DNA of 57,464 nucleotides from Teichococcus deserti (GTDB taxonomy: Bacteria > Pseudomonadota > Alphaproteobacteria > Acetobacterales > Acetobacteraceae), in assembly GCF_001982615.1 (NCBI RefSeq), contig NZ_MLCO01000021.1:1-57464 (forward strand), read 5' to 3'. This document shows, in pieces, positions 1-57,464 of this stretch (its first letter is position 1; each line of letters opens with the position of its first letter). The translations under genes were made by a program, and so were the position numbers. Below the pieces are notes generated by a model. That model was given only the letters and a program-made list of their open reading frames with translations. It had not been told where the DNA came from and made no database searches.

Positions 1-76
1 AGGGCTTCGACGCCTGGGTGGCGCAGAACAAGGCCGCCGGCGGCCTTGTTCTGCGCCACCCAGGCGTCGAAGCCCT
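1..76. repeat. Perfect 76-bp palindrome at the window edge
   Basis: Bases 1-36 are the exact reverse complement of 41-76, and the central four bases (ccgg) are self-complementary, so the whole 76 bp is a spacerless palindrome. It lies inside the 3' half of cyoA. The coding sense is normal from 773 down to about base 38. Beyond that the frame simply reads the reverse complement of itself. A loopless palindrome exactly at a contig end is typical of a fold-back assembly or amplification artefact rather than a biological repeat. Confidence 0.95.
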
Positions 77-773
77 GCTGGCTCAGCCCGTGGAACTTGA
101 AGCGCATGTCGGAGAAGCCGGCGCCGCTGTAATTGGCCGAGAGACCGTCATAGACGCCCTCGCGGTTGATCACCGCATGCAGCTTCGTCTCCATGCCCGG
201 CATGGCATAGATCATCCCCGCCATGGCCGGGATGGAGAAGGAGTTCATCACGGAGGAGGCGGTGATGCGGAAGTTGATCGGGGTGTCCACCGGCGCGGCG
301 AGCTCGTTCACCGTGGCGAAACCCTGCTCCGGGTAGATGAACAGCCATTTCCAGTCGAGCGCCACGACCTCGACCGTCAGCGGCTTGTGCTCGGCGGTCA
401 CCGGCCGGTCGGCATCGATGCGCGCCAGCGGGCGGTAGGGGTCGAGCAGATGCGTCGCCGTCCAGGTCATGGCGCCCAGCACGATGATGATGGCGAGCGG
501 CGCGGCCCAGATCACCACCTCGAGCTTGGTCGAGTGGTGCCATTCGGGGTCGTAGGTCGCGGCCTTGTTCGAGGCGCGGTAGCGCCAGGCGAAGAACAGC
601 GTGAGCACCATCACCGGAACGATGATGATCAGCATCAACACGGTCGAGGCGATGATCAGGTCGCGCTGCTGGGCGGCGATGTCCCCCGAGGGCGACAGGA
701 TCACCAGGTTGCAACCGGAGAGGAAGAGGCCCAGCGGAAGCAGGGCCAGGATGCGCAAAATCTTCGGGGGCAT
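1..773 (-). CDS. cyoA: Cytochrome o ubiquinol oxidase subunit II (CyoA), 3' end missing
   Basis: Subunit II of the bo3-type quinol oxidase, a membrane proton pump that oxidises ubiquinol and reduces oxygen. The protein begins MPPKILRILALL with a lipoprotein-type signal ending in LSGC at residues 19-22. Two membrane segments follow (about 40-62 and 85-105), then the periplasmic cupredoxin domain with the family signature SANYSGAGFSDMRFKFHGLS. As in quinol oxidases, I see no CuA-type Cys pair. The start is the ATG at 771-773. The C-terminus is lost in the terminal palindrome, so the last 12 or so residues read from this window are not real. cyoBCD would be expected beyond the left edge. The gene diverges from an MFS transporter. 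Confidence 0.93.
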   Translation of the reverse strand, partial: MPPKILRILALLPLGLFLSGCNLVILSPSGDIAAQQRDLIIASTVLMLIIIVPVMVLTLFFAWRYRASNKAATYDPEWHHSTKLEVVIWAAPLAIIIVLGAMTWTATHLLDPYRPLARIDADRPVTAEHKPLTVEVVALDWKWLFIYPEQGFATVNELAAPVDTPINFRITASSVMNSFSIPAMAGMIYAMPGMETKLHAVINREGVYDGLSANYSGAGFSDMRFKFHGLSQQGFDAWVAQNKAAGGLVLRHPGVEA

Positions 774-878
774 GCCACTCGCTCAGGAAACCATGCTGCG
801 GTGCACCCTCTTAAGAGGGGGGTGGAGAGGCAGGGATAGGACGTTTTGTCCCATCGCCGGTCCTGTTAGCATCCTTGG

Positions 879-950
879 GGGACCACCTGACTTGACAGGT
901 TCGGGACCACAACAAGTCGGGAAGCCTGATGCCACCCGACTGGTTATAAA
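879..950. promoter_or_regulatory. Structured promoter region between cyoA and the MFS gene
   Basis: Several nested signals sit in the divergent intergenic region. GGGACCAC occurs twice in direct orientation (879-886 and 903-910). Between the copies lies an imperfect palindrome with arms ACCTG/CAGGT (885-900) that contains TTGACA. Further right is a perfect 7-bp inverted repeat, AGTCGGG (915-921) and CCCGACT (935-941), next to an A/T-rich ttataaaa element. This looks like operator and promoter sequence for one or both divergent genes. No specific regulator can be named. Confidence 0.45.
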
Positions 951-973
951 ACGTTGAAAAAGGGGCGGAATTC

Positions 974-2308
974 ATGATTCAAATGCCTGACGCGGCATTG
1001 CATTCGGCCTCGCTGGAACGCGACGCCCGGCTGGTCAACGCCGATGACCACGAGGCCTCGGCGGGCGACATCGCGCTCGGCGTGGTGATCGGCCGCACCT
1101 CGGAATTCTTCGACTTCTTCGTCTATGCCATCGGCTCGGCCCTGGTCTTCCCGGCGCTGTTCTTCCCCGACTTCACCCCGCTGCAGGGCACCCTCTTCGC
1201 CTTCGCCATCTTCCCGCTCGCCTTCCTGGCGCGTCCCGTCGGCTCCTTCGTCTTCATGGCGGTGGACCGCCGCTACGGCCGCGGCACCAAGCTGACGGTG
1301 GCGCTCTTCCTGCTCGGCGGCTCGACGGCCTCGATCGCCTTCCTGCCCGGCTTCGAGAAGGCCGGCTGGTGGGCCGTGGCCTCGCTGGCGCTGTTCCGCC
1401 TGGGCCAGGGCTTCGCGCTCGGCGGCGTCTGGGACGGGCTGGCCTCGCTGCTGTCGCTGAACGCGCCGCAGAACAAGCGGGGCTGGTATGCGATGATGCC
1501 GCAGCTCGGCGCGCCGCTCGGCTTCGCCCTGGCCAGCGGCCTCTTCGCCTATCTCTACGGCACCCTGACCACCCAGGACTTCCTCGACTGGGGCTGGCGC
1601 TATCCCTTCTTCGTCGCCTTCGCGGTGAACGTGGTGGCGCTCTTCGCCCGGCTGCGGCTGGTGGCGACCCGCGAATTCTCGACCCTGCTGGACAAGCACG
1701 AGCTGCAGCCGACCACGGTCTTCTCGCTGCTCGACAATGAGGGGCGCAACGTGCTGATCGGCGCCTTCGTGCCGCTGGCCAGCTTCGCCCTGTTCCACCT
1801 GGTCACCGTCTTCCCGCTGGCCTGGATCGCGCTGAACACCGACCGGTCGCCGGCCGACTTCATGTCGGTGCAGCTGATCGGCGCCGTTCTCTGCGTGGTC
1901 AGCGTCGTGATCTCCGGCCTGGTGGCCGACCGCATCGGCCGGCGCAGCCAGCTGGCCATCGGCGCGGTGCTGATCGGGCTCTTCGCCCTGGCCGCGCCCT
2001 TCCTGCTGAATGGCGGCCGCCATGGCGAGACGCTCTTCGTGCTGGCCGGCTTCACCCTGCTGGGCCTGTCCTTCGGCCAGGCCAGCGGCGCGCTGGCCTC
2101 GAACTTCTCGCAGCGCTTCCGCTACACCGGCGCCGCCTTCACCTCGGACGTCGCCTGGCTGCTGGGCGCGGCCTTCGCCCCCCTGGTGGCGCTCAGCCTG
2201 TCCGACCTGATCGGCCCGGCGGCGGTCGGCGCCTATCTGCTCTCCGGCGTGCTCTGCACCCTGGGGGCGCTGCGGGTGAACCGCCAGCTCGAGGTGCAGG
2301 ACCGGTAA
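974..2308 (+). CDS. MFS transporter, metabolite:H+ symporter type
   Basis: A 444-residue inner-membrane protein with about 12 predicted membrane segments. After a hydrophilic N-terminus of some 30 residues the first helix contains SEFFDFFVYAIGSALVFPAL, the pattern of the MHS (ShiA/ProP-like) branch of the major facilitator superfamily. The cytoplasmic loop motif between helices 2 and 3 is degenerate (DRRYGRGTK). The loop between helices 8 and 9 contains VADRIGRR. The substrate is probably a small organic acid but cannot be fixed from sequence. It stands alone, divergent from cyoA, and ends at a strong terminator. Confidence 0.85.
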   Translation: MIQMPDAALHSASLERDARLVNADDHEASAGDIALGVVIGRTSEFFDFFVYAIGSALVFPALFFPDFTPLQGTLFAFAIFPLAFLARPVGSFVFMAVDRRYGRGTKLTVALFLLGGSTASIAFLPGFEKAGWWAVASLALFRLGQGFALGGVWDGLASLLSLNAPQNKRGWYAMMPQLGAPLGFALASGLFAYLYGTLTTQDFLDWGWRYPFFVAFAVNVVALFARLRLVATREFSTLLDKHELQPTTVFSLLDNEGRNVLIGAFVPLASFALFHLVTVFPLAWIALNTDRSPADFMSVQLIGAVLCVVSVVISGLVADRIGRRSQLAIGAVLIGLFALAAPFLLNGGRHGETLFVLAGFTLLGLSFGQASGALASNFSQRFRYTGAAFTSDVAWLLGAAFAPLVALSLSDLIGPAAVGAYLLSGVLCTLGALRVNRQLEVQDR

Positions 2309-2335
2309 CACTCTATATAGAGATACGGCCGGGGA

Positions 2336-2362
2336 GGGGGTCGCCGCAGGGCGGCCCCCTTT
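2336..2362 (+). terminator. Rho-independent terminator after the MFS gene
   Basis: GGGGGTCGCC (2336-2345) and GGCGGCCCCC (2350-2359) form a 10-bp stem with one G-T wobble and a 4-nt loop, followed by TTT. It lies 28 nt after the stop codon. A separate 12-bp palindrome, ctctatatagag, precedes it at 2311-2322. Confidence 0.8.
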
Positions 2363-2442
2363 CTTGTCGGGCAGGGGTTTCAGCCGCGGAACGGTCATTG
2401 CATGGCGTGGGCCAGACCCTTCTGCCCGCGAGGAGCCCGCCC

Positions 2443-3786
2443 TTGGCCAAGACGATGATGCATCTGGGTTTCGACCTGTCCTACGCCCATATGGGCGGCC
2501 GCTGGCGCAAGCCCGGGGCGCTGCGCGGCCGCCGCTTCCCCGATGTCGCGATGTATGAGGAGGTCGCGCGCCTGGCCGAGCGCGGCTGCCTCGACATGCT
2601 CTTCACCGGCGACGGGACCGGGGTGCCGGACACCTATGGCGGGTCACGCGACGCCGCCATCGAATGGGGCATGAACTGGCCGCGGCAGGACTTCAACCCT
2701 CTGATGGTCGCCATGTCGCGGGTGACCCGCCATATCGGCTTCGGCCTGACCTATTCCTCCACCTTCATGCATCCCTACTACCTGTCGCGGCTGATGAACT
2801 CGATCGACCACATCACCGGCGGGCGGGTGGCGATGAACCTGGTCACCTCCACCCGCAAGTCGGATGCCGCCAATTTCGGCTTCGACGAGCTCATGGAGCA
2901 CGAGGCCCGCTACGACCGGATGGAGGAATTCGTCGATGTCTGCCGCCTGCTCTGGGACAGCGCGCAGCCCGACGCCATGCTCTGGGACGCCGAGACCGGC
3001 CGGGTGGCCGAGCCGTCGCGCATCGGCGATGTCCGCCACCATGGCCGCTTCTTCAAGGTGGAGGGGCCGCTGAACACGCCGCCCTCGCCGCAGGGCCGGC
3101 CGGTGCTGATCCAGGCCGGCGGCTCGCCGAGGGGCATCCGCGCCTCGGCCTATGTGGCCGACCATGTCTTCGGCCAGGACATGGCGCTGGCCTCGCAGGC
3201 GAAGCAGCGGGTCGCCCTCGACCAGGCGCTGGTCGCCCTGGGCAAGGACCCGGCCAAGGTCGGCATCCTGTGGCAGACCCCGATCACGGTCGCCGAAAGC
3301 CGCGCCGAGGCCGTGGCCCGCAAGGATGCGCTGCTGTCCTTCATCCCTCCGGAAGCGGTGGGTGCCTATCTGTCCTACAATTGCGGCTATGATTTCTCGA
3401 CGCTGCCGGCCCGGTTCACGCTGAAAGAGATCCAGGCGGAGATCGTCGCCGCCAATGCCTCGCCGGTCAGCCCGGTGCAGAAGATGGCGGAGGAGCTGGG
3501 CGAGGACACGGAGATGACCCGGGCCGAGTTCCTCGAGGAGGGCGCCCGCTACGCCACCAGCCACAACACCATGCTGGCCGGCACCGCGCCGGAGCTCGCC
3601 GATATCCTGGAGGAGGCCTTCGAGGCCACCGGGTCCCGCGGCGGCTTCATGCTGGGCCACACCGCCTCGCTGTTCGAGGACCTGACGGCCATCGTGGACC
3701 TCCTGGTGCCGGAGCTGCAGCGCCGCGGCCGCTTCCGCAACCGCTATGCCACCACGACGCTGCGCGAGACCCTGGCGGAAGGCTGA
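2443..3786 (+). CDS. Flavin-dependent monooxygenase, NtaA/SnaA/DszA family
   Basis: A luciferase-like (LLM class) flavin monooxygenase of 447 residues. These enzymes use FMNH2 supplied by a separate reductase to oxygenate small heteroatom-rich or heterocyclic substrates. Family signatures include MMHLGFDLSY near the N-terminus, the strand FGLTYSSTFMHPYYLSR, ITGGRVAMNLVTS, and GPLNTPPSPQGRPVLIQAGG in the centre. The frame is open from a TTG at 2398, but the TTG at 2443 has a GAGGAG ribosome site 7 nt upstream and gives the usual short N-terminus (MAKTMMHLGF). The ATGs at 2455 and 2458 are alternatives. Two relatives lie at 10643 and 11961. I see no reductase gene nearby. Confidence 0.9.
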   Translation: MAKTMMHLGFDLSYAHMGGRWRKPGALRGRRFPDVAMYEEVARLAERGCLDMLFTGDGTGVPDTYGGSRDAAIEWGMNWPRQDFNPLMVAMSRVTRHIGFGLTYSSTFMHPYYLSRLMNSIDHITGGRVAMNLVTSTRKSDAANFGFDELMEHEARYDRMEEFVDVCRLLWDSAQPDAMLWDAETGRVAEPSRIGDVRHHGRFFKVEGPLNTPPSPQGRPVLIQAGGSPRGIRASAYVADHVFGQDMALASQAKQRVALDQALVALGKDPAKVGILWQTPITVAESRAEAVARKDALLSFIPPEAVGAYLSYNCGYDFSTLPARFTLKEIQAEIVAANASPVSPVQKMAEELGEDTEMTRAEFLEEGARYATSHNTMLAGTAPELADILEEAFEATGSRGGFMLGHTASLFEDLTAIVDLLVPELQRRGRFRNRYATTTLRETLAEG

Positions 3787-3788
3787 AA

Positions 3789-3810
3789 GAGGGGGGGCGG
3801 CGCCCCCCTC
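3789..3810. terminator. Terminator hairpin between convergent genes
   Basis: GAGGGGGG (3789-3796) pairs with CCCCCCTC (3803-3810). Read on the minus strand the stem is followed by a short T-run (ctttc), so it best serves the dehydrogenase gene. It can also stop read-through from the monooxygenase gene. Confidence 0.6.
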
Positions 3811-3815
3811 AAAAC

Positions 3816-4721
3816 TCAGCCGCCGACGCTGATGACGATGTCCAGTGCGCGGCGCAGCATGGTCATGGTCGCCTCGGGCGTCATGAAGCCGGCATGCGCC
3901 GTCAGCGTGACATTGTCGAGGCCGAGGAAAGGATCATCCCCCGCCGGCGGCTCCTGGCTAAAGACGTCGAGCGCGGCATGGCGCACATGCCCCTCGCGCA
4001 GCAGGGCGACCAGCGCGGCATTGTCGACGATGTCGGCCCGCGCCGTGTTGACGAAGATGACACCCTTCTTGGTCAGCTTCAGCCGCTCGGCATTGAGGAA
4101 GCCGCGGCTGCCGTCGTTCAGCGCCATGGTCAGGCACAGGATGTCGGCCGTGGCCAGCACCTCCTCCAGCGGCGCCATGGGGCAGGCCGGGCTCTCGACC
4201 GGGCTGCGGTTCCAGGCGACCACCTTCATGCCCAGGCCCTGGCCCATCCGCGCCACCTCGCGGCCGATGCCGCCGAGGCCCACGATGCCCAGCACCTTGC
4301 CGTTGACCTGCAGCCCCTCCACCTGGCGCCACTGCCCGGCGCGGACCTCGCGGTCCATCTTGGCGACGCCGCGCGCCGCCGACAGGGCGAGCGCGATGGT
4401 GTGCTCGGCCACCGTGGTGTCGCCATAGCCCTTGATGGTGTGGACGGTGATGCCGTTCTTCTCGGCCGCCGCCAGGTCGATGAAGCTGGAGGCGCCGGTG
4501 CCCAGGAAGACGATATGCTTCAGATCGGGGCAGCGCCCGAGCAGACCGGCGTCAAAATAGCTGTGATCGACGATGCAGGTGTCGTGGCCCGCCAGCAGCG
4601 CCGGGATATCCGCCGGCTGGCCCGGCTCGATGTTCACCACCACCGTGGGGTCGCCGGCCGCGGCCACCGCCTTCCACAGCGGAATCATGTCGTCGAAGCA
4701 GTCGAGAAAGATGGTGCTCAT
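3816..4721 (-). CDS. D-isomer-specific 2-hydroxyacid dehydrogenase
   Basis: An NAD(P)-dependent cytoplasmic oxidoreductase of 301 residues in the D-2-hydroxyacid dehydrogenase family, which interconverts 2-keto acids and D-2-hydroxy acids. The Rossmann motif GLGGIG is at residues 148-153. The catalytic triad is visible as Arg218 (NTARAD), Glu247 (SQEPP) and His276 (TAHAGF). The frame could open at 4760, but the ATG at 4721 (MSTIFLDCFDD) has a GGAGAAA site about 8 nt upstream and fits the family N-terminus. The family includes glycerate, phosphoglycerate and hydroxypyruvate reductases, so the substrate is not determined. It is transcribed alone, convergent with the monooxygenase gene. Confidence 0.88.
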   Translation of the reverse strand: MSTIFLDCFDDMIPLWKAVAAAGDPTVVVNIEPGQPADIPALLAGHDTCIVDHSYFDAGLLGRCPDLKHIVFLGTGASSFIDLAAAEKNGITVHTIKGYGDTTVAEHTIALALSAARGVAKMDREVRAGQWRQVEGLQVNGKVLGIVGLGGIGREVARMGQGLGMKVVAWNRSPVESPACPMAPLEEVLATADILCLTMALNDGSRGFLNAERLKLTKKGVIFVNTARADIVDNAALVALLREGHVRHAALDVFSQEPPAGDDPFLGLDNVTLTAHAGFMTPEATMTMLRRALDIVISVGG

Positions 4722-5151
4722 GCCAGCCGTTTCTCCGATAGGGCCGATATGCCCATGCACGATGCGGGACGCTCTGGCAAACGCCTAAATCTTGGGCCGT
4801 TTGTTTTTGGCGGGCGGAATCCGCCTGCTGCACCGCGGCAAATGCGCTTCCCCCCGGAAAAATCCCTGACCTAAGCTGATCCTCGCAGGCGGCCCCGGGA
4901 TCGGGATGGCGCCGCCATCTGGAAAAGGAGGCTGCAGGCTGTCCTGGATTCCGGCTTTCCACCCCCGCCTGGGCCGCGCCGCGCCCCGCTGACGCCGTTG
5001 CCCGGGATTGCTGTCGCCGACAGCGATCCCGGCCATCCGTCTCGCCTGGAAGCTCGCGGCGCCGCGCCGGCGGGCGATGCCCGACCATGCTTTCGTCCCA
5101 CCGAAGGGCGCGCCTGACCGCGCGCCTGCCATCCCCCGCAGGAGGCGCCGC
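4722..5151. other. Divergent intergenic region without a gene
   Basis: 430 bp between the dehydrogenase and the Liv-type operon. The left part around 4785-4810 is A/T-rich and should hold the minus-strand promoter. GGCGG and CCGCC at about 4811-4825 form a small hairpin. A frame is open rightward from 5008 into the receptor gene, but its translation there is low-complexity and lacks a signal peptide, so I treat it as non-coding. Confidence 0.5.
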
Positions 5152-6414
5152 GTGACGATTCTGTCTTCAGTTCTCCCCCGCCGTCTCACCGCGCTGGCCC
5201 TTGCCGCGGGCCTGCTGGCGGGCCCCGCCGGTCTGGCGCGCGCGGAAACCCTCGGGCCGGTGACCGACCCGGTTGGCGTGGTCCGTATCCCGCGCGGCGC
5301 GCCCATCCTGATCGGCGGGCTGATGGTCCTGTCCGGCCCCGACCTGTCGCTCGGCCTCGACGCCTCGCGCGGCGCCGAGATCGCTTTCGACGACCGCAGG
5401 AACGTCCTCGTCGGCCATCCGATCCGCTACCTGCCGGAAGACGGGCAATGCAGCGTCGAAGGCGGCCAGACCGGCGCCACGCGCCTGGCCGCCAACCGGC
5501 AGATCGTCGGCGTCATCGGCACCGCCTGCTCGTCGGAGGCCCGCGGCGGCGCGCCGATCCTGTGGAATGCCGGCATGCCCCAGGCGGTGACCAGCGCCAC
5601 GGCCCCCGCCCTGACCGCGCCCGACCGGCCCGTCGGCCTGCAGGGCACCGTGCGCTTCGTCTACAACGACATCAACGCCGCCGCCGCCGCCGTCCGCTAT
5701 GCGCAAGCGCAGACATTCACGCGCGTCGCGACGCTGCATGATGGCAGCCTCTATGCCGAGCAGCTGGTCCGCGCCTTCGAGGCGCAGTTCAAGGCCGCCG
5801 GCGGCACCATCGTCGCCGCCGAGGCCGTCGCCGCCTCCGACAGCGACCTGCGTCCGGTGCTGACCCGCATCGGCACGGCCAAGCCGGAGCTGATCTTCGC
5901 CCCCATCTTCGTCGGCGCCACGGCCTATCTGGTGCGCCAGGCCAAGGAGATCGGCAGCCTGGCCGGCACCCCCGTGCTCGGCACCGACGCGGTCATGGCG
6001 CCGGCCTTCCTCGAGGCCGCCGGCGATGCCGCCATCGGCTACCGCATGACCGGCATCAACAACGACCCGGCGGTGCTGGGCCAGCGCTATGTCGATTTCC
6101 GCGCCAAGTACCTGGCGAAATTCGGCGAGAATCCGATCGGTGGCTTCCACGGAAACGGCTATGACGCGGCGCTCGCCATGATGCTGGCGATCGAAAGGGT
6201 CGCGGTGAAGGATGCCGAGGGCAACACCTATATCGGCCGCGCCGCGCTGCGCGACGCGCTGATGCGGACCGCCGGCCTGGACGGCATCACCGGCCGCCTG
6301 TCCTGCGACCCGCATGGCGATTGCGGCGCCTCGCGCTTCGCCGTCTTCGAATACACCAGCGGCGATCCCGGCAGCTTCCAGGAGGGCAAGAACCCGCGGC
6401 GCGTCTTCCAGTGA
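5152..6414 (+). CDS. Liv-type ABC transporter substrate-binding protein
   Basis: A periplasmic receptor of the type 1 (leucine/amide/urea-binding) family, 420 residues after the chosen start. The GTG at 5152 has an AGGAGG site 6 nt upstream and starts directly with a signal peptide (PRRLTALALAAGLLAG, likely cut after ARA near residue 31). The mature protein contains the typical opening ILIGGLMVLSGPDLSLGLDA and a paired Cys region (DPHGDCGAS). It heads an operon with livH, livM, livG and livF homologues and two monooxygenases. Its stop overlaps the next start (GTGA). The ligand is unknown; because of the downstream oxygenases it need not be an amino acid. Confidence 0.87.
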   Translation: MTILSSVLPRRLTALALAAGLLAGPAGLARAETLGPVTDPVGVVRIPRGAPILIGGLMVLSGPDLSLGLDASRGAEIAFDDRRNVLVGHPIRYLPEDGQCSVEGGQTGATRLAANRQIVGVIGTACSSEARGGAPILWNAGMPQAVTSATAPALTAPDRPVGLQGTVRFVYNDINAAAAAVRYAQAQTFTRVATLHDGSLYAEQLVRAFEAQFKAAGGTIVAAEAVAASDSDLRPVLTRIGTAKPELIFAPIFVGATAYLVRQAKEIGSLAGTPVLGTDAVMAPAFLEAAGDAAIGYRMTGINNDPAVLGQRYVDFRAKYLAKFGENPIGGFHGNGYDAALAMMLAIERVAVKDAEGNTYIGRAALRDALMRTAGLDGITGRLSCDPHGDCGASRFAVFEYTSGDPGSFQEGKNPRRVFQ

Positions 6415-7490
6415 GCGGGCTGCTGCCCCGCCTGCAGGACGGGTGGCGCCGCGCCACCTGGGTCGATGTCTTCCTCGTCGCGCTGCGGCTGCTGGTGCTG
6501 GGCATCGTCGGCTACGGCTTCGTCGCGGGCCTGCTGCATCCGCGCTACGGGCGCGACGAATGGGCCTCCTTCCTGGTCTTCGGCCTGGTGATCGGCGCGA
6601 TCTACGCGCTGATCGCGCTGGGCTACACCATGGTCTACGGCATCCTGCGCATGGTGAACTTCGCCCATGGCGACGTCTTCATGTTCGGCGCCTATGCCGC
6701 CTGCTTCACCCTGATCGCCTGCAACCGCAACGGGCTGCTGGCGACGCAGCCGGCGCTGTCCTTCGCGCTCGCCTTGCTGGCCTGCATGCTGGTGGCTGCG
6801 GGCCTGGCCATCCTCGCCGAGCGCATCGCCTATCGCCCCTTCCGCCGCGGCCGCGCGATGGCGCCGCTGATCAGCACGCTGGGCCTGTCCTTCGTGCTGG
6901 AATACTCGGCGCGCGGCATGTTCGGCGCGCAGAACAAGGCGTTTCCCTCCTTCCCGGCGATCGATGGCGCCGTCCTGGTCTTCGGCCTGTCGATCCCGCG
7001 CGTGCAGCTGATCGTCATGCTGGCCGCGGTGCTGACCATGCTGGTGCTGACGCTGGTCGTCATGCGCACCCGCATGGGCACCGCGATGCGCGCCGTCGCC
7101 GAGGACCAGGACGCCGCCATCCTGATGGGCATCAATGTCGACCGCGTCATCGTCTTCACCTTCGCCCTCGGCGGCGCGCTGGCGGGGGTGGCCGGCCTGC
7201 TCTACGGCCTGGTCTTCAAGCAGATTTCCTTCTTCATGGGGTTCTTTCTCGGGGTCAAAGGCTTCGGCGCCGCCGTGCTGGGCGGCATCGGCAACATCCC
7301 CGGCGCCATGCTGGGCGGCTTCTCGCTGGGTCTGGTGGAAAGCCTGGGCCCGGCGCTGTTCCTCGAGGGCATCGGCGTCGCCGCGCCCTATCAGCTGCGC
7401 GACGCCATCGCCTATACGATGCTCGTCATGGTGCTGATCTTCCGTCCGCGCGGATTGCTGGGCGAGCGCCTGGCGGTGAAGCGGGCCTGA
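6411..7490 (+). CDS. livH: Branched-chain amino-acid-type ABC permease (LivH-like)
   Basis: Inner-membrane permease of 359 residues. The GTG at 6411 overlaps the receptor stop codon (GTGA), which implies translational coupling. LivH hallmarks are visible: LVFGLVIGAIYALIALGYTM, VYGILRMVNFAHGDVFM, the cytoplasmic RTRMGTAMRAVAEDQDAAIL loop and the GVKGFGAAVLGGIGNIPGAM segment. Relative to ordinary LivH proteins of about 290-310 residues it carries an extra N-terminal stretch of roughly 50 residues with a possible additional membrane helix (VFLVALRLLVLGIVGYG). It pairs with the downstream LivM. Confidence 0.9.
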   Translation: MSGLLPRLQDGWRRATWVDVFLVALRLLVLGIVGYGFVAGLLHPRYGRDEWASFLVFGLVIGAIYALIALGYTMVYGILRMVNFAHGDVFMFGAYAACFTLIACNRNGLLATQPALSFALALLACMLVAAGLAILAERIAYRPFRRGRAMAPLISTLGLSFVLEYSARGMFGAQNKAFPSFPAIDGAVLVFGLSIPRVQLIVMLAAVLTMLVLTLVVMRTRMGTAMRAVAEDQDAAILMGINVDRVIVFTFALGGALAGVAGLLYGLVFKQISFFMGFFLGVKGFGAAVLGGIGNIPGAMLGGFSLGLVESLGPALFLEGIGVAAPYQLRDAIAYTMLVMVLIFRPRGLLGERLAVKRA

Positions 7491-7494
7491 CGCC

Positions 7495-9117
7495 ATGAGC
7501 GACCTCGCCATGACGCTGCCCGCCCGCCTCGAGCCCCTGGCGCTGGCCCGCGACGCCACCCGCCTGGCCCTGGCCGTCACCGGCGCCTGCGCCGGCCTGG
7601 TGCTGGTCGGGCTCTTCGGCCAGTTCTCCAACCGCTGGCTGGTGGTGGGCCTGCTCGATATCGGCCATGCGCTGATGCTGGCCATCGCGCTGCGCGCCGG
7701 CATGGTGGCGGCGCGCGGCCAGTCCTGGGCCGGCGCCGTGCCGCGGGCCCTGCTGTGCGGGGCTCTGGCGGGGGTGCTGGTCGTGCTGCTGGTGATGGCG
7801 GCACGCGTGGCCAACCTGCGCTGGATGCTGGTGTCGCTGACACCCGTCACCTTGAACCGCGTCGGCTACATGCTGCCGGAGCAGCAGGCGATGCTGCTGC
7901 TGGCCGCCGGTGGCGCCGCGGCCGCCTTGCTCGGCACCGCGCTGGTGCTGCTGCCGCCCAAGGCGCGGCGGCTGCTGATGGGCGCGCTGCTGGGCGTGGT
8001 GCTCGCGGGGCTGTTGCGGGAACTGATCCGCAGCCTGCTGTCCGGCCTCGGCGAGATCGACGGCTGGGCCTTCAGCTATGACGGGCTGCTGCCCGCCGGG
8101 GCGATGGCCGCGGCCGGGATCGGCGCGCTCGCCGCGGCCCGTCCGGGCGCGCGCCACTTCGCCGCGCTGCCATCCCGCGCACGGCTGGCGCTGCAGCTGC
8201 TCTGCCTGGCGCTGCTCCTGCTGCTGCCGGCGGTGACCAATGATTTCGTCGCCCAGGTGATGATGCTGGTCTGCCTCTACACGCTGATGGGGCTGGGCCT
8301 GAATGTCGAGCTCGGCCTCGCCGGCCTGGTCGATCTCGGCTTCGTCGCCTTCTTCGCCGTCGGCGCCTATACCGTCGCGCTGCTGACCGCCGAGACCGCC
8401 GGCGTCGCGCATCTGGGCTTCTTCGCGGCGCTGCCCTTCTCGGTGCTCTTCGCCGCGCTGGCCGGTTTTCTGTTCGGTTTGCCGGTGCTGCGGGTGCGTG
8501 GCGACTATCTGGCCATCGCGACGCTGGGCCTCGGCGAGGTCATCCGCGTCCTGGTGCTGTCCGACATGCTGAAGCCGCTGCTCGGCGGCGCCCAGGGCAT
8601 CGTCGATATCCCCAAGCCGGCGCTGTTCGGCGTCATCCTCGGCAGCCCGACGCGGCTGTTCTACCTGACCGCCGCCTTCGCAGCACTCGCCGGATACTGC
8701 GCGTGGCGGCTGCAGCATTCGGGAATCGGCCGCCGCTGGCTGGCGGTGCGCGAGGATGAGGACGTGGCCCAGGCGCTGGGCATCAACCTCGTCCAGGTCA
8801 AGCTGATGGCCTATACGATCGGCGCCGCCTTCGCGGGGCTGGCGGGCGGGCTGTTCGCCGCCATGGCCGGCTCGGTCTTCCCGCAGAGCTTCCAGCTGCT
8901 GGTCTCGGTGAATGTGCTGGCGGTGCTGGTGGTGGGCGGCATCGGCAGCCTGCCCGGCGTGGTTGTCGGCGCCGCCGCGCTGATCGGCGCGCCGGAGGTG
9001 CTGCGCGACCTCGGTGAGCATCGTTACCTGATCTACGGCCTCGTCATCATCGCCATCGTCCGCTTCAAGCCGGAAGGACTGAGTCCCGCGGCCATCCGCC
9101 AACGGGAGGTCGCATGA
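7495..9117 (+). CDS. livM: Branched-chain amino-acid-type ABC permease (LivM-like), extended N-terminus
   Basis: Second permease subunit, 540 residues against about 320-420 for most LivM proteins. The core lies at about 250-530: TLMGLGLNVELGLAGLVDLGFVAFFAVGAY, LRVRGDYLAIATLGLGEVIR, the RLFYL region, the IGRRWLAVREDEDVAQALGI loop and the SLPGVVVGAAALIG segment. The first roughly 200 residues add several hydrophobic helices rich in Ala and Leu. The start at 7495 is 4 nt after livH. The last four bases overlap livG (ATGA). Confidence 0.9.
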   Translation: MSDLAMTLPARLEPLALARDATRLALAVTGACAGLVLVGLFGQFSNRWLVVGLLDIGHALMLAIALRAGMVAARGQSWAGAVPRALLCGALAGVLVVLLVMAARVANLRWMLVSLTPVTLNRVGYMLPEQQAMLLLAAGGAAAALLGTALVLLPPKARRLLMGALLGVVLAGLLRELIRSLLSGLGEIDGWAFSYDGLLPAGAMAAAGIGALAAARPGARHFAALPSRARLALQLLCLALLLLLPAVTNDFVAQVMMLVCLYTLMGLGLNVELGLAGLVDLGFVAFFAVGAYTVALLTAETAGVAHLGFFAALPFSVLFAALAGFLFGLPVLRVRGDYLAIATLGLGEVIRVLVLSDMLKPLLGGAQGIVDIPKPALFGVILGSPTRLFYLTAAFAALAGYCAWRLQHSGIGRRWLAVREDEDVAQALGINLVQVKLMAYTIGAAFAGLAGGLFAAMAGSVFPQSFQLLVSVNVLAVLVVGGIGSLPGVVVGAAALIGAPEVLRDLGEHRYLIYGLVIIAIVRFKPEGLSPAAIRQREVA

Positions 9118-9913
9118 CCGAGCTGCTGCGTGCGGCGGGCGTCAGCAAGCGCTTCGGCGGGCTGCTCGCGGTGGACCGCGTCAGCCTGGCCATGGCGCCG
9201 GGCGCGATCCATGCGGTGATCGGCCCGAACGGGGCCGGCAAGACCACGCTGTTCAACTGCCTGACCTCCTTCACCCCGCCCAGCGCCGGCGAGATCTGGC
9301 TGCAGGGCGCGCGTATCGACGGGCTGCGGCCCGATCTGGTGGCGGCGCGCGGCATCGCCCGCACTTATCAGAACATCCGCCTTTTCCCCGACCTGACGGC
9401 GCTGGAGAACATCATGGTCGGGCTTGGCGTCAGGCGGCCGGAGACGCTGCTGGGCGCGCTGCTGGCGACGCCGGCGCATCGCGCGACGGTCGCGGCGGTG
9501 GAGGCGCGGGCCCGCGCGCTGCTGCTCGATCTCGGCCTTGGCGGCCGCGGCGACCGGCTGGCGCGGCACCTGTCCTATGGCGACCAGCGCCGACTGGAAA
9601 TCGCCCGTGCCCTGTCGGTGCAGCCCGTCCTGCTGCTGCTGGACGAGCCGGCGGCCGGCATGAACCCGGTGGAGAGCCATGCGATGATGGAGCTGATCGC
9701 CCGCATCCGCGACGAGCACGGCGTCGGCATCCTGCTGATCGAGCATCAGATGCGCGTCGTCATGGGCATTTCCGAGCAGATCCACGTGCTGGACCATGGT
9801 GTCTGCATCGCCGCCGGCACGCCGGCGCAGATCCGCGCCGATCCGGCGGTGATCGCTGCCTATCTCGGTGCGCGGGCGGCCAAGCACGGCATGGACGCGC
9901 TGGAGAAGCGCGC

Positions 9914-9917
<4 letters not shown>
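9114..9917 (+). CDS. livG: ABC transporter ATP-binding protein (LivG-like)
   Basis: Cytoplasmic ATPase of 267 residues. Walker A is GPNGAGKTT (about residues 38-46), the ABC signature is the LSYGDQRRLEIARAL stretch, and Walker B is LLLLDEPAAGMNP. The long insert after Walker A and the LLIEHQMRVVMGISE switch region are typical of LivG. The start ATG overlaps the livM stop (ATGA), and the stop overlaps the livF GTG. Confidence 0.94.
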
Positions 9918-10624
<707 letters not shown>

Positions 10625-10642
10625 GAGAGGACTCCGATCCGC

Positions 10643-11941
10643 ATGCCGAAACCTTTCCATCTCGGCTGGTTCGCCAATTTCACGGCGGGCGAGTGGAACC
10701 ACCCCTTCACGGCCGACACGTCGCCCTGGGACGGCAAGTTCTATGTCGAGATGGCGCAGGCGATGGAGCGCGCCTGCTTCGACTACATCATGCTCGAAGA
10801 CACGCTGATGGTCTCCGAGGCCTGGCGCGGCACTCCCGAGGCCACGCTGCGCCACGCGCTGCAGGCGCCGAAGCATGATCCGCTGCCGCTGGCGGCGATG
10901 ATCGGCGCTGCAACGACCCATCTCGGCGTGGTCGCCACCATGTCGACCATGGCCTACCCGCCCTTCCTGCTGGCGCGGCTGGCCTCGACCATCGACAGCA
11001 TCTGCGGCGGCCGTTTCGGCTGGAACATCGTCACCTCCGGCGAGGATGCGGCGGCGCAGAATTTCGGCATGGACGCGCTGCCGCCGCGCGAGCAGCGCTA
11101 CGCCATGGCCGACGAGTATGTCGATCTGGTCACGCGGCTCTTCGAGTCCTGGGAGCCCGATGCGGTGCTGCGCGACCGCGCCAGCGGCACCTATGCCGAC
11201 TTCCGCAAGGTCCATCCGATCCATTTCGAGGGCAAGTACTTCAAGTGCCGCGGACCGCTGAACACGGTGCGCTCGCCGCAGGGCAAGCCGGTCTATGTCC
11301 AGGCCGGTGGGTCTCCACGCGGGCGGGAGTTCGCCGCCCGCACCGCGGACTCCATCATCGCGACCGCCAACGGTCCCCAAGGCATGAAGTGGTATCGCGA
11401 CGATGTCCGCGCCCGTGCCGTCAAGGCGGGCAGGGACCCCGACAGCATCAAGGTGCTGTTCCTCGTCTATCCGGTGGTCGGCGAGACCACCGCCGAGGCC
11501 GAAGCCAGGTACCAGCGCCGTGTCACCGCCCCCGACTTCGTCGAGTCCGCGCTGGCCAGCATCGGCACCGTCACCGACATCGACTTTTCCCGGTTCGACC
11601 TCGATGCCGAGCTGCCGCGCCTGACCACCAATGGCGAGCAGGGGTCGCTCGACAAGTTCGCGCAATGGGGCAGCGGCAAGACGCTGCGCCAGCTGGCCTC
11701 CGAGCGCTTCGACGGCGGGCTGCGCCTGGTCGGCACGCCGGACGAGGTCGCGGAAATGATGGGCGATGCCATGGCCGAGATTGGCGGCGACGGCTTCCTG
11801 ATCAGCACGCCCTTCCAGCGCAGCAGCCGCCGCACGGTGATGGAGGTCACCGAGGGGCTGGTGCCGGCGTTGCAGCGCCGCGGCCTGACCCGAAGCCGCT
11901 ACGCGCATCGCCTGCTGCGCGACACGCTGCGCGAATTCTGA
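10643..11941 (+). CDS. Flavin-dependent monooxygenase, NtaA/SnaA/DszA family
   Basis: LLM-class monooxygenase of 432 residues, 18 nt downstream of livF. Signatures are FHLGWFANFTAGEW near the start, CGGRFGWNIVTSGEDAAAQN, and GPLNTVRSPQGKPVYVQAGG. The family oxidises substrates such as nitrilotriacetate, EDTA, pristinamycin and dibenzothiophene sulfone with reduced FMN made elsewhere. A purine-rich ribosome site (gagagagga) precedes the ATG. Co-transcription with a Liv-type importer suggests that its substrate is the transported compound. It resembles its downstream neighbour only at family level, so they probably act on different substrates or steps. Confidence 0.9.
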   Translation: MPKPFHLGWFANFTAGEWNHPFTADTSPWDGKFYVEMAQAMERACFDYIMLEDTLMVSEAWRGTPEATLRHALQAPKHDPLPLAAMIGAATTHLGVVATMSTMAYPPFLLARLASTIDSICGGRFGWNIVTSGEDAAAQNFGMDALPPREQRYAMADEYVDLVTRLFESWEPDAVLRDRASGTYADFRKVHPIHFEGKYFKCRGPLNTVRSPQGKPVYVQAGGSPRGREFAARTADSIIATANGPQGMKWYRDDVRARAVKAGRDPDSIKVLFLVYPVVGETTAEAEARYQRRVTAPDFVESALASIGTVTDIDFSRFDLDAELPRLTTNGEQGSLDKFAQWGSGKTLRQLASERFDGGLRLVGTPDEVAEMMGDAMAEIGGDGFLISTPFQRSSRRTVMEVTEGLVPALQRRGLTRSRYAHRLLRDTLREF

Positions 11942-11960
11942 CCGGCTGGGAGATGGAGCG

Positions 11961-13277
11961 ATGACCCCGCGACAGATGCATCTGGTGGCCTTCCTGATGA
12001 CCGGCCCGACCTGCCACCACCATGGCGCCTGGCGGCATCCGGAATCCAATGTCGACGACCTGCTGGACCCCTCGCGCTACGAGCACATCGCCCGCGTGCT
12101 GGAGGCAGGAAAATTCGACGCGCTGTTCTTCGCCGATATCCTCGGCCTCTACGATCTCTATGAGGGGAAATACGACACCATGGTCGGCCGCGGCGGGCAG
12201 GTCTGCCTGCTCGACCCGGCGGTGATCCTGCCGATCATGGCGCGGGTGACCAGCCGCATCGGCCTCGGCCTGACCTACTCCTCCACCTTCAACCATCCAT
12301 ATCAGGTGGCACGGATGCTCTCGACGCTCGACCATATGAGCCATGGCCGTGCTGCCTGGAATGTGGTGGCCTCCACCAGCACGCTGGAGGCGCGCAACTT
12401 CGGCATGAAGGACATACCGAGCCGCGCCCAGCGCTACGACCGTGCCGACGAGGTGCTGGAGGCCTGCTGGGCCCTCTGGGACAGCTGGGACGAGGGGGCG
12501 CTGCTGCTGGACAAGGCCTCGGGACAATTCGCCGATCCCGCCCGAATCCACTATGCCGATTATAAAGGGCAGTGGATACGCACGCGTGGCCCGCTGACCG
12601 CGCCGCGTTCGCCGCAGGGGCGGCCGGTGATCATGCAGGCCGGCAGCTCCGAACGCGGTCGCGACTTCGGCGCCCGCTGGGGAGAGATCATTTTCACCCT
12701 GCAGCATGAAAAAGCCGACATGCAGGATTTCTACGCCGACTTCAAAGGGCGTATGGAAAAATTCGGGCGGGCACCTGATCAATGCGTGGTGCTGCCTTCG
12801 ATCGACGTGGTGATCGGCGCGACCGAGTCCATCGCGCGGGAGCAGGCCGATTACGTCAACAGTCTGGTCGACACAAAGCTCGGCATGGCGCAGATCTCCG
12901 GCCATATCGGCATCGACCTGTCGAAGCTCGATCCCGAGCAGCCGCTCTCCGACATCATCGTCGAGGAAGGCTCGCGCGGCTCCTTCGACGTCATCCTGCA
13001 AGGCACGAAGCGCGAGGGGCTGACGCTGGGCGAGGCCGCGCGCCGCTTCGCCACCAGCGAGCTCTGCCCGCAGCTGGTCGGCACGCCCGAGAGCATCGCC
13101 GACCGGCTGATCGACCTGTTTGAAAGCCATGCCTGCGACGGCTTCGTCCTGACGCCGACGACATTTCCCGGCATGTACGAGCAGTTCTGTCGCAGCGTGG
13201 TGCCGATTCTGCAGCAGCGTGGCGTCTTCCGGCGGGATTATGCCGGCGCCACGCTGCGCGAGCATCTGCGCGGCTAG
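11961..13277 (+). CDS. Flavin-dependent monooxygenase, NtaA/SnaA/DszA family
   Basis: Third NtaA/SnaA/DszA-type enzyme in the window, 438 residues, last gene of the Liv operon. It starts MTPRQMHLVAFLMTGPTCHH, a form common in the branch that acts on heterocycles. It also shows GLGLTYSSTFNHPYQVARM, HGRAAWNVVASTSTLEARN and GPLTAPRSPQGRPVIMQAGS. A GGAGATGGAG site lies just before the ATG. Its TAG stop is part of the palindrome CTAG (13274-13277), which also gives the stop of the convergent ATPase gene. Confidence 0.9.
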   Translation: MTPRQMHLVAFLMTGPTCHHHGAWRHPESNVDDLLDPSRYEHIARVLEAGKFDALFFADILGLYDLYEGKYDTMVGRGGQVCLLDPAVILPIMARVTSRIGLGLTYSSTFNHPYQVARMLSTLDHMSHGRAAWNVVASTSTLEARNFGMKDIPSRAQRYDRADEVLEACWALWDSWDEGALLLDKASGQFADPARIHYADYKGQWIRTRGPLTAPRSPQGRPVIMQAGSSERGRDFGARWGEIIFTLQHEKADMQDFYADFKGRMEKFGRAPDQCVVLPSIDVVIGATESIAREQADYVNSLVDTKLGMAQISGHIGIDLSKLDPEQPLSDIIVEEGSRGSFDVILQGTKREGLTLGEAARRFATSELCPQLVGTPESIADRLIDLFESHACDGFVLTPTTFPGMYEQFCRSVVPILQQRGVFRRDYAGATLREHLRG

Positions 13278-14350
13278 TTCACCACAGCGATCTGCTGCGG
13301 ATCGATTTCCAGCCAGACGCTTTCACCCACCTCATGCACCTGCAGCGGTGGCGCGGTGACGCGCAGCTTCAGGCCGCTCGCCTCCGGATGCACGATATAG
13401 TCCCAGGACTCGCCCAGATAGGTGCGCTGGGCGACGGTGGCCGCCAGCAGCGGCACCCCGTCGCGTCCCGTGGCCGGGCGGCCGCGATGCAGCGCCATGC
13501 CCTGCGGCCGCAGCGACAGCAGGATCGGCTGCGAGGAGGCGGGCATGCTGCCCGGGATCTGGTCGGAGCGCAGGGCGAAGCCGTCCAGCCCGACCTCGCC
13601 ATTGGCGAAGCGGCCCTCGATCAGGTTGGTGCGGCCGATGAAGCCGGCGACGAAGCGGGTGCGCGGCCGGGTGTAGATGACATGCGGCGCGTCCACCTGC
13701 TCGATCCGCCCGCCCTGCATCACCGCGATGCGGTCGGCCGTCGCCATGGCCTCGGCCTGGTCATGGGTGACATAGACGGTGGTGAAGCGGAACTCGTCAT
13801 GCAGCCGGCGGATCTCGAAGCGCATCTCCTCGCGCAGATTGGCGTCGAGGTTGGACAGCGGCTCGTCCAGCAGCAGCACGGCCGGCTGCACCACGATGGC
13901 GCGGGCCAGGGCCACGCGCTGCTGCTGCCCGCCCGAGAGCTCGGCCGGGTAGCGGTCGGCCAGATGCGCCATCTGCACCACCTCGAGGATGCGCTTGACC
14001 TTGGCGCGCACCTCCTCCTTCGGCAGCTTCTTCAGGGTCAGGCCGAAGCCGACATTCTCGGCGACGGTCATGTTCGGCCAGATGGCATAGCTCTGGAAGA
14101 TCATCGACATGCCGCGCTTCTCCGGCGGCAGCACCGCGCCAGGGGCGGAGAGCACCTGGCCGTTCAGCGTGATGCTGCCCGAGGTCGGCTCGACGAAGCC
14201 GGCGATCATGCGCAGCGTCGTCGTCTTGCCGCAGCCCGAGGGGCCGAGCAGCGAGACGAATTCCCCTTCCTCCAGCGTCAGGTCGACGTCGTCCACCACC
14301 TTCAGCTTGCCATAGGCCTTGCCGAGGCCCTTCAGGGTCAGACGGGGCAT
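13274..14350 (-). CDS. ABC transporter ATP-binding protein, ferric/polyamine (FbpC/PotA) type
   Basis: Cytoplasmic ATPase of 358 residues. Walker A is GPSGCGKTT, the Q-loop is IFQSYAIWPNMTV, the signature is LSGGQQQRVALARA, and Walker B is LLLLDEPLSNLDA followed by VYVTHDQAEA. The C-terminal 120 residues form the TOBE-type regulatory domain (ILLSLRPQGMALHRG). It is the last gene of the minus-strand operon that begins at the enoyl-CoA hydratase. It powers the fused permease just upstream, from which it is separated by 4 nt. Confidence 0.92.
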   Translation of the reverse strand: MPRLTLKGLGKAYGKLKVVDDVDLTLEEGEFVSLLGPSGCGKTTTLRMIAGFVEPTSGSITLNGQVLSAPGAVLPPEKRGMSMIFQSYAIWPNMTVAENVGFGLTLKKLPKEEVRAKVKRILEVVQMAHLADRYPAELSGGQQQRVALARAIVVQPAVLLLDEPLSNLDANLREEMRFEIRRLHDEFRFTTVYVTHDQAEAMATADRIAVMQGGRIEQVDAPHVIYTRPRTRFVAGFIGRTNLIEGRFANGEVGLDGFALRSDQIPGSMPASSQPILLSLRPQGMALHRGRPATGRDGVPLLAATVAQRTYLGESWDYIVHPEASGLKLRVTAPPLQVHEVGESVWLEIDPQQIAVVN

Positions 14351-14354
14351 GGGG

Positions 14355-16100
14355 TCAGTTCCTCCGCAGCATGAAGTCGCGGCCGGCCAGCTTCATGCCG
14401 ATGCCGACAAGGATCAGGGTGATGGCGAGCAGCAGGCCGCCGAAAGCCGAGAGCACCTCGAAATTGCCTGCTTCGCTCAGGTCGTAGAGCAGCACGGCCA
14501 TGGTGCGGGTGCGCGGCCCGACCAGGAAGACGGCAGAAGACAGCTCGCGCGAGGCGACGATGAAGACGATCAGCCAGCCGCCCAGCAGGCTGCGCCGGAT
14601 CAGCGGCGCGGTGATGCGGGCCACCGTCATCAGCCGGCCGCCGCCCAGGATGCGCGAGGCCTCCTCCATCTCCGGATGCACCGAGCGCACCGCGGCCGAG
14701 GCATTGGCGAAGGCGATCGGCAGGAAGCGCGCGGTGAAGGCCAGGATGATGATCAGCGCCGTGCCGTAGAGCGCCAGCGGCGGCGCGGCATAGGCGGCGT
14801 AGAAGCCGATCGCCATGACGATGCCGGGGATGACGAAGGGCGCCATCGCCAGGAAGCCCAGCGCCGAGCCGAAGGGCACCAGCTTGCGGGTAACGATATA
14901 GGCCACCAGCACGGCGATCAGCACCGCCGCGGTCGCCGCCGTCGCTGAGTACCACAGGGTGTTCCAGATCGAGCTCAGCGCCATCTCGTGGCGGAACAAC
15001 AGATAGGTGTAGTTGTCGAAGGTGAAGTTGCCCGGCGCCAGCAGCCCGCGCCCCCAGGCCTTGGCGAAGGAGGATTGCAGCAGCACCGCGACCGGCATGA
15101 CCACGGCCATCGAGCCGACGATCGCGCAATAGGCGAAGACCGGCCAGCGCCAGACGCCCAGGCGGATGATGCGCCGCTCGCCGCCCTTGCCGGTCTGCGA
15201 GACATAGCCTTTCCGCGCCAGCAGCAGTTTTTGCGCCAGGATGATGCCGACGGTGATCAGCAGCAGCGGCATGGCATAAGCGGCGGCGACCTCGACCCGC
15301 ACCGGATATTCGAAGAACTGCCAGAGCTGCGTCGTCACCACGTTGATCCGCGCCGGGATGCCGATGATGGCCGGCGTGCCGAACAGCGCGATGGTCTCCA
15401 GGAAGACGACGATGGTGCCGCCCAGGATCGCCGGCCAGACCAGCGGCAGCGTGACCCGCCGCGTTGCCGTCATGGTGCCGGCGCCGAGGATGTTCGCCGC
15501 ATCCTCCATCTCCGACGAGATCAGGTCGAGCGCGGACTTGACGAAGATGAAGATCAGCGGGAAGGAATGCAGCGCGATGACCAGCGCCAGGCCAGGGAAG
15601 CTGTAGACATTGACCAGCGCCCCCTCCGCCCCCGTCACCCAGCGCCAGGCCTGGTTGATGAAGCCGGAATTCGGCCCGGCCAGCAGGATCCAGCCGACGG
15701 CGCCGAGATAGGGCGGCATGATGAAGGCACCCATCACCGCCGCCCAGGTCAGCCCCTTGCCCGGCATGTCGGTGCGCGACACCGCCCAGGCCATCGGCAC
15801 CGCGAAGACCGCCGCCAGCAGCGCCGAGGACGTCCCCAGGATCAGCGAATTGCCCAGCGCCTCCAGGTAGCGCACCCGGCCATAGGCGGTCGCGTAGTTG
15901 CTGAGGGTGAAGGCGCCGGTCCCCTGCTGCTCGAAGCTGACGACCAGCAGCTTGCCGATCGGCACCGCCACCAGGAACAGCAGGATCAGCACCAGCAGCA
16001 GCCAGAGCAGGTTGGAGGGCTCGAGATAGCGCAGCCGCGTCAGCACGCCGGGCGGGCGCGCCTCGATGGCCGGCTTGGGCAGGGTCACGGTCTCGGTCAT
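14355..16100 (-). CDS. ABC permease, fused two-domain FbpB type
   Basis: Inner-membrane permease of 581 residues made of two homologous six-helix halves, the organisation of FbpB/SfuB. Each half has an EAA-type coupling loop. The first contains SSEMEDAANILGAGTMTATR. The second contains HPEMEEASRILGGGRLMTVA. FbpB-type importers take up ferric iron, but the same architecture carries thiamine, phosphonates and polyamines, so the ligand here is open. It is encoded between two tandem receptors and the ATPase. Confidence 0.92.
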   Translation of the reverse strand: MTETVTLPKPAIEARPPGVLTRLRYLEPSNLLWLLLVLILLFLVAVPIGKLLVVSFEQQGTGAFTLSNYATAYGRVRYLEALGNSLILGTSSALLAAVFAVPMAWAVSRTDMPGKGLTWAAVMGAFIMPPYLGAVGWILLAGPNSGFINQAWRWVTGAEGALVNVYSFPGLALVIALHSFPLIFIFVKSALDLISSEMEDAANILGAGTMTATRRVTLPLVWPAILGGTIVVFLETIALFGTPAIIGIPARINVVTTQLWQFFEYPVRVEVAAAYAMPLLLITVGIILAQKLLLARKGYVSQTGKGGERRIIRLGVWRWPVFAYCAIVGSMAVVMPVAVLLQSSFAKAWGRGLLAPGNFTFDNYTYLLFRHEMALSSIWNTLWYSATAATAAVLIAVLVAYIVTRKLVPFGSALGFLAMAPFVIPGIVMAIGFYAAYAAPPLALYGTALIIILAFTARFLPIAFANASAAVRSVHPEMEEASRILGGGRLMTVARITAPLIRRSLLGGWLIVFIVASRELSSAVFLVGPRTRTMAVLLYDLSEAGNFEVLSAFGGLLLAITLILVGIGMKLAGRDFMLRRN

Positions 16101-16134
16101 GCGCCGGCGGATCCTTTTGCGGCGGGGCCTGAGG

Positions 16135-17184
16135 TCAGATGCCGAAGGTGTCGCGCCATTGCTCTTTCACCTCCGGCACGCCCTTCTCGATCTCCTCCGG
16201 CGTCGGCATGATCACCTTGACCTGCTCGAGCGGGCGCGAGCCCTCCGGCGGCGGCACGTCGGCGCGCAGCGATTCGTTGAAGAAGGCGCGGGTCACACGG
16301 AAATATTCGGGCCCCGTGGCGAATTCCATGAACAGCTTGGCCGCGTTGGGATGCGGCGCGTTCTTCTGGATGCAGCTGGGCGAGGGCACCACCACGGTGC
16401 CGTCCTCCGGATAGATCAGCGACAGCGGATTGCCGCGCGACATGCTGAGCAGCGTGCTGGCCGAGGGAATCGCCACGCCGATGCTGCGCTCGCCGGCATT
16501 CAGCGTCGTCACCGGATCGATCGAGGAGCGGCCGATCTGCGGCCGGTTTTTTTCCAGTGCCTTGAAGTAATCCCAGCCATAGAGCTTGCGCAGCAGCACC
16601 GCCCAGGCACCGATGGCGCCGCTATAGCCGGGATGGCCGACGGCGAGCTGGTCGCGCCAGCGCGCCTCGGTCAACGCTTTCCAGCTTTTCGGCGCATCGG
16701 CCTCCGACACGCGGTCGTTGCGCCGCGCCAGCAGATGCACGCCGATATAGAAGACGTGGAAATGGTCCTCGGGGTCGCCCGCCTTGCGGACGAATTCGAG
16801 CAGCCCGTCGGCATTCTTCGGCCGGTATGCCAGCAGCCGCCCTTCGCGCTTCAGGAAGGAGGAATGGCTGTAGTCAGTGGAGCTCAGCACGTCGCATTGC
16901 GCGATGCCGGCGCGCATGTCCTGCGCCAGCCGCTGGAAGGCTACCTGCGAGGTGCTGCGCACCACATTGACCTTCACCCCCGGATAGCGCTCGGTGAAGG
17001 CCTTGCCCACGGCCTCGCAGGGCTCGGCGCTGAGCTGCCCGGCATACCAGGTCATCTCGCCCTCGCGCCGGGCGGCACCGTAGAGCTCCTGCTCATGCGG
17101 CGGCAATTCGGCGGCGCCCGCGCGCGGCGTGGCGCCGATGATGGCGGCGGCTGCCAGCAGCCCGCGCCTCCCCACTCCCGTCAT
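16135..17184 (-). CDS. ABC substrate-binding protein, family 1 (FbpA-like), copy A
   Basis: Periplasmic receptor of 349 residues. The ATG at 17184 has a strong AGGAGGAG site and opens with a twin-arginine-like leader (GRRGLLAAAAIIGA). The mature part has MTWYAGQLSAEPCEAVGKAF, FQRLAQDMRAGIAQCDVLSS and PNAAKLFMEF, typical of family 1 solute-binding proteins. It is a clear paralogue of the next receptor upstream. Both end in WRDTFGI. A longer open frame reaching 17460 runs into the neighbouring gene and is rejected. Confidence 0.88.
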   Translation of the reverse strand: MTGVGRRGLLAAAAIIGATPRAGAAELPPHEQELYGAARREGEMTWYAGQLSAEPCEAVGKAFTERYPGVKVNVVRSTSQVAFQRLAQDMRAGIAQCDVLSSTDYSHSSFLKREGRLLAYRPKNADGLLEFVRKAGDPEDHFHVFYIGVHLLARRNDRVSEADAPKSWKALTEARWRDQLAVGHPGYSGAIGAWAVLLRKLYGWDYFKALEKNRPQIGRSSIDPVTTLNAGERSIGVAIPSASTLLSMSRGNPLSLIYPEDGTVVVPSPSCIQKNAPHPNAAKLFMEFATGPEYFRVTRAFFNESLRADVPPPEGSRPLEQVKVIMPTPEEIEKGVPEVKEQWRDTFGI

Positions 17185-17248
17185 CCCCTCCTCCTTTTTT
17201 TCTCCTGGGTCGCCCGCCTCGTTGGGCGGGCGGCGGCGTATCGCGAGC

Positions 17249-18304
17249 CTAGATCCCGAAAGTATCGCGCCAGAGGTCCTTGACCTCCTGCGCCTTGGCT
17301 TCGACATCCTCGGGCTTCGGCGTGTAGAGCGGGATGCTGTCCAGTGCCTTCGCGCCGGGCGGCGGCGGCACTTCCGGCCGCAGCGATTCGCCGAAATAGG
17401 CGCGCGTCGCGGTGTGGTAGGCCGGGCTGGTGACGAATTCCATGAACAGCTTCGCGGCATTCGGATGCGGCGCCGAGCGCATCGCCCCGGTCGGCGAGGG
17501 CACCACCAGCGTGCCGTCGGTCGGATAGATCAGCGTCACCGGATTGCCGCGCGAAATGCTGAGCAAGGTCGTCGCCGAAGGGATCGCCGCGCCGATCATC
17601 CGCTCGCCGGCATTCAGCGTCGTCACCGGGTCGCCGCTGGAGCGGCCGATCAGCGGCCGGTTGCGCTCCAACTCCTTGAAGTAGCCGGCGCCGAACTTCT
17701 CCTGCATCATCAGGCACCAGGCGGTGATGGCGCCGCTATAGCCGGGGTGGCCGACGGCGACGCGGTCCTTCCAGCGCGGATCGGTCAGGTCGCGCCAGGA
17801 TTTCGGCGCATCGGCCTCCGACACGTTCTTGCTGTGCCGCGCCATCAGATACAGGCCGAGATAGGTGATCTGGAAGAAGCCGTCCGGATCGGCGGCCTTC
17901 TGCGCCACCTCGATCAGGCCCTTGGCATTCTCCGGGCGATAGGCCATCAGCTGCTCGTTGCGCTTCAGATGCGCCGCATGGCTGTAATCGGTGGAGCTGA
18001 AGACGTCGCACTGGTTGACCCGCGCGCGCATGTCCTGCGCCAGCCGCTGGAAGGCCACCTGCGAGGCGCTGCGCACCACATTGACCTTCACGCCCGGATA
18101 GCGCTCGCCGAAGGCGCGGCCGATCGCCTCGGAAGGCTCGGCCTGCATCTGGCCGGTGTACCAGGTGATCTCGCCTTCCTTCTTGGCCGCGTCGTAGAGC
18201 GCCGCCTCATGCGCCGGCAGCCCCTGCGCCCGTGCCTTCTGCTGCGCCAGCAAGACGCCGCCGGCCGCCAGCGCCACGAAGTGCCGCCTGTTGATCATCC
18301 GCAT
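17249..18304 (-). CDS. ABC substrate-binding protein, family 1 (FbpA-like), copy B
   Basis: Periplasmic receptor of 351 residues starting at the ATG at 18304 behind GGGAGG. The N-terminus (MRMINRRHFVALAAGGVLLA) is a signal peptide, probably cut after ARA. It matches copy A through most of its length: GEITWYTGQMQAEPSEAIG, DPVTTLNAGERMIGAAIPSA and the end WRDTFGI. The two genes are separated by 64 bp, so this is a tandem duplication that has diverged. Two receptors feeding one permease suggest a widened ligand range. Confidence 0.88.
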   Translation of the reverse strand: MRMINRRHFVALAAGGVLLAQQKARAQGLPAHEAALYDAAKKEGEITWYTGQMQAEPSEAIGRAFGERYPGVKVNVVRSASQVAFQRLAQDMRARVNQCDVFSSTDYSHAAHLKRNEQLMAYRPENAKGLIEVAQKAADPDGFFQITYLGLYLMARHSKNVSEADAPKSWRDLTDPRWKDRVAVGHPGYSGAITAWCLMMQEKFGAGYFKELERNRPLIGRSSGDPVTTLNAGERMIGAAIPSATTLLSISRGNPVTLIYPTDGTLVVPSPTGAMRSAPHPNAAKLFMEFVTSPAYHTATRAYFGESLRPEVPPPPGAKALDSIPLYTPKPEDVEAKAQEVKDLWRDTFGI

Positions 18305-18371
18305 CCCTCGATCCTCCCTGCCTGGACCGGCGCCGGCGGCTCTGCGGCCGCTCGGCGCGCGTCGTCTTCCT

Positions 18372-19181
18372 CTAGTGCCCCTTGAAGACCGGGCTCCGCT
18401 TCTCCTGGAAGGCGCGGCGGCCTTCGGCGTAGTCGGCACTGTCGAAGCAGGCGCGGTTCGCCTGCTCCACCGCGGCGCGGTCGCGCTTCTCCGGGCTTCC
18501 CACAATTTGCTCGATCGCCATCCGCGACGCCTTCAAGGACAGCGGCGCATTCCTCGCGATCTGCGTTGCCAGCTCGATCGTCGCCGATTCGAGCGCGTCG
18601 ACCGGCACCACGCGGTTGACCATGCCCGTGCGCAGCGCTTCCGCCGCATCCAGCTGACGGCCGCTGAACATGATTTCCTTCGCCATGGCCGGGCCGGTCA
18701 GCGCGACCAGCTTCTCCAGGCTTTCATAGCCATAGGCGATGCCGAGCTTGGCCGCCGGAATGCCGAAGCGGCTGTCCTCGGAGGCGACGCGGATATCGGC
18801 GATCAGCGCGGTGGCATAGCCGCCGCCGATGCAGAAGCCCTGGATCATGGCGATCAGCGGCTTGCCCATGCCTTCCAGCGCGCGGCGCGCCGCGGCGCTG
18901 CGCTGGCCATAGGCCTCCTGCGCCGCCGCATCGGCGCGGATGCGGTCGAACTCGCTGATATCGGCGCCGGAGGCGAAGGCCTTTCCGCCCGCGCCGTGCA
19001 GGATGACGACGCGCACCTCGGGATCGGCGGCGAAGTCGGTCGCAGCCGCGGCGATGGCGTCCCACATGGCCAGCGCGATGGCGTTGCGCTTCTCCGGCTG
19101 GTTGATGGTGATCCAGCCGATGCCGGCTTCGCGCCGCGTCAGGATCCGGGGGTCGGCAATGCCTTTGGCCTCGATATCCAT
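18372..19181 (-). CDS. Enoyl-CoA hydratase/isomerase family protein
   Basis: Crotonase-fold enzyme of 269 residues, first gene of the minus-strand operon. The oxyanion-hole region is AFASGADISEF. The second conserved segment is MIQGFCIGGGYATALIADIR. Family members hydrate enoyl-CoA or catalyse related CoA-thioester reactions, and the exact substrate is not set. The ATG at 19181 follows a GGGAGGATC ribosome site. It diverges from a GntR regulator, the likely controller of both directions. A catabolic enzyme leading an ABC importer operon suggests import and degradation of one carboxylic substrate. Confidence 0.88.
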   Translation of the reverse strand: MDIEAKGIADPRILTRREAGIGWITINQPEKRNAIALAMWDAIAAAATDFAADPEVRVVILHGAGGKAFASGADISEFDRIRADAAAQEAYGQRSAAARRALEGMGKPLIAMIQGFCIGGGYATALIADIRVASEDSRFGIPAAKLGIAYGYESLEKLVALTGPAMAKEIMFSGRQLDAAEALRTGMVNRVVPVDALESATIELATQIARNAPLSLKASRMAIEQIVGSPEKRDRAAVEQANRACFDSADYAEGRRAFQEKRSPVFKGH

Positions 19182-19304
19182 CGGATCCTCCCTGCCATGG
19201 CGGAAGAGATCGCAACCGCATCCGGGGCGCGCATCGCGCTGCCCCGGGCTTCCCTGCAGATCGTTTCTCTCCCGGCGAAGAGTCTTGCCACCCGGTCTGC
19301 GGAA

Positions 19305-19421
19305 TGTAAACAATAAAGCCGGTCCAGCGAGACCGAAGAGATCGCGACATCGCGACTGAGCATTTGCAGCAAGCGATTTTGCCGACAAAGCCTCGGGGGC
19401 GGCGGGGAAAAAATGTCTACA
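19305..19421. promoter_or_regulatory. Divergent promoter region with TGTNNACA boxes (putative GntR operators)
   Basis: Between the crotonase and GntR genes lie two TGTNNACA boxes: TGTAAACA at 19305-19312 and TGTCTACA at 19414-19421, the second overlapping the GntR start codon. A tandem 8-bp repeat (ATCGCGAC twice, 19341-19356) lies between them. GntR/FadR-type proteins commonly recognise short GT..AC palindromes, so autoregulation plus control of the divergent operon is plausible. Confidence 0.45.
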
Positions 19422-20132
19422 ATCCAGGCGGCGCGCGAGGCGGCGCAGTCCCTCTCCAGCAAGGTGCAGGCGGCGCTCGAGGCCCTGATCTGGAGCGGCG
19501 CCCTGCCGCCCGGCGCCCGGCTGAACGAGGTGACCCTGGCCCGCCAGCTCGGCGTCAGCCGTGGTCCCGTGCGCGAGGCGGCGCGCGCGCTGGAGCGCAC
19601 CGGTCTCGTCACCGTCATCCTGAATCGCGGCGCCTTCGTCCGCACGCTGACCATCGACGAGGCGATGCAGATCTACGAGCTGAACTCGGTGCTGTTCGGC
19701 TCGGCCGCGGCGCGACTGGCGGTGGCTTGCACCGGCGAGCAGGCGATGACGCTGCGCGCCATCGTCGACCGCATGGACCAGCGGATCGCGGTCGGCGACG
19801 CCGAGGGTTTCTTCGCCGGCAACATCGAGTTCCACGAGCAGCTCATGGCCTTTTCCGGCAATGCGGCGATGGAGGCGGTCTATCTCGACCACACCCGCAA
19901 GCTGTCGATGCTGCGCCGCCGCTCCTTCGACCGGGCGGGCAGCATGGCCGAGGCCAATGCCGAGCACCGCCGCCTGCTGGAGAGCATCCTGGCCGGCGAC
20001 GCGACGGCCGCGCGGCAGCAGGCGGAGCAGCACACGCGCTCCGGCCGCGCCCGCTTCCTGACCGCCATCGCCTACAAGGAAGGCGGCCCGCGCGCCACCA
20101 CGGCGGCGGAGAAGAACCGAGCAACCGTCTGA
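19413..20132 (+). CDS. GntR-family regulator, FCD (FadR) subfamily
   Basis: DNA-binding repressor of 239 residues. The N-terminal winged helix contains RLNEVTLARQLGVSRGPVRE. The C-terminal FCD domain shows metal-ligand-type histidines in NIEFHEQLMAFSGN and near AEHRRLLESILAGD. Such proteins bind small carboxylic acids. It diverges from the crotonase/ABC operon and is followed 16 nt later by a TIM-barrel isomerase. A TGTCTACA box overlaps its start codon, suggesting autoregulation. Confidence 0.9.
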   Translation: MSTIQAAREAAQSLSSKVQAALEALIWSGALPPGARLNEVTLARQLGVSRGPVREAARALERTGLVTVILNRGAFVRTLTIDEAMQIYELNSVLFGSAAARLAVACTGEQAMTLRAIVDRMDQRIAVGDAEGFFAGNIEFHEQLMAFSGNAAMEAVYLDHTRKLSMLRRRSFDRAGSMAEANAEHRRLLESILAGDATAARQQAEQHTRSGRARFLTAIAYKEGGPRATTAAEKNRATV

Positions 20133-20148
20133 GGGGAAGAGCACGACC

Positions 20149-20982
20149 ATGGCACAACAGGAAAGCTTGCTGGACCGCATCGGCGTCGATGTCGGCCGCC
20201 GCCTGCCGCTGGAGCAGGCGATCGACTGGGCCGCCGGGCGCGGCGTGCGCTACATCGACATCCAGCTCGACACCGGCGCCAACAAGGTCGATTCCTTCGA
20301 CGACGCCCGCTGCGCCCGCATCCGCGCCCAGGCGAAGGACAAGGGCGTGACCATCGGTCTGCACACGCTGTCGGCGGTGAACGTCGCCGAATACTCGCCC
20401 TTCCTGTCGGAAGCGGTCGACGCCTATATGCGCGCCTATATCGAGGTGGCGCCGAAGCTGGGCGCCGCCTGGATCGTCGTCCATGCCGGCTACCACTTCA
20501 CCGCCGACGTGAAGATGCGGATGGAGGCCGGCCTCGCGCGGCTGCAGCGCATGGTGGCGCATGCCGAGAAGCATGGCGCGCTGCTGCTGCTGGAGAACCT
20601 GAACAAGGAGCCGGTCGATGCCGAGGTCCACTACCTGGCGCATAGCCTGGAGGAGTGGCGCTACTACTACGACCGCATCAATTCCCCCGCCTTCGCGCTG
20701 TCCTTCACCGCCAACCACGCGCATCTGATGCCGGAGGGCGTCGAGGGCTTCGTCGACGCCATCCCGCTGGAGCGGGTCGCGGAAGTGCGGCTGGCCGATT
20801 GCTTCCGCAACGGGCATGAGCAGCACCTGCTGCCGGGGCAGGGCAATTTCGACTTCGGCGCGATGTTCGAGCTGCTCGAGCGCCGCGGCTTCCAGGGCCA
20901 CTATATGAACGCCTTCGGCACGCTCGATGACATGGACCAGGCCCGCCACGCCATGGTCGGGATGGCCCGCGCGGCCGCCTAG
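20149..20982 (+). CDS. TIM-barrel sugar phosphate isomerase/epimerase family protein
   Basis: A protein of 277 residues with the xylose-isomerase-like (AP endonuclease 2) fold. Visible barrel strands include RYIDIQLD, VTIGLHTLSA, AAWIVVHAGYHF and LLLLENLNKE, with acidic and histidine residues at strand ends suited to a divalent metal site. The family covers sugar isomerases, epimerases and dehydratases. It lies 16 nt after the GntR gene with its own GAGGGGAAG site, so the two are probably co-transcribed. The substrate is unknown and may belong to the same pathway as the divergent ABC/crotonase operon. Confidence 0.8.
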   Translation: MAQQESLLDRIGVDVGRRLPLEQAIDWAAGRGVRYIDIQLDTGANKVDSFDDARCARIRAQAKDKGVTIGLHTLSAVNVAEYSPFLSEAVDAYMRAYIEVAPKLGAAWIVVHAGYHFTADVKMRMEAGLARLQRMVAHAEKHGALLLLENLNKEPVDAEVHYLAHSLEEWRYYYDRINSPAFALSFTANHAHLMPEGVEGFVDAIPLERVAEVRLADCFRNGHEQHLLPGQGNFDFGAMFELLERRGFQGHYMNAFGTLDDMDQARHAMVGMARAAA

Positions 20983-21092
20983 GCTGCCGCTGGCCCCCCC
21001 CGCGCCTGCAGCGAAACCCTGGCCGATGCGCTATGTTGCATCGGCCGGGGCCTGCCGCCCTGGCACGACAGGCTTCGGGGAGCGCGCGGCGC

Positions 21093-22484
21093 GTGAAGGT
21101 GATCATCTGCGGGGCGGGCCAGGTCGGCACCACCATCGCCCGCCATCTGTCGATGGAAGGCAACGACGTCACCGTCATCGACGCCTCGCCCGAGGCGGCG
21201 CGGCGGGCCGATGAAAGCTATGACGTGCGCGGGATGGCGGGCTTCGCCTCGCATCCCGACACGCTGCGCGCGGCGGGCGCCGAGGAGGCCGACCTGCTGA
21301 TCGCCGTCACCCGCTCCGACGAGGTCAACCTGGTCGCCTGCCTGGTCGGCCAGGCGCTGTTCCAGGTCAAGCGCCGCATCGCCCGTCTTCGCCACCACGG
21401 CTATCTGCAGCCCAACTGGCAGGGCGCCCAGGCCGCCGAGCGCGCCTTGGTCGATGTCGTCATCTCGCCCGAGGTCGAGGTCGCCCGCGGCATCGCCCGG
21501 CGGCTCCGCACCCCCGGCGCCTTCGACATGGCGCCGCTGTCGGACGGGCGGCTGCAATTGCTCGGCATCCATTGCGAGGGCGGCGGCTGCCCGATGGCCG
21601 GCCAGGCGCTGGGCGCGCTGCGGCGCGAGGCGGCGGAGCGCGGCTTCAGCATCGTCGCCATTCTGCGCGAAGGCGCCGCCCGCATGCCGCGCGACGAGGA
21701 GCGCATCGCGCCCGGCGACGACGTCTATGTCGTCGCCCGGCCCGAGCGGGCGGATGCCGTCGTCGCCGCCTTCGGCCATCGCGAGGAGGAGGCGCGCCGC
21801 GTCGTCATCGTCGGCGGCGGCAATGTCGGCCTGCATCTGGCGCAGATGCTGCGCCGCGACGCTTTGGTCTCGCTCAAGGTGATCGAGCACGATCCGACCC
21901 GCGCGGCCCTGGTGGCCGAGGCGCTGGGCCCGGGCAGCGTGGTGCTCAGCGGCGACGCGCTGGACCGCGAGCTGCTGGACGAGGCCAATATCGGCGCCGT
22001 CGACACGGTGATCGCCGTGACCAACGACGACGAGACCAATATCTTCGTCTCGGTGCTGGCCAAGCGCGCCGGTTGCGGCCGCGCCATCACCCTGGTCAAC
22101 AAGAGCAGCTACGCCCCCGTGGTGGACGAGCTCGGCATCGACGCGGTGGTCAGCCCCAGCAGCATCACCATCGCCTCCATCCTGCGCCATGTGCGGCGCG
22201 GCGCGGTGGGGCAGGTGTTTCCGCTCGGCGATGGCATGGTCGAGGTGCTGGAACTGCGCGCTTTGGCCGGCTCCCGCCTGGTCTCGGCGCCGCTGGGGGA
22301 GCTCGACCTGCCCAAGGGCGTGCTGGTCGCAGCCCTGCTGCGCGACGGCGAGGCCCGGCTGCCCGACCCCGCCACCCGCATCCAGCCCGGCGACGAGGTG
22401 ATCGCCGTGGTGGCCCAGGCCGCGCGCGAGGCCGCCGAGGCGCTGATCGCGCTGCCCGGCAGCGAGCCCGGCGCCGGCCGATGA
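21093..22484 (+). CDS. trkA: Trk system potassium uptake regulator TrkA
   Basis: Cytoplasmic NAD-binding subunit that gates the TrkH potassium channel, 463 residues. It has two TrkA-N/TrkA-C repeats: the first Rossmann motif is GAGQVG at the N-terminus and the second is GGGNVG near residue 240. Each is followed by the acidic strand-end and a C-terminal RCK-C region. The GTG at 21093 starts the protein as MKVIICGAGQVG, the standard TrkA N-terminus. The open frame extends to 21033 without support. The stop overlaps the trkH start by 4 nt. Confidence 0.95.
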   Translation: MKVIICGAGQVGTTIARHLSMEGNDVTVIDASPEAARRADESYDVRGMAGFASHPDTLRAAGAEEADLLIAVTRSDEVNLVACLVGQALFQVKRRIARLRHHGYLQPNWQGAQAAERALVDVVISPEVEVARGIARRLRTPGAFDMAPLSDGRLQLLGIHCEGGGCPMAGQALGALRREAAERGFSIVAILREGAARMPRDEERIAPGDDVYVVARPERADAVVAAFGHREEEARRVVIVGGGNVGLHLAQMLRRDALVSLKVIEHDPTRAALVAEALGPGSVVLSGDALDRELLDEANIGAVDTVIAVTNDDETNIFVSVLAKRAGCGRAITLVNKSSYAPVVDELGIDAVVSPSSITIASILRHVRRGAVGQVFPLGDGMVEVLELRALAGSRLVSAPLGELDLPKGVLVAALLRDGEARLPDPATRIQPGDEVIAVVAQAAREAAEALIALPGSEPGAGR

Positions 22485-23986
22485 AGCCCCAGGCCAAGGC
22501 GAGGCCGCAGCCGCGCGGCTACTGGGCGCCGCCGCCGCTGCGCCCGGTGCTGCATCTGGTGGCGCGCATGCTGCTGGTGCTGGGCGGCTTCATGCTGCTG
22601 CCGGCCGCCGTCGATGCCGCGGTCGACCATCCGGACTGGCGCGGCTTCGCCATCAGTGCGGCGGGGACCATGCTGGCCGCCGCCGCGCTGCTGCGCGCCA
22701 CGCGCTGCGACCTGGCCGAGGGCCTGACCCTCCGCCAGGCCTTCCTGCTCACCCCGATGGCCTGGCTGGCGGTCTGCGCCGCGGCGGCGGTGCCGCTTTA
22801 TCTGTCGGCGCTGGAAGGGCTGGGCGGCAGCGTCACCAATTCGGTCTTCGAGGCGGTCTCCGGCCTGACCACCACGGGGGCCACGGTGATCTACGGGCTG
22901 GACACCGCGCCGCCCGGCATCCTGCTATGGCGGGCGCTGCTGCAATGGCTGGGCGGCATCGGCATCATCGCGACGGCGCTGGCCATCTTGCCGACACTCG
23001 GCGTCGGCGGCATGCAGCTGTTCCGCACCGAAAGCTCCGACCGCTCGGAAAAGGTGATGCCGCGGGTGCGCCAGATCGCCGCGCGCATCCTGGTCGCCTA
23101 TCTGGTGCTGACCCTGGTCTGCGCCATCGCCTATGCCCTGGCCGGGATGGGCCCGCTCGACGCCGTGGCCCATGCGCTCAGCACGATTTCCACCGCCGGC
23201 TTCTCCACCGCCGACGCCTCGCTGGCGCATTGGGACAATGCCGCGGTGCATTGGATCGCGACCTTCGGCATGCTGGCCGGAGCGTTGCCCTTCGTCCTCT
23301 ATATCCGCCTGATGCAGCGCGACTACGCTTTGCTGCGCGACCCGCAGGTGCATGGGCTGCTCGGCATGCTGGCCGTGGTCATCCTGCTGCTGACCGGCTG
23401 GCTGGTGCTGCATGACCGCTACCCGCCGCTCGACGCGTTGCGCCATGCCGCGCTGAACACCGTCTCCATCGTCACCACCACCGGCTTCGCCTCCGCCGAT
23501 TACGGGCTGTGGGGCGGGGCGACGACCGGGCTGTTCTTCGGGCTGATGTTCGTCGGCGGCTGCACCGGCTCCACCGCCGGCGGGCTCAAGGTCTTCCGCT
23601 TCCAGGTGATGGCGGCGATGCTGCGGGTGCAGTTCCTGCGGCTGCTCTATCCGCGCGGCGTCTTTCCGCGCCTCTATGGCGGCAAGCCGATCCCGGACGA
23701 GGTGATGGGCTCGGTCGTCGGCTTCTTCACCCTCTACTTCGTCTGCTACGGCGTGCTGACCATCGCGCTGACCACCATGGACCTGGACTTCCTGACCAGC
23801 GCCAGCGCGGCGGTCAGCATGCTGTCGAATATCGGCCCCGGCCTCGGCCCGGTGATCGGCCCGGCCGGCCATTACGGCGCCATGCCCGAGGGCGCCAAGT
23901 GGCTGCTCTGCTTCGCCATGCTGCTCGGCCGGCTGGAGCTTTTTACGCTCTTGATCCTGTTCATGCCGCGCTTCTGGCGGGGGTAG
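22481..23986 (+). CDS. trkH: Trk system potassium uptake protein TrkH
   Basis: Membrane channel subunit of 501 residues. Four pore (filter) segments can be seen: SGLTTTGATVIYG, STISTAGFSTAD, SIVTTTGFASADYG and SMLSNIGPGLGP, the selectivity-filter pattern of SKT-family K+ transporters. The ATG at 22481 overlaps the trkA stop (ATGA), so the two subunits are translationally coupled. Potassium uptake serves osmotic adjustment and pH homeostasis. Confidence 0.95.
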   Translation: MKPQAKARPQPRGYWAPPPLRPVLHLVARMLLVLGGFMLLPAAVDAAVDHPDWRGFAISAAGTMLAAAALLRATRCDLAEGLTLRQAFLLTPMAWLAVCAAAAVPLYLSALEGLGGSVTNSVFEAVSGLTTTGATVIYGLDTAPPGILLWRALLQWLGGIGIIATALAILPTLGVGGMQLFRTESSDRSEKVMPRVRQIAARILVAYLVLTLVCAIAYALAGMGPLDAVAHALSTISTAGFSTADASLAHWDNAAVHWIATFGMLAGALPFVLYIRLMQRDYALLRDPQVHGLLGMLAVVILLLTGWLVLHDRYPPLDALRHAALNTVSIVTTTGFASADYGLWGGATTGLFFGLMFVGGCTGSTAGGLKVFRFQVMAAMLRVQFLRLLYPRGVFPRLYGGKPIPDEVMGSVVGFFTLYFVCYGVLTIALTTMDLDFLTSASAAVSMLSNIGPGLGPVIGPAGHYGAMPEGAKWLLCFAMLLGRLELFTLLILFMPRFWRG

Positions 23987-23987
23987 T

Positions 23988-24060
23988 TGTCGACAGATTC
24001 CTGCTGGACGCGCCGCGTTTCCGGGCATAGCCTCTCGGTCAATGGAGGAAATTGTCGACA
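23988..24060. promoter_or_regulatory. Pair of TGTCGACA palindromes at the GntR start
   Basis: Identical 8-bp palindromes TGTCGACA lie at 23988-23995, just after the trkH stop, and at 24053-24060, inside codons 4-7 of the GntR gene. Both are preceded by T, and their centres are 65 bp apart. They fit the TGTNNACA box found at the other GntR locus and are candidate autoregulatory operators. Confidence 0.45.
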
Positions 24061-24757
24061 TCGACCCGGAGGCCGAAGCAGCCCGGGCGGATGGCGCGCT
24101 CGCCCAGTCGCTGTTCCAGCGGCTCAGCGAGGCGATCATCCAGGGCGAGATCCCGCTCGGCGCCAAGCTGAGCGAGCCGGTCCTCGCCCGCCAGTTCGGC
24201 GTCAGTCGGGCGCCGCTGCGCGAGGCGCTGAACCGGCTGCAGGAACGCCGCCTGGTGCAGCGCGCGCCGCGTCTCGGCGCCCGCGTCGTCAGCCTCTCGG
24301 CCGCCACCTTCCGCGAGATCTACGGCGTGCGCGAAGCCCTCGAAGGTTTCGCGGCGCGCGCCGCCGCGATCGCGATGGGCGCGGATGACCTCGACCGCCT
24401 GCGCGCCATCCTGTCGCTGCAGGAAGAAGCCCTGGCGCGCGGCGGCGACGACGCGCCCAACGCCCTGGGCGGCGAGGATCGCGATTTCCACGCCGTCATC
24501 GCCCGTGCCTCCGGCAATGCGCTGCTGACCGGTCTCTTGTGCGGCGACCTCTACCAGCAGCTGCGTCTCTACCGCTCGCAACTGAAGAAAGTGCCGGGCC
24601 GCGGCGCGCGGGCGGTGCTGGAGCATCGCCGCATCCTCGACGCCATCGCCGAGCGCGATGCCGAGATGGCCGAATGGCAGATGCGCCGCCACGTCACCGC
24701 CTCCTATGCGGCGCTTGCCCCGCTGCTCGGCCCCCCTGCTTCCGAGGATCCCTGCGC

Positions 24758-24761
<4 letters not shown>
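24042..24761 (+). CDS. GntR-family regulator, FCD (FadR) subfamily
   Basis: Transcription factor of 239 residues heading the aconitase-like operon. The winged helix is KLSEPVLARQFGVSRAPLRE. The FCD domain has the acidic and histidine ligand positions in GGEDRDFHAVIARASGN and EHRRILDAIAERD. Ligands of the subfamily are typically carboxylates, in line with a tricarboxylate operon. The start ATG (MEEIVDID) is preceded by only a weak ribosome site. The stop overlaps the next gene (ATGA), so regulator and enzymes are one transcription unit. Confidence 0.9.
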
Positions 24762-27393
<2,632 letters not shown>

Positions 27394-27397
<4 letters not shown>

Positions 27398-28545
27398 CCC
27401 GGCTGCACCGCCTGCCCGCCGTCTATATGCGCGGCGGCACCAGCCGCGCGCTGTTCTTCCACCAGCACCACCTGCCGGCAGCGCGGGCCGAGTGGGATCC
27501 GATCTTCCTGGCCGCGCTGGGCAGCCCCGATCCGAACGGCCGCCAGCTCGACGGCATGGGCGGCGGCATCTCCTCGCTGTCGAAGATCGCGGTGATCGGC
27601 CCGCCGACGCGCGCCGATGCCGATCTGGATTACACCTTCGCGCAGGTCCAGGTGGACACGCCGGTCGTCGGATACCGCGGCAACTGCGGCAATATCTCCT
27701 CGGCCGTCGGCCCCTTCGCGGTGGAAGAGGGGCTGATCGCGCCGCAGGGCGAGGAGGCGGTGGTGCGCATCCACAACACCAACACGGCGAAGATCATCGA
27801 GGCCCGCTTCCCGCTGCGCCACGGCCTGCCCGCCGTCGAGGGCGATTTCCTGTTGCAGGGCGTGGCGGGCCGGGCGGCGCCGATCCGCCTGGCCTTCCTG
27901 TCGCCCGGCGGCGCGGCCACCGGCAGGCTGCTGCCGACCGGCCGCGCGCTGGACCGGCTCGAGGTGCCGGGGCTCGGTGCGATCGAGGCCTCGCTGGTCG
28001 ATGCTGCCAACCCGGTGGTCTTCGTCGCCGCCGCGGCGCTGGGCTTCACCGGCACCGAATCGCCTTCGGCCCTGTCCGATCCAGCCCATATCGCGACATT
28101 TGAAAGGATCCGGGTGGCGGCGGCGGTCGCGATGGGCCTGGTCGCCACGCCCGAGCAGGCGCAGACAACGTTGAAAAATCTGCCGCAGGTGGCGCTGCTT
28201 TCGGCGCCGCGCGATGCGCCGGCCGCGGATGGCAGCACGCTCGCGGCGGACGACATGGACCTGCTGGTGCGCATGATCTCCGCCGGCCAGCCGCACAAGG
28301 CGACGCCCCTGACCGGCGCCATGTGCCTGGCCGTCGCCGCGCGCATCCCCGGCAGCCTGGCCGAGGCCTTGGCCCGTCGCCGTGGGCCACAGGACGATCT
28401 CCGTGTTGCCCATCCCTCGGGCATCCTGCCGGTGGCCGCCCGCACCCGGCTCGAGGACGGCGCGCTGATCGCCGAGGAAGCGGTGGTCTATCGCACCGCG
28501 CGTCGCCTGATGGAGGGCCGGGTGCTCTATCCCGGCCCGGACTGA
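27394..28545 (+). CDS. prpF: PrpF-family isomerase (methylaconitate/oxalomesaconate isomerase-like)
   Basis: Cytoplasmic isomerase of 383 residues with the diaminopimelate-epimerase fold. It starts with the family pattern PAVYMRGGTSRALFF, has the catalytic-Cys type segment YRGNCGNISSAVGPFA, and ends with HPSGILPVAART. PrpF isomerises 2-methylaconitate between cis and trans forms. Close relatives act on 4-oxalomesaconate or aconitate. Translation is coupled to the aconitase-like gene by an ATGA overlap, so the two proteins should act in sequence. Confidence 0.9.
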
Positions 28546-28619
28546 CCCGTCGCAGCAAGCAGTCCCCTGAGGCCGGCGCCAGACCGGCCGGGGCACGTCC
28601 AGTGAGGAACCCCGTCCCC

Positions 28620-29573
28620 ATGCATCGTCGCAGCCTGCTGGCGGCCGCCGCCGCCCTGCCGTTCCTCTCCGCCGCCCGGGCGGCGGAGCCCCTGCCGAGC
28701 CTGAATTTCCTGGTCCCCGCAGCCCCCGGCGGCGGCTGGGACGGGCTGGGCCGCGCCATCGAGCAGGTGGGCGTCGCCGCCGGCCTGGTCGCCCGCTGCC
28801 AGTTCGAGAACCTGCCCGGCGGCTCCGGCACGGTCGGGCTGGCGCGCTTCGTCACCACCCGCCGCGGCAAGCCCGACAGTCTTTTCGTCGCCGGCGCCAG
28901 CCTGGTCGGCGCCGCCATCGCCAGCAGGTCGCCGGTCAGCCTGAAGGACGTCGTTCCTGTCGCACGCCTGACGGAGGAGGCCGCGGTCATCGTCGTGCCT
29001 GCCAGCAGCGAGTTCCGCGACATCCGCCACTTCGCCGAGGCGCTGAAATCCGAGCCGCGCGGCATCCCCATCGCCGGCGCGGGCGGCGGCACGGTGGACC
29101 ATGTGGTGCTGTGCCGGCTGATGACCGTGCTCGGCCGCAAGCCGCTGGAGGCGCAGTTCGTCTCCTTCCCCGGCGGCGGCGCCACGCAATCCGCGGTGAT
29201 CGGCGCGCAGGTGAAGGCGGCCGTCGCCGGCTGGGGCGAATTCTCCGAGCAGGTCGCCGCCGGCCGCGTCCGGGCGCTGGCCACCAGCGGCGAGCGCCGC
29301 CTGCACCCGGACGTGCCGACGCTGAAGGAAAGCGGCTACGACGTCACCACCACCAATTGGCGGGGTCTCTTTGCGGCACCCCAGGTCAGCGGCACGCCGC
29401 TGCGCGCGCTCACGGATTTCGCGACATCGCTGCAGGCGACGCCAGCCTGGAAGGAGCTGCTGCAGAAGCGCGGCTGGGATGATGCCTTCCTGACCGGTGA
29501 CGACTTCCAGACATTCGTGGCGCGCGACCAGGCGGAGACGGAAGCCGTGCTGCGCGAGCTCGGACTGGCCTGA
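28620..29573 (+). CDS. Tripartite tricarboxylate transporter receptor (TctC-type)
   Basis: Periplasmic solute receptor of 317 residues. The N-terminus MHRRSLLAAAAALPFLSAARA is a signal peptide. The mature N-terminus contains FLVPAAPGGGWDGLGRA, the PGGGWD form characteristic of true TctC proteins (citrate-type ligands). It lies 74 nt after prpF with a GAGGAA site. No TctA/TctB membrane genes are seen in the window, so the receptor must use a permease encoded elsewhere. Confidence 0.87.
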   Translation: MHRRSLLAAAAALPFLSAARAAEPLPSLNFLVPAAPGGGWDGLGRAIEQVGVAAGLVARCQFENLPGGSGTVGLARFVTTRRGKPDSLFVAGASLVGAAIASRSPVSLKDVVPVARLTEEAAVIVVPASSEFRDIRHFAEALKSEPRGIPIAGAGGGTVDHVVLCRLMTVLGRKPLEAQFVSFPGGGATQSAVIGAQVKAAVAGWGEFSEQVAAGRVRALATSGERRLHPDVPTLKESGYDVTTTNWRGLFAAPQVSGTPLRALTDFATSLQATPAWKELLQKRGWDDAFLTGDDFQTFVARDQAETEAVLRELGLA

Positions 29574-29586
29574 GGGGAGCGCCGTC

Positions 29587-30543
29587 ATGACCATCTCCCG
29601 CCGCTTGCTGCTGGCAACGCCGCTGCTGGCCACCCCCGCACTGGCCCAGCGCCCCTGGCCGGACGGCCCGATCCGGCTGGTCGCACCCTTCCCGCCAGGG
29701 GGTAGCGCTGATCTTCTCTGCCGCCTGCTGCAGAATCCACTGCAGGCGGCGCTGGGCGTGCCGATTGTCGTCGAGAACAAGCCGGGCGCCAGCGGCGCGC
29801 TCGGCACCGCCAGCGTCGCCCGCGCGGCGCCCGACGGGCAGAGTTTTGTTCTCGTCTTCGACACGCATGTGGTCAATCCGGCGCTGAACCCGCAGCTCGG
29901 CTTCGAGGCCAGGGACCTGCGCGGCGTCATGCTGGTGGCCACCGCGCCGATGCTGGTGGCGACGGCCAATGCCAAGCCCTATCGCAGCCTGGCCGATGTG
30001 CTGGCGGCGGCGAGGGCGAAGCCGGAGACCGTCAGCTACGGCACCATCGGCATCGGCAGCCTGGCGCATCTGACCATGGAGCGGCTGCAGGACGTGACGA
30101 AGACGAAGCTGATCCATGTCCCCTATCGCGGCGGCGGGCCGATGAGTGCCGCGGCCACGGCCGGCGAGGTCGACATGGCGGTGGCCAGCGTCGTCGGCCT
30201 GGGCGGCCAGGTCGGCACCACGCTGCGCGCCCTGGCGCAGACCGGCGAGACGCGCTCGCCCCTGCGCCCCGACATCCCGACCCTGATCGAGGGCGGCGTC
30301 GCCGGCGTCTCCGCCAAGGCCTTCTGGGGGTTCATGGCGCCGGCCGGCATCGCGGCGCCGGTGCTGGGGCGTTTCCAGGCGGCCCTGGCCGAGGCGCTGC
30401 GCCAGCCCGCGGTGCGCCAGCCGCTGGAAGGGCAGGGGGTCGATGTCATCGGCTCCACCCCGGACGAGTTCGACCGTTTCCTGGTCGAGCAGGCGGCGAT
30501 CTGGACCGGCGTGGTGCGGGACAAGAAGATCTCGGCGCATTGA
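29587..30543 (+). CDS. Tripartite tricarboxylate transporter receptor (Bug-type)
   Basis: Second receptor of the operon, 318 residues, 13 nt after the first with a GAGGGGAGC site. Signal peptide MTISRRLLLATPLLATPALA. The ligand-loop sequence is VAPFPPGGSADLLCRLLQ, the PGG-S/T-x-D form of Bug receptors rather than the PGGGWD of its neighbour. Other landmarks are ENKPGASGALGTASVARA and HVPYRGGGPM. Two receptors of different sub-type in tandem suggest two related ligands. Confidence 0.87.
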   Translation: MTISRRLLLATPLLATPALAQRPWPDGPIRLVAPFPPGGSADLLCRLLQNPLQAALGVPIVVENKPGASGALGTASVARAAPDGQSFVLVFDTHVVNPALNPQLGFEARDLRGVMLVATAPMLVATANAKPYRSLADVLAAARAKPETVSYGTIGIGSLAHLTMERLQDVTKTKLIHVPYRGGGPMSAAATAGEVDMAVASVVGLGGQVGTTLRALAQTGETRSPLRPDIPTLIEGGVAGVSAKAFWGFMAPAGIAAPVLGRFQAALAEALRQPAVRQPLEGQGVDVIGSTPDEFDRFLVEQAAIWTGVVRDKKISAH

Positions 30544-30594
30544 CGCCGGGCTCCGGGCGGGCCCAGGCTGCCGGGGCGCGACAGGAGCCCGCCC

Positions 30595-31722
30595 ATGACG
30601 CCGATCTTCGACCCTGCCGAGTTCGAGATGCCGCCGGGCGTCGCCCATCTCTGCGCCGGCGGCGAGACCCCGCTGCTGCGCCGCCATGCCGATGCCTATG
30701 CGCGCTATGCCCGCGACAAGGCCGCCGGCATGCCCGGCCGCAGCGCGCAGGAGGCGGTGGTGGAGCGGGTGCGCGCCCGCATGGCGGCGCTGTGGCAGGT
30801 CGAGGCCGGCGATATCGGTTTCGTCTCCAGCGTCGCCGAGGGTGTTTCCCTCCTGGCCGAAAGCCTGGCCTTCCGGCCCGGCGACAACATCGTGCTCGAC
30901 GTGAAGGAATACCCTTCGGTCGCGGCACCCTTCGCCATGAAGCGCGGTGGCCCGGCGCTGCGCATCGCCGAAGGCCAGGCGGCCGGCCGGCTGGAAGCCC
31001 TGGTGGATGAGCGCACCCGGGTGATCGCCGTCAGCGCCGTCTCCTATCTGAATGGCGAGCGCTTCGACCTGGCGCCGCTGCGCGCCCTTGCCGACCGGGT
31101 CGGCGCGCTGCTGGTGGTCGATTTCACGCAAGCGGCGGGCTACCTCCGCATTGAGGCCGGCATCGCCGATTTCGCCTTCGCCGCCAGCTACAAATGGCTG
31201 CTGGGGGTGACCGGCGTCGCCACCGCCTATTGGAACCGGGCGCGGCAGCCGGGCTGGACGCCGGGCAGCGCGGGATGGCATTCGCTCGACAGCATGGCGC
31301 GGCCGGATTACGCCGGTCCGCTGGCGCTGCGGCCCGACGCGCTGCGCTTCACCCGCGGCAATCCGGCGCATCTGCCGCTCTATATCCTGGACGGCGCGCT
31401 GGACTATCTGGCGCAGCACGACGCGGCGGCGCTGGAGGCACATGTGCTGGGTCTGACCGCCGCGCTGCGCCAGGGGCTGGCGGCGGCCGGCATCGCCAGC
31501 ACCACCCCGGCCGAGCCGTCGCGCCAGGCCGCCAGCGTCACCGTCGACACCGCCGGCAGCGAGGCGCTGGTCGCAGCCCTCGAAGACCGCGGCGTCATGG
31601 CCTGGGGCGGGCGCGGGCGGATCCGGTTCAGCTTCCACGGCTATAACGGCGCTGAGGATCTCGACCGGCTGCTGCAGGACTTTCCGCGACTCTGGCGGGA
31701 GTCCCAGCGCGCCGCGGCATGA
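30595..31722 (+). CDS. Aminotransferase class V-fold PLP protein
   Basis: PLP enzyme of 375 residues with the class V (cysteine desulfurase/isopenicillin epimerase-like) fold. The Schiff-base lysine is in FAASYKWLLG and the cofactor aspartate in LLVVDFTQAAG. The N-terminal part has the phosphate-binding pattern FVSSVAEGVSLLAESL. Family members are transaminases, epimerases or Cys/selenoCys lyases, and nothing here decides between them. The ATG follows a ribosome site (acaggagc). It is 51 nt after the receptor gene and may be the last gene of the tricarboxylate operon. Confidence 0.82.
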   Translation: MTPIFDPAEFEMPPGVAHLCAGGETPLLRRHADAYARYARDKAAGMPGRSAQEAVVERVRARMAALWQVEAGDIGFVSSVAEGVSLLAESLAFRPGDNIVLDVKEYPSVAAPFAMKRGGPALRIAEGQAAGRLEALVDERTRVIAVSAVSYLNGERFDLAPLRALADRVGALLVVDFTQAAGYLRIEAGIADFAFAASYKWLLGVTGVATAYWNRARQPGWTPGSAGWHSLDSMARPDYAGPLALRPDALRFTRGNPAHLPLYILDGALDYLAQHDAAALEAHVLGLTAALRQGLAAAGIASTTPAEPSRQAASVTVDTAGSEALVAALEDRGVMAWGGRGRIRFSFHGYNGAEDLDRLLQDFPRLWRESQRAAA

Positions 31723-31884
31723 TCCCCGCCGTCCGTGGGTGATTCCCTGGGCAGCAGGGAAGAAACTGCACAAGCCGTCGCCAGGGTCCGGTCTGGCGGC
31801 GGCATTTCGCCCGCTGGCGCGGCTTGCGGCGGCGGCGCGCGGCATCGGAAGCTCGCGGCCTGGCCACCTGATCAGGAGACCGCC

Positions 31885-32907
31885 GTGTTCCGACCTTTCG
31901 CTGCGCTGCTCGGCGCCTTTGCCACGCTGGGCCTTGCCGCCACCGCCCAGGCGCAGCCCACCGCCGACACGGTCGCCGCCATCCGCGCCCGCGGAGAGCT
32001 GGTCTGCGGCGTCACCGGCGTCACCGCCGGCTTCAGCCTGCCCGACAGCCAGGGCGTGATGCGCGGGCTGGATGCCGATGGCTGCCGCCAGGTCGCCGCC
32101 GCCATCCTGGGCGACGGCAACAAGGTGCGCTTCGTGCTGACCACCTCGCAGAACCGCTTCCCGGCGCTGCAATCCGGCGAGGTCGACATGCTGGTGCGCA
32201 ACACCACCTGGACCCTGGGGCGCGAGGCGGCGCTGGGGCTCGAATTCGCCTCCATCAACTTCTATGACGGCACCGGCTTCATGGTGAAGAAGTCGCTCGG
32301 CGTCACCTCGGCCAGGCAGCTCGACGGCGCCTCGGTCTGCGTGCAGCCGGGCAGCACCACCGAGCTCAACCTGACCGACTATTTCCGCGCCAACAAGCTG
32401 CGGCTGAACCCGCTGGTCATCGAGAATCTCGAAGAACTGCGCGCCGCCTTCATCAGCGGCCGCTGCGACGTCTTCACCACCGACGCCTCGTCGCTGGCCG
32501 CCTTCCGCTTCTCGCAGGGCGCCAATGCCGACCAGTACCTGCTGCTGCCCGAGATCATCTCGAAGGAACCGCTGGGGGCCGCCGTGCGCAAGGGCGACTG
32601 GCGCTTCTTCGACATCGTCCGCTGGGCGCATTTCGCCGGGCTGACCGCCGAGGAGATGGGCATCACCCAGGCCAATGTCATGAGCTTCGCCGACAACCAG
32701 AACCCCGACGTGCAGCGCTTCATGGGCCGCAGCGGCGACCTGGGGAAGATGCTGGGCCTGTCGCCGGACTGGGCGGTGAACGTCATCAAGTCGGTCGGCA
32801 ATTTCGGCGAGATGTGGGAGCGCAGCATCACCCCGCTCGGCGTGCAGCGCGGCATCAACAACCTCTGGACCAAGGGTGGCCTGCAATACGCGCCGCCGAT
32901 GCGCTGA
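31885..32907 (+). CDS. General L-amino-acid ABC receptor (AapJ-like), orphan
   Basis: Periplasmic binding protein of 340 residues, family 3, closest in pattern to AapJ. The GTG at 31885 is 7 nt from AGGAG and starts a signal peptide (FRPFAALLGAFATLGLAA, cut near AQA). The mature protein shows IRARGELVCGVTGVTAGFS, DSQGVMRGLDADGCRQVAAA and FSQGANADQYLLLPEIISKE. The frame extends to 31735, but that part is low-complexity. AapQ, AapM and AapP genes are absent here. A strong terminator follows, so it is probably monocistronic. Confidence 0.88.
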   Translation: MFRPFAALLGAFATLGLAATAQAQPTADTVAAIRARGELVCGVTGVTAGFSLPDSQGVMRGLDADGCRQVAAAILGDGNKVRFVLTTSQNRFPALQSGEVDMLVRNTTWTLGREAALGLEFASINFYDGTGFMVKKSLGVTSARQLDGASVCVQPGSTTELNLTDYFRANKLRLNPLVIENLEELRAAFISGRCDVFTTDASSLAAFRFSQGANADQYLLLPEIISKEPLGAAVRKGDWRFFDIVRWAHFAGLTAEEMGITQANVMSFADNQNPDVQRFMGRSGDLGKMLGLSPDWAVNVIKSVGNFGEMWERSITPLGVQRGINNLWTKGGLQYAPPMR

Positions 32908-32923
32908 TCACCGTCGCCCGGCG

Positions 32924-32954
32924 AAGGGCCCTGGGGAACCAGGGCCCTTTTTTT
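32924..32954 (+). terminator. Strong rho-independent terminator
   Basis: AAGGGCCCTGG (32924-32934) pairs perfectly with CCAGGGCCCTT (32939-32949) around a GGAA loop, and the second arm runs into a tract of seven T residues (32948-32954). It lies 17 nt after the orphan receptor stop codon. Confidence 0.93.
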
Positions 32955-33054
32955 GTGCTTGGCCGGGAGCCGAATGGATTCGGCCTGGATTCCGCTTGAC
33001 CAGCGCGACGGTGCCATGGGACGGTCCAAAACCGGAAGAAAATCGGGATTTGGC

Positions 33055-34083
33055 ATGAAGGTCCTGTTCAGCCCGCGCCACGCCCTGCATGCGCCGAAGC
33101 GGGTGATGCGGCTGGGCGCCTTCTCCGCCGGGCGCGACGTGCCGGAACGCGCCGAGCAGCTGCTGGCCACCGTCCGCGCCGGCGGCCATGTCATCGTCGA
33201 GGCTGCCGAGCATGGCCGCGCGCCCGTCGCCGCCGTGCACACGCCGGAATATCTCGACTTCCTCGAGACGGCGCATCGCGAATGGACGGCCCTGCCTGGC
33301 GCGTCCGAAGAGGTGCTGCCCTCGCATTTCCCGGTGCGCGGCATGGTGGGCGGCTATCCGCGCTCGGTGGTCGGGCGTGCCGGCTACCATATGCATGACC
33401 AGCTGGCGCCGATCGGGCCGGGCACCTTCGACGCCGCCCTCGCCTCGGCCAATCTGGCGGCGGATGCGGCGGCGCGGCTGCTGGCCGGCGAGCGCGTCCT
33501 CTATGCCCTGTGCCGCCCCTCCGGCCACCATGCCTATGCCGATATGGGCGGCGGCGCCACCTATCTGAACAATGCCGCCATCGCCGCGCAATTCCTGCGG
33601 CAGCGGATGCGGCGCGTGGCAGTGATCGACATCGATGTCCACCACGGCAACGGCACCCAGGGCATTTTCTACGGCCGCGACGATGTTCTCTTTGTCTCGC
33701 TGCATCGCGACCCGGTCGACTACCATCCCTATACCGTCGGCTATGCGCATGAGCGCGGCGAAGGGGTGGGGCTCGGCTACAACCTTAACCTGCCGCTGCC
33801 GGCCATGGCGCAGGATGCGGCCTATCTGGACGCGCTGCAGATCGCCTGCCGCCGCATCGAAAGCTTCGTGCCCGAGGCGCTGGTGGTCTCGCTTGGCTTC
33901 GACGCGCATGCCGAAGACCCCAGCCAGGGGCTGGCGCTCAGCTTCGACGCGTATCGCGCCATCGGCGAGAGGCTGGCGCGGCTCGGCCTGCCGACGGCGC
34001 TGATCCAGGAGGGCGGCTATGCCGTCGGCAATCTCGGCCGCTGCCTGACCGAATTTTTCTCGGGTTTCGAGGGCGCGGCATGA
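33055..34083 (+). CDS. Acetylpolyamine aminohydrolase (histone-deacetylase family)
   Basis: Zinc-dependent deacetylase of 342 residues. By recall it closely follows the Mycoplana-type acetylpolyamine amidohydrolase in length and order of motifs: MKVLFSPRHALH at the start, SHFPVRG, CRPSGHHA with the His158-His159 pair, IDIDVHHGNGTQ with zinc ligands Asp194 and His196, and SLGFDAHAEDP with Asp283. It would remove acetyl groups from acetylputrescine, acetylspermidine or similar amines. The ATG at 33055 matches the family start. The open frame to 32953 overlaps the terminator. The stop overlaps the TetR gene (ATGA). Confidence 0.9.
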   Translation: MKVLFSPRHALHAPKRVMRLGAFSAGRDVPERAEQLLATVRAGGHVIVEAAEHGRAPVAAVHTPEYLDFLETAHREWTALPGASEEVLPSHFPVRGMVGGYPRSVVGRAGYHMHDQLAPIGPGTFDAALASANLAADAAARLLAGERVLYALCRPSGHHAYADMGGGATYLNNAAIAAQFLRQRMRRVAVIDIDVHHGNGTQGIFYGRDDVLFVSLHRDPVDYHPYTVGYAHERGEGVGLGYNLNLPLPAMAQDAAYLDALQIACRRIESFVPEALVVSLGFDAHAEDPSQGLALSFDAYRAIGERLARLGLPTALIQEGGYAVGNLGRCLTEFFSGFEGAA

Positions 34084-34715
34084 GCGCGACGCAGCGCCAG
34101 GCGCGCGGGCTGGCGCGGCTCGAGGTCATTCTCGACGCCGGCGACGCGGTGATCCAGCGCCGCGCCAGCACCGAGCTCAGCCTGCAGGAGGTCGCCGCCG
34201 AGGCCGGGCTGCCGGTCGCCTCGGTCTATCACTATTTCCAGGGCAGCCAGGCGCTGCTGCTGGCGCTGGCGCAGCGCTACATGCAGGGCTTCGAGGCGCT
34301 GGCCGAAAGCCCTGTCAAAGCCGCGAAGATCGGCAGCTGGATGGACCTGTTGCGGCTGCATGCCGAGCGGTCGCTGGCCTTCTACCGCGCGCATCCTGTG
34401 GCGATGCGGCTGCTGCTCGGCCCCGAAAGCGGCTGGCAGATCCGCGCCGCGGACCTCGCCGCCAACCGCCGCATCGGCGCCATCCAGTATCGCCGCTTGC
34501 GGTCCTTCTTCCACGTCGCCGAGAGCGAGACGCTGGAGCGCGCCTTCACCACCTCGGTCACCATCGGCGATGCCGTCTGGGCGCTGGGCTTCGCCGAGGA
34601 GGGCGATGTCTCCGCCGCGCGGGCGGAAGAGTCGCTGCGGGCGCGGCTGGCCTATCTGCGCCTGTATCTCGGCGAGATCATCGAGAAACGCGAAACCCCC
34701 GGAGCGGAAGCATGA
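34080..34715 (+). CDS. TetR-family transcriptional regulator
   Basis: Regulator of 211 residues. The N-terminal helix-turn-helix is LSLQEVAAEAGLPVASVYHYF (about residues 33-53), a standard TetR recognition helix, followed by a variable all-helical ligand domain. It is overlapped by the deacetylase stop (ATGA) and overlaps the aminotransferase start by 4 nt. This places the regulator in the middle of the three-gene unit it most likely controls, probably in response to an amine or aldehyde intermediate. Confidence 0.88.
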   Translation: MSATQRQARGLARLEVILDAGDAVIQRRASTELSLQEVAAEAGLPVASVYHYFQGSQALLLALAQRYMQGFEALAESPVKAAKIGSWMDLLRLHAERSLAFYRAHPVAMRLLLGPESGWQIRAADLAANRRIGAIQYRRLRSFFHVAESETLERAFTTSVTIGDAVWALGFAEEGDVSAARAEESLRARLAYLRLYLGEIIEKRETPGAEA

Positions 34716-35635
34716 GCGCGAACCCCTTTGCCGAAGGTGCGGCCTATGTGAAGGGCCGCTTCGTGCCCTTCGCCGAGGCCAGCATTCCCGTCACCGACTG
34801 GGGCTTCACCCGGTCGGATGCGGTCTATGACGTCGTCCATGTCTTCCAGGGCGGCTTTTTCCGACTGGACGACCACCTCGACCGGTTTGCGCGGGCGATG
34901 GAGCGCCGGCGCCTGGCGCCGCCGGAAGACCGCGCGGCGATCGAGGCGGTGCTGCATCGCTGCGTCGCGCTGTCCGGGCTGCAGGATGCCTATGTCGCGA
35001 TGGTGGCCAGCCGCGGCAAGCCGAAGGTGGCGGGCTCGCGCCGGCCGGCGGATTGCGAGAACCACCTGATCGCCTATGCCATCCCCTGGATCGACGTGAT
35101 CCCCAAGGATGTGCAGGAGCGCGGCGCGCATCTCTGGCTGGCCTCGACGCCGCGGGTGCCGGATGCCTCGGTCGATCCGACGGTGAAGAACTACCAGTGG
35201 AGCGACCTGACCTCGGGGCTGATGGAGGCGCATGACGAAGGCTACGACACCGCCGTGCTCTGCGACGCCGCCGGCTATGTCACCGAGGGTCCGGGCTTCA
35301 ACATCTTCATGGTGAAGGATGGCCGCGTGCTGACGCCGGATCGTGGCAGCCTGCAGGGGATCACCCGGCGCTCGGTGCTAGAGCTGTGCGAGCAGCTCGG
35401 CATCCCGGCCGAGGTCGCGCCGATCACCCGCGCCGAGTTCGAAGACGCCGACGAGATCTTCGCCGCGACCACCGCGGGCGGGGTGATGCCGGTGTCGCGG
35501 CTGGGCAAGCGGATCATGGGCAATGACCGGCCCGGCCCGCTGTCGCTGCAGCTGAAAGACACCTATTGGCGCCGCCATGCCGAGGGGTGGCACCGGACGC
35601 CGGTGCGGCCCCTGGAAGACATGGCGGCAGAGTAA
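34712..35635 (+). CDS. Class IV aminotransferase, (R)-amine-transaminase-like
   Basis: PLP enzyme of 307 residues, fold type IV. The cofactor lysine is Lys159 in SVDPTVKNYQW and the pyridine-N ligand is Glu192 in VTEGPGFNIF. The sequence order resembles (R)-selective amine transaminases more than housekeeping BCAT: TDWGFTRSDAVYDVVHVFQG, FRLDDHLDRF, STPRVPDASVDPTVKN and FAATTAGGVMPVSR. D-amino-acid or branched-chain activity remains possible. Coupled by overlap to TetR and, through it, to the acetylpolyamine deacetylase, it could transaminate the freed primary amine. Confidence 0.85.
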   Translation: MSANPFAEGAAYVKGRFVPFAEASIPVTDWGFTRSDAVYDVVHVFQGGFFRLDDHLDRFARAMERRRLAPPEDRAAIEAVLHRCVALSGLQDAYVAMVASRGKPKVAGSRRPADCENHLIAYAIPWIDVIPKDVQERGAHLWLASTPRVPDASVDPTVKNYQWSDLTSGLMEAHDEGYDTAVLCDAAGYVTEGPGFNIFMVKDGRVLTPDRGSLQGITRRSVLELCEQLGIPAEVAPITRAEFEDADEIFAATTAGGVMPVSRLGKRIMGNDRPGPLSLQLKDTYWRRHAEGWHRTPVRPLEDMAAE

Positions 35636-35639
35636 GGCT

Positions 35640-36449
35640 TTACTTCAGCCCGAAGCCCAGCGCGGTCAGCGCCGCGCGCATGCGGTCACGGCCCGACAGC
35701 GCGGCCGCATCGGCCAGGCGGGTCAGCATGCGGGGCAGCCAGGGCTGGCTGCCCTGGCCGACGCGCTGGGAAAAGTCTTCCATGGCGGCGTCGTAGCGGG
35801 CGACGGCCTGGGGATCGACGGGGGTGGCGCGGTAGGTCTCGTGGTGCAGCACCACGGATTGCGGCAGGCGCGGCTTGACGGCGCTGTGCGGACCTTCGAC
35901 GGGCCAGCCGATGCCCATGCCGAAGAGGCCCATGGCGCCGGGGGGCAGGTTCAGCTCCTGCGCCACGGACTCGGGGTGGTTGCGCAGGGCGCCGATGTAG
36001 CAGGCGCCGAGGCCCAGGGCCTCGAGGGCGACCGTGGCGTTCTGCGCGGCCAGCGCGGCGTCGATGGCGGCGACCATGAAGGATTCGAGGTAGTCGAGGC
36101 CGGTCAGGTCGCGGCCTTGCCCGGCACCCAGGGCGCGGTTGCGCGACAGGTCGGCGACCCAGACGAGGAAGAGCGGCGCCTCGGCGACGAAGCCCTGGCC
36201 GGCGGCGAGGGATGCCAGGCGGGCGCGGCGGGCCGGGTCGGTGACGGCGATGACGCTCCAGCTCTGCAGGTTGGAGGAGGTGGCGGCGGATTGCGCCGCG
36301 GCCACCAGTGTTTCTGTCAGGCCGGGTGGCAGTGGGCGCGTGGTGTCGAAGCGTCGGACGCTGCGGTGTTGCAACAGGGCGTCGATGATGGGGTGGTGCA
36401 GGATGGCGTCGGGCGCGTCGCCGGTCGCGTAGCGTTGCTCGAGGGACAT
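35640..36449 (-). CDS. NfsA-type NAD(P)H-dependent nitroreductase/flavin oxidoreductase
   Basis: FMN oxidoreductase of 269 residues. The N-terminal HRSVRRFDT motif binds FMN phosphate. The middle section SAATSSNLQSWSVIAV and the long C-terminal tail are typical of NfsA/FRP-type nitroreductases. The conserved stretch ALEALGLGACYIGALRNHP is also present. It would reduce nitro groups or quinones, or supply reduced flavin. It is convergent with the aminotransferase gene, with only 4 nt between the stops. It could in principle serve the FMNH2-dependent monooxygenases far upstream, but nothing links them. Confidence 0.88.
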   Translation of the reverse strand: MSLEQRYATGDAPDAILHHPIIDALLQHRSVRRFDTTRPLPPGLTETLVAAAQSAATSSNLQSWSVIAVTDPARRARLASLAAGQGFVAEAPLFLVWVADLSRNRALGAGQGRDLTGLDYLESFMVAAIDAALAAQNATVALEALGLGACYIGALRNHPESVAQELNLPPGAMGLFGMGIGWPVEGPHSAVKPRLPQSVVLHHETYRATPVDPQAVARYDAAMEDFSQRVGQGSQPWLPRMLTRLADAAALSGRDRMRAALTALGFGLK

Positions 36450-36531
36450 GGGCAGCGGGTCTCCGTTTCGCGCCGCAGGCTAAGCGCAGGTCTGGCCAAG
36501 GCCAATGGAAAGAAAGAAAAGAAGGGGGTCT

Positions 36532-36549
36532 GGGGGAATTCATTCCCCC
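36532..36549. repeat. Perfect hairpin before the OsmC gene
   Basis: GGGGGAA (36532-36538) and TTCCCCC (36543-36549) form a 7-bp stem with a TTCA loop, 21 bp upstream of the OsmC start codon. A purine-only run (about 36508-36528) precedes it. It has no T-tract on the plus strand. It may be an attenuating leader structure or a remnant terminator. Confidence 0.5.
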
Positions 36550-36570
36550 GGCGCTTCCTTGAGGTGGGCG

Positions 36571-37044
36571 ATGGCCGGCAAGCAGCATCGATATCGGGTG
36601 GCCGTCCGTTGGACCGGCAATCTGGGCGAGGGCACCGCGACGCATCGCGGCTACAGCCGGTCGCATCTGATCTCGGCGGAGGGCAAGCCCGATGTCCCGG
36701 GTTCTTCCGACCCGTCCTTCCGCGGCGACCCGTCGCGCTGGAATCCGGAGGAGCTGTTGCTGGCCGCCGTCGCCGCCTGCCACAAGCTTTGGTATCTGGG
36801 GCTTTGCGCCTCGGCCGGGGTGGTGGTGACGGCGTATGAGGACGCTGCCGAGGGCGAGATGCTGGAGGAGGCGGATGGCGCCGGCCAGTTCACCGGCATC
36901 ACGCTGCGGCCACGGGTGACGCTGGCGCCGGGCAGCGACATCGCGAAGGCCGAGGCGCTGCACGATGCGGCGCATGCCAAATGCTTCATCGCGCGGTCGG
37001 TGAACTTCCCGATCCACCATGCCGCCGAGACGGTCGCCGGCTAG
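36571..37044 (+). CDS. OsmC family peroxide-stress protein
   Basis: Small OsmC/Ohr-fold protein of 157 residues. The first redox-active cysteine is in LLAAVAACHKLWYLGLCA, and the second conserved position is the AHAKCFIARSVN segment. This Cys pair reduces organic hydroperoxides with lipoyl or thiol partners in family members. The ATG at 36571 (MAGKQHRYRVAVRW) follows GAGG; an upstream in-frame extension from 36505 crosses the hairpin and is unlikely. Its TAG stop shares a CTAG palindrome with the convergent NrtR-like gene. Confidence 0.88.
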   Translation: MAGKQHRYRVAVRWTGNLGEGTATHRGYSRSHLISAEGKPDVPGSSDPSFRGDPSRWNPEELLLAAVAACHKLWYLGLCASAGVVVTAYEDAAEGEMLEEADGAGQFTGITLRPRVTLAPGSDIAKAEALHDAAHAKCFIARSVNFPIHHAAETVAG

Positions 37045-37706
37045 ATCGTCCGGTCGAATTCCCGCGCCGCGTCGGGCGCCAGGGCGAAGAGCCGGGCCGG
37101 GCGATGCGCGCCGGCGCGGCGCTCGCCGACGGGGATGATGATGCGCTGCTCCTCGATCTTGCGCCGGAAGGAGGCGGGGTCGAGGCGGGCGCCCAGCACC
37201 TGCTCATAGACGCGGTGCAGCTCGGCCAGGGTGAACTGGGCGGGCAGCAGGAAGGCGGGCAGGGCGGAATAGCTGGCCTTGTTGCGCAGCCGGCGGACGG
37301 CGGCGGCGACGATCTCGGCATGGTCGAAGGGCAGCGGCGGCAGGGCGTCGACGGGGGCCAGGCGCAGGGCCGGGCCGGGGGCCAGCTCATCAAGGTTCAG
37401 CACCGACAGGAACGCCACGCTGATCGACCAGCCGCGCGGGTCGCGGGTGGCGCCGCCGAAGCTCGCCAGCTGCTCCAGGCTGCGCGGCGCCATGCCCAGC
37501 TTGTCGCGCAGCACGCGGCGGGCGGCGGGTTCCAGCCCGGCATCTTCTTCCGTCCGGACATAGCCGCCGGGCAGCGCCGGCTGGCCGAGCGCGGGCTCGG
37601 CCACGCGCGGGGCGAGGGCGACCTGCAGGCGGCCCTCGGCGAGGGTCAGCAGCACGATGTCCACGGTTGCGATCGGGGTCGGGTGCTCTGCCATTTTTCT
37701 GTTCAT
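37041..37706 (-). CDS. NrtR-like regulator: degenerate NUDIX domain plus winged helix
   Basis: A protein of about 221 residues with an N-terminal NUDIX-type domain (TVDIVLLTLAEGRLQVALAP, then LPGGYVRTEEDAG) and a C-terminal winged helix (QFTLAELHRVYEQVLG and FRRKIEEQRII), the architecture of NrtR regulators of NAD metabolism. The NUDIX helix reads AARRVLRDKLGM where catalysis needs RExxEExG, so the glutamates are lost (E to V, D and K). It should sense a ligand such as ADP-ribose rather than hydrolyse it. Starts at 37733 (GTG), 37706 and 37694 are all possible, with no clear ribosome site. It diverges from the J-domain operon, the natural target. Confidence 0.8.
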   Translation of the reverse strand: MNRKMAEHPTPIATVDIVLLTLAEGRLQVALAPRVAEPALGQPALPGGYVRTEEDAGLEPAARRVLRDKLGMAPRSLEQLASFGGATRDPRGWSISVAFLSVLNLDELAPGPALRLAPVDALPPLPFDHAEIVAAAVRRLRNKASYSALPAFLLPAQFTLAELHRVYEQVLGARLDPASFRRKIEEQRIIIPVGERRAGAHRPARLFALAPDAAREFDRTI

Positions 37707-37744
37707 AGGCCATCGGCGGGACGCTGACCACACGGTTTGGTGTT

Positions 37745-37777
37745 TTGTGCACTTTACAATTAACTACCATAAAGGTG
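37745..37777 (+). promoter_or_regulatory. Promoter and putative operator of the J-domain/VWA/PurA-like operon
   Basis: This is the most A/T-rich stretch in its neighbourhood. TTGTGC (37745-37750) and CATAAA (37768-37773), separated by 17 bp, form a plausible though weak promoter 21 nt from the start codon. ACTTTA (37751-37756) and TAAAGGT (37770-37776) form an imperfect inverted repeat about two helical turns apart across the promoter. That is a fitting place for the divergent NrtR-like regulator to bind. Confidence 0.4.
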
Positions 37778-37794
37778 GCCAGGAGGATCAAGCC

Positions 37795-38778
37795 ATGCCT
37801 GCCTCACCCACCGCTTCCGCGCTTCTGGCCGTGCCCCTGGAGGATGCGGCCCGCCTCTTCCCCGGCGATGCCGCTGCGGTGCGGGCCGGCTACCACCGGC
37901 TGGCCATCCAGTGGCATCCCGACCATTGCCAGGCGCCGATGGCGGATGCGGTGTTCAGCCACCTGACCCGGCTGCGCGACGCGGCGCTGCGCGGGCTGGC
38001 CGATGCGGCGCCGGAGGTGCTGCCGGGCGGCCGCCGCTTCCAGCCGCGCCGGCGCCATGCCATCGAGACCGGCACGCTGCTGGTCGGCGACGCGGCCTGG
38101 GCGTGGGTGATCGAGCCCGGCCAGGCCGACCTGGCGCGCAATGCCGCGGCGCGGATCGCGGGGCTGCGCTTCGCCGATGCCGCCATGCGCGCCCAGATGG
38201 CGCCGCTGCTGCCGCAGGTTCTTTCGATGGACGAGGGCATCGAGGGCACCGCCCTGCTGATGCGCCGCGAACCAACCGACATCCTGCTGCGCGATACGGT
38301 GGAGGCGGCGGGGGGCGCGCTGGGGCCGCGGCATGTCGCCTGGATTTGCAGCGGGCTGCTGCATCTGGCCTGCTTCCTGGCGGTCAACCGCCTGGTGCAT
38401 GGCGATATCGGGCCTGAAAGCGTCTGCATCGCCCCGGAAAGCCACCGCGTCGGCCTGCCCGGCGGCTGGTGGTATGCGACGCCCGAGGGCGCGCCGATGC
38501 CGGCCCTGCCGCTGCGCAGCGTCGATGTCGCGCCGGCCGCGCTGCTGGATGACGGGCTGGCCGATCCGGCGCTGGACCAGGCGCTGATCCGCCGGACGGG
38601 GCGCGAGATCGCCGGGCCGCTGGCCGCGCTGCCGCCGCCGCTGGCCGACTGGCTCGGACAGGAACGATTTTCGGATGCCGTGACCGAGTACGGGCGCTGG
38701 CAGCAGGTGCTGGAGGCCAGCTTCGGCCCGCGCCGCTTCGCCGTGCTCGACCTCGATGCCCGCAGCATCTACCGCTGA
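37795..38778 (+). CDS. J-domain protein fused to a kinase-like domain
   Basis: A protein of 327 residues. Residues about 15-75 form a DnaJ-type J domain: helix II AGYHRLAIQW is followed by HPD at 41-43, the motif that activates Hsp70. From about residue 90 the pattern resembles a protein-kinase fold. It has a hinge-like segment (TALLMRREPTDILLRD), a long helix (VAWICSGLLHLACFLAVNRL) and a catalytic-loop-like HGDIGPESV (202-210). Where DFG should follow there is VGLPGGWW, so metal binding is doubtful and this may be a pseudokinase. The ATG at 37795 has a perfect AGGAGG 8 nt upstream. First gene of a three-gene operon; function unknown. Confidence 0.75.
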   Translation: MPASPTASALLAVPLEDAARLFPGDAAAVRAGYHRLAIQWHPDHCQAPMADAVFSHLTRLRDAALRGLADAAPEVLPGGRRFQPRRRHAIETGTLLVGDAAWAWVIEPGQADLARNAAARIAGLRFADAAMRAQMAPLLPQVLSMDEGIEGTALLMRREPTDILLRDTVEAAGGALGPRHVAWICSGLLHLACFLAVNRLVHGDIGPESVCIAPESHRVGLPGGWWYATPEGAPMPALPLRSVDVAPAALLDDGLADPALDQALIRRTGREIAGPLAALPPPLADWLGQERFSDAVTEYGRWQQVLEASFGPRRFAVLDLDARSIYR

Positions 38779-38795
38779 AGGAAAGGAACAGAAAA

Positions 38796-39725
38796 ATGGG
38801 ACACGCCCGCTGGAGCCCGACCGACTGGGCCAGCTATGCCAGAAGCAGCGCCGGCAAGAGCCGCGCCGAGCTGTTCGACGCCCGCCGCATCGACCCGGCG
38901 CTGGACCCCAAGGGGGTGGCGCTGCGCGAGGCCCGGGATTCGGCGCATAACCCGAATTCCACCGGCATCGTCATCGGCCTGGACGTCACCGGGTCGATGG
39001 GGATGATCGCCGACGCCCTGGCCCGGCATGGGCTGGGGACCCTGGTGGAGGAGGTGCTGGCGCGCAAGCCGGTGCCCGATCCGCAGGTGATGGTGATGGG
39101 TATCGGCGACGCCTTCTGCGACCAGGCGCCGCTGCAGGTGACGCAGTTCGAGGCCGATATCCGCATCGCCCAGCAGCTGCAGGCGCTGTGGCTGGAGCAT
39201 GGTGGCGGCGGCAATGACTCGGAGAGCTACCAGCTGCCCTGGTACTTCGCCGCGCGCCACACGGCGATGGACTGCTTCGAGAAGCGCGGCCGCAAAGGCT
39301 ATCTGTTCACCGTGGGCGACGAGATGCCGCCGCCCGTCCTGCTGCCCGAGCAGATCGCGCGGATCACCGGCGACGGGGAGGAGCGTCCGCTGTCCCCCGA
39401 GGCGCTGCTCGCCGAAGTCGAAAAGAAATTCCATGTGTTCCACCTGATCGTCGAGGAGGGCAGCTATGCCCGCGGCAACCTCGACCGGGTGGTGCCGGCC
39501 TGGCAGCGGCTGCTGGGGCAGAAGGCGCTGCGGCTGGCCGACCACACCAAGCTGGCCGAGGTGGTGGTCTCCGCCATCCAGGTGACCGAGGGCGTCGATG
39601 CCGGCACGGTCACCGGCAGCTGGGAGGGCAAGACCGCCGCGGTGGTCAGCCGGGCGCTGGGCGCGCTGGTGCCCGAGGCGCCGCGGCGCGGGCTGTTCCG
39701 CTTCGGCTTCGGGAGGCGGGCATGA
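38796..39725 (+). CDS. VWA-domain protein with MIDAS motif, function unknown
   Basis: A 309-residue soluble protein. After about 55 polar residues, strand GIVIGLDVTGSMG carries the metal-ion-dependent adhesion site DxTxS (Asp63, Thr65, Ser67) of von Willebrand A domains. Later MIDAS-type positions may be the GGGGNDSESY and FTVGDEMPPP segments. No signal peptide or membrane helix is present, so it is cytoplasmic. VWA proteins often act as scaffolds with chaperones or kinases, which suits a J-domain/kinase-like partner 17 nt upstream. The stop overlaps the PurA-like gene by 4 nt. Confidence 0.78.
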   Translation: MGHARWSPTDWASYARSSAGKSRAELFDARRIDPALDPKGVALREARDSAHNPNSTGIVIGLDVTGSMGMIADALARHGLGTLVEEVLARKPVPDPQVMVMGIGDAFCDQAPLQVTQFEADIRIAQQLQALWLEHGGGGNDSESYQLPWYFAARHTAMDCFEKRGRKGYLFTVGDEMPPPVLLPEQIARITGDGEERPLSPEALLAEVEKKFHVFHLIVEEGSYARGNLDRVVPAWQRLLGQKALRLADHTKLAEVVVSAIQVTEGVDAGTVTGSWEGKTAAVVSRALGALVPEAPRRGLFRFGFGRRA

Positions 39726-40945
39726 GCATCGCCGAGGCCGTCATCGGCGCCGGCTATGGCGACGAGGGCAAGGGGCTGCTGACCGATGCCTTCTCCGCCC
39801 GCGCCGTCGCGACCGGGGCGCCGGTGCTGGTGCTCCGCTGCAATGGCGGGGCGCAGGCGGGGCATACGGTGGTGACGCCGGAAGGGGCGCGCCATGTCTT
39901 CAGCCATCTCGGCGCCGGCACGCTGGCGGGGGCCGCCACCTGGCTGGGGCCGGATTTCGTGGCCAATCCGGCGCTGTTCGTGCCGGAGCTGGCGGCGCTG
40001 CGCCGGATGGGCGCGTCGCCGCAGCTGCTGGCCGATCCCAGGGCCGCGCTGACCACGCCCTATGACATGCTGGTCAACCAGGCGCTGGAACAGGCGCGCG
40101 GCGCGGCGCGCCACGGCTCGGTCGGCGTCGGCGTCGGCGAGACCATCGAGCGGGGGCTGCTGCCGGCGTTCCGTTTGAACATCGGCGATCTGGCCGAGGG
40201 GCGCGACGCGCTGCGCGCCCGGCTGGAGACCATCCGCCGCGACTGGATGCCGCGGCGGCTGGCGGCGCTGGGGCTGGCGCCGGATGCGGATCTGGCGGCG
40301 CTGCTGAAGGATGACGCGCTGATCGAGGCCTTTTGCGACGATGCCTTCCAGCTCTGGGACAGCCTGGCGCTCTGCCCCGCCGCATCCTTGCCGGCCGGCC
40401 CGAAGATCTTCGAAGGCGCGCAGGGGCTTCTGCTGGATGCGGAGCGCGGCGCCTTCCCGCATGTGACGCGGTCACGCACCGGGCTGGAGGGAATCCTGCC
40501 GGTGCTGCGCGACGCGGGCATCACCCGGCTGCGCGTGACCTATGCGACGCGGGCCTATGTCACGCGGCATGGCGCCGGGCCGCTGGCGCATGAATTGTCC
40601 GGGCCGCCGGCGGCGGGCGTCGTCGACCGCACCAACCGGCCGCATCCTTTCCAGGGCAGCCTGCGCTTCGCCGCCCTGGACCTCGACATCCTGCGCGACG
40701 CCATCCGCGCCGACCTGGGCGACGCACCCGCCTGGCTGACCGTCGAGCCGGCGCTGGCGGTCACCTGTCTCGACCAGATGGAGGACGCCATCGGCGTCTT
40801 CGCCGGCGGCACGGAACGGCGGATCAGCCGGGAGGCGCTGCCGCAGGCCGCGGCCGCGCATTGCGGCTTGCCGCTGCGCGCCGTCGCCGCCGGCGACCGC
40901 CGCTCCGCGATCTTCTTCCACTCGCTGCCGGCGATGGCGGCGTGA
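39722..40945 (+). CDS. Divergent adenylosuccinate synthetase paralogue (PurA-like)
   Basis: A 407-residue member of the PurA family, which joins IMP and aspartate using GTP. Conserved: GAGYGDEGKG with the catalytic Asp14, RCNGGAQAGHTVV with the catalytic His, a VGVGVGETIER loop, FEGAQGLLLDAERGAFPHVT and ATRAYVTRHGAGPL. Changed: the Arg-rich aspartate loop (TTGRRRRTGW in PurA) is VVDRTNRPHPF, the guanine-specificity TKLD is VTCLD, and the C-terminal STGPDRTET loop is AAGDRRSAI. Housekeeping purine synthesis is therefore unlikely; it probably makes or senses a modified nucleotide. Coupled by overlap to the VWA gene. Confidence 0.82.
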   Translation: MSIAEAVIGAGYGDEGKGLLTDAFSARAVATGAPVLVLRCNGGAQAGHTVVTPEGARHVFSHLGAGTLAGAATWLGPDFVANPALFVPELAALRRMGASPQLLADPRAALTTPYDMLVNQALEQARGAARHGSVGVGVGETIERGLLPAFRLNIGDLAEGRDALRARLETIRRDWMPRRLAALGLAPDADLAALLKDDALIEAFCDDAFQLWDSLALCPAASLPAGPKIFEGAQGLLLDAERGAFPHVTRSRTGLEGILPVLRDAGITRLRVTYATRAYVTRHGAGPLAHELSGPPAAGVVDRTNRPHPFQGSLRFAALDLDILRDAIRADLGDAPAWLTVEPALAVTCLDQMEDAIGVFAGGTERRISREALPQAAAAHCGLPLRAVAAGDRRSAIFFHSLPAMAA

Positions 40946-40949
40946 GGCG

Positions 40950-41948
40950 CTATTCCGCCCGGATGTTGCGCTTGCGGATGAGCGCGCCCCAGCGCTCGCC
41001 CTCGGCGGCCAGATAGGCGGGGAAGGCCTCGGCGCTGCCGCCGATGACATCGATCGAGGCGGCGTCCAGCTTGCCGCGCACGCCCGGGTCCTTCAGCGCC
41101 GCGGCGGCGGCCTCGGACAGCCTCGCCACGATGGCCGGCGGCGTGCCGGCAGGCGCGAAGAAGCCGAAGTCGTTGGTGGCGTGGTAGCCGGCCAGCCCGC
41201 TTTCGGCCAGCGTCGGGACAGTCGGCGCCTTGGGGTCGCGGGCGCGGCTGGTCACCGCCAACCCGCGCAGCTCGCCCGAGGCCAGGTAGGGCAAAGCGGT
41301 GACGGAATCGACGAAGCCCATCGAGGTCTCCTTGGCGAGGATCGCCTGCAGCGCCAGCCCGCCGGAGCGGTAGGGCACGTGCAGCATCTCGATCCCCGCC
41401 ATGTCCAGCATCAGCTCCGGCGCCAGCTGGCCGACGGTGCCGGCGCCGGGCGAGGCATAGGACAGTTTTGCGGGCTCCGCCTTGGCGGCCGCGACCAATC
41501 CAGCGAAATCGCGGATCGGGCTGGAGGACGGCACGCAGACGAACATGGCGTTGCTGGCCAGCAGCGAGATCGGCGCGAAGGCGTTCGCCGGGTCATAGGG
41601 CAGCGGGCTGAACAGGAAGGGGGCCAGGGCGAAGGTGCCGGTCGGCGCCACGTCCAGCGTGTAGCCGTCGGGCCGGGCGCGTGCCAGCGTCGCATGGCCG
41701 ACCGTGCCGCTGCCGCCGGCGCGGTTCTCGACCACGAAGCTGCCGCCGAGGGACGCCGACAGCGCCTGGGCCAGCAACCGGGCCACGAAATCGGTGGAGC
41801 CGCCGGGGGCGAAGGGCACGATGACGGTGACCGCGCGGCTGGGATAGGGCGCTGCGGTCTGGGCCAGCGCCGGCAGGCTCAGCCCGGCGAGCGTTGCGCC
41901 CAGCAGCCCGCGCCGGCCGATGCCGTTCTGTTCCACGATGTTCTTCAT
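40950..41948 (-). CDS. Tripartite tricarboxylate transporter receptor (Bug-type)
   Basis: Periplasmic receptor of 332 residues. Leader MKNIVEQNGIGRRGLLGATL with a twin-arginine-like RR and cleavage near ALAQ. The mature part has the Bug loop VPFAPGGSTDFVARLL, ENRAGGSGTVGHATLA and LHVPYRSGGLALQ. It lies downstream of aroQ on the same strand, 33 nt away, so it probably binds a ligand of that pathway (for example a shikimate-type hydroxy acid, inference). No TctA/TctB genes accompany it. Confidence 0.87.
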   Translation of the reverse strand: MKNIVEQNGIGRRGLLGATLAGLSLPALAQTAAPYPSRAVTVIVPFAPGGSTDFVARLLAQALSASLGGSFVVENRAGGSGTVGHATLARARPDGYTLDVAPTGTFALAPFLFSPLPYDPANAFAPISLLASNAMFVCVPSSSPIRDFAGLVAAAKAEPAKLSYASPGAGTVGQLAPELMLDMAGIEMLHVPYRSGGLALQAILAKETSMGFVDSVTALPYLASGELRGLAVTSRARDPKAPTVPTLAESGLAGYHATNDFGFFAPAGTPPAIVARLSEAAAAALKDPGVRGKLDAASIDVIGGSAEAFPAYLAAEGERWGALIRKRNIRAE

Positions 41949-41981
41949 TGGGACGTTCCTCGGGTGGACTTCGAAAAAGCC

Positions 41982-42419
41982 TCAGGCGTCGTCGAGAAGA
42001 TCCAGCATCGCCCGGACCGCGGTGGCATAGCCGCGCGCGCCCAGACCGGCGATCACCGCCGTCGCCACGCCGGAGACCAGCGAATGCTGGTGCAGCGCGT
42101 CGCGGCGGTGGATGTTGGAGATATGCAGCTCGATGATCGGCTGCGGCACCATGCGCAGCGCGTCGACCAGCGGGATCGAGCGGAAGGACAGGCCGGCCGG
42201 GTTGATGATCAGCCCGTCGGCCGGGGCGTCGATCGCCTCGTGGATCCAGTCGATCAGCTGGCCTTCCCAATTGGTCTGGCGGAAGACCAGCGCGGCATCC
42301 CCGGCGGCGGCGCGGCACAGCGCCTCGACCTCGGCCAGCGTGGTGCGGCCGTAGATCTCGGGCTCGCGCTGCCCCAGCCGGTTCAGGTTGGGGCCGTTCA
42401 GGACATGGATGACGGGCAA
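41982..42419 (-). CDS. aroQ: Type II 3-dehydroquinate dehydratase
   Basis: Dodecameric type II dehydroquinase of about 145 residues that converts 3-dehydroquinate to 3-dehydroshikimate. The family start IHVLNGPNLNRLGQREPEIYG contains the catalytic Arg and Tyr (24-residue loop). The substrate-binding segments INPAGLSFRSIPLVDAL and ELHISNIHRRD follow. I prefer the TTG at 42419 (MPVIHVLNGPN), which has AGGGAG 7 nt upstream and the normal N-terminus. An ATG at 42461 adds 14 unrelated residues. With a solute receptor and a divergent GntR regulator this copy may serve quinate/shikimate catabolism rather than biosynthesis. Confidence 0.9.
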   Translation of the reverse strand: MPVIHVLNGPNLNRLGQREPEIYGRTTLAEVEALCRAAAGDAALVFRQTNWEGQLIDWIHEAIDAPADGLIINPAGLSFRSIPLVDALRMVPQPIIELHISNIHRRDALHQHSLVSGVATAVIAGLGARGYATAVRAMLDLLDDA

Positions 42420-42471
42420 GAGGCGGCTCCCTGGGCGCTGTTGGCCGCAAAGCTCGCTCATGACGGCATCA

Positions 42472-42508
42472 GAATCAACCGCCGAATCAGGAATTATCGG
42501 AGGATTCT
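42472..42508. promoter_or_regulatory. GAATCA repeats between aroQ and GntR
   Basis: GAATCA occurs at 42472-42477 and 42484-42489 (12 bp apart), and an inverted GATTC follows at 42504-42508, in the relatively A/T-rich divergent intergenic region. This is a candidate operator or promoter region for the aroQ-receptor unit and the GntR gene. Confidence 0.3.
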
Positions 42509-42592
42509 TTGAAAACCGGATGATGACGCCGTCCTCTTGCGCCCCGCCGCGCCCGGTGCATGCTGGGTGCGCAGGCCGGGGAGGGCGCGGGC

Positions 42593-43303
42593 ATGGACGA
42601 GCAGACCGTGGGGGAGGGCGCCTATCGCCGCATCCGCGCCGACATCCTCTTCGGCCGGCTGGCGCCCGGGCAGCGTCTGGGGCTGGACGCCATGCGCGAG
42701 CGCTACGGCGCCAGCGTCAGCACCTTGCGCGAACTGCTCAGCCGGCTGAGCTCCGAGGCGCTGGTGGTGGCCGAGGGCCAACGCGGCTTCGAGGTCGCCC
42801 CCGTTTCGGCCGCCGATTTCCGCGAGGTCGCCGCGCTGCGCCTGCTGCTGGAAGAGCACGCACTGAAGGAGAGCTTTTCAACCGGCCGGCTGGAATGGGA
42901 AGGCCGCGTCGTCGCCGCTCATCACAAGCTGGCGGCGCTGGAACGCGCGCTGCTGGCCGGCGACGCGGCGGAGCCGGCGCAGTGGAAGCGCTACGACTGG
43001 GAATTCCACCACGCGCTGATCTCGGCCTGCGGGTCGCAGGCGCTGCTGCAGGCGCATGCCGCGGTCTATGACCGCTACCTGCGCTACCAGATGGTCGCCG
43101 TCGTCTTCCGCGGCGCCATCGCGGCAGAGGAGCACCAGCGCCTGCTCGACCATGCCCTGGCCCGCGACGTGGGCGCGGCGCAGGCGGTGCTGCGCGCCCA
43201 TGTCGATGGCTGCGTCGAACAGGTGCTGGCGGCCGGCCTGCTCGACCCCTTCACCCGCGCCCCCGCCGCCGAAAGCCCGCCCCGCCGCAAGCGCGCCGGC
43301 TGA
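42593..43303 (+). CDS. GntR-family regulator, FCD subfamily
   Basis: Regulator of 236 residues. The winged helix is RLGLDAMRERYGASVSTLRELL. The ligand domain shows FCD-type histidines in WEFHHALISACGS and EHQRLLDHALARD. The ATG at 42593 is preceded by GGGGAGG at good spacing; the open frame to 42560 is a weaker alternative. It diverges from aroQ and the receptor, which it probably regulates in response to a hydroxy-acid or aromatic ligand. No TGTNNACA box like those at the two other GntR genes is obvious here. Confidence 0.87.
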   Translation: MDEQTVGEGAYRRIRADILFGRLAPGQRLGLDAMRERYGASVSTLRELLSRLSSEALVVAEGQRGFEVAPVSAADFREVAALRLLLEEHALKESFSTGRLEWEGRVVAAHHKLAALERALLAGDAAEPAQWKRYDWEFHHALISACGSQALLQAHAAVYDRYLRYQMVAVVFRGAIAAEEHQRLLDHALARDVGAAQAVLRAHVDGCVEQVLAAGLLDPFTRAPAAESPPRRKRAG

Positions 43304-43355
43304 GACGCAGCATCGTCGCTTGCCGCCCGCGCCGCGCTGCGGCAGAGGGGCGCGC

Positions 43356-43691
43356 ATGAGCATTTCCTATCTCTGGCTCGCCATCGCCATCGTCGCCGAG
43401 GTGGCGGCGACCTCGGCGCTGAAGGCGGCCGACGGCTTCACCCGCCTGGTGCCCAGCCTGATCACCGTGGTGGGCTATGCCATCGCCTTCGTCTGCCTGT
43501 CGCTGACGCTGCGCACCATCCCGGTCGGCATCACCTATGCCATCTGGTCGGGGGTCGGCATCGTGCTGGTCTCGGCGGTGGCCTGGATCTGGTACCGGCA
43601 GAACCTGGACCTGCCGGCGCTGCTCGGCATGGGGCTGATCCTGGCGGGCGTGCTGGTGATCAATCTTTTCTCCCGCACCGCCGGGCATTGA
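43356..43691 (+). CDS. Small multidrug resistance (SMR) efflux protein
   Basis: Four-helix inner-membrane protein of 111 residues of the EmrE/SugE family, an H+-coupled exporter of cationic compounds or guanidinium. The essential glutamate is in the first helix (LAIAIVAEVAATSALK). The second helix region ends LSLTLRTIPVGITYAIWSG, and the fourth is LGMGLILAGVLVINLFS. These proteins work as antiparallel dimers. It sits 52 nt after the GntR gene with GAGGGG upstream and may be transcribed with it. Confidence 0.93.
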   Translation: MSISYLWLAIAIVAEVAATSALKAADGFTRLVPSLITVVGYAIAFVCLSLTLRTIPVGITYAIWSGVGIVLVSAVAWIWYRQNLDLPALLGMGLILAGVLVINLFSRTAGH

Positions 43692-43734
43692 GCGCGCTGC
43701 GCTATCCTCCCCGCCGACAAGGGGAGGGAAGCCG

Positions 43735-44625
43735 ATGAAGACCATCGAGGCCGGCGCGCTGCAGGTCGCCTATGCCGAGCACGGATCGCCCGGGGGCTGG
43801 CCTGTGGTCCTGCTGCACGGCTTTCCCTATGACATCCGCGCCTATGACGCGGTGGCGCCGATCCTGGCCGAGGCCGGCGCCCGGGTGATCGTGCCCTATC
43901 TCCGTGGCTATGGACCGACGCGGTTCCGCGACGCGGCGACGCCGCGCTCCGGCCAGCAGGCAGCGCTGGCAGACGACCTGCGGGCGCTGCTGCAGGCGCT
44001 GGGCCTCGGGCTGGCGGTGCTGGCGGGCTATGACTGGGGCGGGCGCGCCGCCTGCATCGTCGCGGCCCTCTGGCCGGAGCGCGTCGCCGGGCTGGTCTCG
44101 CAGAACGGCTATAACATCCAGGATATATCATCCAGCCTGTCGCCGGCCGCGCCCGAGGCCGAGCTGCGCCACTGGTATCAGTATTACCTGCATGGCGAGC
44201 GCGGCGCCCGCGGGCTGGCGCAGAACCGCCGCGATTTCTGCCGGCTGCTGTGGCGGCTGTGGTCGCCGCCCTGGATGTTTTCCGACGACGATTTTGCGGC
44301 GACGGCGGCCAGCTTCGACAATCCCGACTTCGTCGCCGTGGTGCTGCATTCCTACCGCCACCGCTTCGGCCTGGTTGCCGGCGATCCGGCGCTGGAAGCG
44401 ATCGAGCGGCAGCTCGCCGCGCAGCCGCCGATCGCCGTGCCCAGCATCACCCTGGACGGCGCGGCGGACGGGGTGATGGCGCCGGGCGGCACCGCGCGCC
44501 ACGCCCGGCATTTCACCGGCCGCCATGCGCATCGCTGGATCGAGGGCGGCGGCCACAACCTGCCGCAGGAGAAGCCGGCCGACTTCGCGGCTGCCATCCT
44601 CGACGTTCAGGCCGGACGCGTCTAG
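43735..44625 (+). CDS. Alpha/beta hydrolase, epoxide-hydrolase-like
   Basis: Cytoplasmic hydrolase of 296 residues. The oxyanion-side motif is LLHGFPYD. The nucleophile elbow is AGYDWGGRAA with Asp as nucleophile, which marks epoxide hydrolases and haloalkane dehalogenases rather than esterases. The catalytic histidine is in GGGHNLPQEKP. The cap region contains the Tyr-rich WYQYYLHG segment that could hold epoxide-polarising tyrosines. A GGGAGGGAAG ribosome site precedes the ATG. The TAG stop shares the CTAG palindrome with the convergent small gene. Confidence 0.87.
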   Translation: MKTIEAGALQVAYAEHGSPGGWPVVLLHGFPYDIRAYDAVAPILAEAGARVIVPYLRGYGPTRFRDAATPRSGQQAALADDLRALLQALGLGLAVLAGYDWGGRAACIVAALWPERVAGLVSQNGYNIQDISSSLSPAAPEAELRHWYQYYLHGERGARGLAQNRRDFCRLLWRLWSPPWMFSDDDFAATAASFDNPDFVAVVLHSYRHRFGLVAGDPALEAIERQLAAQPPIAVPSITLDGAADGVMAPGGTARHARHFTGRHAHRWIEGGGHNLPQEKPADFAAAILDVQAGRV

Positions 44626-44945
44626 CGCGGCGTCCGCCAGGACAGCATCATGCGCTGCAGCCGGGCGGCGGCGGCGACCGGGCAGGACAGCGTCGCCCGC
44701 GGCCGCTCCGGCAGGGTGGGACCAGGGCCGTAGAGGCCGAAGCCGACGCCGTCCTGCCATTCGACGGCCGGCGTCATGCCCTCGGCCGCCAGCTCGATCC
44801 ACCACTGGCCGGCGTGGCCCGGCCCCTCGACCGCCAGCCGCAGCTCGGGGACACGTCGAAAAATCTCGGCGACGAAATCGACCAGGACCAGCGGGGCCTG
44901 GGCTTGCAGGGCGGGCAGGGTGGCTTCGGCGCCGTCGAAAGGCAT
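44622..44945 (-). CDS. Small conserved-looking protein of unknown function
   Basis: An open frame of 107 residues, convergent with and overlapping the hydrolase stop by 4 nt. The translation is not low-complexity. It has an amphipathic helix (LVDFVAEIFRRVPELRLAVE), then QWWIELAAEG, AVEWQDGVGFGLYG and a basic C-terminus. The WW...EW...GFG pattern suggests a small alpha/beta domain. No clear ribosome site precedes the ATG. I cannot assign a function. Confidence 0.55.
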   Translation of the reverse strand: MPFDGAEATLPALQAQAPLVLVDFVAEIFRRVPELRLAVEGPGHAGQWWIELAAEGMTPAVEWQDGVGFGLYGPGPTLPERPRATLSCPVAAAARLQRMMLSWRTPR

Positions 44946-45055
44946 GGCAGGCGGGTCCGGTTGGAGACGATCCGGACCTTGCCATGGGCTTCGGGCGCAA
45001 GATGGGCGCCCGATGCCGCAATTGTGACATATTCAGCGACGCTCAAGCTTTCTGG

Positions 45056-46459
45056 TCAGAAGCCGTCGAAGGCGGGGATCTGCCAGTCGCAGCTGGCCTC
45101 GTAGGCGCGGGCGGCGGCCAGCACGGCGGCCTCGGCGCGCTGCGGCCCGACGACCTGCAGCCCGATCGGCAGGCCGGCGGAGGACAGCCCGCAGGGGATC
45201 GAGGCGGCGGGCTGCGCCGTCAGGTTGAAGGGGAAGGTGAAGGGGGTCCAGTCCGCCCGCCACTCGCCGCCGCGGTCGTTCGGAAAGTCCAGCCCGACCG
45301 GGAAGGCGGTGCCCGGCATCGAGGGCAGCAGCAGGAGCGGATGTTTCTGGTGCAGCGCCCGCATCCGCGCGCCGAGCTCGCCGCGCGCCACATGCAGCGC
45401 CCGCGCATAATCCAGCGCCGACAGCCGCGTCCCGTCATCGGCGATGATCAGCAGCCCGGGATCGACCATCTCGCGCTGCTCCGCGGTCAAGGGCGCGACG
45501 GCGCTGGCGAGCGTCACCGACAGGATGCGGTAGTAGATGTCGGCGGCATCCGGCAGGTCGAGCTCGACCTCCTCCACGATGGCGCCCAGCTCGGCGAAGC
45601 GGCGGGCGGCGGCCTCGACGGCGGCGGCGACCTCGGGATCGACCGGCGCGCCGGAAATGGTGCGGGCGAAGGCGATGCGCTGCCCGGTGACGCCCGCCTC
45701 CAGCCCCGACAGCAGGTCCAGCCCGGGCTCCGGCAGCGCCATCCAGTCCCGGGCATCGTCGCCGGCGATGACCTGCAGCATCAGCGCCGCGTCGCGCACC
45801 GTCCGAGTCAGCGGCCCGGCGCCCGGCAGCGATCCGGCAAAGCCCTGCGGCGCGGCAGGCACGCGGCCATAGCCAGGCTTGATGCCGAAGACGCCGCAGA
45901 AGCTCGCCGGGATGCGGATCGAGCCGCCGCCGTCGCTGCCCAGATGCAGCGGCCCCATCGCCGCCGCCGCCGCCGCCCCGGCGCCGCAGCTGGACCCGCC
46001 GGTGGTCATCCCAGGGTTCCAGGGATTGCGGGTGATGCCGGTCAGCGGGCTGTCGCTGACGCCCTTATGGCCGAATTCGGTGGTGGTGGTCTTGCCCAGC
46101 AGCACGGCGCCGGCCTGGCGCAGCCGGGCGACGGGAGGCGCATCGACCGAGACATCCTGCTCGCGCGACACGGTCTTCGACCCCTTCATCGTCGGCCAGC
46201 CGCGGGTCAGGAAAAGATCCTTCACACTGGCGGGGACGCCATCCAGCGCGCCGCAGGGGGCGCCGCGCCGCCAGCGCGCCTCCGACTCGCGGGCGGCGGC
46301 CAGGGCGCTGGCCTCGTCGACCAGGCAGAAGGCGTTCAGCACCGGGTCCAGCGCGGCGATGCGGTCCAGGCAGGCGCGCGTCGCCTCCACCGGGGACAGG
46401 CTGCCGGCGCGATAGGCCTGCAGCAGGGCGGTGGCGGACAGGCGGAACAGCTCGGTCAT
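45056..46459 (-). CDS. Amidase signature family hydrolase
   Basis: Amidase of 467 residues with the Ser-cisSer-Lys triad: Lys in PASVKDLFLTRG, the cis-serine in TTGGSSCGAGA and the nucleophile in LGSDGGGSIRIPASFCG. The family includes amidases, aryl-acylamidases and the GatA subunit. The lone gene without gatB/gatC points to a catabolic amidase. The ATG at 46459 (MTELFRLSATALL) is chosen; the frame extends to 46612 but that part is low-complexity. Confidence 0.92.
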   Translation of the reverse strand: MTELFRLSATALLQAYRAGSLSPVEATRACLDRIAALDPVLNAFCLVDEASALAAARESEARWRRGAPCGALDGVPASVKDLFLTRGWPTMKGSKTVSREQDVSVDAPPVARLRQAGAVLLGKTTTTEFGHKGVSDSPLTGITRNPWNPGMTTGGSSCGAGAAAAAAMGPLHLGSDGGGSIRIPASFCGVFGIKPGYGRVPAAPQGFAGSLPGAGPLTRTVRDAALMLQVIAGDDARDWMALPEPGLDLLSGLEAGVTGQRIAFARTISGAPVDPEVAAAVEAAARRFAELGAIVEEVELDLPDAADIYYRILSVTLASAVAPLTAEQREMVDPGLLIIADDGTRLSALDYARALHVARGELGARMRALHQKHPLLLLPSMPGTAFPVGLDFPNDRGGEWRADWTPFTFPFNLTAQPAASIPCGLSSAGLPIGLQVVGPQRAEAAVLAAARAYEASCDWQIPAFDGF

Positions 46460-46647
46460 CGGCTCTCTTTCGGGCAGCCCCGCTGGCGGCGGCAGGCGGG
46501 ATCGGCGCCAAGCCTCGGGCCAGGCCGCGGCGCCGGTCAAGCCAGGGTCAAGCCATCCAGGGCCAGGTCCGAAAATCCTTGCATTTCCCCGGCCTCGTCC
46601 TGATATGGTCATCGTCCAGATCGGGTCGATTGCCCAGGAGGATCCGG

Positions 46648-47190
46648 ATGAGCCATCTGACGCTGCTGCCGCCGCCGAGCCTGGTGCCGCCCGGCCTCGC
46701 CGCCGGCCCCGACCGGCTGGAGGCCGGCCGCTTCGCCCCGGCCGAGCGCCGCCGCCTGTCCGCCCCCGGGCTGCGCACCTTCCTGGCCATCGCCGACCTC
46801 TGGGGGCTGGACGAGACCGAGCGGCGCCTGGTGCTCGGCCTGCCGCCGCGCTCGACCTTCCAGAAATGGGCGCGCACGGCGCGGGAACATGGCGAGCTGA
46901 CCCTCGACGTCGACGTGCTGCTGCGGATTTCCGCGGTGCTCGGCATCCACCAGGCGCTGGGCGTGCTGCATGCCGCCGAGCATGAGGGCCTCGCCTGGCT
47001 GCGCCGCCCGCATGCCGCGACCGTCTTCGGCGGCCGCCCGCCGATGGAATTGCTGACCGCCGGCACCCAGGACGCGTTGCTGACCTTGCGCCGCTATCTC
47101 GACGCCGCCCGCGGCGGTGTCTTCGCCGCCCCCGGCGCGGCCGACGACCGCGCGCCGCCGGCGACCGACGACGACCTGATCATCACGTGA
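46648..47190 (+). CDS. Xre/MbcA/ParS-type antitoxin
   Basis: Antitoxin of 180 residues. The N-terminal half is an Xre-like helix-turn-helix (GLRTFLAIADLWGLDETERR and FQKWARTAREH). The C-terminal part is the toxin-binding domain of MbcA/ParS proteins (VLLRISAVLGIHQALGVL and FGGRPPMELLTAGTQDALL). It neutralises the RES-type toxin encoded 10 nt downstream and usually autorepresses the operon. The ATG at 46648 has a perfect AGGAGGA site. The frame from 46579 is an unsupported extension. Confidence 0.88.
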   Translation: MSHLTLLPPPSLVPPGLAAGPDRLEAGRFAPAERRRLSAPGLRTFLAIADLWGLDETERRLVLGLPPRSTFQKWARTAREHGELTLDVDVLLRISAVLGIHQALGVLHAAEHEGLAWLRRPHAATVFGGRPPMELLTAGTQDALLTLRRYLDAARGGVFAAPGAADDRAPPATDDDLIIT

Positions 47191-47200
47191 CCCTGGCCCG

Positions 47201-47884
47201 ATGACCCTGCCTGCCGGCCGCTACGGCCCCGCGCCGCATCCGACGCACCGGCTGATCCCCTCGCAGTTCCCGCCGATCGGGCTGTTCGACACGGTGGCGA
47301 CGGCGGCCGACGCGGCGGCGGTGATGGAGCTGGCCGGCTGGACCAACGACCGGCTGGTGGCCGACCGCCTGCGCCGCCTGCCCGAGGCCGAATGGGTCTA
47401 TGGCCGCGCCAATGCCAGCGTCGTCATGGCCAGCTTTCTGCACGTCCCGCTGCAGGGCGCGCGCTTCAACGGCGCCGAGCTCGGCGCCTGGTATGCGGCG
47501 GCGAGCCTGGCCACCGCCGCCTTCGAGGTCGGCCACCATCTGCGGCGCGAGGCGGCGGCGACCGGCCTGCCGCGCCTCGCGCGCCGCTACCGCGACTATG
47601 CCGCCCGGCTGGCCGGCGACGGCTTCCTCGACCTGCGCGGCGCCCAGGCCGAATGGCCCGCAGTCTATCGCCGCGACAGCCATGCCGCCGGCCAGCGCCT
47701 GGGCGAGACGGTCCGCGCCGCGGGCGGCGACGGGGTTCTCTACGACAGCCTGCGCCATGCCGGCGGCGCCTGCATCGCCGCGCTGCGGCCGAGCCAGGTG
47801 CTGCAGGTGACCCAGGCCGACCACTGGGAGGTCACCGTCGAGCCCGGCTCGGCGAAGGTCCGGCTGCACCGCCTGGCCGCCTGA
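47201..47884 (+). CDS. RES-domain toxin (NAD+-degrading family)
   Basis: Toxin of 227 residues following the Xre antitoxin. RES-domain features: RLIPSQFPPIGLFDTVA near the start, RFNGAELGAWYAAASLATA, FEVGHHLRREA, and the late YDSLRHAGGACIAALRP segment. Members such as MbcT degrade NAD+ by phosphorolysis or hydrolysis, causing growth arrest, and an ADP-ribosyltransferase-like fold is shared. The start has no clear ribosome site and may rely on coupling from the antitoxin. The reversed antitoxin-then-toxin order is standard for this family. Confidence 0.9.
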   Translation: MTLPAGRYGPAPHPTHRLIPSQFPPIGLFDTVATAADAAAVMELAGWTNDRLVADRLRRLPEAEWVYGRANASVVMASFLHVPLQGARFNGAELGAWYAAASLATAAFEVGHHLRREAAATGLPRLARRYRDYAARLAGDGFLDLRGAQAEWPAVYRRDSHAAGQRLGETVRAAGGDGVLYDSLRHAGGACIAALRPSQVLQVTQADHWEVTVEPGSAKVRLHRLAA

Positions 47885-47975
47885 TGGACGCGGGCCGGCG
47901 GATGCCCTAAGCGGCGCGCCCGGCGCCGCGGCGCGTTACACTGCCGCGCCACCCGCACCGATCAGGAGTCGCATC

Positions 47976-49268
47976 TTGGAGCGCTATTTCGGCCTTGCCG
48001 CCCTGGGCAGCTCGCCGCGCCGCGAGGGCTTGGCCGGCCTCGCGACCTTCATGACCATGGCCTATATCATCGTGGTCAACCCGGCGATGATGTCGGATGC
48101 CGGCATCGATGCCGGCGCCGCCTTCGTCGCCACCTGCCTGTCGGCGGCCATCGGCTCGGCGATGATGGGGCTCTGGGCGCGCATGCCGGTGGCCATGGCG
48201 CCGGGCATGGGGCTGAACGCCTTCTTCGCCTATACCGTGGTGGGCGGCATGGGCATGCCCTGGCAGGTGGCGCTGGGCGCCGTCTTCCTGTCCGGCCTGC
48301 TGTTCTTCCTGGTCTCGCTGACCCGTTTCCGCGAATGGCTGATCGTCGCCATCCCGATGTCGATGAAGCTCGGCATCGGCGCCGGCATCGGGCTGTTCCT
48401 CGGGTTGCTCGGGCTGCGCGGCATGGGGATCGTGGTGGACAGCACAGCGACCCTGGTCACCCTCGGCCCGCTGTCCAACCCGACCACGCTGCTCTCCTGC
48501 CTGGGCTTCCTGCTGATGGCCGGGCTGGTGGCGCGCGGCATCAGCTCCGGCATCGTCATCGGCATCCTGGTCGTCGCCGCGCTGGGCATTCCGCTGGGGC
48601 TGACGGAAATCCGCGGCATCGTCTCCATGCCGCCCTCGCTGGCGCCGAGCTTCTTCCAGCTGGACATCTGGGGCGCGCTGACCCTGCCGGGGATGCCGGC
48701 GGTGGTCTTCACCTTCTTCCTGCTGACCCTGCTGGACGATGCCGGCACGCTGATCGCGACGACGCACCGCGCCGGGCTGATGCGGCCGGACGGCACGGTG
48801 CCCGGGCTCGGCCGCGCGCTGCAGGCCAATTCGGGCGGCGCGGTGATCGGCGCCGTGCTCGGCACCTCGACCGCCGTGCCCTATATCGAGAGCGCCGCCG
48901 GCATCCAGGCGGGCGGCCGCAGCGGGCTGACCGCCCTGGCCGTCGCCGCGCTGTTCCTGGCCGCGCTGTTCTTCGCGCCGCTGGCCACCAGCATCCCGGC
49001 CTTCGCCACCGCGCCGGCGCTGCTGCTGGTCGCGGGGATGATGGCGCAGTCCTTGCGCGACCTCGACTGGGACGATGTCACCGAATACCTGCCGGCGATG
49101 ATCACGGCGCTGGCCATGCCCTTCACCTTCTCGATCTCGACCGGGGTGGGCTTGGGCTTCGTCGTCTATGTGGTGCTGAAGCTGGCCACCGGCCGCATCG
49201 CCCAGATCAACGGCGCGGTCTGGGTGCTGGCCGCGCTCTCCGTGCTGGAATTCGCGCTGCACGGCTGA
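47976..49268 (+). CDS. NCS2 family purine permease (AzgA/PbuG-like)
   Basis: Inner-membrane H+-coupled nucleobase transporter of 430 residues. Hallmarks of the AzgA branch are GLATFMTMAYIIVVNPAMMS, the APGMGLNAFFAYTVV motif, IPMSMKLGIGAGIGLFLGL, the NxGT-like GTSTAVPYIESAAGI and the DDVTEYLPAMIT segment. It should import adenine, guanine or hypoxanthine. It starts at a TTG (47976) with AGGAG 7 nt upstream. It ends at a perfect terminator. Confidence 0.92.
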   Translation: MERYFGLAALGSSPRREGLAGLATFMTMAYIIVVNPAMMSDAGIDAGAAFVATCLSAAIGSAMMGLWARMPVAMAPGMGLNAFFAYTVVGGMGMPWQVALGAVFLSGLLFFLVSLTRFREWLIVAIPMSMKLGIGAGIGLFLGLLGLRGMGIVVDSTATLVTLGPLSNPTTLLSCLGFLLMAGLVARGISSGIVIGILVVAALGIPLGLTEIRGIVSMPPSLAPSFFQLDIWGALTLPGMPAVVFTFFLLTLLDDAGTLIATTHRAGLMRPDGTVPGLGRALQANSGGAVIGAVLGTSTAVPYIESAAGIQAGGRSGLTALAVAALFLAALFFAPLATSIPAFATAPALLLVAGMMAQSLRDLDWDDVTEYLPAMITALAMPFTFSISTGVGLGFVVYVVLKLATGRIAQINGAVWVLAALSVLEFALHG

Positions 49269-49276
49269 GGAATCGG

Positions 49277-49302
49277 AAAGGGCGGCCTTGCCGCCGCCCT
49301 TT
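49277..49302. terminator. Perfect bidirectional terminator hairpin
   Basis: AAAGGGCGGC (49277-49286) pairs exactly with GCCGCCCTTT (49293-49302) around CTTGCC. It lies between the purine permease and the convergent small gene and, with A and T ends on both sides, can serve both strands. Confidence 0.88.
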
Positions 49303-49307
49303 CGCCG

Positions 49308-49520
49308 TCAGTGCTTCTGGCCGCCCTTGTCGGCGGGATTGGCGCTGTGGTGGCTGTCGCGCTCGCCGCCGCCGCCGGAGACCTTGCTCTGCCGCCCGTT
49401 GGTCGGGCTGTCCGGATCGCGGCGCTCGGCGGCGCGCTCCGCCTCGCTCTGCATCGCGCGCTTGGCGCTGCTGCCGGGCCCGCCCGAGGGCGCGTCCTTG
49501 TCGTGCTCGCCTCGGCTCAT
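49308..49520 (-). CDS. Small hydrophilin-like protein, 70 residues
   Basis: A 70-residue, strongly hydrophilic sequence beginning MSRGEHDKDAPSGGPG and ending ADKGGQKH. By count it has 11 glycines (about 16%), many Asp/Glu/Arg/Ser and almost no large hydrophobic residues, so it should be disordered. Hydrophilins of this kind accumulate in desiccation or osmotic stress. It is 2 nt downstream of a similar small gene. A long extension of the frame to 49847 exists but has no start signals. Confidence 0.55.
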   Translation of the reverse strand: MSRGEHDKDAPSGGPGSSAKRAMQSEAERAAERRDPDSPTNGRQSKVSGGGGERDSHHSANPADKGGQKH

Positions 49521-49522
49521 GC

Positions 49523-49702
49523 TCAACGATCCTGCTGGTGGCCCTGGTGGCGCGTGTTCTGCGCCAGGTTCTGGCTGCGGCCCTGCGCCTCCTGCTCGGC
49601 GGCGCGGCGCTCCTGGCCGGCGGCCTCGCGCGGGGCGGTCTTGTCGCCCTGCGGGGCACGGTTGGCCGGTGGCACCGGCGGCGGATGGGCATTCGAGCTC
49701 AT
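49523..49702 (-). CDS. Small Gln-rich hydrophilic protein, 59 residues
   Basis: A 59-residue protein, MSSNAHPPPVPPANRAPQ followed by a Gln/Glu/Arg/Ala-rich helix-prone tail. It has a clear ribosome site (GGGAGGAATGCC then ATG), which makes translation likely. There are no hydrophobic segments. Together with the next small gene it forms a two-gene minus-strand unit. Function unknown; a stress-protective disordered protein is the best guess. Confidence 0.6.
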   Translation of the reverse strand: MSSNAHPPPVPPANRAPQGDKTAPREAAGQERRAAEQEAQGRSQNLAQNTRHQGHQQDR

Positions 49703-50097
49703 GGCATTCCTCCCGGTTCTGGCGCGGCGCGGTGGCCGCGCGGGGTGACCGGGAAGCAACCGGCGCGCGACGCCGCGGTTGCATCACAGGGCCTCGGCTG
49801 TGTCGCAAGGGGAAGTCGAGCCCGGCCGCGTCGCCGGCATCCTTCAAATAAAGGATGGCGCGACCGTCCGGAAAGCTGGGCGGAGTTCACGCCAGCGGCC
49901 GGCCCTGCCTGATGTCGCGTCTGCCGCGAGGCTGGATTGCTGCGTTGCATTTGCGCTGAACTGCCCAGCCCCCGGCGAATTCACACGCAAACCTTAACAT
50001 AGGTTGTTGCTGCCCCTGCCGCCTTGCGGCAATCGCGATGGTTCGAGCGGCATCCTGGCCGTGGGGCGGCGTCGTCATGGGAGGAGATCAAGGCTGC
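49703..50097. other. Divergent intergenic region without a gene
   Basis: 395 bp between the small hydrophilic genes and the sensor kinase. It contains a perfect 7-bp hairpin, CATCCTT (49838-49844) and AAGGATG (49851-49857) around CAAATA. An A/T-rich patch near 49980-50005 is the likely rightward promoter. A frame open from 50038 continues into the kinase gene but is not preceded by a good ribosome site. Confidence 0.5.
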
Positions 50098-51156
50098 ATG
50101 ACGCTCCCCGCGCCTGACATGAAGGCGCTGCCGCCGGCTGCGGTGGCGGCGCTGATGCATCATTCCCCGGCGCTGCTTTTCCTGGCCGATGGCGAGGACC
50201 TGGCCTGGCGCTACGTCACCCCGCGCTTCGCCACCCTGACCGGCGCCGCGGTCGAGGCGGCGATGGCCGCCGGCTGGCGCGACTTCTGCCACCCGCTCGA
50301 CCTGCAGGCGCTGCTGGCCGCATGGGCGGCGCGGCCGGAGGGCGAGGGCCTGGCCCGGCCGCTGCGGCTGCGCGCCGCAGCCTCCCCGGACTCCGGCGCG
50401 CCTGAGGCCTGGCGCCGTTTCGACTGCCTGATCGAGCCGGCCCTTGGCGGCGGCTGGGCGGGCAGCCTGACCGACGCCCAGGCGCGGCACGACGCCGCCG
50501 CCCGCCAGGCCCGCCTGCTGCTCGAGCTGCGCCGCCGCGCCACCGGCGGGCTGGCGCTGATCCGCTCGATGGTCAGCCGCACGCTGGAGGCCAGCGAGGA
50601 CCTGTCCCATTTCGCCGCGCATCTCTCCGGCCGGCTTGGCGCGCTCAGCCGCATCCAGCTGCTGCTGGCCCGCCGCGGCGACGCCCTCGCCTCCCTGGAA
50701 GAGATGGTGCGCGAAGAACTGCTGGCGCAGGAGGTGCGCGAGGCCGCCGCCATCGAGGTCGACGGGCCCGAGGTGCTGCTGCCCGACAGCGTCGCCGCGG
50801 CGCTCGGCCTGGCGCTGCATGAGCTGGCGGTGAACGCCGCCAAGTTCGGCGCGCTGTCGCGGCCGCGCGGCCGCATCGCGGTCACCTGGAAGCGCCTGCC
50901 GCCGCGCGGCGAGCAGCCCGAGCGGCTGCAGCTGCGCTGGCAGGAAAGCCCGGGCAGCGAGCCGCCGGTCGACCCGGCGGCGCGCCATCTCGGCTTCGGC
51001 CGCGAGCTGCTCGAGCAGGGCCTGCCCTATGAGTTGGATGCCGTGACCCGCCTGGATTTCCTGGTCGATGGACTGCGTTGCGAGATCGTCTTCCCCCTGC
51101 CCACGGCGCCGGCGCCGCTGTTCTTCGATGACGCCGACAAGGGCGGCGTGTCATGA
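50098..51156 (+). CDS. PAS/HWE-type sensor histidine kinase lacking the phosphoacceptor His
   Basis: A 352-residue cytoplasmic sensor. Residues about 15-70 look like a PAS fold (SPALLFLADGEDLAWRYVTP). A HWE/HisKA_2 dimerisation helix follows at about 135-195, and the ATPase domain has the N-box HELAVNAAKFGALS (His241, Asn246) and GFGRELLEQGLPYEL. At the site where the family has ELxHRxKN the sequence is ELRRRATG (143-150), so His is Arg146 and Asn is Gly150. Autophosphorylation at the usual site is therefore not expected. The stop overlaps the receiver gene by 4 nt. Confidence 0.82.
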   Translation: MTLPAPDMKALPPAAVAALMHHSPALLFLADGEDLAWRYVTPRFATLTGAAVEAAMAAGWRDFCHPLDLQALLAAWAARPEGEGLARPLRLRAAASPDSGAPEAWRRFDCLIEPALGGGWAGSLTDAQARHDAAARQARLLLELRRRATGGLALIRSMVSRTLEASEDLSHFAAHLSGRLGALSRIQLLLARRGDALASLEEMVREELLAQEVREAAAIEVDGPEVLLPDSVAAALGLALHELAVNAAKFGALSRPRGRIAVTWKRLPPRGEQPERLQLRWQESPGSEPPVDPAARHLGFGRELLEQGLPYELDAVTRLDFLVDGLRCEIVFPLPTAPAPLFFDDADKGGVS

Positions 51157-51539
51157 ATGACCTGACCCAGACCCGCCTGCTGGCCGGCCGCGCCATCCTG
51201 GTGGTCGAGGACCAGTACGTCATCGCCGAGGAGCTGGCGCAGCTGCTGCTGCAGCTGGGCGCCCAGGTGATCGGCCCCTTCGCCCGGGTCGACATCGATC
51301 TCGCCGCGCAGCCGCGGCCGGATGCGGCGCTGCTCGACATCCATCTGCGCGGCCGTCCGGTCTTCGCCCTGGCCGACCGGCTGCGCGCCGAGGGCGTGCC
51401 GCTGCTGTTCCTGACCGGCTACGACGCCTCGGTGCTGCCGCCGGCCTATCGCGACCTGCCCTGGCTGTCGAAGCCGGTCGATGCGCGCCAGCTGGCCACC
51501 GCGCTGGCCGGGCTGCTGGGCGCTGGGGAGGCTGGCTGA
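51153..51539 (+). CDS. Stand-alone response regulator receiver
   Basis: Receiver-domain protein of 128 residues without an output domain. The acidic pocket is Glu19-Asp20 (LVVEDQY), the phosphoacceptor Asp62 (LLDIHLRG), the switch Thr88 (FLTGYD) and the conserved Lys107 (LSKPVD), so it should be phosphorylatable. It overlaps the defective HWE sensor by 4 nt (ATGA), and its stop overlaps the Crp/Fnr gene by 1 nt (TGATG). Such single-domain regulators work in phosphorelays. Confidence 0.9.
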   Translation: MNDLTQTRLLAGRAILVVEDQYVIAEELAQLLLQLGAQVIGPFARVDIDLAAQPRPDAALLDIHLRGRPVFALADRLRAEGVPLLFLTGYDASVLPPAYRDLPWLSKPVDARQLATALAGLLGAGEAG

Positions 51540-52306
51540 TGCTGCCGGTACGGCTCCATCCGGGCGGCAGCGAAGGTCCGCCGCCGGGCGCCGAGGCGCA
51601 GCCGCTGCAGCGCCGGCTGGGCCGGCTCGCCAGCCTGTCGCCGGCCGAGATGGCGATGATCGCCGAGGCCTGCCGCGGCCCGCTGCGCGAGCTGCCGGCG
51701 CGCGGGGAGATCCATCCCGAGGGCGCCTGCCCGCCACCGGCGGCGCTGGTCTCCGGCTGGGCGTGCCGCATCCGCATGCTGGCCGACGGGCGGCGGCAGA
51801 TCGTCGCCTTCCTGCTGCCCGGCGACCTGATCGGCCGGCCGCCGCCCTGCCTGCCGGCGCCCTGCGCCGCGCTGGCGCTGACCCGGGTGCTGCTGGCCGA
51901 TGCACAGCCGCTCTTCGCCGCCGGCTTCACGGAGCATCCGCCGACCCAGACCGGGCTGGGCCGGGCGCTGCGCGCCGCCGAGCTGCAGGAGGAGGTGCTG
52001 CTGCGCGACCAGGTGGTCCGCCTGGGCCGGCAGACCGCCTATGAGCGGCTGGCCAGCCTGCTGCTGGAGCTGCGCCAGCGGCTGGAGACGGCGGGGCTGG
52101 CCCAGCAGAGGGGCTTCGCCCTGCCGTTGACCCAGGAGGTGCTGGCCGACGCCCTGGGCCTCAGCGTCGTGCACGTCAACCGCACGGTGCAGCAGATGCG
52201 GCGTGACCGGCTGATCGAGCTGCGCGGCGGCCAGGTGATCATCCTGCAGCCCGAGGCGCTGCGGTCGGTCGCCGACTGGCAGGACATCCCGGGCCTGCGC
52301 GACTAG
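51539..52306 (+). CDS. Crp/Fnr-family transcriptional regulator
   Basis: A 255-residue regulator with an N-terminal cupin-like sensor domain (GWACRIRMLADGRRQIVAFLLPGDLIG) and a C-terminal winged helix with the recognition region LTQEVLADALGLSVVHVNRT. No Fnr-type cysteine cluster is evident, so it is not an oxygen-sensing Fe-S protein. Its sensor loop departs from cAMP-binding Crp. It is translationally coupled to the receiver gene, so the three genes form one signalling unit. Confidence 0.9.
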   Translation: MLPVRLHPGGSEGPPPGAEAQPLQRRLGRLASLSPAEMAMIAEACRGPLRELPARGEIHPEGACPPPAALVSGWACRIRMLADGRRQIVAFLLPGDLIGRPPPCLPAPCAALALTRVLLADAQPLFAAGFTEHPPTQTGLGRALRAAELQEEVLLRDQVVRLGRQTAYERLASLLLELRQRLETAGLAQQRGFALPLTQEVLADALGLSVVHVNRTVQQMRRDRLIELRGGQVIILQPEALRSVADWQDIPGLRD

Positions 52307-52440
52307 TCCCCGCACGTTTCGGCGAGCATTCCGCAAAACTAACAAGAGTTAAAGCCACGCCGGCGGCACCCGTGCCAGCCTCGCGTTGCCATGATCAAGC
52401 ACGAGAAGCGGCGCGAGCAAGCGCCCGGCGGGAATGCGGC

Positions 52441-53007
52441 ATGAAGTCCTATGTCCCGCCACGCCCCTGGCCCGCGCGCCAGGCGGCGACCGGCCGCGCC
52501 AGGGAGGCGACCGGGTCCGAGGAGGCGGCGCGCCAGGCGGCCCTGCTGACCGGGCTGCGCCGCGCGCATTGCAGCCTGGAGGCGCTGGGCCAGGCCCTGC
52601 CGGGCTGGCAGCGCCTGGCGCATGCGCCGGGGCTGGCCGCGCAGCTGGCGATGCTGGAGGCGGTGGCGGCCGAGGCGCTGCACCGCATCGACTTCATCCT
52701 GTCGCGCCTGGACGAGCCGAGCGAGGCCGGGGGCGCAACCGTCCCCGGCTGGATCGCTGCCGCCGAGCTGGCCTATCCGAAGGATGCCGAGGATGGCAGC
52801 GACGCCACCCTGGCGGCGCTGGCGCATTGGGCGCTGGGCCGGCTGGCGGCGCGCGGCCTGGCCCTGGTCACGCTGGCGCATGAGGCCGGCGAATACCAGG
52901 CGGCGCATCTGCTGCGCCTCTCGGTCGAGGAGGGGCGCGCCGCCGCGCGTGGGCTGGTGCCGCATCTGACGCCGCGGCGCACGCTGTCGGCGCCGCGGCT
53001 GCATTAG
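52441..53007 (+). CDS. Predicted all-helical protein of unknown function
   Basis: A 188-residue soluble protein. After a basic, proline-containing N-terminus (MKSYVPPRPWPARQAATGRA) the rest is predicted helical, rich in Ala, Leu and charged residues: RRAHCSLEALGQALPGWQRL, a central LEAVAAEALHRIDFILSRL and a C-terminal ARGLALVTLAHEAGEYQAAH. The spacing of Glu and His in the last helices is weakly reminiscent of ferritin-like proteins, but I cannot assign it. The ATG at 52441 is preceded by a modest GGCGGGA site. Confidence 0.6.
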   Translation: MKSYVPPRPWPARQAATGRAREATGSEEAARQAALLTGLRRAHCSLEALGQALPGWQRLAHAPGLAAQLAMLEAVAAEALHRIDFILSRLDEPSEAGGATVPGWIAAAELAYPKDAEDGSDATLAALAHWALGRLAARGLALVTLAHEAGEYQAAHLLRLSVEEGRAAARGLVPHLTPRRTLSAPRLH

Positions 53008-53019
53008 GTCCGGCAAGGC

Positions 53020-53634
53020 TCAGCGGGGTTTCTCCAGCTGCCAGGTCAGGTGCGAGCGCACCGTCGGCCATTCGCTGGAAATGATGCTGTAGACGCAGCT
53101 GTCGCGCAGCGTGCCGTCCTTGGCGCGCTGGTGGTTGCGCAGCACGCCGTCCAGCCTGGCGCCCAGCCGCTCGATGGCGCGGCGGCTCTGGTGGTTCATG
53201 AAATGCGTGCGCAGCTCCACCGCCAGGCAGTCCAGCGCCTCGAAGGCATAGCCGAGCAGCAGCAGCTTGGCCTCGGTGTTCAGCCCGCTGCGATGCGCCG
53301 CCCGCGCATACCAGGTCGAGCCGATCTCCAGCCGCGGCCCGGCGAGGTCGATGTTCATGTAGGTGGTCTGCCCGACCACCCGGCCTGAGCGCCGGTCGAT
53401 CACGGTGAAGGGCAGCATGGCGCCTGCTTCCTGCAGCGCCAGGCGGCGGGCGATCTCGGCCGCCATGGCCTCGGGCGCGGGGACGCTGGTGTACCAGAGC
53501 CGCCACAGCTCGCCGTCGTGGGCGGCGTCGCAGAGCGCGTCGTGATGCCCCGTCGCAAGCGGGACCAGCGCGACCAGGTCGCCCTGCAGGGTGACGGGCT
53601 GCAAGGGAAGCGGGGCGAGCGGGGTGGCAGCCAT
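53020..53634 (-). CDS. GNAT-family N-acetyltransferase (RimJ/RimL-like)
   Basis: A 204-residue acetyltransferase. Segments of the GNAT fold: LQGDLVALVPLATGHHDAL, FTVIDRRSGRVVGQTTYMNI, then IGSTWYARAAHRSGLNTEAK in the acetyl-CoA binding region and NHQSRRAIERLGARLDGVLR, typical of the RimJ/RimL branch that acetylates protein N-termini or small molecules. The ATG at 53634 has an AGGAGAT site; the frame to 53682 is less likely. It diverges from a MocR regulator 84 bp away, which probably controls it. Confidence 0.9.
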   Translation of the reverse strand: MAATPLAPLPLQPVTLQGDLVALVPLATGHHDALCDAAHDGELWRLWYTSVPAPEAMAAEIARRLALQEAGAMLPFTVIDRRSGRVVGQTTYMNIDLAGPRLEIGSTWYARAAHRSGLNTEAKLLLLGYAFEALDCLAVELRTHFMNHQSRRAIERLGARLDGVLRNHQRAKDGTLRDSCVYSIISSEWPTVRSHLTWQLEKPR

Positions 53635-53658
53635 GGGCAAGGATCTCCTGGGGGCTTT

Positions 53659-53689
53659 TCCCCTAGCCCTGACTGGCCCCATCCCCTAG
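53659..53689. promoter_or_regulatory. Direct-repeat operator candidate for the MocR regulator
   Basis: TCCCCTAG occurs at 53659-53666 and 53682-53689 in direct orientation, 23 bp apart (about two helical turns), within the 84-bp divergent intergenic region. MocR/PdxR-type regulators are known to bind directly repeated boxes, so this is a good candidate site. Confidence 0.55.
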
Positions 53690-53718
53690 GACCACTTTTT
53701 GACCCGCGATCAGTCCAC

Positions 53719-55260
53719 ATGCCCCGTCCGCCGGCTCCGCCGCTCTGGAACAGCTTTTCCCTCGACCCCGCCAGCAGGCTGTCGCGGCAGGAGCAGATCG
53801 TCCGCCATGTCCGCCAGGCGGTGCTCTCCGGCGCGCTGCGGCCCGGCGACCGGCTGCCCTCCAGCCGGCAGCTGGCGGAGGAGCTGGGCCTGGCGCGGCA
53901 GACCGTAGTGCTGGCCTTCGACCGGCTGCTGGCCGACGGCTTCCTGGCCATGCGCGCGGGTGCGGGGACCTTCGTGCCGGCGGCCCTGCCGCTGCCGGAG
54001 CCGGAAGCCGCCCCGGCTACCGGCATCGGCACCGGCACCGGCACGGGCCCGGCGCCCCGGCTTTCCGCCCGCGGCGCGGCGATCAGCGCCCTGCCGCTGA
54101 CGCCGCTGCGGCGGGAGCCGGGGCTGCTCGCCCCTGGCCTGCCGGCGCTGGAAGGCTTCCCCTGGGCGGTCTGGGCGCGGCTTTCCGCGCGGCTCTGGCG
54201 CGGAGCAGCGCGCAGCCATCTGGGCTATTCCGACCCCGCCGGCCTGCCGGAGCTGCGCCAGGCCATCGCCGCGCATCTGGGCGCGACCCGCGGCCTGGTC
54301 TGCGACGCCGGCGACATCGTCGTCACCTCCGGCTCGCAGCAGGGCATCGACCTGGCGGCGCGGCTGCTGCTGGACCCGGGCGACGCCGCCTGGGTGGAGG
54401 ACCCCGGCTATGTCGCCGGCCGCAGCGCGCTGGCCGCCGCCGGCGCCCGGCTGGTCCCCGTCCCCGTCGATGCCGAGGGCATCGTCGTCGCCGAGGGCCG
54501 CGCCCGCGCGCCGGAGGCCCGCCTCGCCCTGGTCTCGCCGGCGCACCAGTATCCGCTGGGGGTGGGGATGTCGCTGGCGCGACGGCTGGCGCTGCTCGAC
54601 TGGGCGGCGCGGTCCGGCGCCTGGATCGTCGAGGACGATTACGACGGCGACTTCCGCTATGGCGGCGCGCCGCTGCGGCCGCTGCGCGCGCTGGGTGCCG
54701 GCCAGGCCGAGCGCTCGGTGCTGCATCTGGGCACCTTCGCCAAGATCCTGGCGCCGGGGCTGCGGCTGGGCTTCCTGGTGGCGCCGCGCGGCACCGCCGA
54801 GGCCTTCACCGCCGCCCGGGCGCTGACCGACCGCCAGCCGCCGGGCCCCCCCCAGGCGGTGCTGGCCGCCTTCATCGCCGAAGGGCATCTGGCCGGGCAT
54901 CTGCGCCGCATGCGGGCGCTCGCCGCCGAGCGGCGCGCGGCGCTGCTGGCGGCCCTCGAGCGGCATGCCGCGGAGGCGCTGGACTGGGGCGGCGCCGGGC
55001 CGGAGATGGGGCTGCACCTGGCCGCCCGGCTGCGCGGTGCCGCCGCGCCCGGCTTCGACCGCGCGGTGCAGGAGGCGGCGTGGGCGCGCGGGCTTCAGGT
55101 GCCCGCGCTCAGCCGCTATGCCGTGGCGCCGGACGGCCCGCTGCAGGGCCTCGTCCTCGGCTACGGCACCACGCCGACCGCGCAGATCGACGGCGCGGTG
55201 CGGCGGCTGGTCGCGGTGATCACGGCGCTGCGTCGCCATCGCGGTCCGCATCCGGGCTGA
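53719..55260 (+). CDS. MocR-family regulator (GntR HTH fused to aminotransferase-like domain)
   Basis: A 513-residue regulator. The N-terminal GntR winged helix has RLPSSRQLAEELGLARQTVV. A linker follows (about 95-115) with a Gly-Thr repeat. The C-terminal class I aminotransferase fold includes VVTSGSQQGIDLAARLLLDP, IVEDDYDGDFRYGG and the PLP lysine in LGTFAKILAPGLRLGF. MocR proteins such as PdxR, GabR and TauR sense PLP or its adducts with amines. Divergence from a GNAT gene suggests control of that gene and of itself. The ATG at 53719 gives the usual N-terminus. Confidence 0.92.
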   Translation: MPRPPAPPLWNSFSLDPASRLSRQEQIVRHVRQAVLSGALRPGDRLPSSRQLAEELGLARQTVVLAFDRLLADGFLAMRAGAGTFVPAALPLPEPEAAPATGIGTGTGTGPAPRLSARGAAISALPLTPLRREPGLLAPGLPALEGFPWAVWARLSARLWRGAARSHLGYSDPAGLPELRQAIAAHLGATRGLVCDAGDIVVTSGSQQGIDLAARLLLDPGDAAWVEDPGYVAGRSALAAAGARLVPVPVDAEGIVVAEGRARAPEARLALVSPAHQYPLGVGMSLARRLALLDWAARSGAWIVEDDYDGDFRYGGAPLRPLRALGAGQAERSVLHLGTFAKILAPGLRLGFLVAPRGTAEAFTAARALTDRQPPGPPQAVLAAFIAEGHLAGHLRRMRALAAERRAALLAALERHAAEALDWGGAGPEMGLHLAARLRGAAAPGFDRAVQEAAWARGLQVPALSRYAVAPDGPLQGLVLGYGTTPTAQIDGAVRRLVAVITALRRHRGPHPG

Positions 55261-55328
55261 CGCCGCGCGGCGGCCAGGGCAGAATGGCCGCGCCCAGGGT
55301 GTTTTCCACCCCGGGCGGAGGAGCCGCC

Positions 55329-56210
55329 ATGTTCCCGCTCGCCGACCGCGACCTGCTCGCGCTGGACGACCTGCCGCCCGACCAGCTGATTGCCATCCTG
55401 GAGCGCGCCGTCGAACTCGCCCGGCTCTGGACCGCCCGCCGCATGCCGCAGAGCCTGGCCGGCCGCCGCCTGGCGCTGGTGGTGAACGATGGCGGCTGGC
55501 GCAACACATCCGCCTTCGACCTGGGCATCCAGGCGATGGGCGGGCTCTGCGTGCAGGCGCCGCTGCGGCTCGACCAGCGCGAGGCGGTGGCCGACCTCGG
55601 CGCCTATCTCGACAACTGGTTCGACGCGGTGGTCTGCCGGGCGCCGGCGCTCTCCACCCTGCGCGCCCTGGCCGATGCGGCGGTGGCGCCGGTGATCAAT
55701 GCCCGCACCCGGCAGAACCACCCCTGCGAGGTGCTGGGCGACCTCGCCTGGTATGCGCAGCGCCATGGCGGCATCGGCGGCATCACGGTGGCCGTCCTGG
55801 CGCCCGAGGCCAATATCCTCGGCTCCTGGGTCGAGGCGGCGGCGGTGCTGCCGCTGCAGGTGATCCAGGTCTATCCCGAACGCTGGCACCTGCGCGGCGC
55901 CGGGCGGCATGCGGCCTTCCGCGCCACGGCGGATCTCGCCGCGCTGCAGGAGGCGCAGATCATCGTCACCGACTGCTGGCCGGAGGGCGTCGCCGCCGGC
56001 GACGACACCCTGCTGCGCTACCAGGTTTCCGCCAGCCTGCTGGCCCGCCTGCGCCCCGACACCGAGTTCCTGCCCTGTCCCCCGGTGACGCGGGGGCAGG
56101 AGGTGACGGCGGATGCCATGCAGCATCCCAGCTGCCGCGCCGTCCCCGCCAAGGCTTTTCTTCTGCATGCCCAGAACGCGCTGCTGGAATGGGCCTTCGG
56201 CCGCTTCTGA
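55329..56210 (+). CDS. Ornithine/aspartate carbamoyltransferase-family protein with altered motifs
   Basis: A 293-residue transcarbamylase homologue, a little short for OTC. Conserved: NHPCEVLGDL (HPCQ region, His131-Cys133), VAVLAPEANILGSW, and CPPVTRGQEVTADAMQHP near 250 (HCLP and RGxEV region). Altered: the carbamoyl-phosphate loop STRTR reads GWRNT (56-60), and the ornithine motif DxxxSMG reads TDCWPEGV (214-221). Either the reaction differs from ornithine carbamoylation or the protein is non-catalytic. GGAGGAG precedes the ATG. Confidence 0.82.
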   Translation: MFPLADRDLLALDDLPPDQLIAILERAVELARLWTARRMPQSLAGRRLALVVNDGGWRNTSAFDLGIQAMGGLCVQAPLRLDQREAVADLGAYLDNWFDAVVCRAPALSTLRALADAAVAPVINARTRQNHPCEVLGDLAWYAQRHGGIGGITVAVLAPEANILGSWVEAAAVLPLQVIQVYPERWHLRGAGRHAAFRATADLAALQEAQIIVTDCWPEGVAAGDDTLLRYQVSASLLARLRPDTEFLPCPPVTRGQEVTADAMQHPSCRAVPAKAFLLHAQNALLEWAFGRF

Positions 56211-56265
56211 GAAAGCTTCGTGACAGCCCTGGAGCGACGCGCGGCGGCGTGCTTGAAGCCGGCGC

Positions 56266-56907
56266 ATGACCATCGCTGCCGTGATCTTCGACATGGACGG
56301 GCTGCTCTTCGACAGCGAGCGGCTCGCCTGCCAGTCCATCCTCGCCAGCATGGCGGCGGCCGGGCATCCCTATACCCAGGCGGACTTCCTGCAGCTGGTC
56401 GGCCGCCCGTGGAGCGTCAACCGCGCGGGGCTGGCCGAGCGCCTGGGCCCCGCCGTGGATATCGAGGCGCTGCGCCAGGACTGGCACGCCCGCTACGCGC
56501 TGCTCTGCGAGGAGCTGGCGCTGAAGCCCGGCGTGCTGGCGCTGCTCGACCGGCTGGATGCGCTGCGGCTGCCGCGGGCGATCTGCACCTCCTCCAGCCA
56601 TGCCGATGTGGCGCGCAACCTGGCGCTGCACGGGCTGGCGCCGCGCTTCGACGCCGTCATCGCCGCCGGCGACTATCCGCGCGGCAAGCCGGCGCCGGAT
56701 CCCTTCCTGGCCGCCGCCGCGCGGCTCGGCATCCCGCCGGAACGCTGCCTGGCGCTGGAGGATTCGCATAACGGCGTGCGCGCGGCGGCCGCCGCCGGCA
56801 TGCGCACCGTCATGATCCCGGACATGCTGCCGGCGGACGACGCCATGCGCGCGCTGTGCCACGCCGTGCTGCCCGACCTGCACGCGGTCTGCGCGCTGCT
56901 GGACTGA
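56266..56907 (+). CDS. HAD-superfamily hydrolase, beta-phosphoglucomutase-like
   Basis: A 213-residue HAD phosphatase with motif I DMDGLLFDSE (nucleophile Asp and DxD), motif II ICTSSSHADV, motif III RGKPAPDPF with the lysine and motif IV LEDSHNGV. The helical C1 cap between motifs I and II (about 15-85) places it with beta-phosphoglucomutase and phosphoglycolate-type phosphatases. The substrate is likely a small sugar or organic phosphate. It follows the carbamoyltransferase-like gene by 55 nt. Confidence 0.93.
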   Translation: MTIAAVIFDMDGLLFDSERLACQSILASMAAAGHPYTQADFLQLVGRPWSVNRAGLAERLGPAVDIEALRQDWHARYALLCEELALKPGVLALLDRLDALRLPRAICTSSSHADVARNLALHGLAPRFDAVIAAGDYPRGKPAPDPFLAAAARLGIPPERCLALEDSHNGVRAAAAAGMRTVMIPDMLPADDAMRALCHAVLPDLHAVCALLD

Positions 56908-56910
56908 CGA

Positions 56911-57464
56911 TCAGCCGCCGAACAGAAAAGTTTCGAACCGGGCGAGCTCGGCGGCCAGGGCATTGTCAAAAATCTTGGCCCGCGGCCGTGCTTCGGCGAA
57001 ACCGAACTCCGGCTGCAGGCGGTTGTCGACGACCGAAAGATTAACCCAGCCGATGACGCGGTCGGCCCAGAGCAGCGGCAGCGCGTAATAGCCGAAGCGG
57101 CGCTGCGGCGGCGGGGTATAGGCCTCGAAGCGGTATTCCCAGCCCCAGAGATGCGCGAAGCGCCGGCGGTCCCAGACGATCGGGTCGAAGGGCGCCAGGA
57201 TGCGGACGTCGCGCGGCACGACAGGGTTGTCGTCGAGGAAGCCGGCGGGCCAGGCATAGCGCTCGCCCTCGATCTCGGCCTGGTCCATCAGCCCTTCGCG
57301 CAGCAGGTCGGCCAGCACCGGGGGCAGGGCGCCCAGCCCCGGATTGCGCCGCGCCATCAGCTGCAGCGCGCCGCGCAGGCTGGGCAGCGGGGCGGGGGCC
57401 AGCAGGCGGGCCAGCAGCAGCACCGCCTGGCGGGCGCGCTCGGCGGCGGGCAGCGGGGCTGCGT
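56911..57464 (-). CDS. YcaQ-type winged-helix protein, 5' end missing
   Basis: The C-terminal part (about 184 residues) of a winged-helix protein of the YcaQ/DUF1006 (AlkX-like) family, which contains DNA glycosylases that unhook interstrand crosslinks. The family block ILAPFDPIVWDRRRFAHLWG is followed by FEAYTPPPQRRFGYYALPLL and RVIGWVNLSVV. The frame stays open to the right edge (AERARQAVLLLARLL), so the true start lies outside. It converges with the HAD gene. Confidence 0.85.
   Translation of the reverse strand, partial: AAPLPAAERARQAVLLLARLLAPAPLPSLRGALQLMARRNPGLGALPPVLADLLREGLMDQAEIEGERYAWPAGFLDDNPVVPRDVRILAPFDPIVWDRRRFAHLWGWEYRFEAYTPPPQRRFGYYALPLLWADRVIGWVNLSVVDNRLQPEFGFAEARPRAKIFDNALAAELARFETFLFGG

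Follow-up and report, generated by a model that had tools for sequence, protein, structure and literature searches.

The stretch of Teichococcus deserti DNA analysed in this study, 57,464 nucleotides in length and hereafter referred to as the window, carries a gene for an NrtR-like regulator that diverges from three co-directional genes, encoding a J-domain pseudokinase, a protein with the von Willebrand factor A fold (VWA) and a relative of adenylosuccinate synthetase (PurA). The order, places and spacings of these four genes agreed with those given in an earlier note on this DNA, the gap being 17 nt between the J/kinase and VWA genes and -4 nt between the VWA and PurA-like genes (Table 1). 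The OsmC-family gene on the far side of the regulator was considered as a further member, but it is without homologue in the other loci fetched and was set aside as a passenger. A scan of positions 36400-41200 for sigma-70 promoters found none.

Table 1. Features of the cassette locus and their positions in the window.
Feature	Position	Strand	Basis
OsmC-family gene, mostly within the 4.4-kb stretch	36505..37044 (listed ORF; probable start 36571)	+	
4.4-kb stretch (most of the OsmC gene plus the cassette) missing in a same-genus genome, flanks collinear	36560..40948	.	
NrtR-like regulator: degenerate Nudix and NrtR winged helix	37041..37733	-	Domain matches, alignment; start more likely ATG 37706 or 37694
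Putative palindromic operator GTGTTTTGTGCACTTTACAA; family consensus TTGTAAaTTGCAAtTTACAA	37740..37759	.	EM motif, matrix scan
J domain (HPD) fused to a pseudokinase of protein-kinase fold	37795..38778	+	Alignment, AlphaFold model, Foldseek
VWA protein, complete MIDAS (DVTGSM ... D175), core gene	38796..39725	+	PHROG match, alignment, AlphaFold model, Foldseek
PurA-like ligase, catalytic residues kept, substrate pocket altered, core gene	39722..40945	+	Pfam, residue alignment

The assignment of the regulator to the NrtR type was supported by a strong match to NrtR_WHD (PF21906; 7.2e-20, 71.3 bits against a cut-off of 27), the only match to this domain at E <= 0.001 in the genome, together with a putative operator of its own. 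The Nudix part (PF00293) scored E 0.0016 and 18.9 bits, under the Pfam cut-off of 21.1, and its Nudix box is degenerate, the second Glu being replaced by Lys in 20 of 22 aligned regulators, including that of the window, as expected of a non-catalytic domain. With 155.3 bits against a cut-off of 400 for the NCBIfam equivalog of ADPR-responsive repressors, the protein appears from its sequence to be NrtR-like but to lie outside that equivalog. Using expectation maximization (EM) over 26 divergent intergenic regions, with three shuffles per width, we identified a palindrome that is common to most of the regions examined: it ranks first in 22 of the 26 loci (the scoring matrix having been derived from these regions themselves, save in the leave-one-out test of the window), is missing in three (Acetobacter, Allorhizobium) and is weak in a fourth. 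In the window this site has the top score among 57445 positions, also with the matrix trained without the window. A pattern modelled on the site in the window found no second operator-like site in the genome; since the control with the reversed pattern likewise matched once on each strand, this search shows only the absence of a second site. NrtR regulators control NAD metabolism, and they share with the regulator described here the degenerate Nudix domain, the NrtR winged helix, the divergent gene and the palindromic operator. The difference is that NrtR sits on NAD synthesis genes, whereas the window's regulator sits on the cassette, in a genome where no other operator-like site was found.

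The first of the three divergent genes had been described as a J-domain/kinase-like fusion, of which the J part stood, the kinase-fold part appearing to be a pseudokinase. The Pfam DnaJ match is low (E 0.0043, 17.6 bits, under the cut-off of 27.8), and the HPD motif is conserved across 93 sequences (H 0.90, P 0.87, D 0.89); the AlphaFold model (pLDDT 96) has a J-domain/PKA chimera as its best Foldseek match (TM 0.49). Most copies are without the catalytic motifs of kinases: of the 93, 14 have the Asp of HRD and 4 that of DFG, and the window's copy reads HGD in place of HRD. The sequence GGW is found in 75 of the 93, including that of the window. For the second protein no Pfam VWA match was obtained, and it matches phrog_2971, a family of unknown function, at 4.3e-49. 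Its AlphaFold model (pLDDT 94) matched vWA and integrin-I folds in Foldseek with modest TM of about 0.34-0.49 by query length, and the MIDAS residues are nearly invariant over 197 sequences (D63 0.98, T65 0.97, S67 0.98, D175 1.00). With its DxSxS-type motif, its distal Asp and its vWA fold, the protein agrees with the MIDAS-type VWA protein proposed in the earlier note.

The third protein had been taken as a divergent PurA paralogue, and rightly so: it matches Adenylsucc_synt of Pfam at 6.4e-38, aligns with E. coli PurA at 32% identity (residues 6-286 of 432), and shares with PurA the catalytic Asp13, His41, Lys16, Gln224 and Thr239, the first four conserved in 189 PurA-like sequences at 0.99, 1.00, 0.99 and 1.00, respectively. 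In contrast to PurA, the positions of Asn38, Thr129, Arg131, Val273, Thr301, Arg303 and Lys331 are replaced, with Asn38 to Gln in 0.98, Val273 to His in 1.00 and Thr301 to Gln in 0.99 of the 189 sequences and Arg303 lost. Asn38, Thr129, Arg131, Thr301 and Arg303, which we take to be the IMP and aspartate contacts of PurA, are replaced family-wide. The NCBIfam PurA model gave 104.3 bits, far from its cut-off of 402, and in a FastTree phylogeny the PurA-like proteins, linked to VWA, form a clade separate from PurA. Judged by these residues, the family appears to fit neither PurA nor the phage enzyme PurZ.

As a test of the linkage of these genes, the VWA gene was used to select loci, with 80 kept of at least 357 confirmed bacterial matches and 80 of 280 viral ones; the counts describe these 160 loci, many of the bacterial ones being metagenome-assembled. 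All but one of the 80 bacterial loci (79) and all but two of the 80 viral ones (78) have a PurA-like gene within 1 kb of the VWA gene, and of the three misses two (L033 and L141) end within about 50 nt of the VWA gene and one (L098) has 2 kb left. The reverse search from the PurA-like gene found VWA in 77 of 80 viral loci. The J-domain pseudokinase, a frequent third part of the cassette, was found at 59 bacterial and 41 viral loci, and half of the bacterial loci (40 of 80, the window's included) have an NrtR-type regulator, these counts being possibly low through profile failure or contig ends, which cut some of the 40 loci lacking NrtR. Since both are often missing, the VWA and PurA-like genes are the core, kept adjacent in bacteria and phages; the idea of a four-gene unit thus had to be given up, and the co-occurrence beyond this species survived a check that could have refuted it. 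The evolutionary distances of the two core proteins correlate (r 0.76 over 119 loci; 0.86 for bacterial and 0.61 for viral loci, neither reached in any of 1000 permutations). With clusters judged by one example each, and Pfam annotation among 25 of 168 families listed, any further gene family was found in at most 13 of 168 loci; an ADP-ribosylglycohydrolase (ARG) could still escape a count of this kind. No description of the VWA/PurA-like combination was found in an open-licence collection of papers, preprints excluded.

The cassette is best read as one traded horizontally between phages and bacteria. The 4.4-kb stretch, whose junction was located, is missing from a same-genus genome with collinear flanks, the VWA gene was found in only 1 of 98 genomes searched, that of the window, and phage and bacterium labels change 9 times on the PurA-like tree and 11 times on the VWA tree (FastTree).

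The NAD connection proposed in the earlier note was seen a second way for part of the phage cassettes, which lie beside NAD-salvage or NADAR genes. NAMPT is present in 19 of 50 viral records, not far above the 22-33% of medium and jumbo phages given for NadV in the text of PMC9503650, so that only its closeness to the cassette is striking: in 7 of the 19 records, contigs that are not independent, it lies within 3 kb (0.66 expected under random placement, 0 of 20000 simulations). Of 14 NADAR copies, 3 lie within 3.5 kb of the cassette, a limit set after the distances were seen (0.43 expected, 151 of 20000 simulations), and 4 within 10 kb (1.2 expected, 519 of 20000). All distances to NAMPT and NADAR were measured from approximate cassette midpoints set by hand. 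Altogether NAMPT, NadM or NADAR adjoins the cassette within 8 kb in 10 of 58 distinct viral loci, with 9 changes on the VWA tree; the remaining 48, many cut by contig ends, have no NAD gene within 8 kb, and neither NAMPT nor NADAR was found near bacterial loci. NadV, NadM and NADAR differ from the cassette in that they make or process NAD or ADP-ribose, and the main text of PMC9503650 does not describe a VWA/PurA-like unit alongside them. The ARG-centred NAD-ADPr host systems of Iyer et al. 2022 (PMC9503650, section 3.8), in which a Nudix or WYL regulator occurs with vWA chaperones, share with the cassette a Nudix-type regulator, a vWA protein, the NAD theme and mobility; they differ in that PurA-like and J proteins are absent from the main text of that paper (0 hits for PurA, adenylosuccinate and DnaJ).

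Taken as a whole, we favour a horizontally traded, NAD/ADP-ribose-linked enzyme cassette, with a probability of roughly 0.4. The regulator would repress the operon and release it as ADP-ribose or a different ligand derived from NAD accumulates, as might occur when phage attack or stress consumes NAD. The loss of the phosphate, ribose and aspartate contacts with retention of the Asp13/His41 chemistry points to a substrate other than plain IMP; the PurA-like enzyme may use GTP to activate the 6-oxo group of such a purine compound and couple the compound with an amine, which would yield a purine nucleotide substituted at N6. The VWA protein would be its obligate partner or target adaptor, acting through the metal site, and the J-domain pseudokinase may dock Hsp70 (DnaK) to the complex. 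Large phages, some with the cassette by NAD-salvage or ADP-ribose-processing genes, might thereby hold or alter the NAD/purine pool or blunt NAD-based immunity. A tentative extension, which we hold to be possible but doubtful, is a nucleotide pathway at the phage-bacterium interface: the GTP-dependent ligase of PurA fold, together with the MIDAS VWA protein and the J-domain pseudokinase, would convert a precursor of inosine type or derived from NAD into a new purine (di)nucleotide substituted at N6, and both sides would use this product in NAD-based conflict as a signal, a decoy or a protected cofactor. A two-gene core that has stayed together across Ruminococcus, Rhizobium and Mycobacterium phages, and that combines a conserved catalytic site with an altered pocket, points to a novel reaction of real selective value, and with the regulator, operator, core pair and natural variants defined, ligand and product are open to direct tests.

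An anti-phage defence or abortive system, with the nucleotide as signal or toxin and the phage copies as stolen genes or decoys, seems unlikely. The patchy and mobile distribution is in agreement with it, and NrtR-type control suits a conflict system that is off by default, as argued in section 3.8 of PMC9503650; a WDGH-Tad3 fusion (Tad3 being a family of type I Thoeris inhibitors) is located about 1 kb upstream of the phage copy L133, and a few single proteins flanking bacterial loci match PADLOC models (MADS, PD-T4-6, RT-protease). However, the four cassette proteins have no PADLOC match (0 families up to E 1) and no recognisable nuclease or pore, and when 127 of the 202 proteins listed as flanking the bacterial loci were scanned, each defence family occurred in at most 2 of the 127 (first 25 of 52 families). 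The defence role suggested earlier, and with it a defence-island context, is therefore not upheld, and the core occurs so often in phages that a solely anti-phage role is less likely. As a separate observation, one Rhizobium phage (L003) has a PRTase_3 neighbour, a hint of a Ter-type link.

We regard as quite improbable that the cassette is a plain purine booster, a divergent enzyme of the AMP pathway serving as an auxiliary metabolic gene. Genes for nucleotide metabolism are common in phages, the catalytic residues of PurA are kept, and PurB from the host could complete the product; in contrast, the contact positions are replaced family-wide, the window's host genome already has a PurA, and the VWA and J-domain partners are left unexplained. 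Pairing with PurB in phages was also rejected: the PurB-superfamily lyase domain Lyase_1 (PF00206) was found in 0 of 50 viral records, many of them fragments, against 14 of 14 control genomes, and the narrower ADSL_C (PF10397) likewise in 0 of 50, although in its control E. coli and two further genomes went undetected.

A chaperone-type module for assembly or protein targeting, in which the PurA-like protein is a client or a GTP-driven switch rather than a maker of metabolites, is likewise quite improbable. The HPD-bearing J domain, the pseudokinase and the complete MIDAS fit such a module, and VWA proteins pair with NTPases, as does NorD (among the Foldseek matches) with NorQ, but no J gene was found at 21 bacterial and 39 viral loci out of 80 each, and the full conservation of the catalytic set counts against a pure switch, which has no need for it.

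A role in DNA-base modification like that of PurZ/PurZ0 (2-aminoadenine), which the name of phrog_1211, 2-aminooxy adenylosuccinate synthetase, suggests, is very improbable and was dismissed, since Asp is at position 13 in 0.99 of the PurA-like family, in contrast to Ser in 100% of 147 phage PurZ/PurZ0 sequences (PMC12884076), and the cassette is found in bacterial genomes as well. With PurZ/PurZ0, the 2-amino-adenylosuccinate synthetases of Z-DNA phages, the family shares the PurA superfamily, its presence in phages and the PHROG label, and we suggest that the label placing both together is wrong. In one phage copy of the PurA-like gene (L146), an intein-like insert lies inside the His41 loop.

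The four open reading frames that an earlier note had grouped into a compact cassette were confirmed in place, the three co-directional genes being spaced by 17 and -4 nt. Conservation of the neighbours beyond this species, on which that note had staked its proposal, was then examined by VWA-profile scans, in which 80 bacterial loci were kept of at least 357 confirmed and 80 viral loci of 280. Profile HMMs detected the PurA-like gene in 79 of the 80 bacterial loci, always within 1 kb of the VWA gene and in its orientation; 78 of the 80 viral loci carry it (within 1 kb in 69). As for the three remaining loci, the sequence breaks off about 50 nt or less from the VWA gene in L033 and L141, and 2 kb remain in L098. 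The reverse search from the PurA-like gene gave a VWA gene in 77/80 viral loci (absent from L192, L217 and L228). The J/pseudokinase gene was present in 59/80 bacterial and 41/80 viral loci, and an NrtR-type regulator in 40/80 bacterial loci (31 divergent, 9 co-directional), while all seven viral matches to the NrtR profile were nucleotidyltransferase plus Nudix proteins, the architecture of NadM. Any fifth gene family was limited to at most 13 of 168 loci. Of 50,697 phage records, 206 contain a relative of the VWA gene (Mycobacterium phages account for 188), as do 21 of 72,556 plasmid records; the PurA-like gene lies 3' of the VWA gene in all eight records inspected (four phage, four plasmid; by annotation in seven, by profile in one unannotated record), with one small gene in between in Mycobacterium phage Breeniome. 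The hosts include Pseudomonadota, Bacillota, Actinomycetota, Bacteroidota, Chlorobiota, Acidobacteriota and Cyanobacteriota/Melainabacteria, many of the bacterial loci being metagenome-assembled genomes. The gene set is not a local accident of the window. Three Ruminococcus-type loci (L067, L072, L088) carry a tandem pair of VWA genes ahead of the PurA-like gene.

Features of the cassette region in the window
Feature	Positions	Strand	Remark
OsmC-family gene	36505-37044		mostly inside the 4.4-kb missing stretch
Stretch missing from a same-genus genome	36560-40948		
NrtR-like regulator (first protein)	37041-37733	-	
Palindrome	37740-37759		best of 57,445 window positions, including when the window is left out of matrix training
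J-domain/kinase-fold protein (second)	37795-38778	+	
VWA protein (third)	38796-39725	+	
PurA-like protein (fourth)	39722-40945	+	
Next gene, TctC-type receptor match	40950-41948		one of 52-123 such matches per genome (17 genus genomes)

In Pfam profile searches the first protein matched NrtR_WHD (7.2e-20) and, below threshold, NUDIX, the second matched DnaJ, likewise below threshold, the third gave no VWA match, and the fourth matched Adenylsucc_synt (6.4e-38). Against PHROGs, the second protein weakly matched a kinase family (0.0023), the third phrog_2971 of unknown function (4.3e-49) and the fourth phrog_1211. The window proteins scored below the NCBIfam equivalog cut-offs for NrtR and PurA, and PADLOC gave no match for the four proteins. 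AlphaFold models of the second and third proteins, built on alignments of 46 and 47 sequences, were confident. The proposed J/kinase fusion is real, because the nearest Foldseek match of the second model was a human J-domain/PKA chimera and a profile of the second protein retrieved protein kinases (best 3.2e-9). The third model resembled vWA and integrin-I folds, including the NorD VWA domain (TM-scores about 0.34-0.49 by query length), and the MIDAS is near-invariant among 197 sequences, which bears out the MIDAS-type VWA assignment. The J domain keeps its HPD motif (93 sequences), and the kinase domain is called a pseudokinase from its sequence, since the DFG Asp is missing in 89/93 and the HRD Asp in 79/93 copies (GGW and HGD, respectively, in the window), some copies being less degenerate. 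The J-pseudokinase may dock Hsp70, and the VWA protein would be an obligate partner.

The PurA-like family keeps its catalytic positions but has a changed pocket, as judged from the roles of the compared residues in E. coli PurA. Among 189 sequences (E. coli numbering), Asp13 (0.99), Lys16 (0.99), His41 (1.00), Gln224 (1.00) and Thr239 (0.97) are conserved, and substitutions are found at Asn38 (Gln, 0.98), Thr129 (Cys, 0.87), Val273 (His, 1.00), Thr301 (Gln, 0.99) and Lys331 (Cys or His, 0.54/0.44), with Arg131 mostly hydrophobic and Arg303 variable; the alignment is unreliable near Arg143 and over the C-terminal region. The enzyme may use GTP to drive a ligation whose 6-oxopurine substrate is not IMP. 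In one viral contig (L146:3400-5922) an intein-like insert lies directly within the catalytic His41 loop; essential active sites are preferred locations of inteins. In a 122-row FastTree the family formed its own clade, separate from two canonical PurAs and one PurZ, the latter on a long branch that makes its placement unsure. Identity with PurZ/PurZ0 was rejected, because Ser replaces Asp13 in all 147 phage PurZ/PurZ0 sequences of PMC12884076, whereas the cassette family retains Asp. A Mycobacterium phage PurA-like protein of the family (PHROG 1211; NC_029044.1 gene 264) bears the annotation 2-aminooxy adenylosuccinate synthetase despite its Asp13, and is probably misnamed.

Palindromes were sought in 34 divergent intergenic regions, each flanked by the regulator and the cassette, and most of these regions share one. 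The 26 non-Ruminococcus regions yielded TTGTAAaTTGCAAtTTACAA, with a log-likelihood of 199 versus 20-35 in three shuffles, and the 8 Ruminococcus-type regions an AT-rich palindrome (82 versus about 30). The TTGTAAaTTGCAAtTTACAA-type palindrome was the top site of the entire locus in 22/26 regions and ranked fourth in L047; L005, L006 and L038 were without it. The window site scored 12.7 bits versus 3.8 for the next non-overlapping site, again without the window in training. A degenerate pattern fitted to this site gave no second site in the genome at up to two mismatches; its reversed control gave one match per strand, so that only the absence of a second site is supported. The window regulator is the sole NrtR_WHD match in the genome. 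In the Nudix box, Lys replaces the catalytic Glu in 20/22 regulators, Glu being kept in two actinobacterial ones. The cassette would be controlled by ADP-ribose or NAD.

The occurrence of the cassette is patchy, the VWA gene being confined to the window's own genome among 98 genomes searched. A same-genus genome has collinear flanks (90% and 88% identity) and lacks the intervening stretch, for which gain in the window's lineage is preferred over loss elsewhere as the simpler reading. The junction adjoins a short palindrome able to form a hairpin. None of the five genes in the stretch encodes an integrase, and no repeat longer than 9 bp was found to be shared by its ends. No homologue of the OsmC-family gene was present in the other cassette loci compared. 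Phage and bacterial sequences interleave: the label switches 9 times on the PurA-like tree and 11 times on the VWA tree, and well-supported branches force at least 5-6 of the switches. In Allorhizobium plasmid pAtS4e (L005:10408-16888), AAA ATPase, DUF5682 and DUF4132 genes stand immediately 3' of the cassette, a MoxR/VWA-type neighbourhood.

A minority of phage loci lie near NAD genes. In a set of 50 records, made up of 3 phages and 47 viral contigs from among the longer ones, NAMPT/NadV occurred in 19 and NADAR in 12. Placement was compared with random simulations, which ignore kinship between contigs. NAMPT lay no more than 3 kb from the cassette in 7/19 records (0.66 expected at random; reached in 0 of 20,000 simulations) and no more than 10 kb away in 10/19 (2.1 expected), and NADAR within 3.5 kb in 3/14 copies (0.43 expected; 151 of 20,000), a limit picked after the distances were known, and within 10 kb in 4/14 (1.2 expected; 519 of 20,000). 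In Vibrio phage Va1, NADAR is the annotated gene immediately preceding the VWA gene. Ninety-five viral flanking proteins, of 204 listed, included 6 NAMPT, 5 metallophosphoesterases, 3 NADAR, 3 Nudix and 1 with Tad3. NAMPT, NadM or NADAR was within 8 kb in 10/58 distinct viral loci and absent from that distance in 48; since this implies 9 changes on the tree, the association was gained or lost several times. Neither NAMPT nor NADAR was found near bacterial loci. No PurB-superfamily lyase was detected in the 50 viral records (a second profile agrees but misses E. coli), so in these phages either the host or some gene lying beyond the fragments would complete the product, or the product would not be AMP.

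The cassette may be used in NAD-centred conflict or stress. The closest known theme is that described in PMC9503650: Nudix-regulated ARG systems with vWA chaperones, together with phage NADAR/Nudix countermeasures. PurA and adenylosuccinate have no match in the main text of that paper, nor in the passages of PMC7159879 that were searched. A radical SAM gene adjoins one phage cassette (L116:5622-6677), and a viral contig (L133:5168-6214) carries a WDGH-Tad3 fusion about 1 kb upstream of its J/pseudokinase gene, Tad3 being a type I Thoeris inhibitor family. In Rhizobium phage RHph_TM3_3_6 (L003:929-2444), genes of the HAD-like and PRTase_3 (ComF-like) types lie near the cassette, a pair reminiscent of the Ter-system biosynthetic module.
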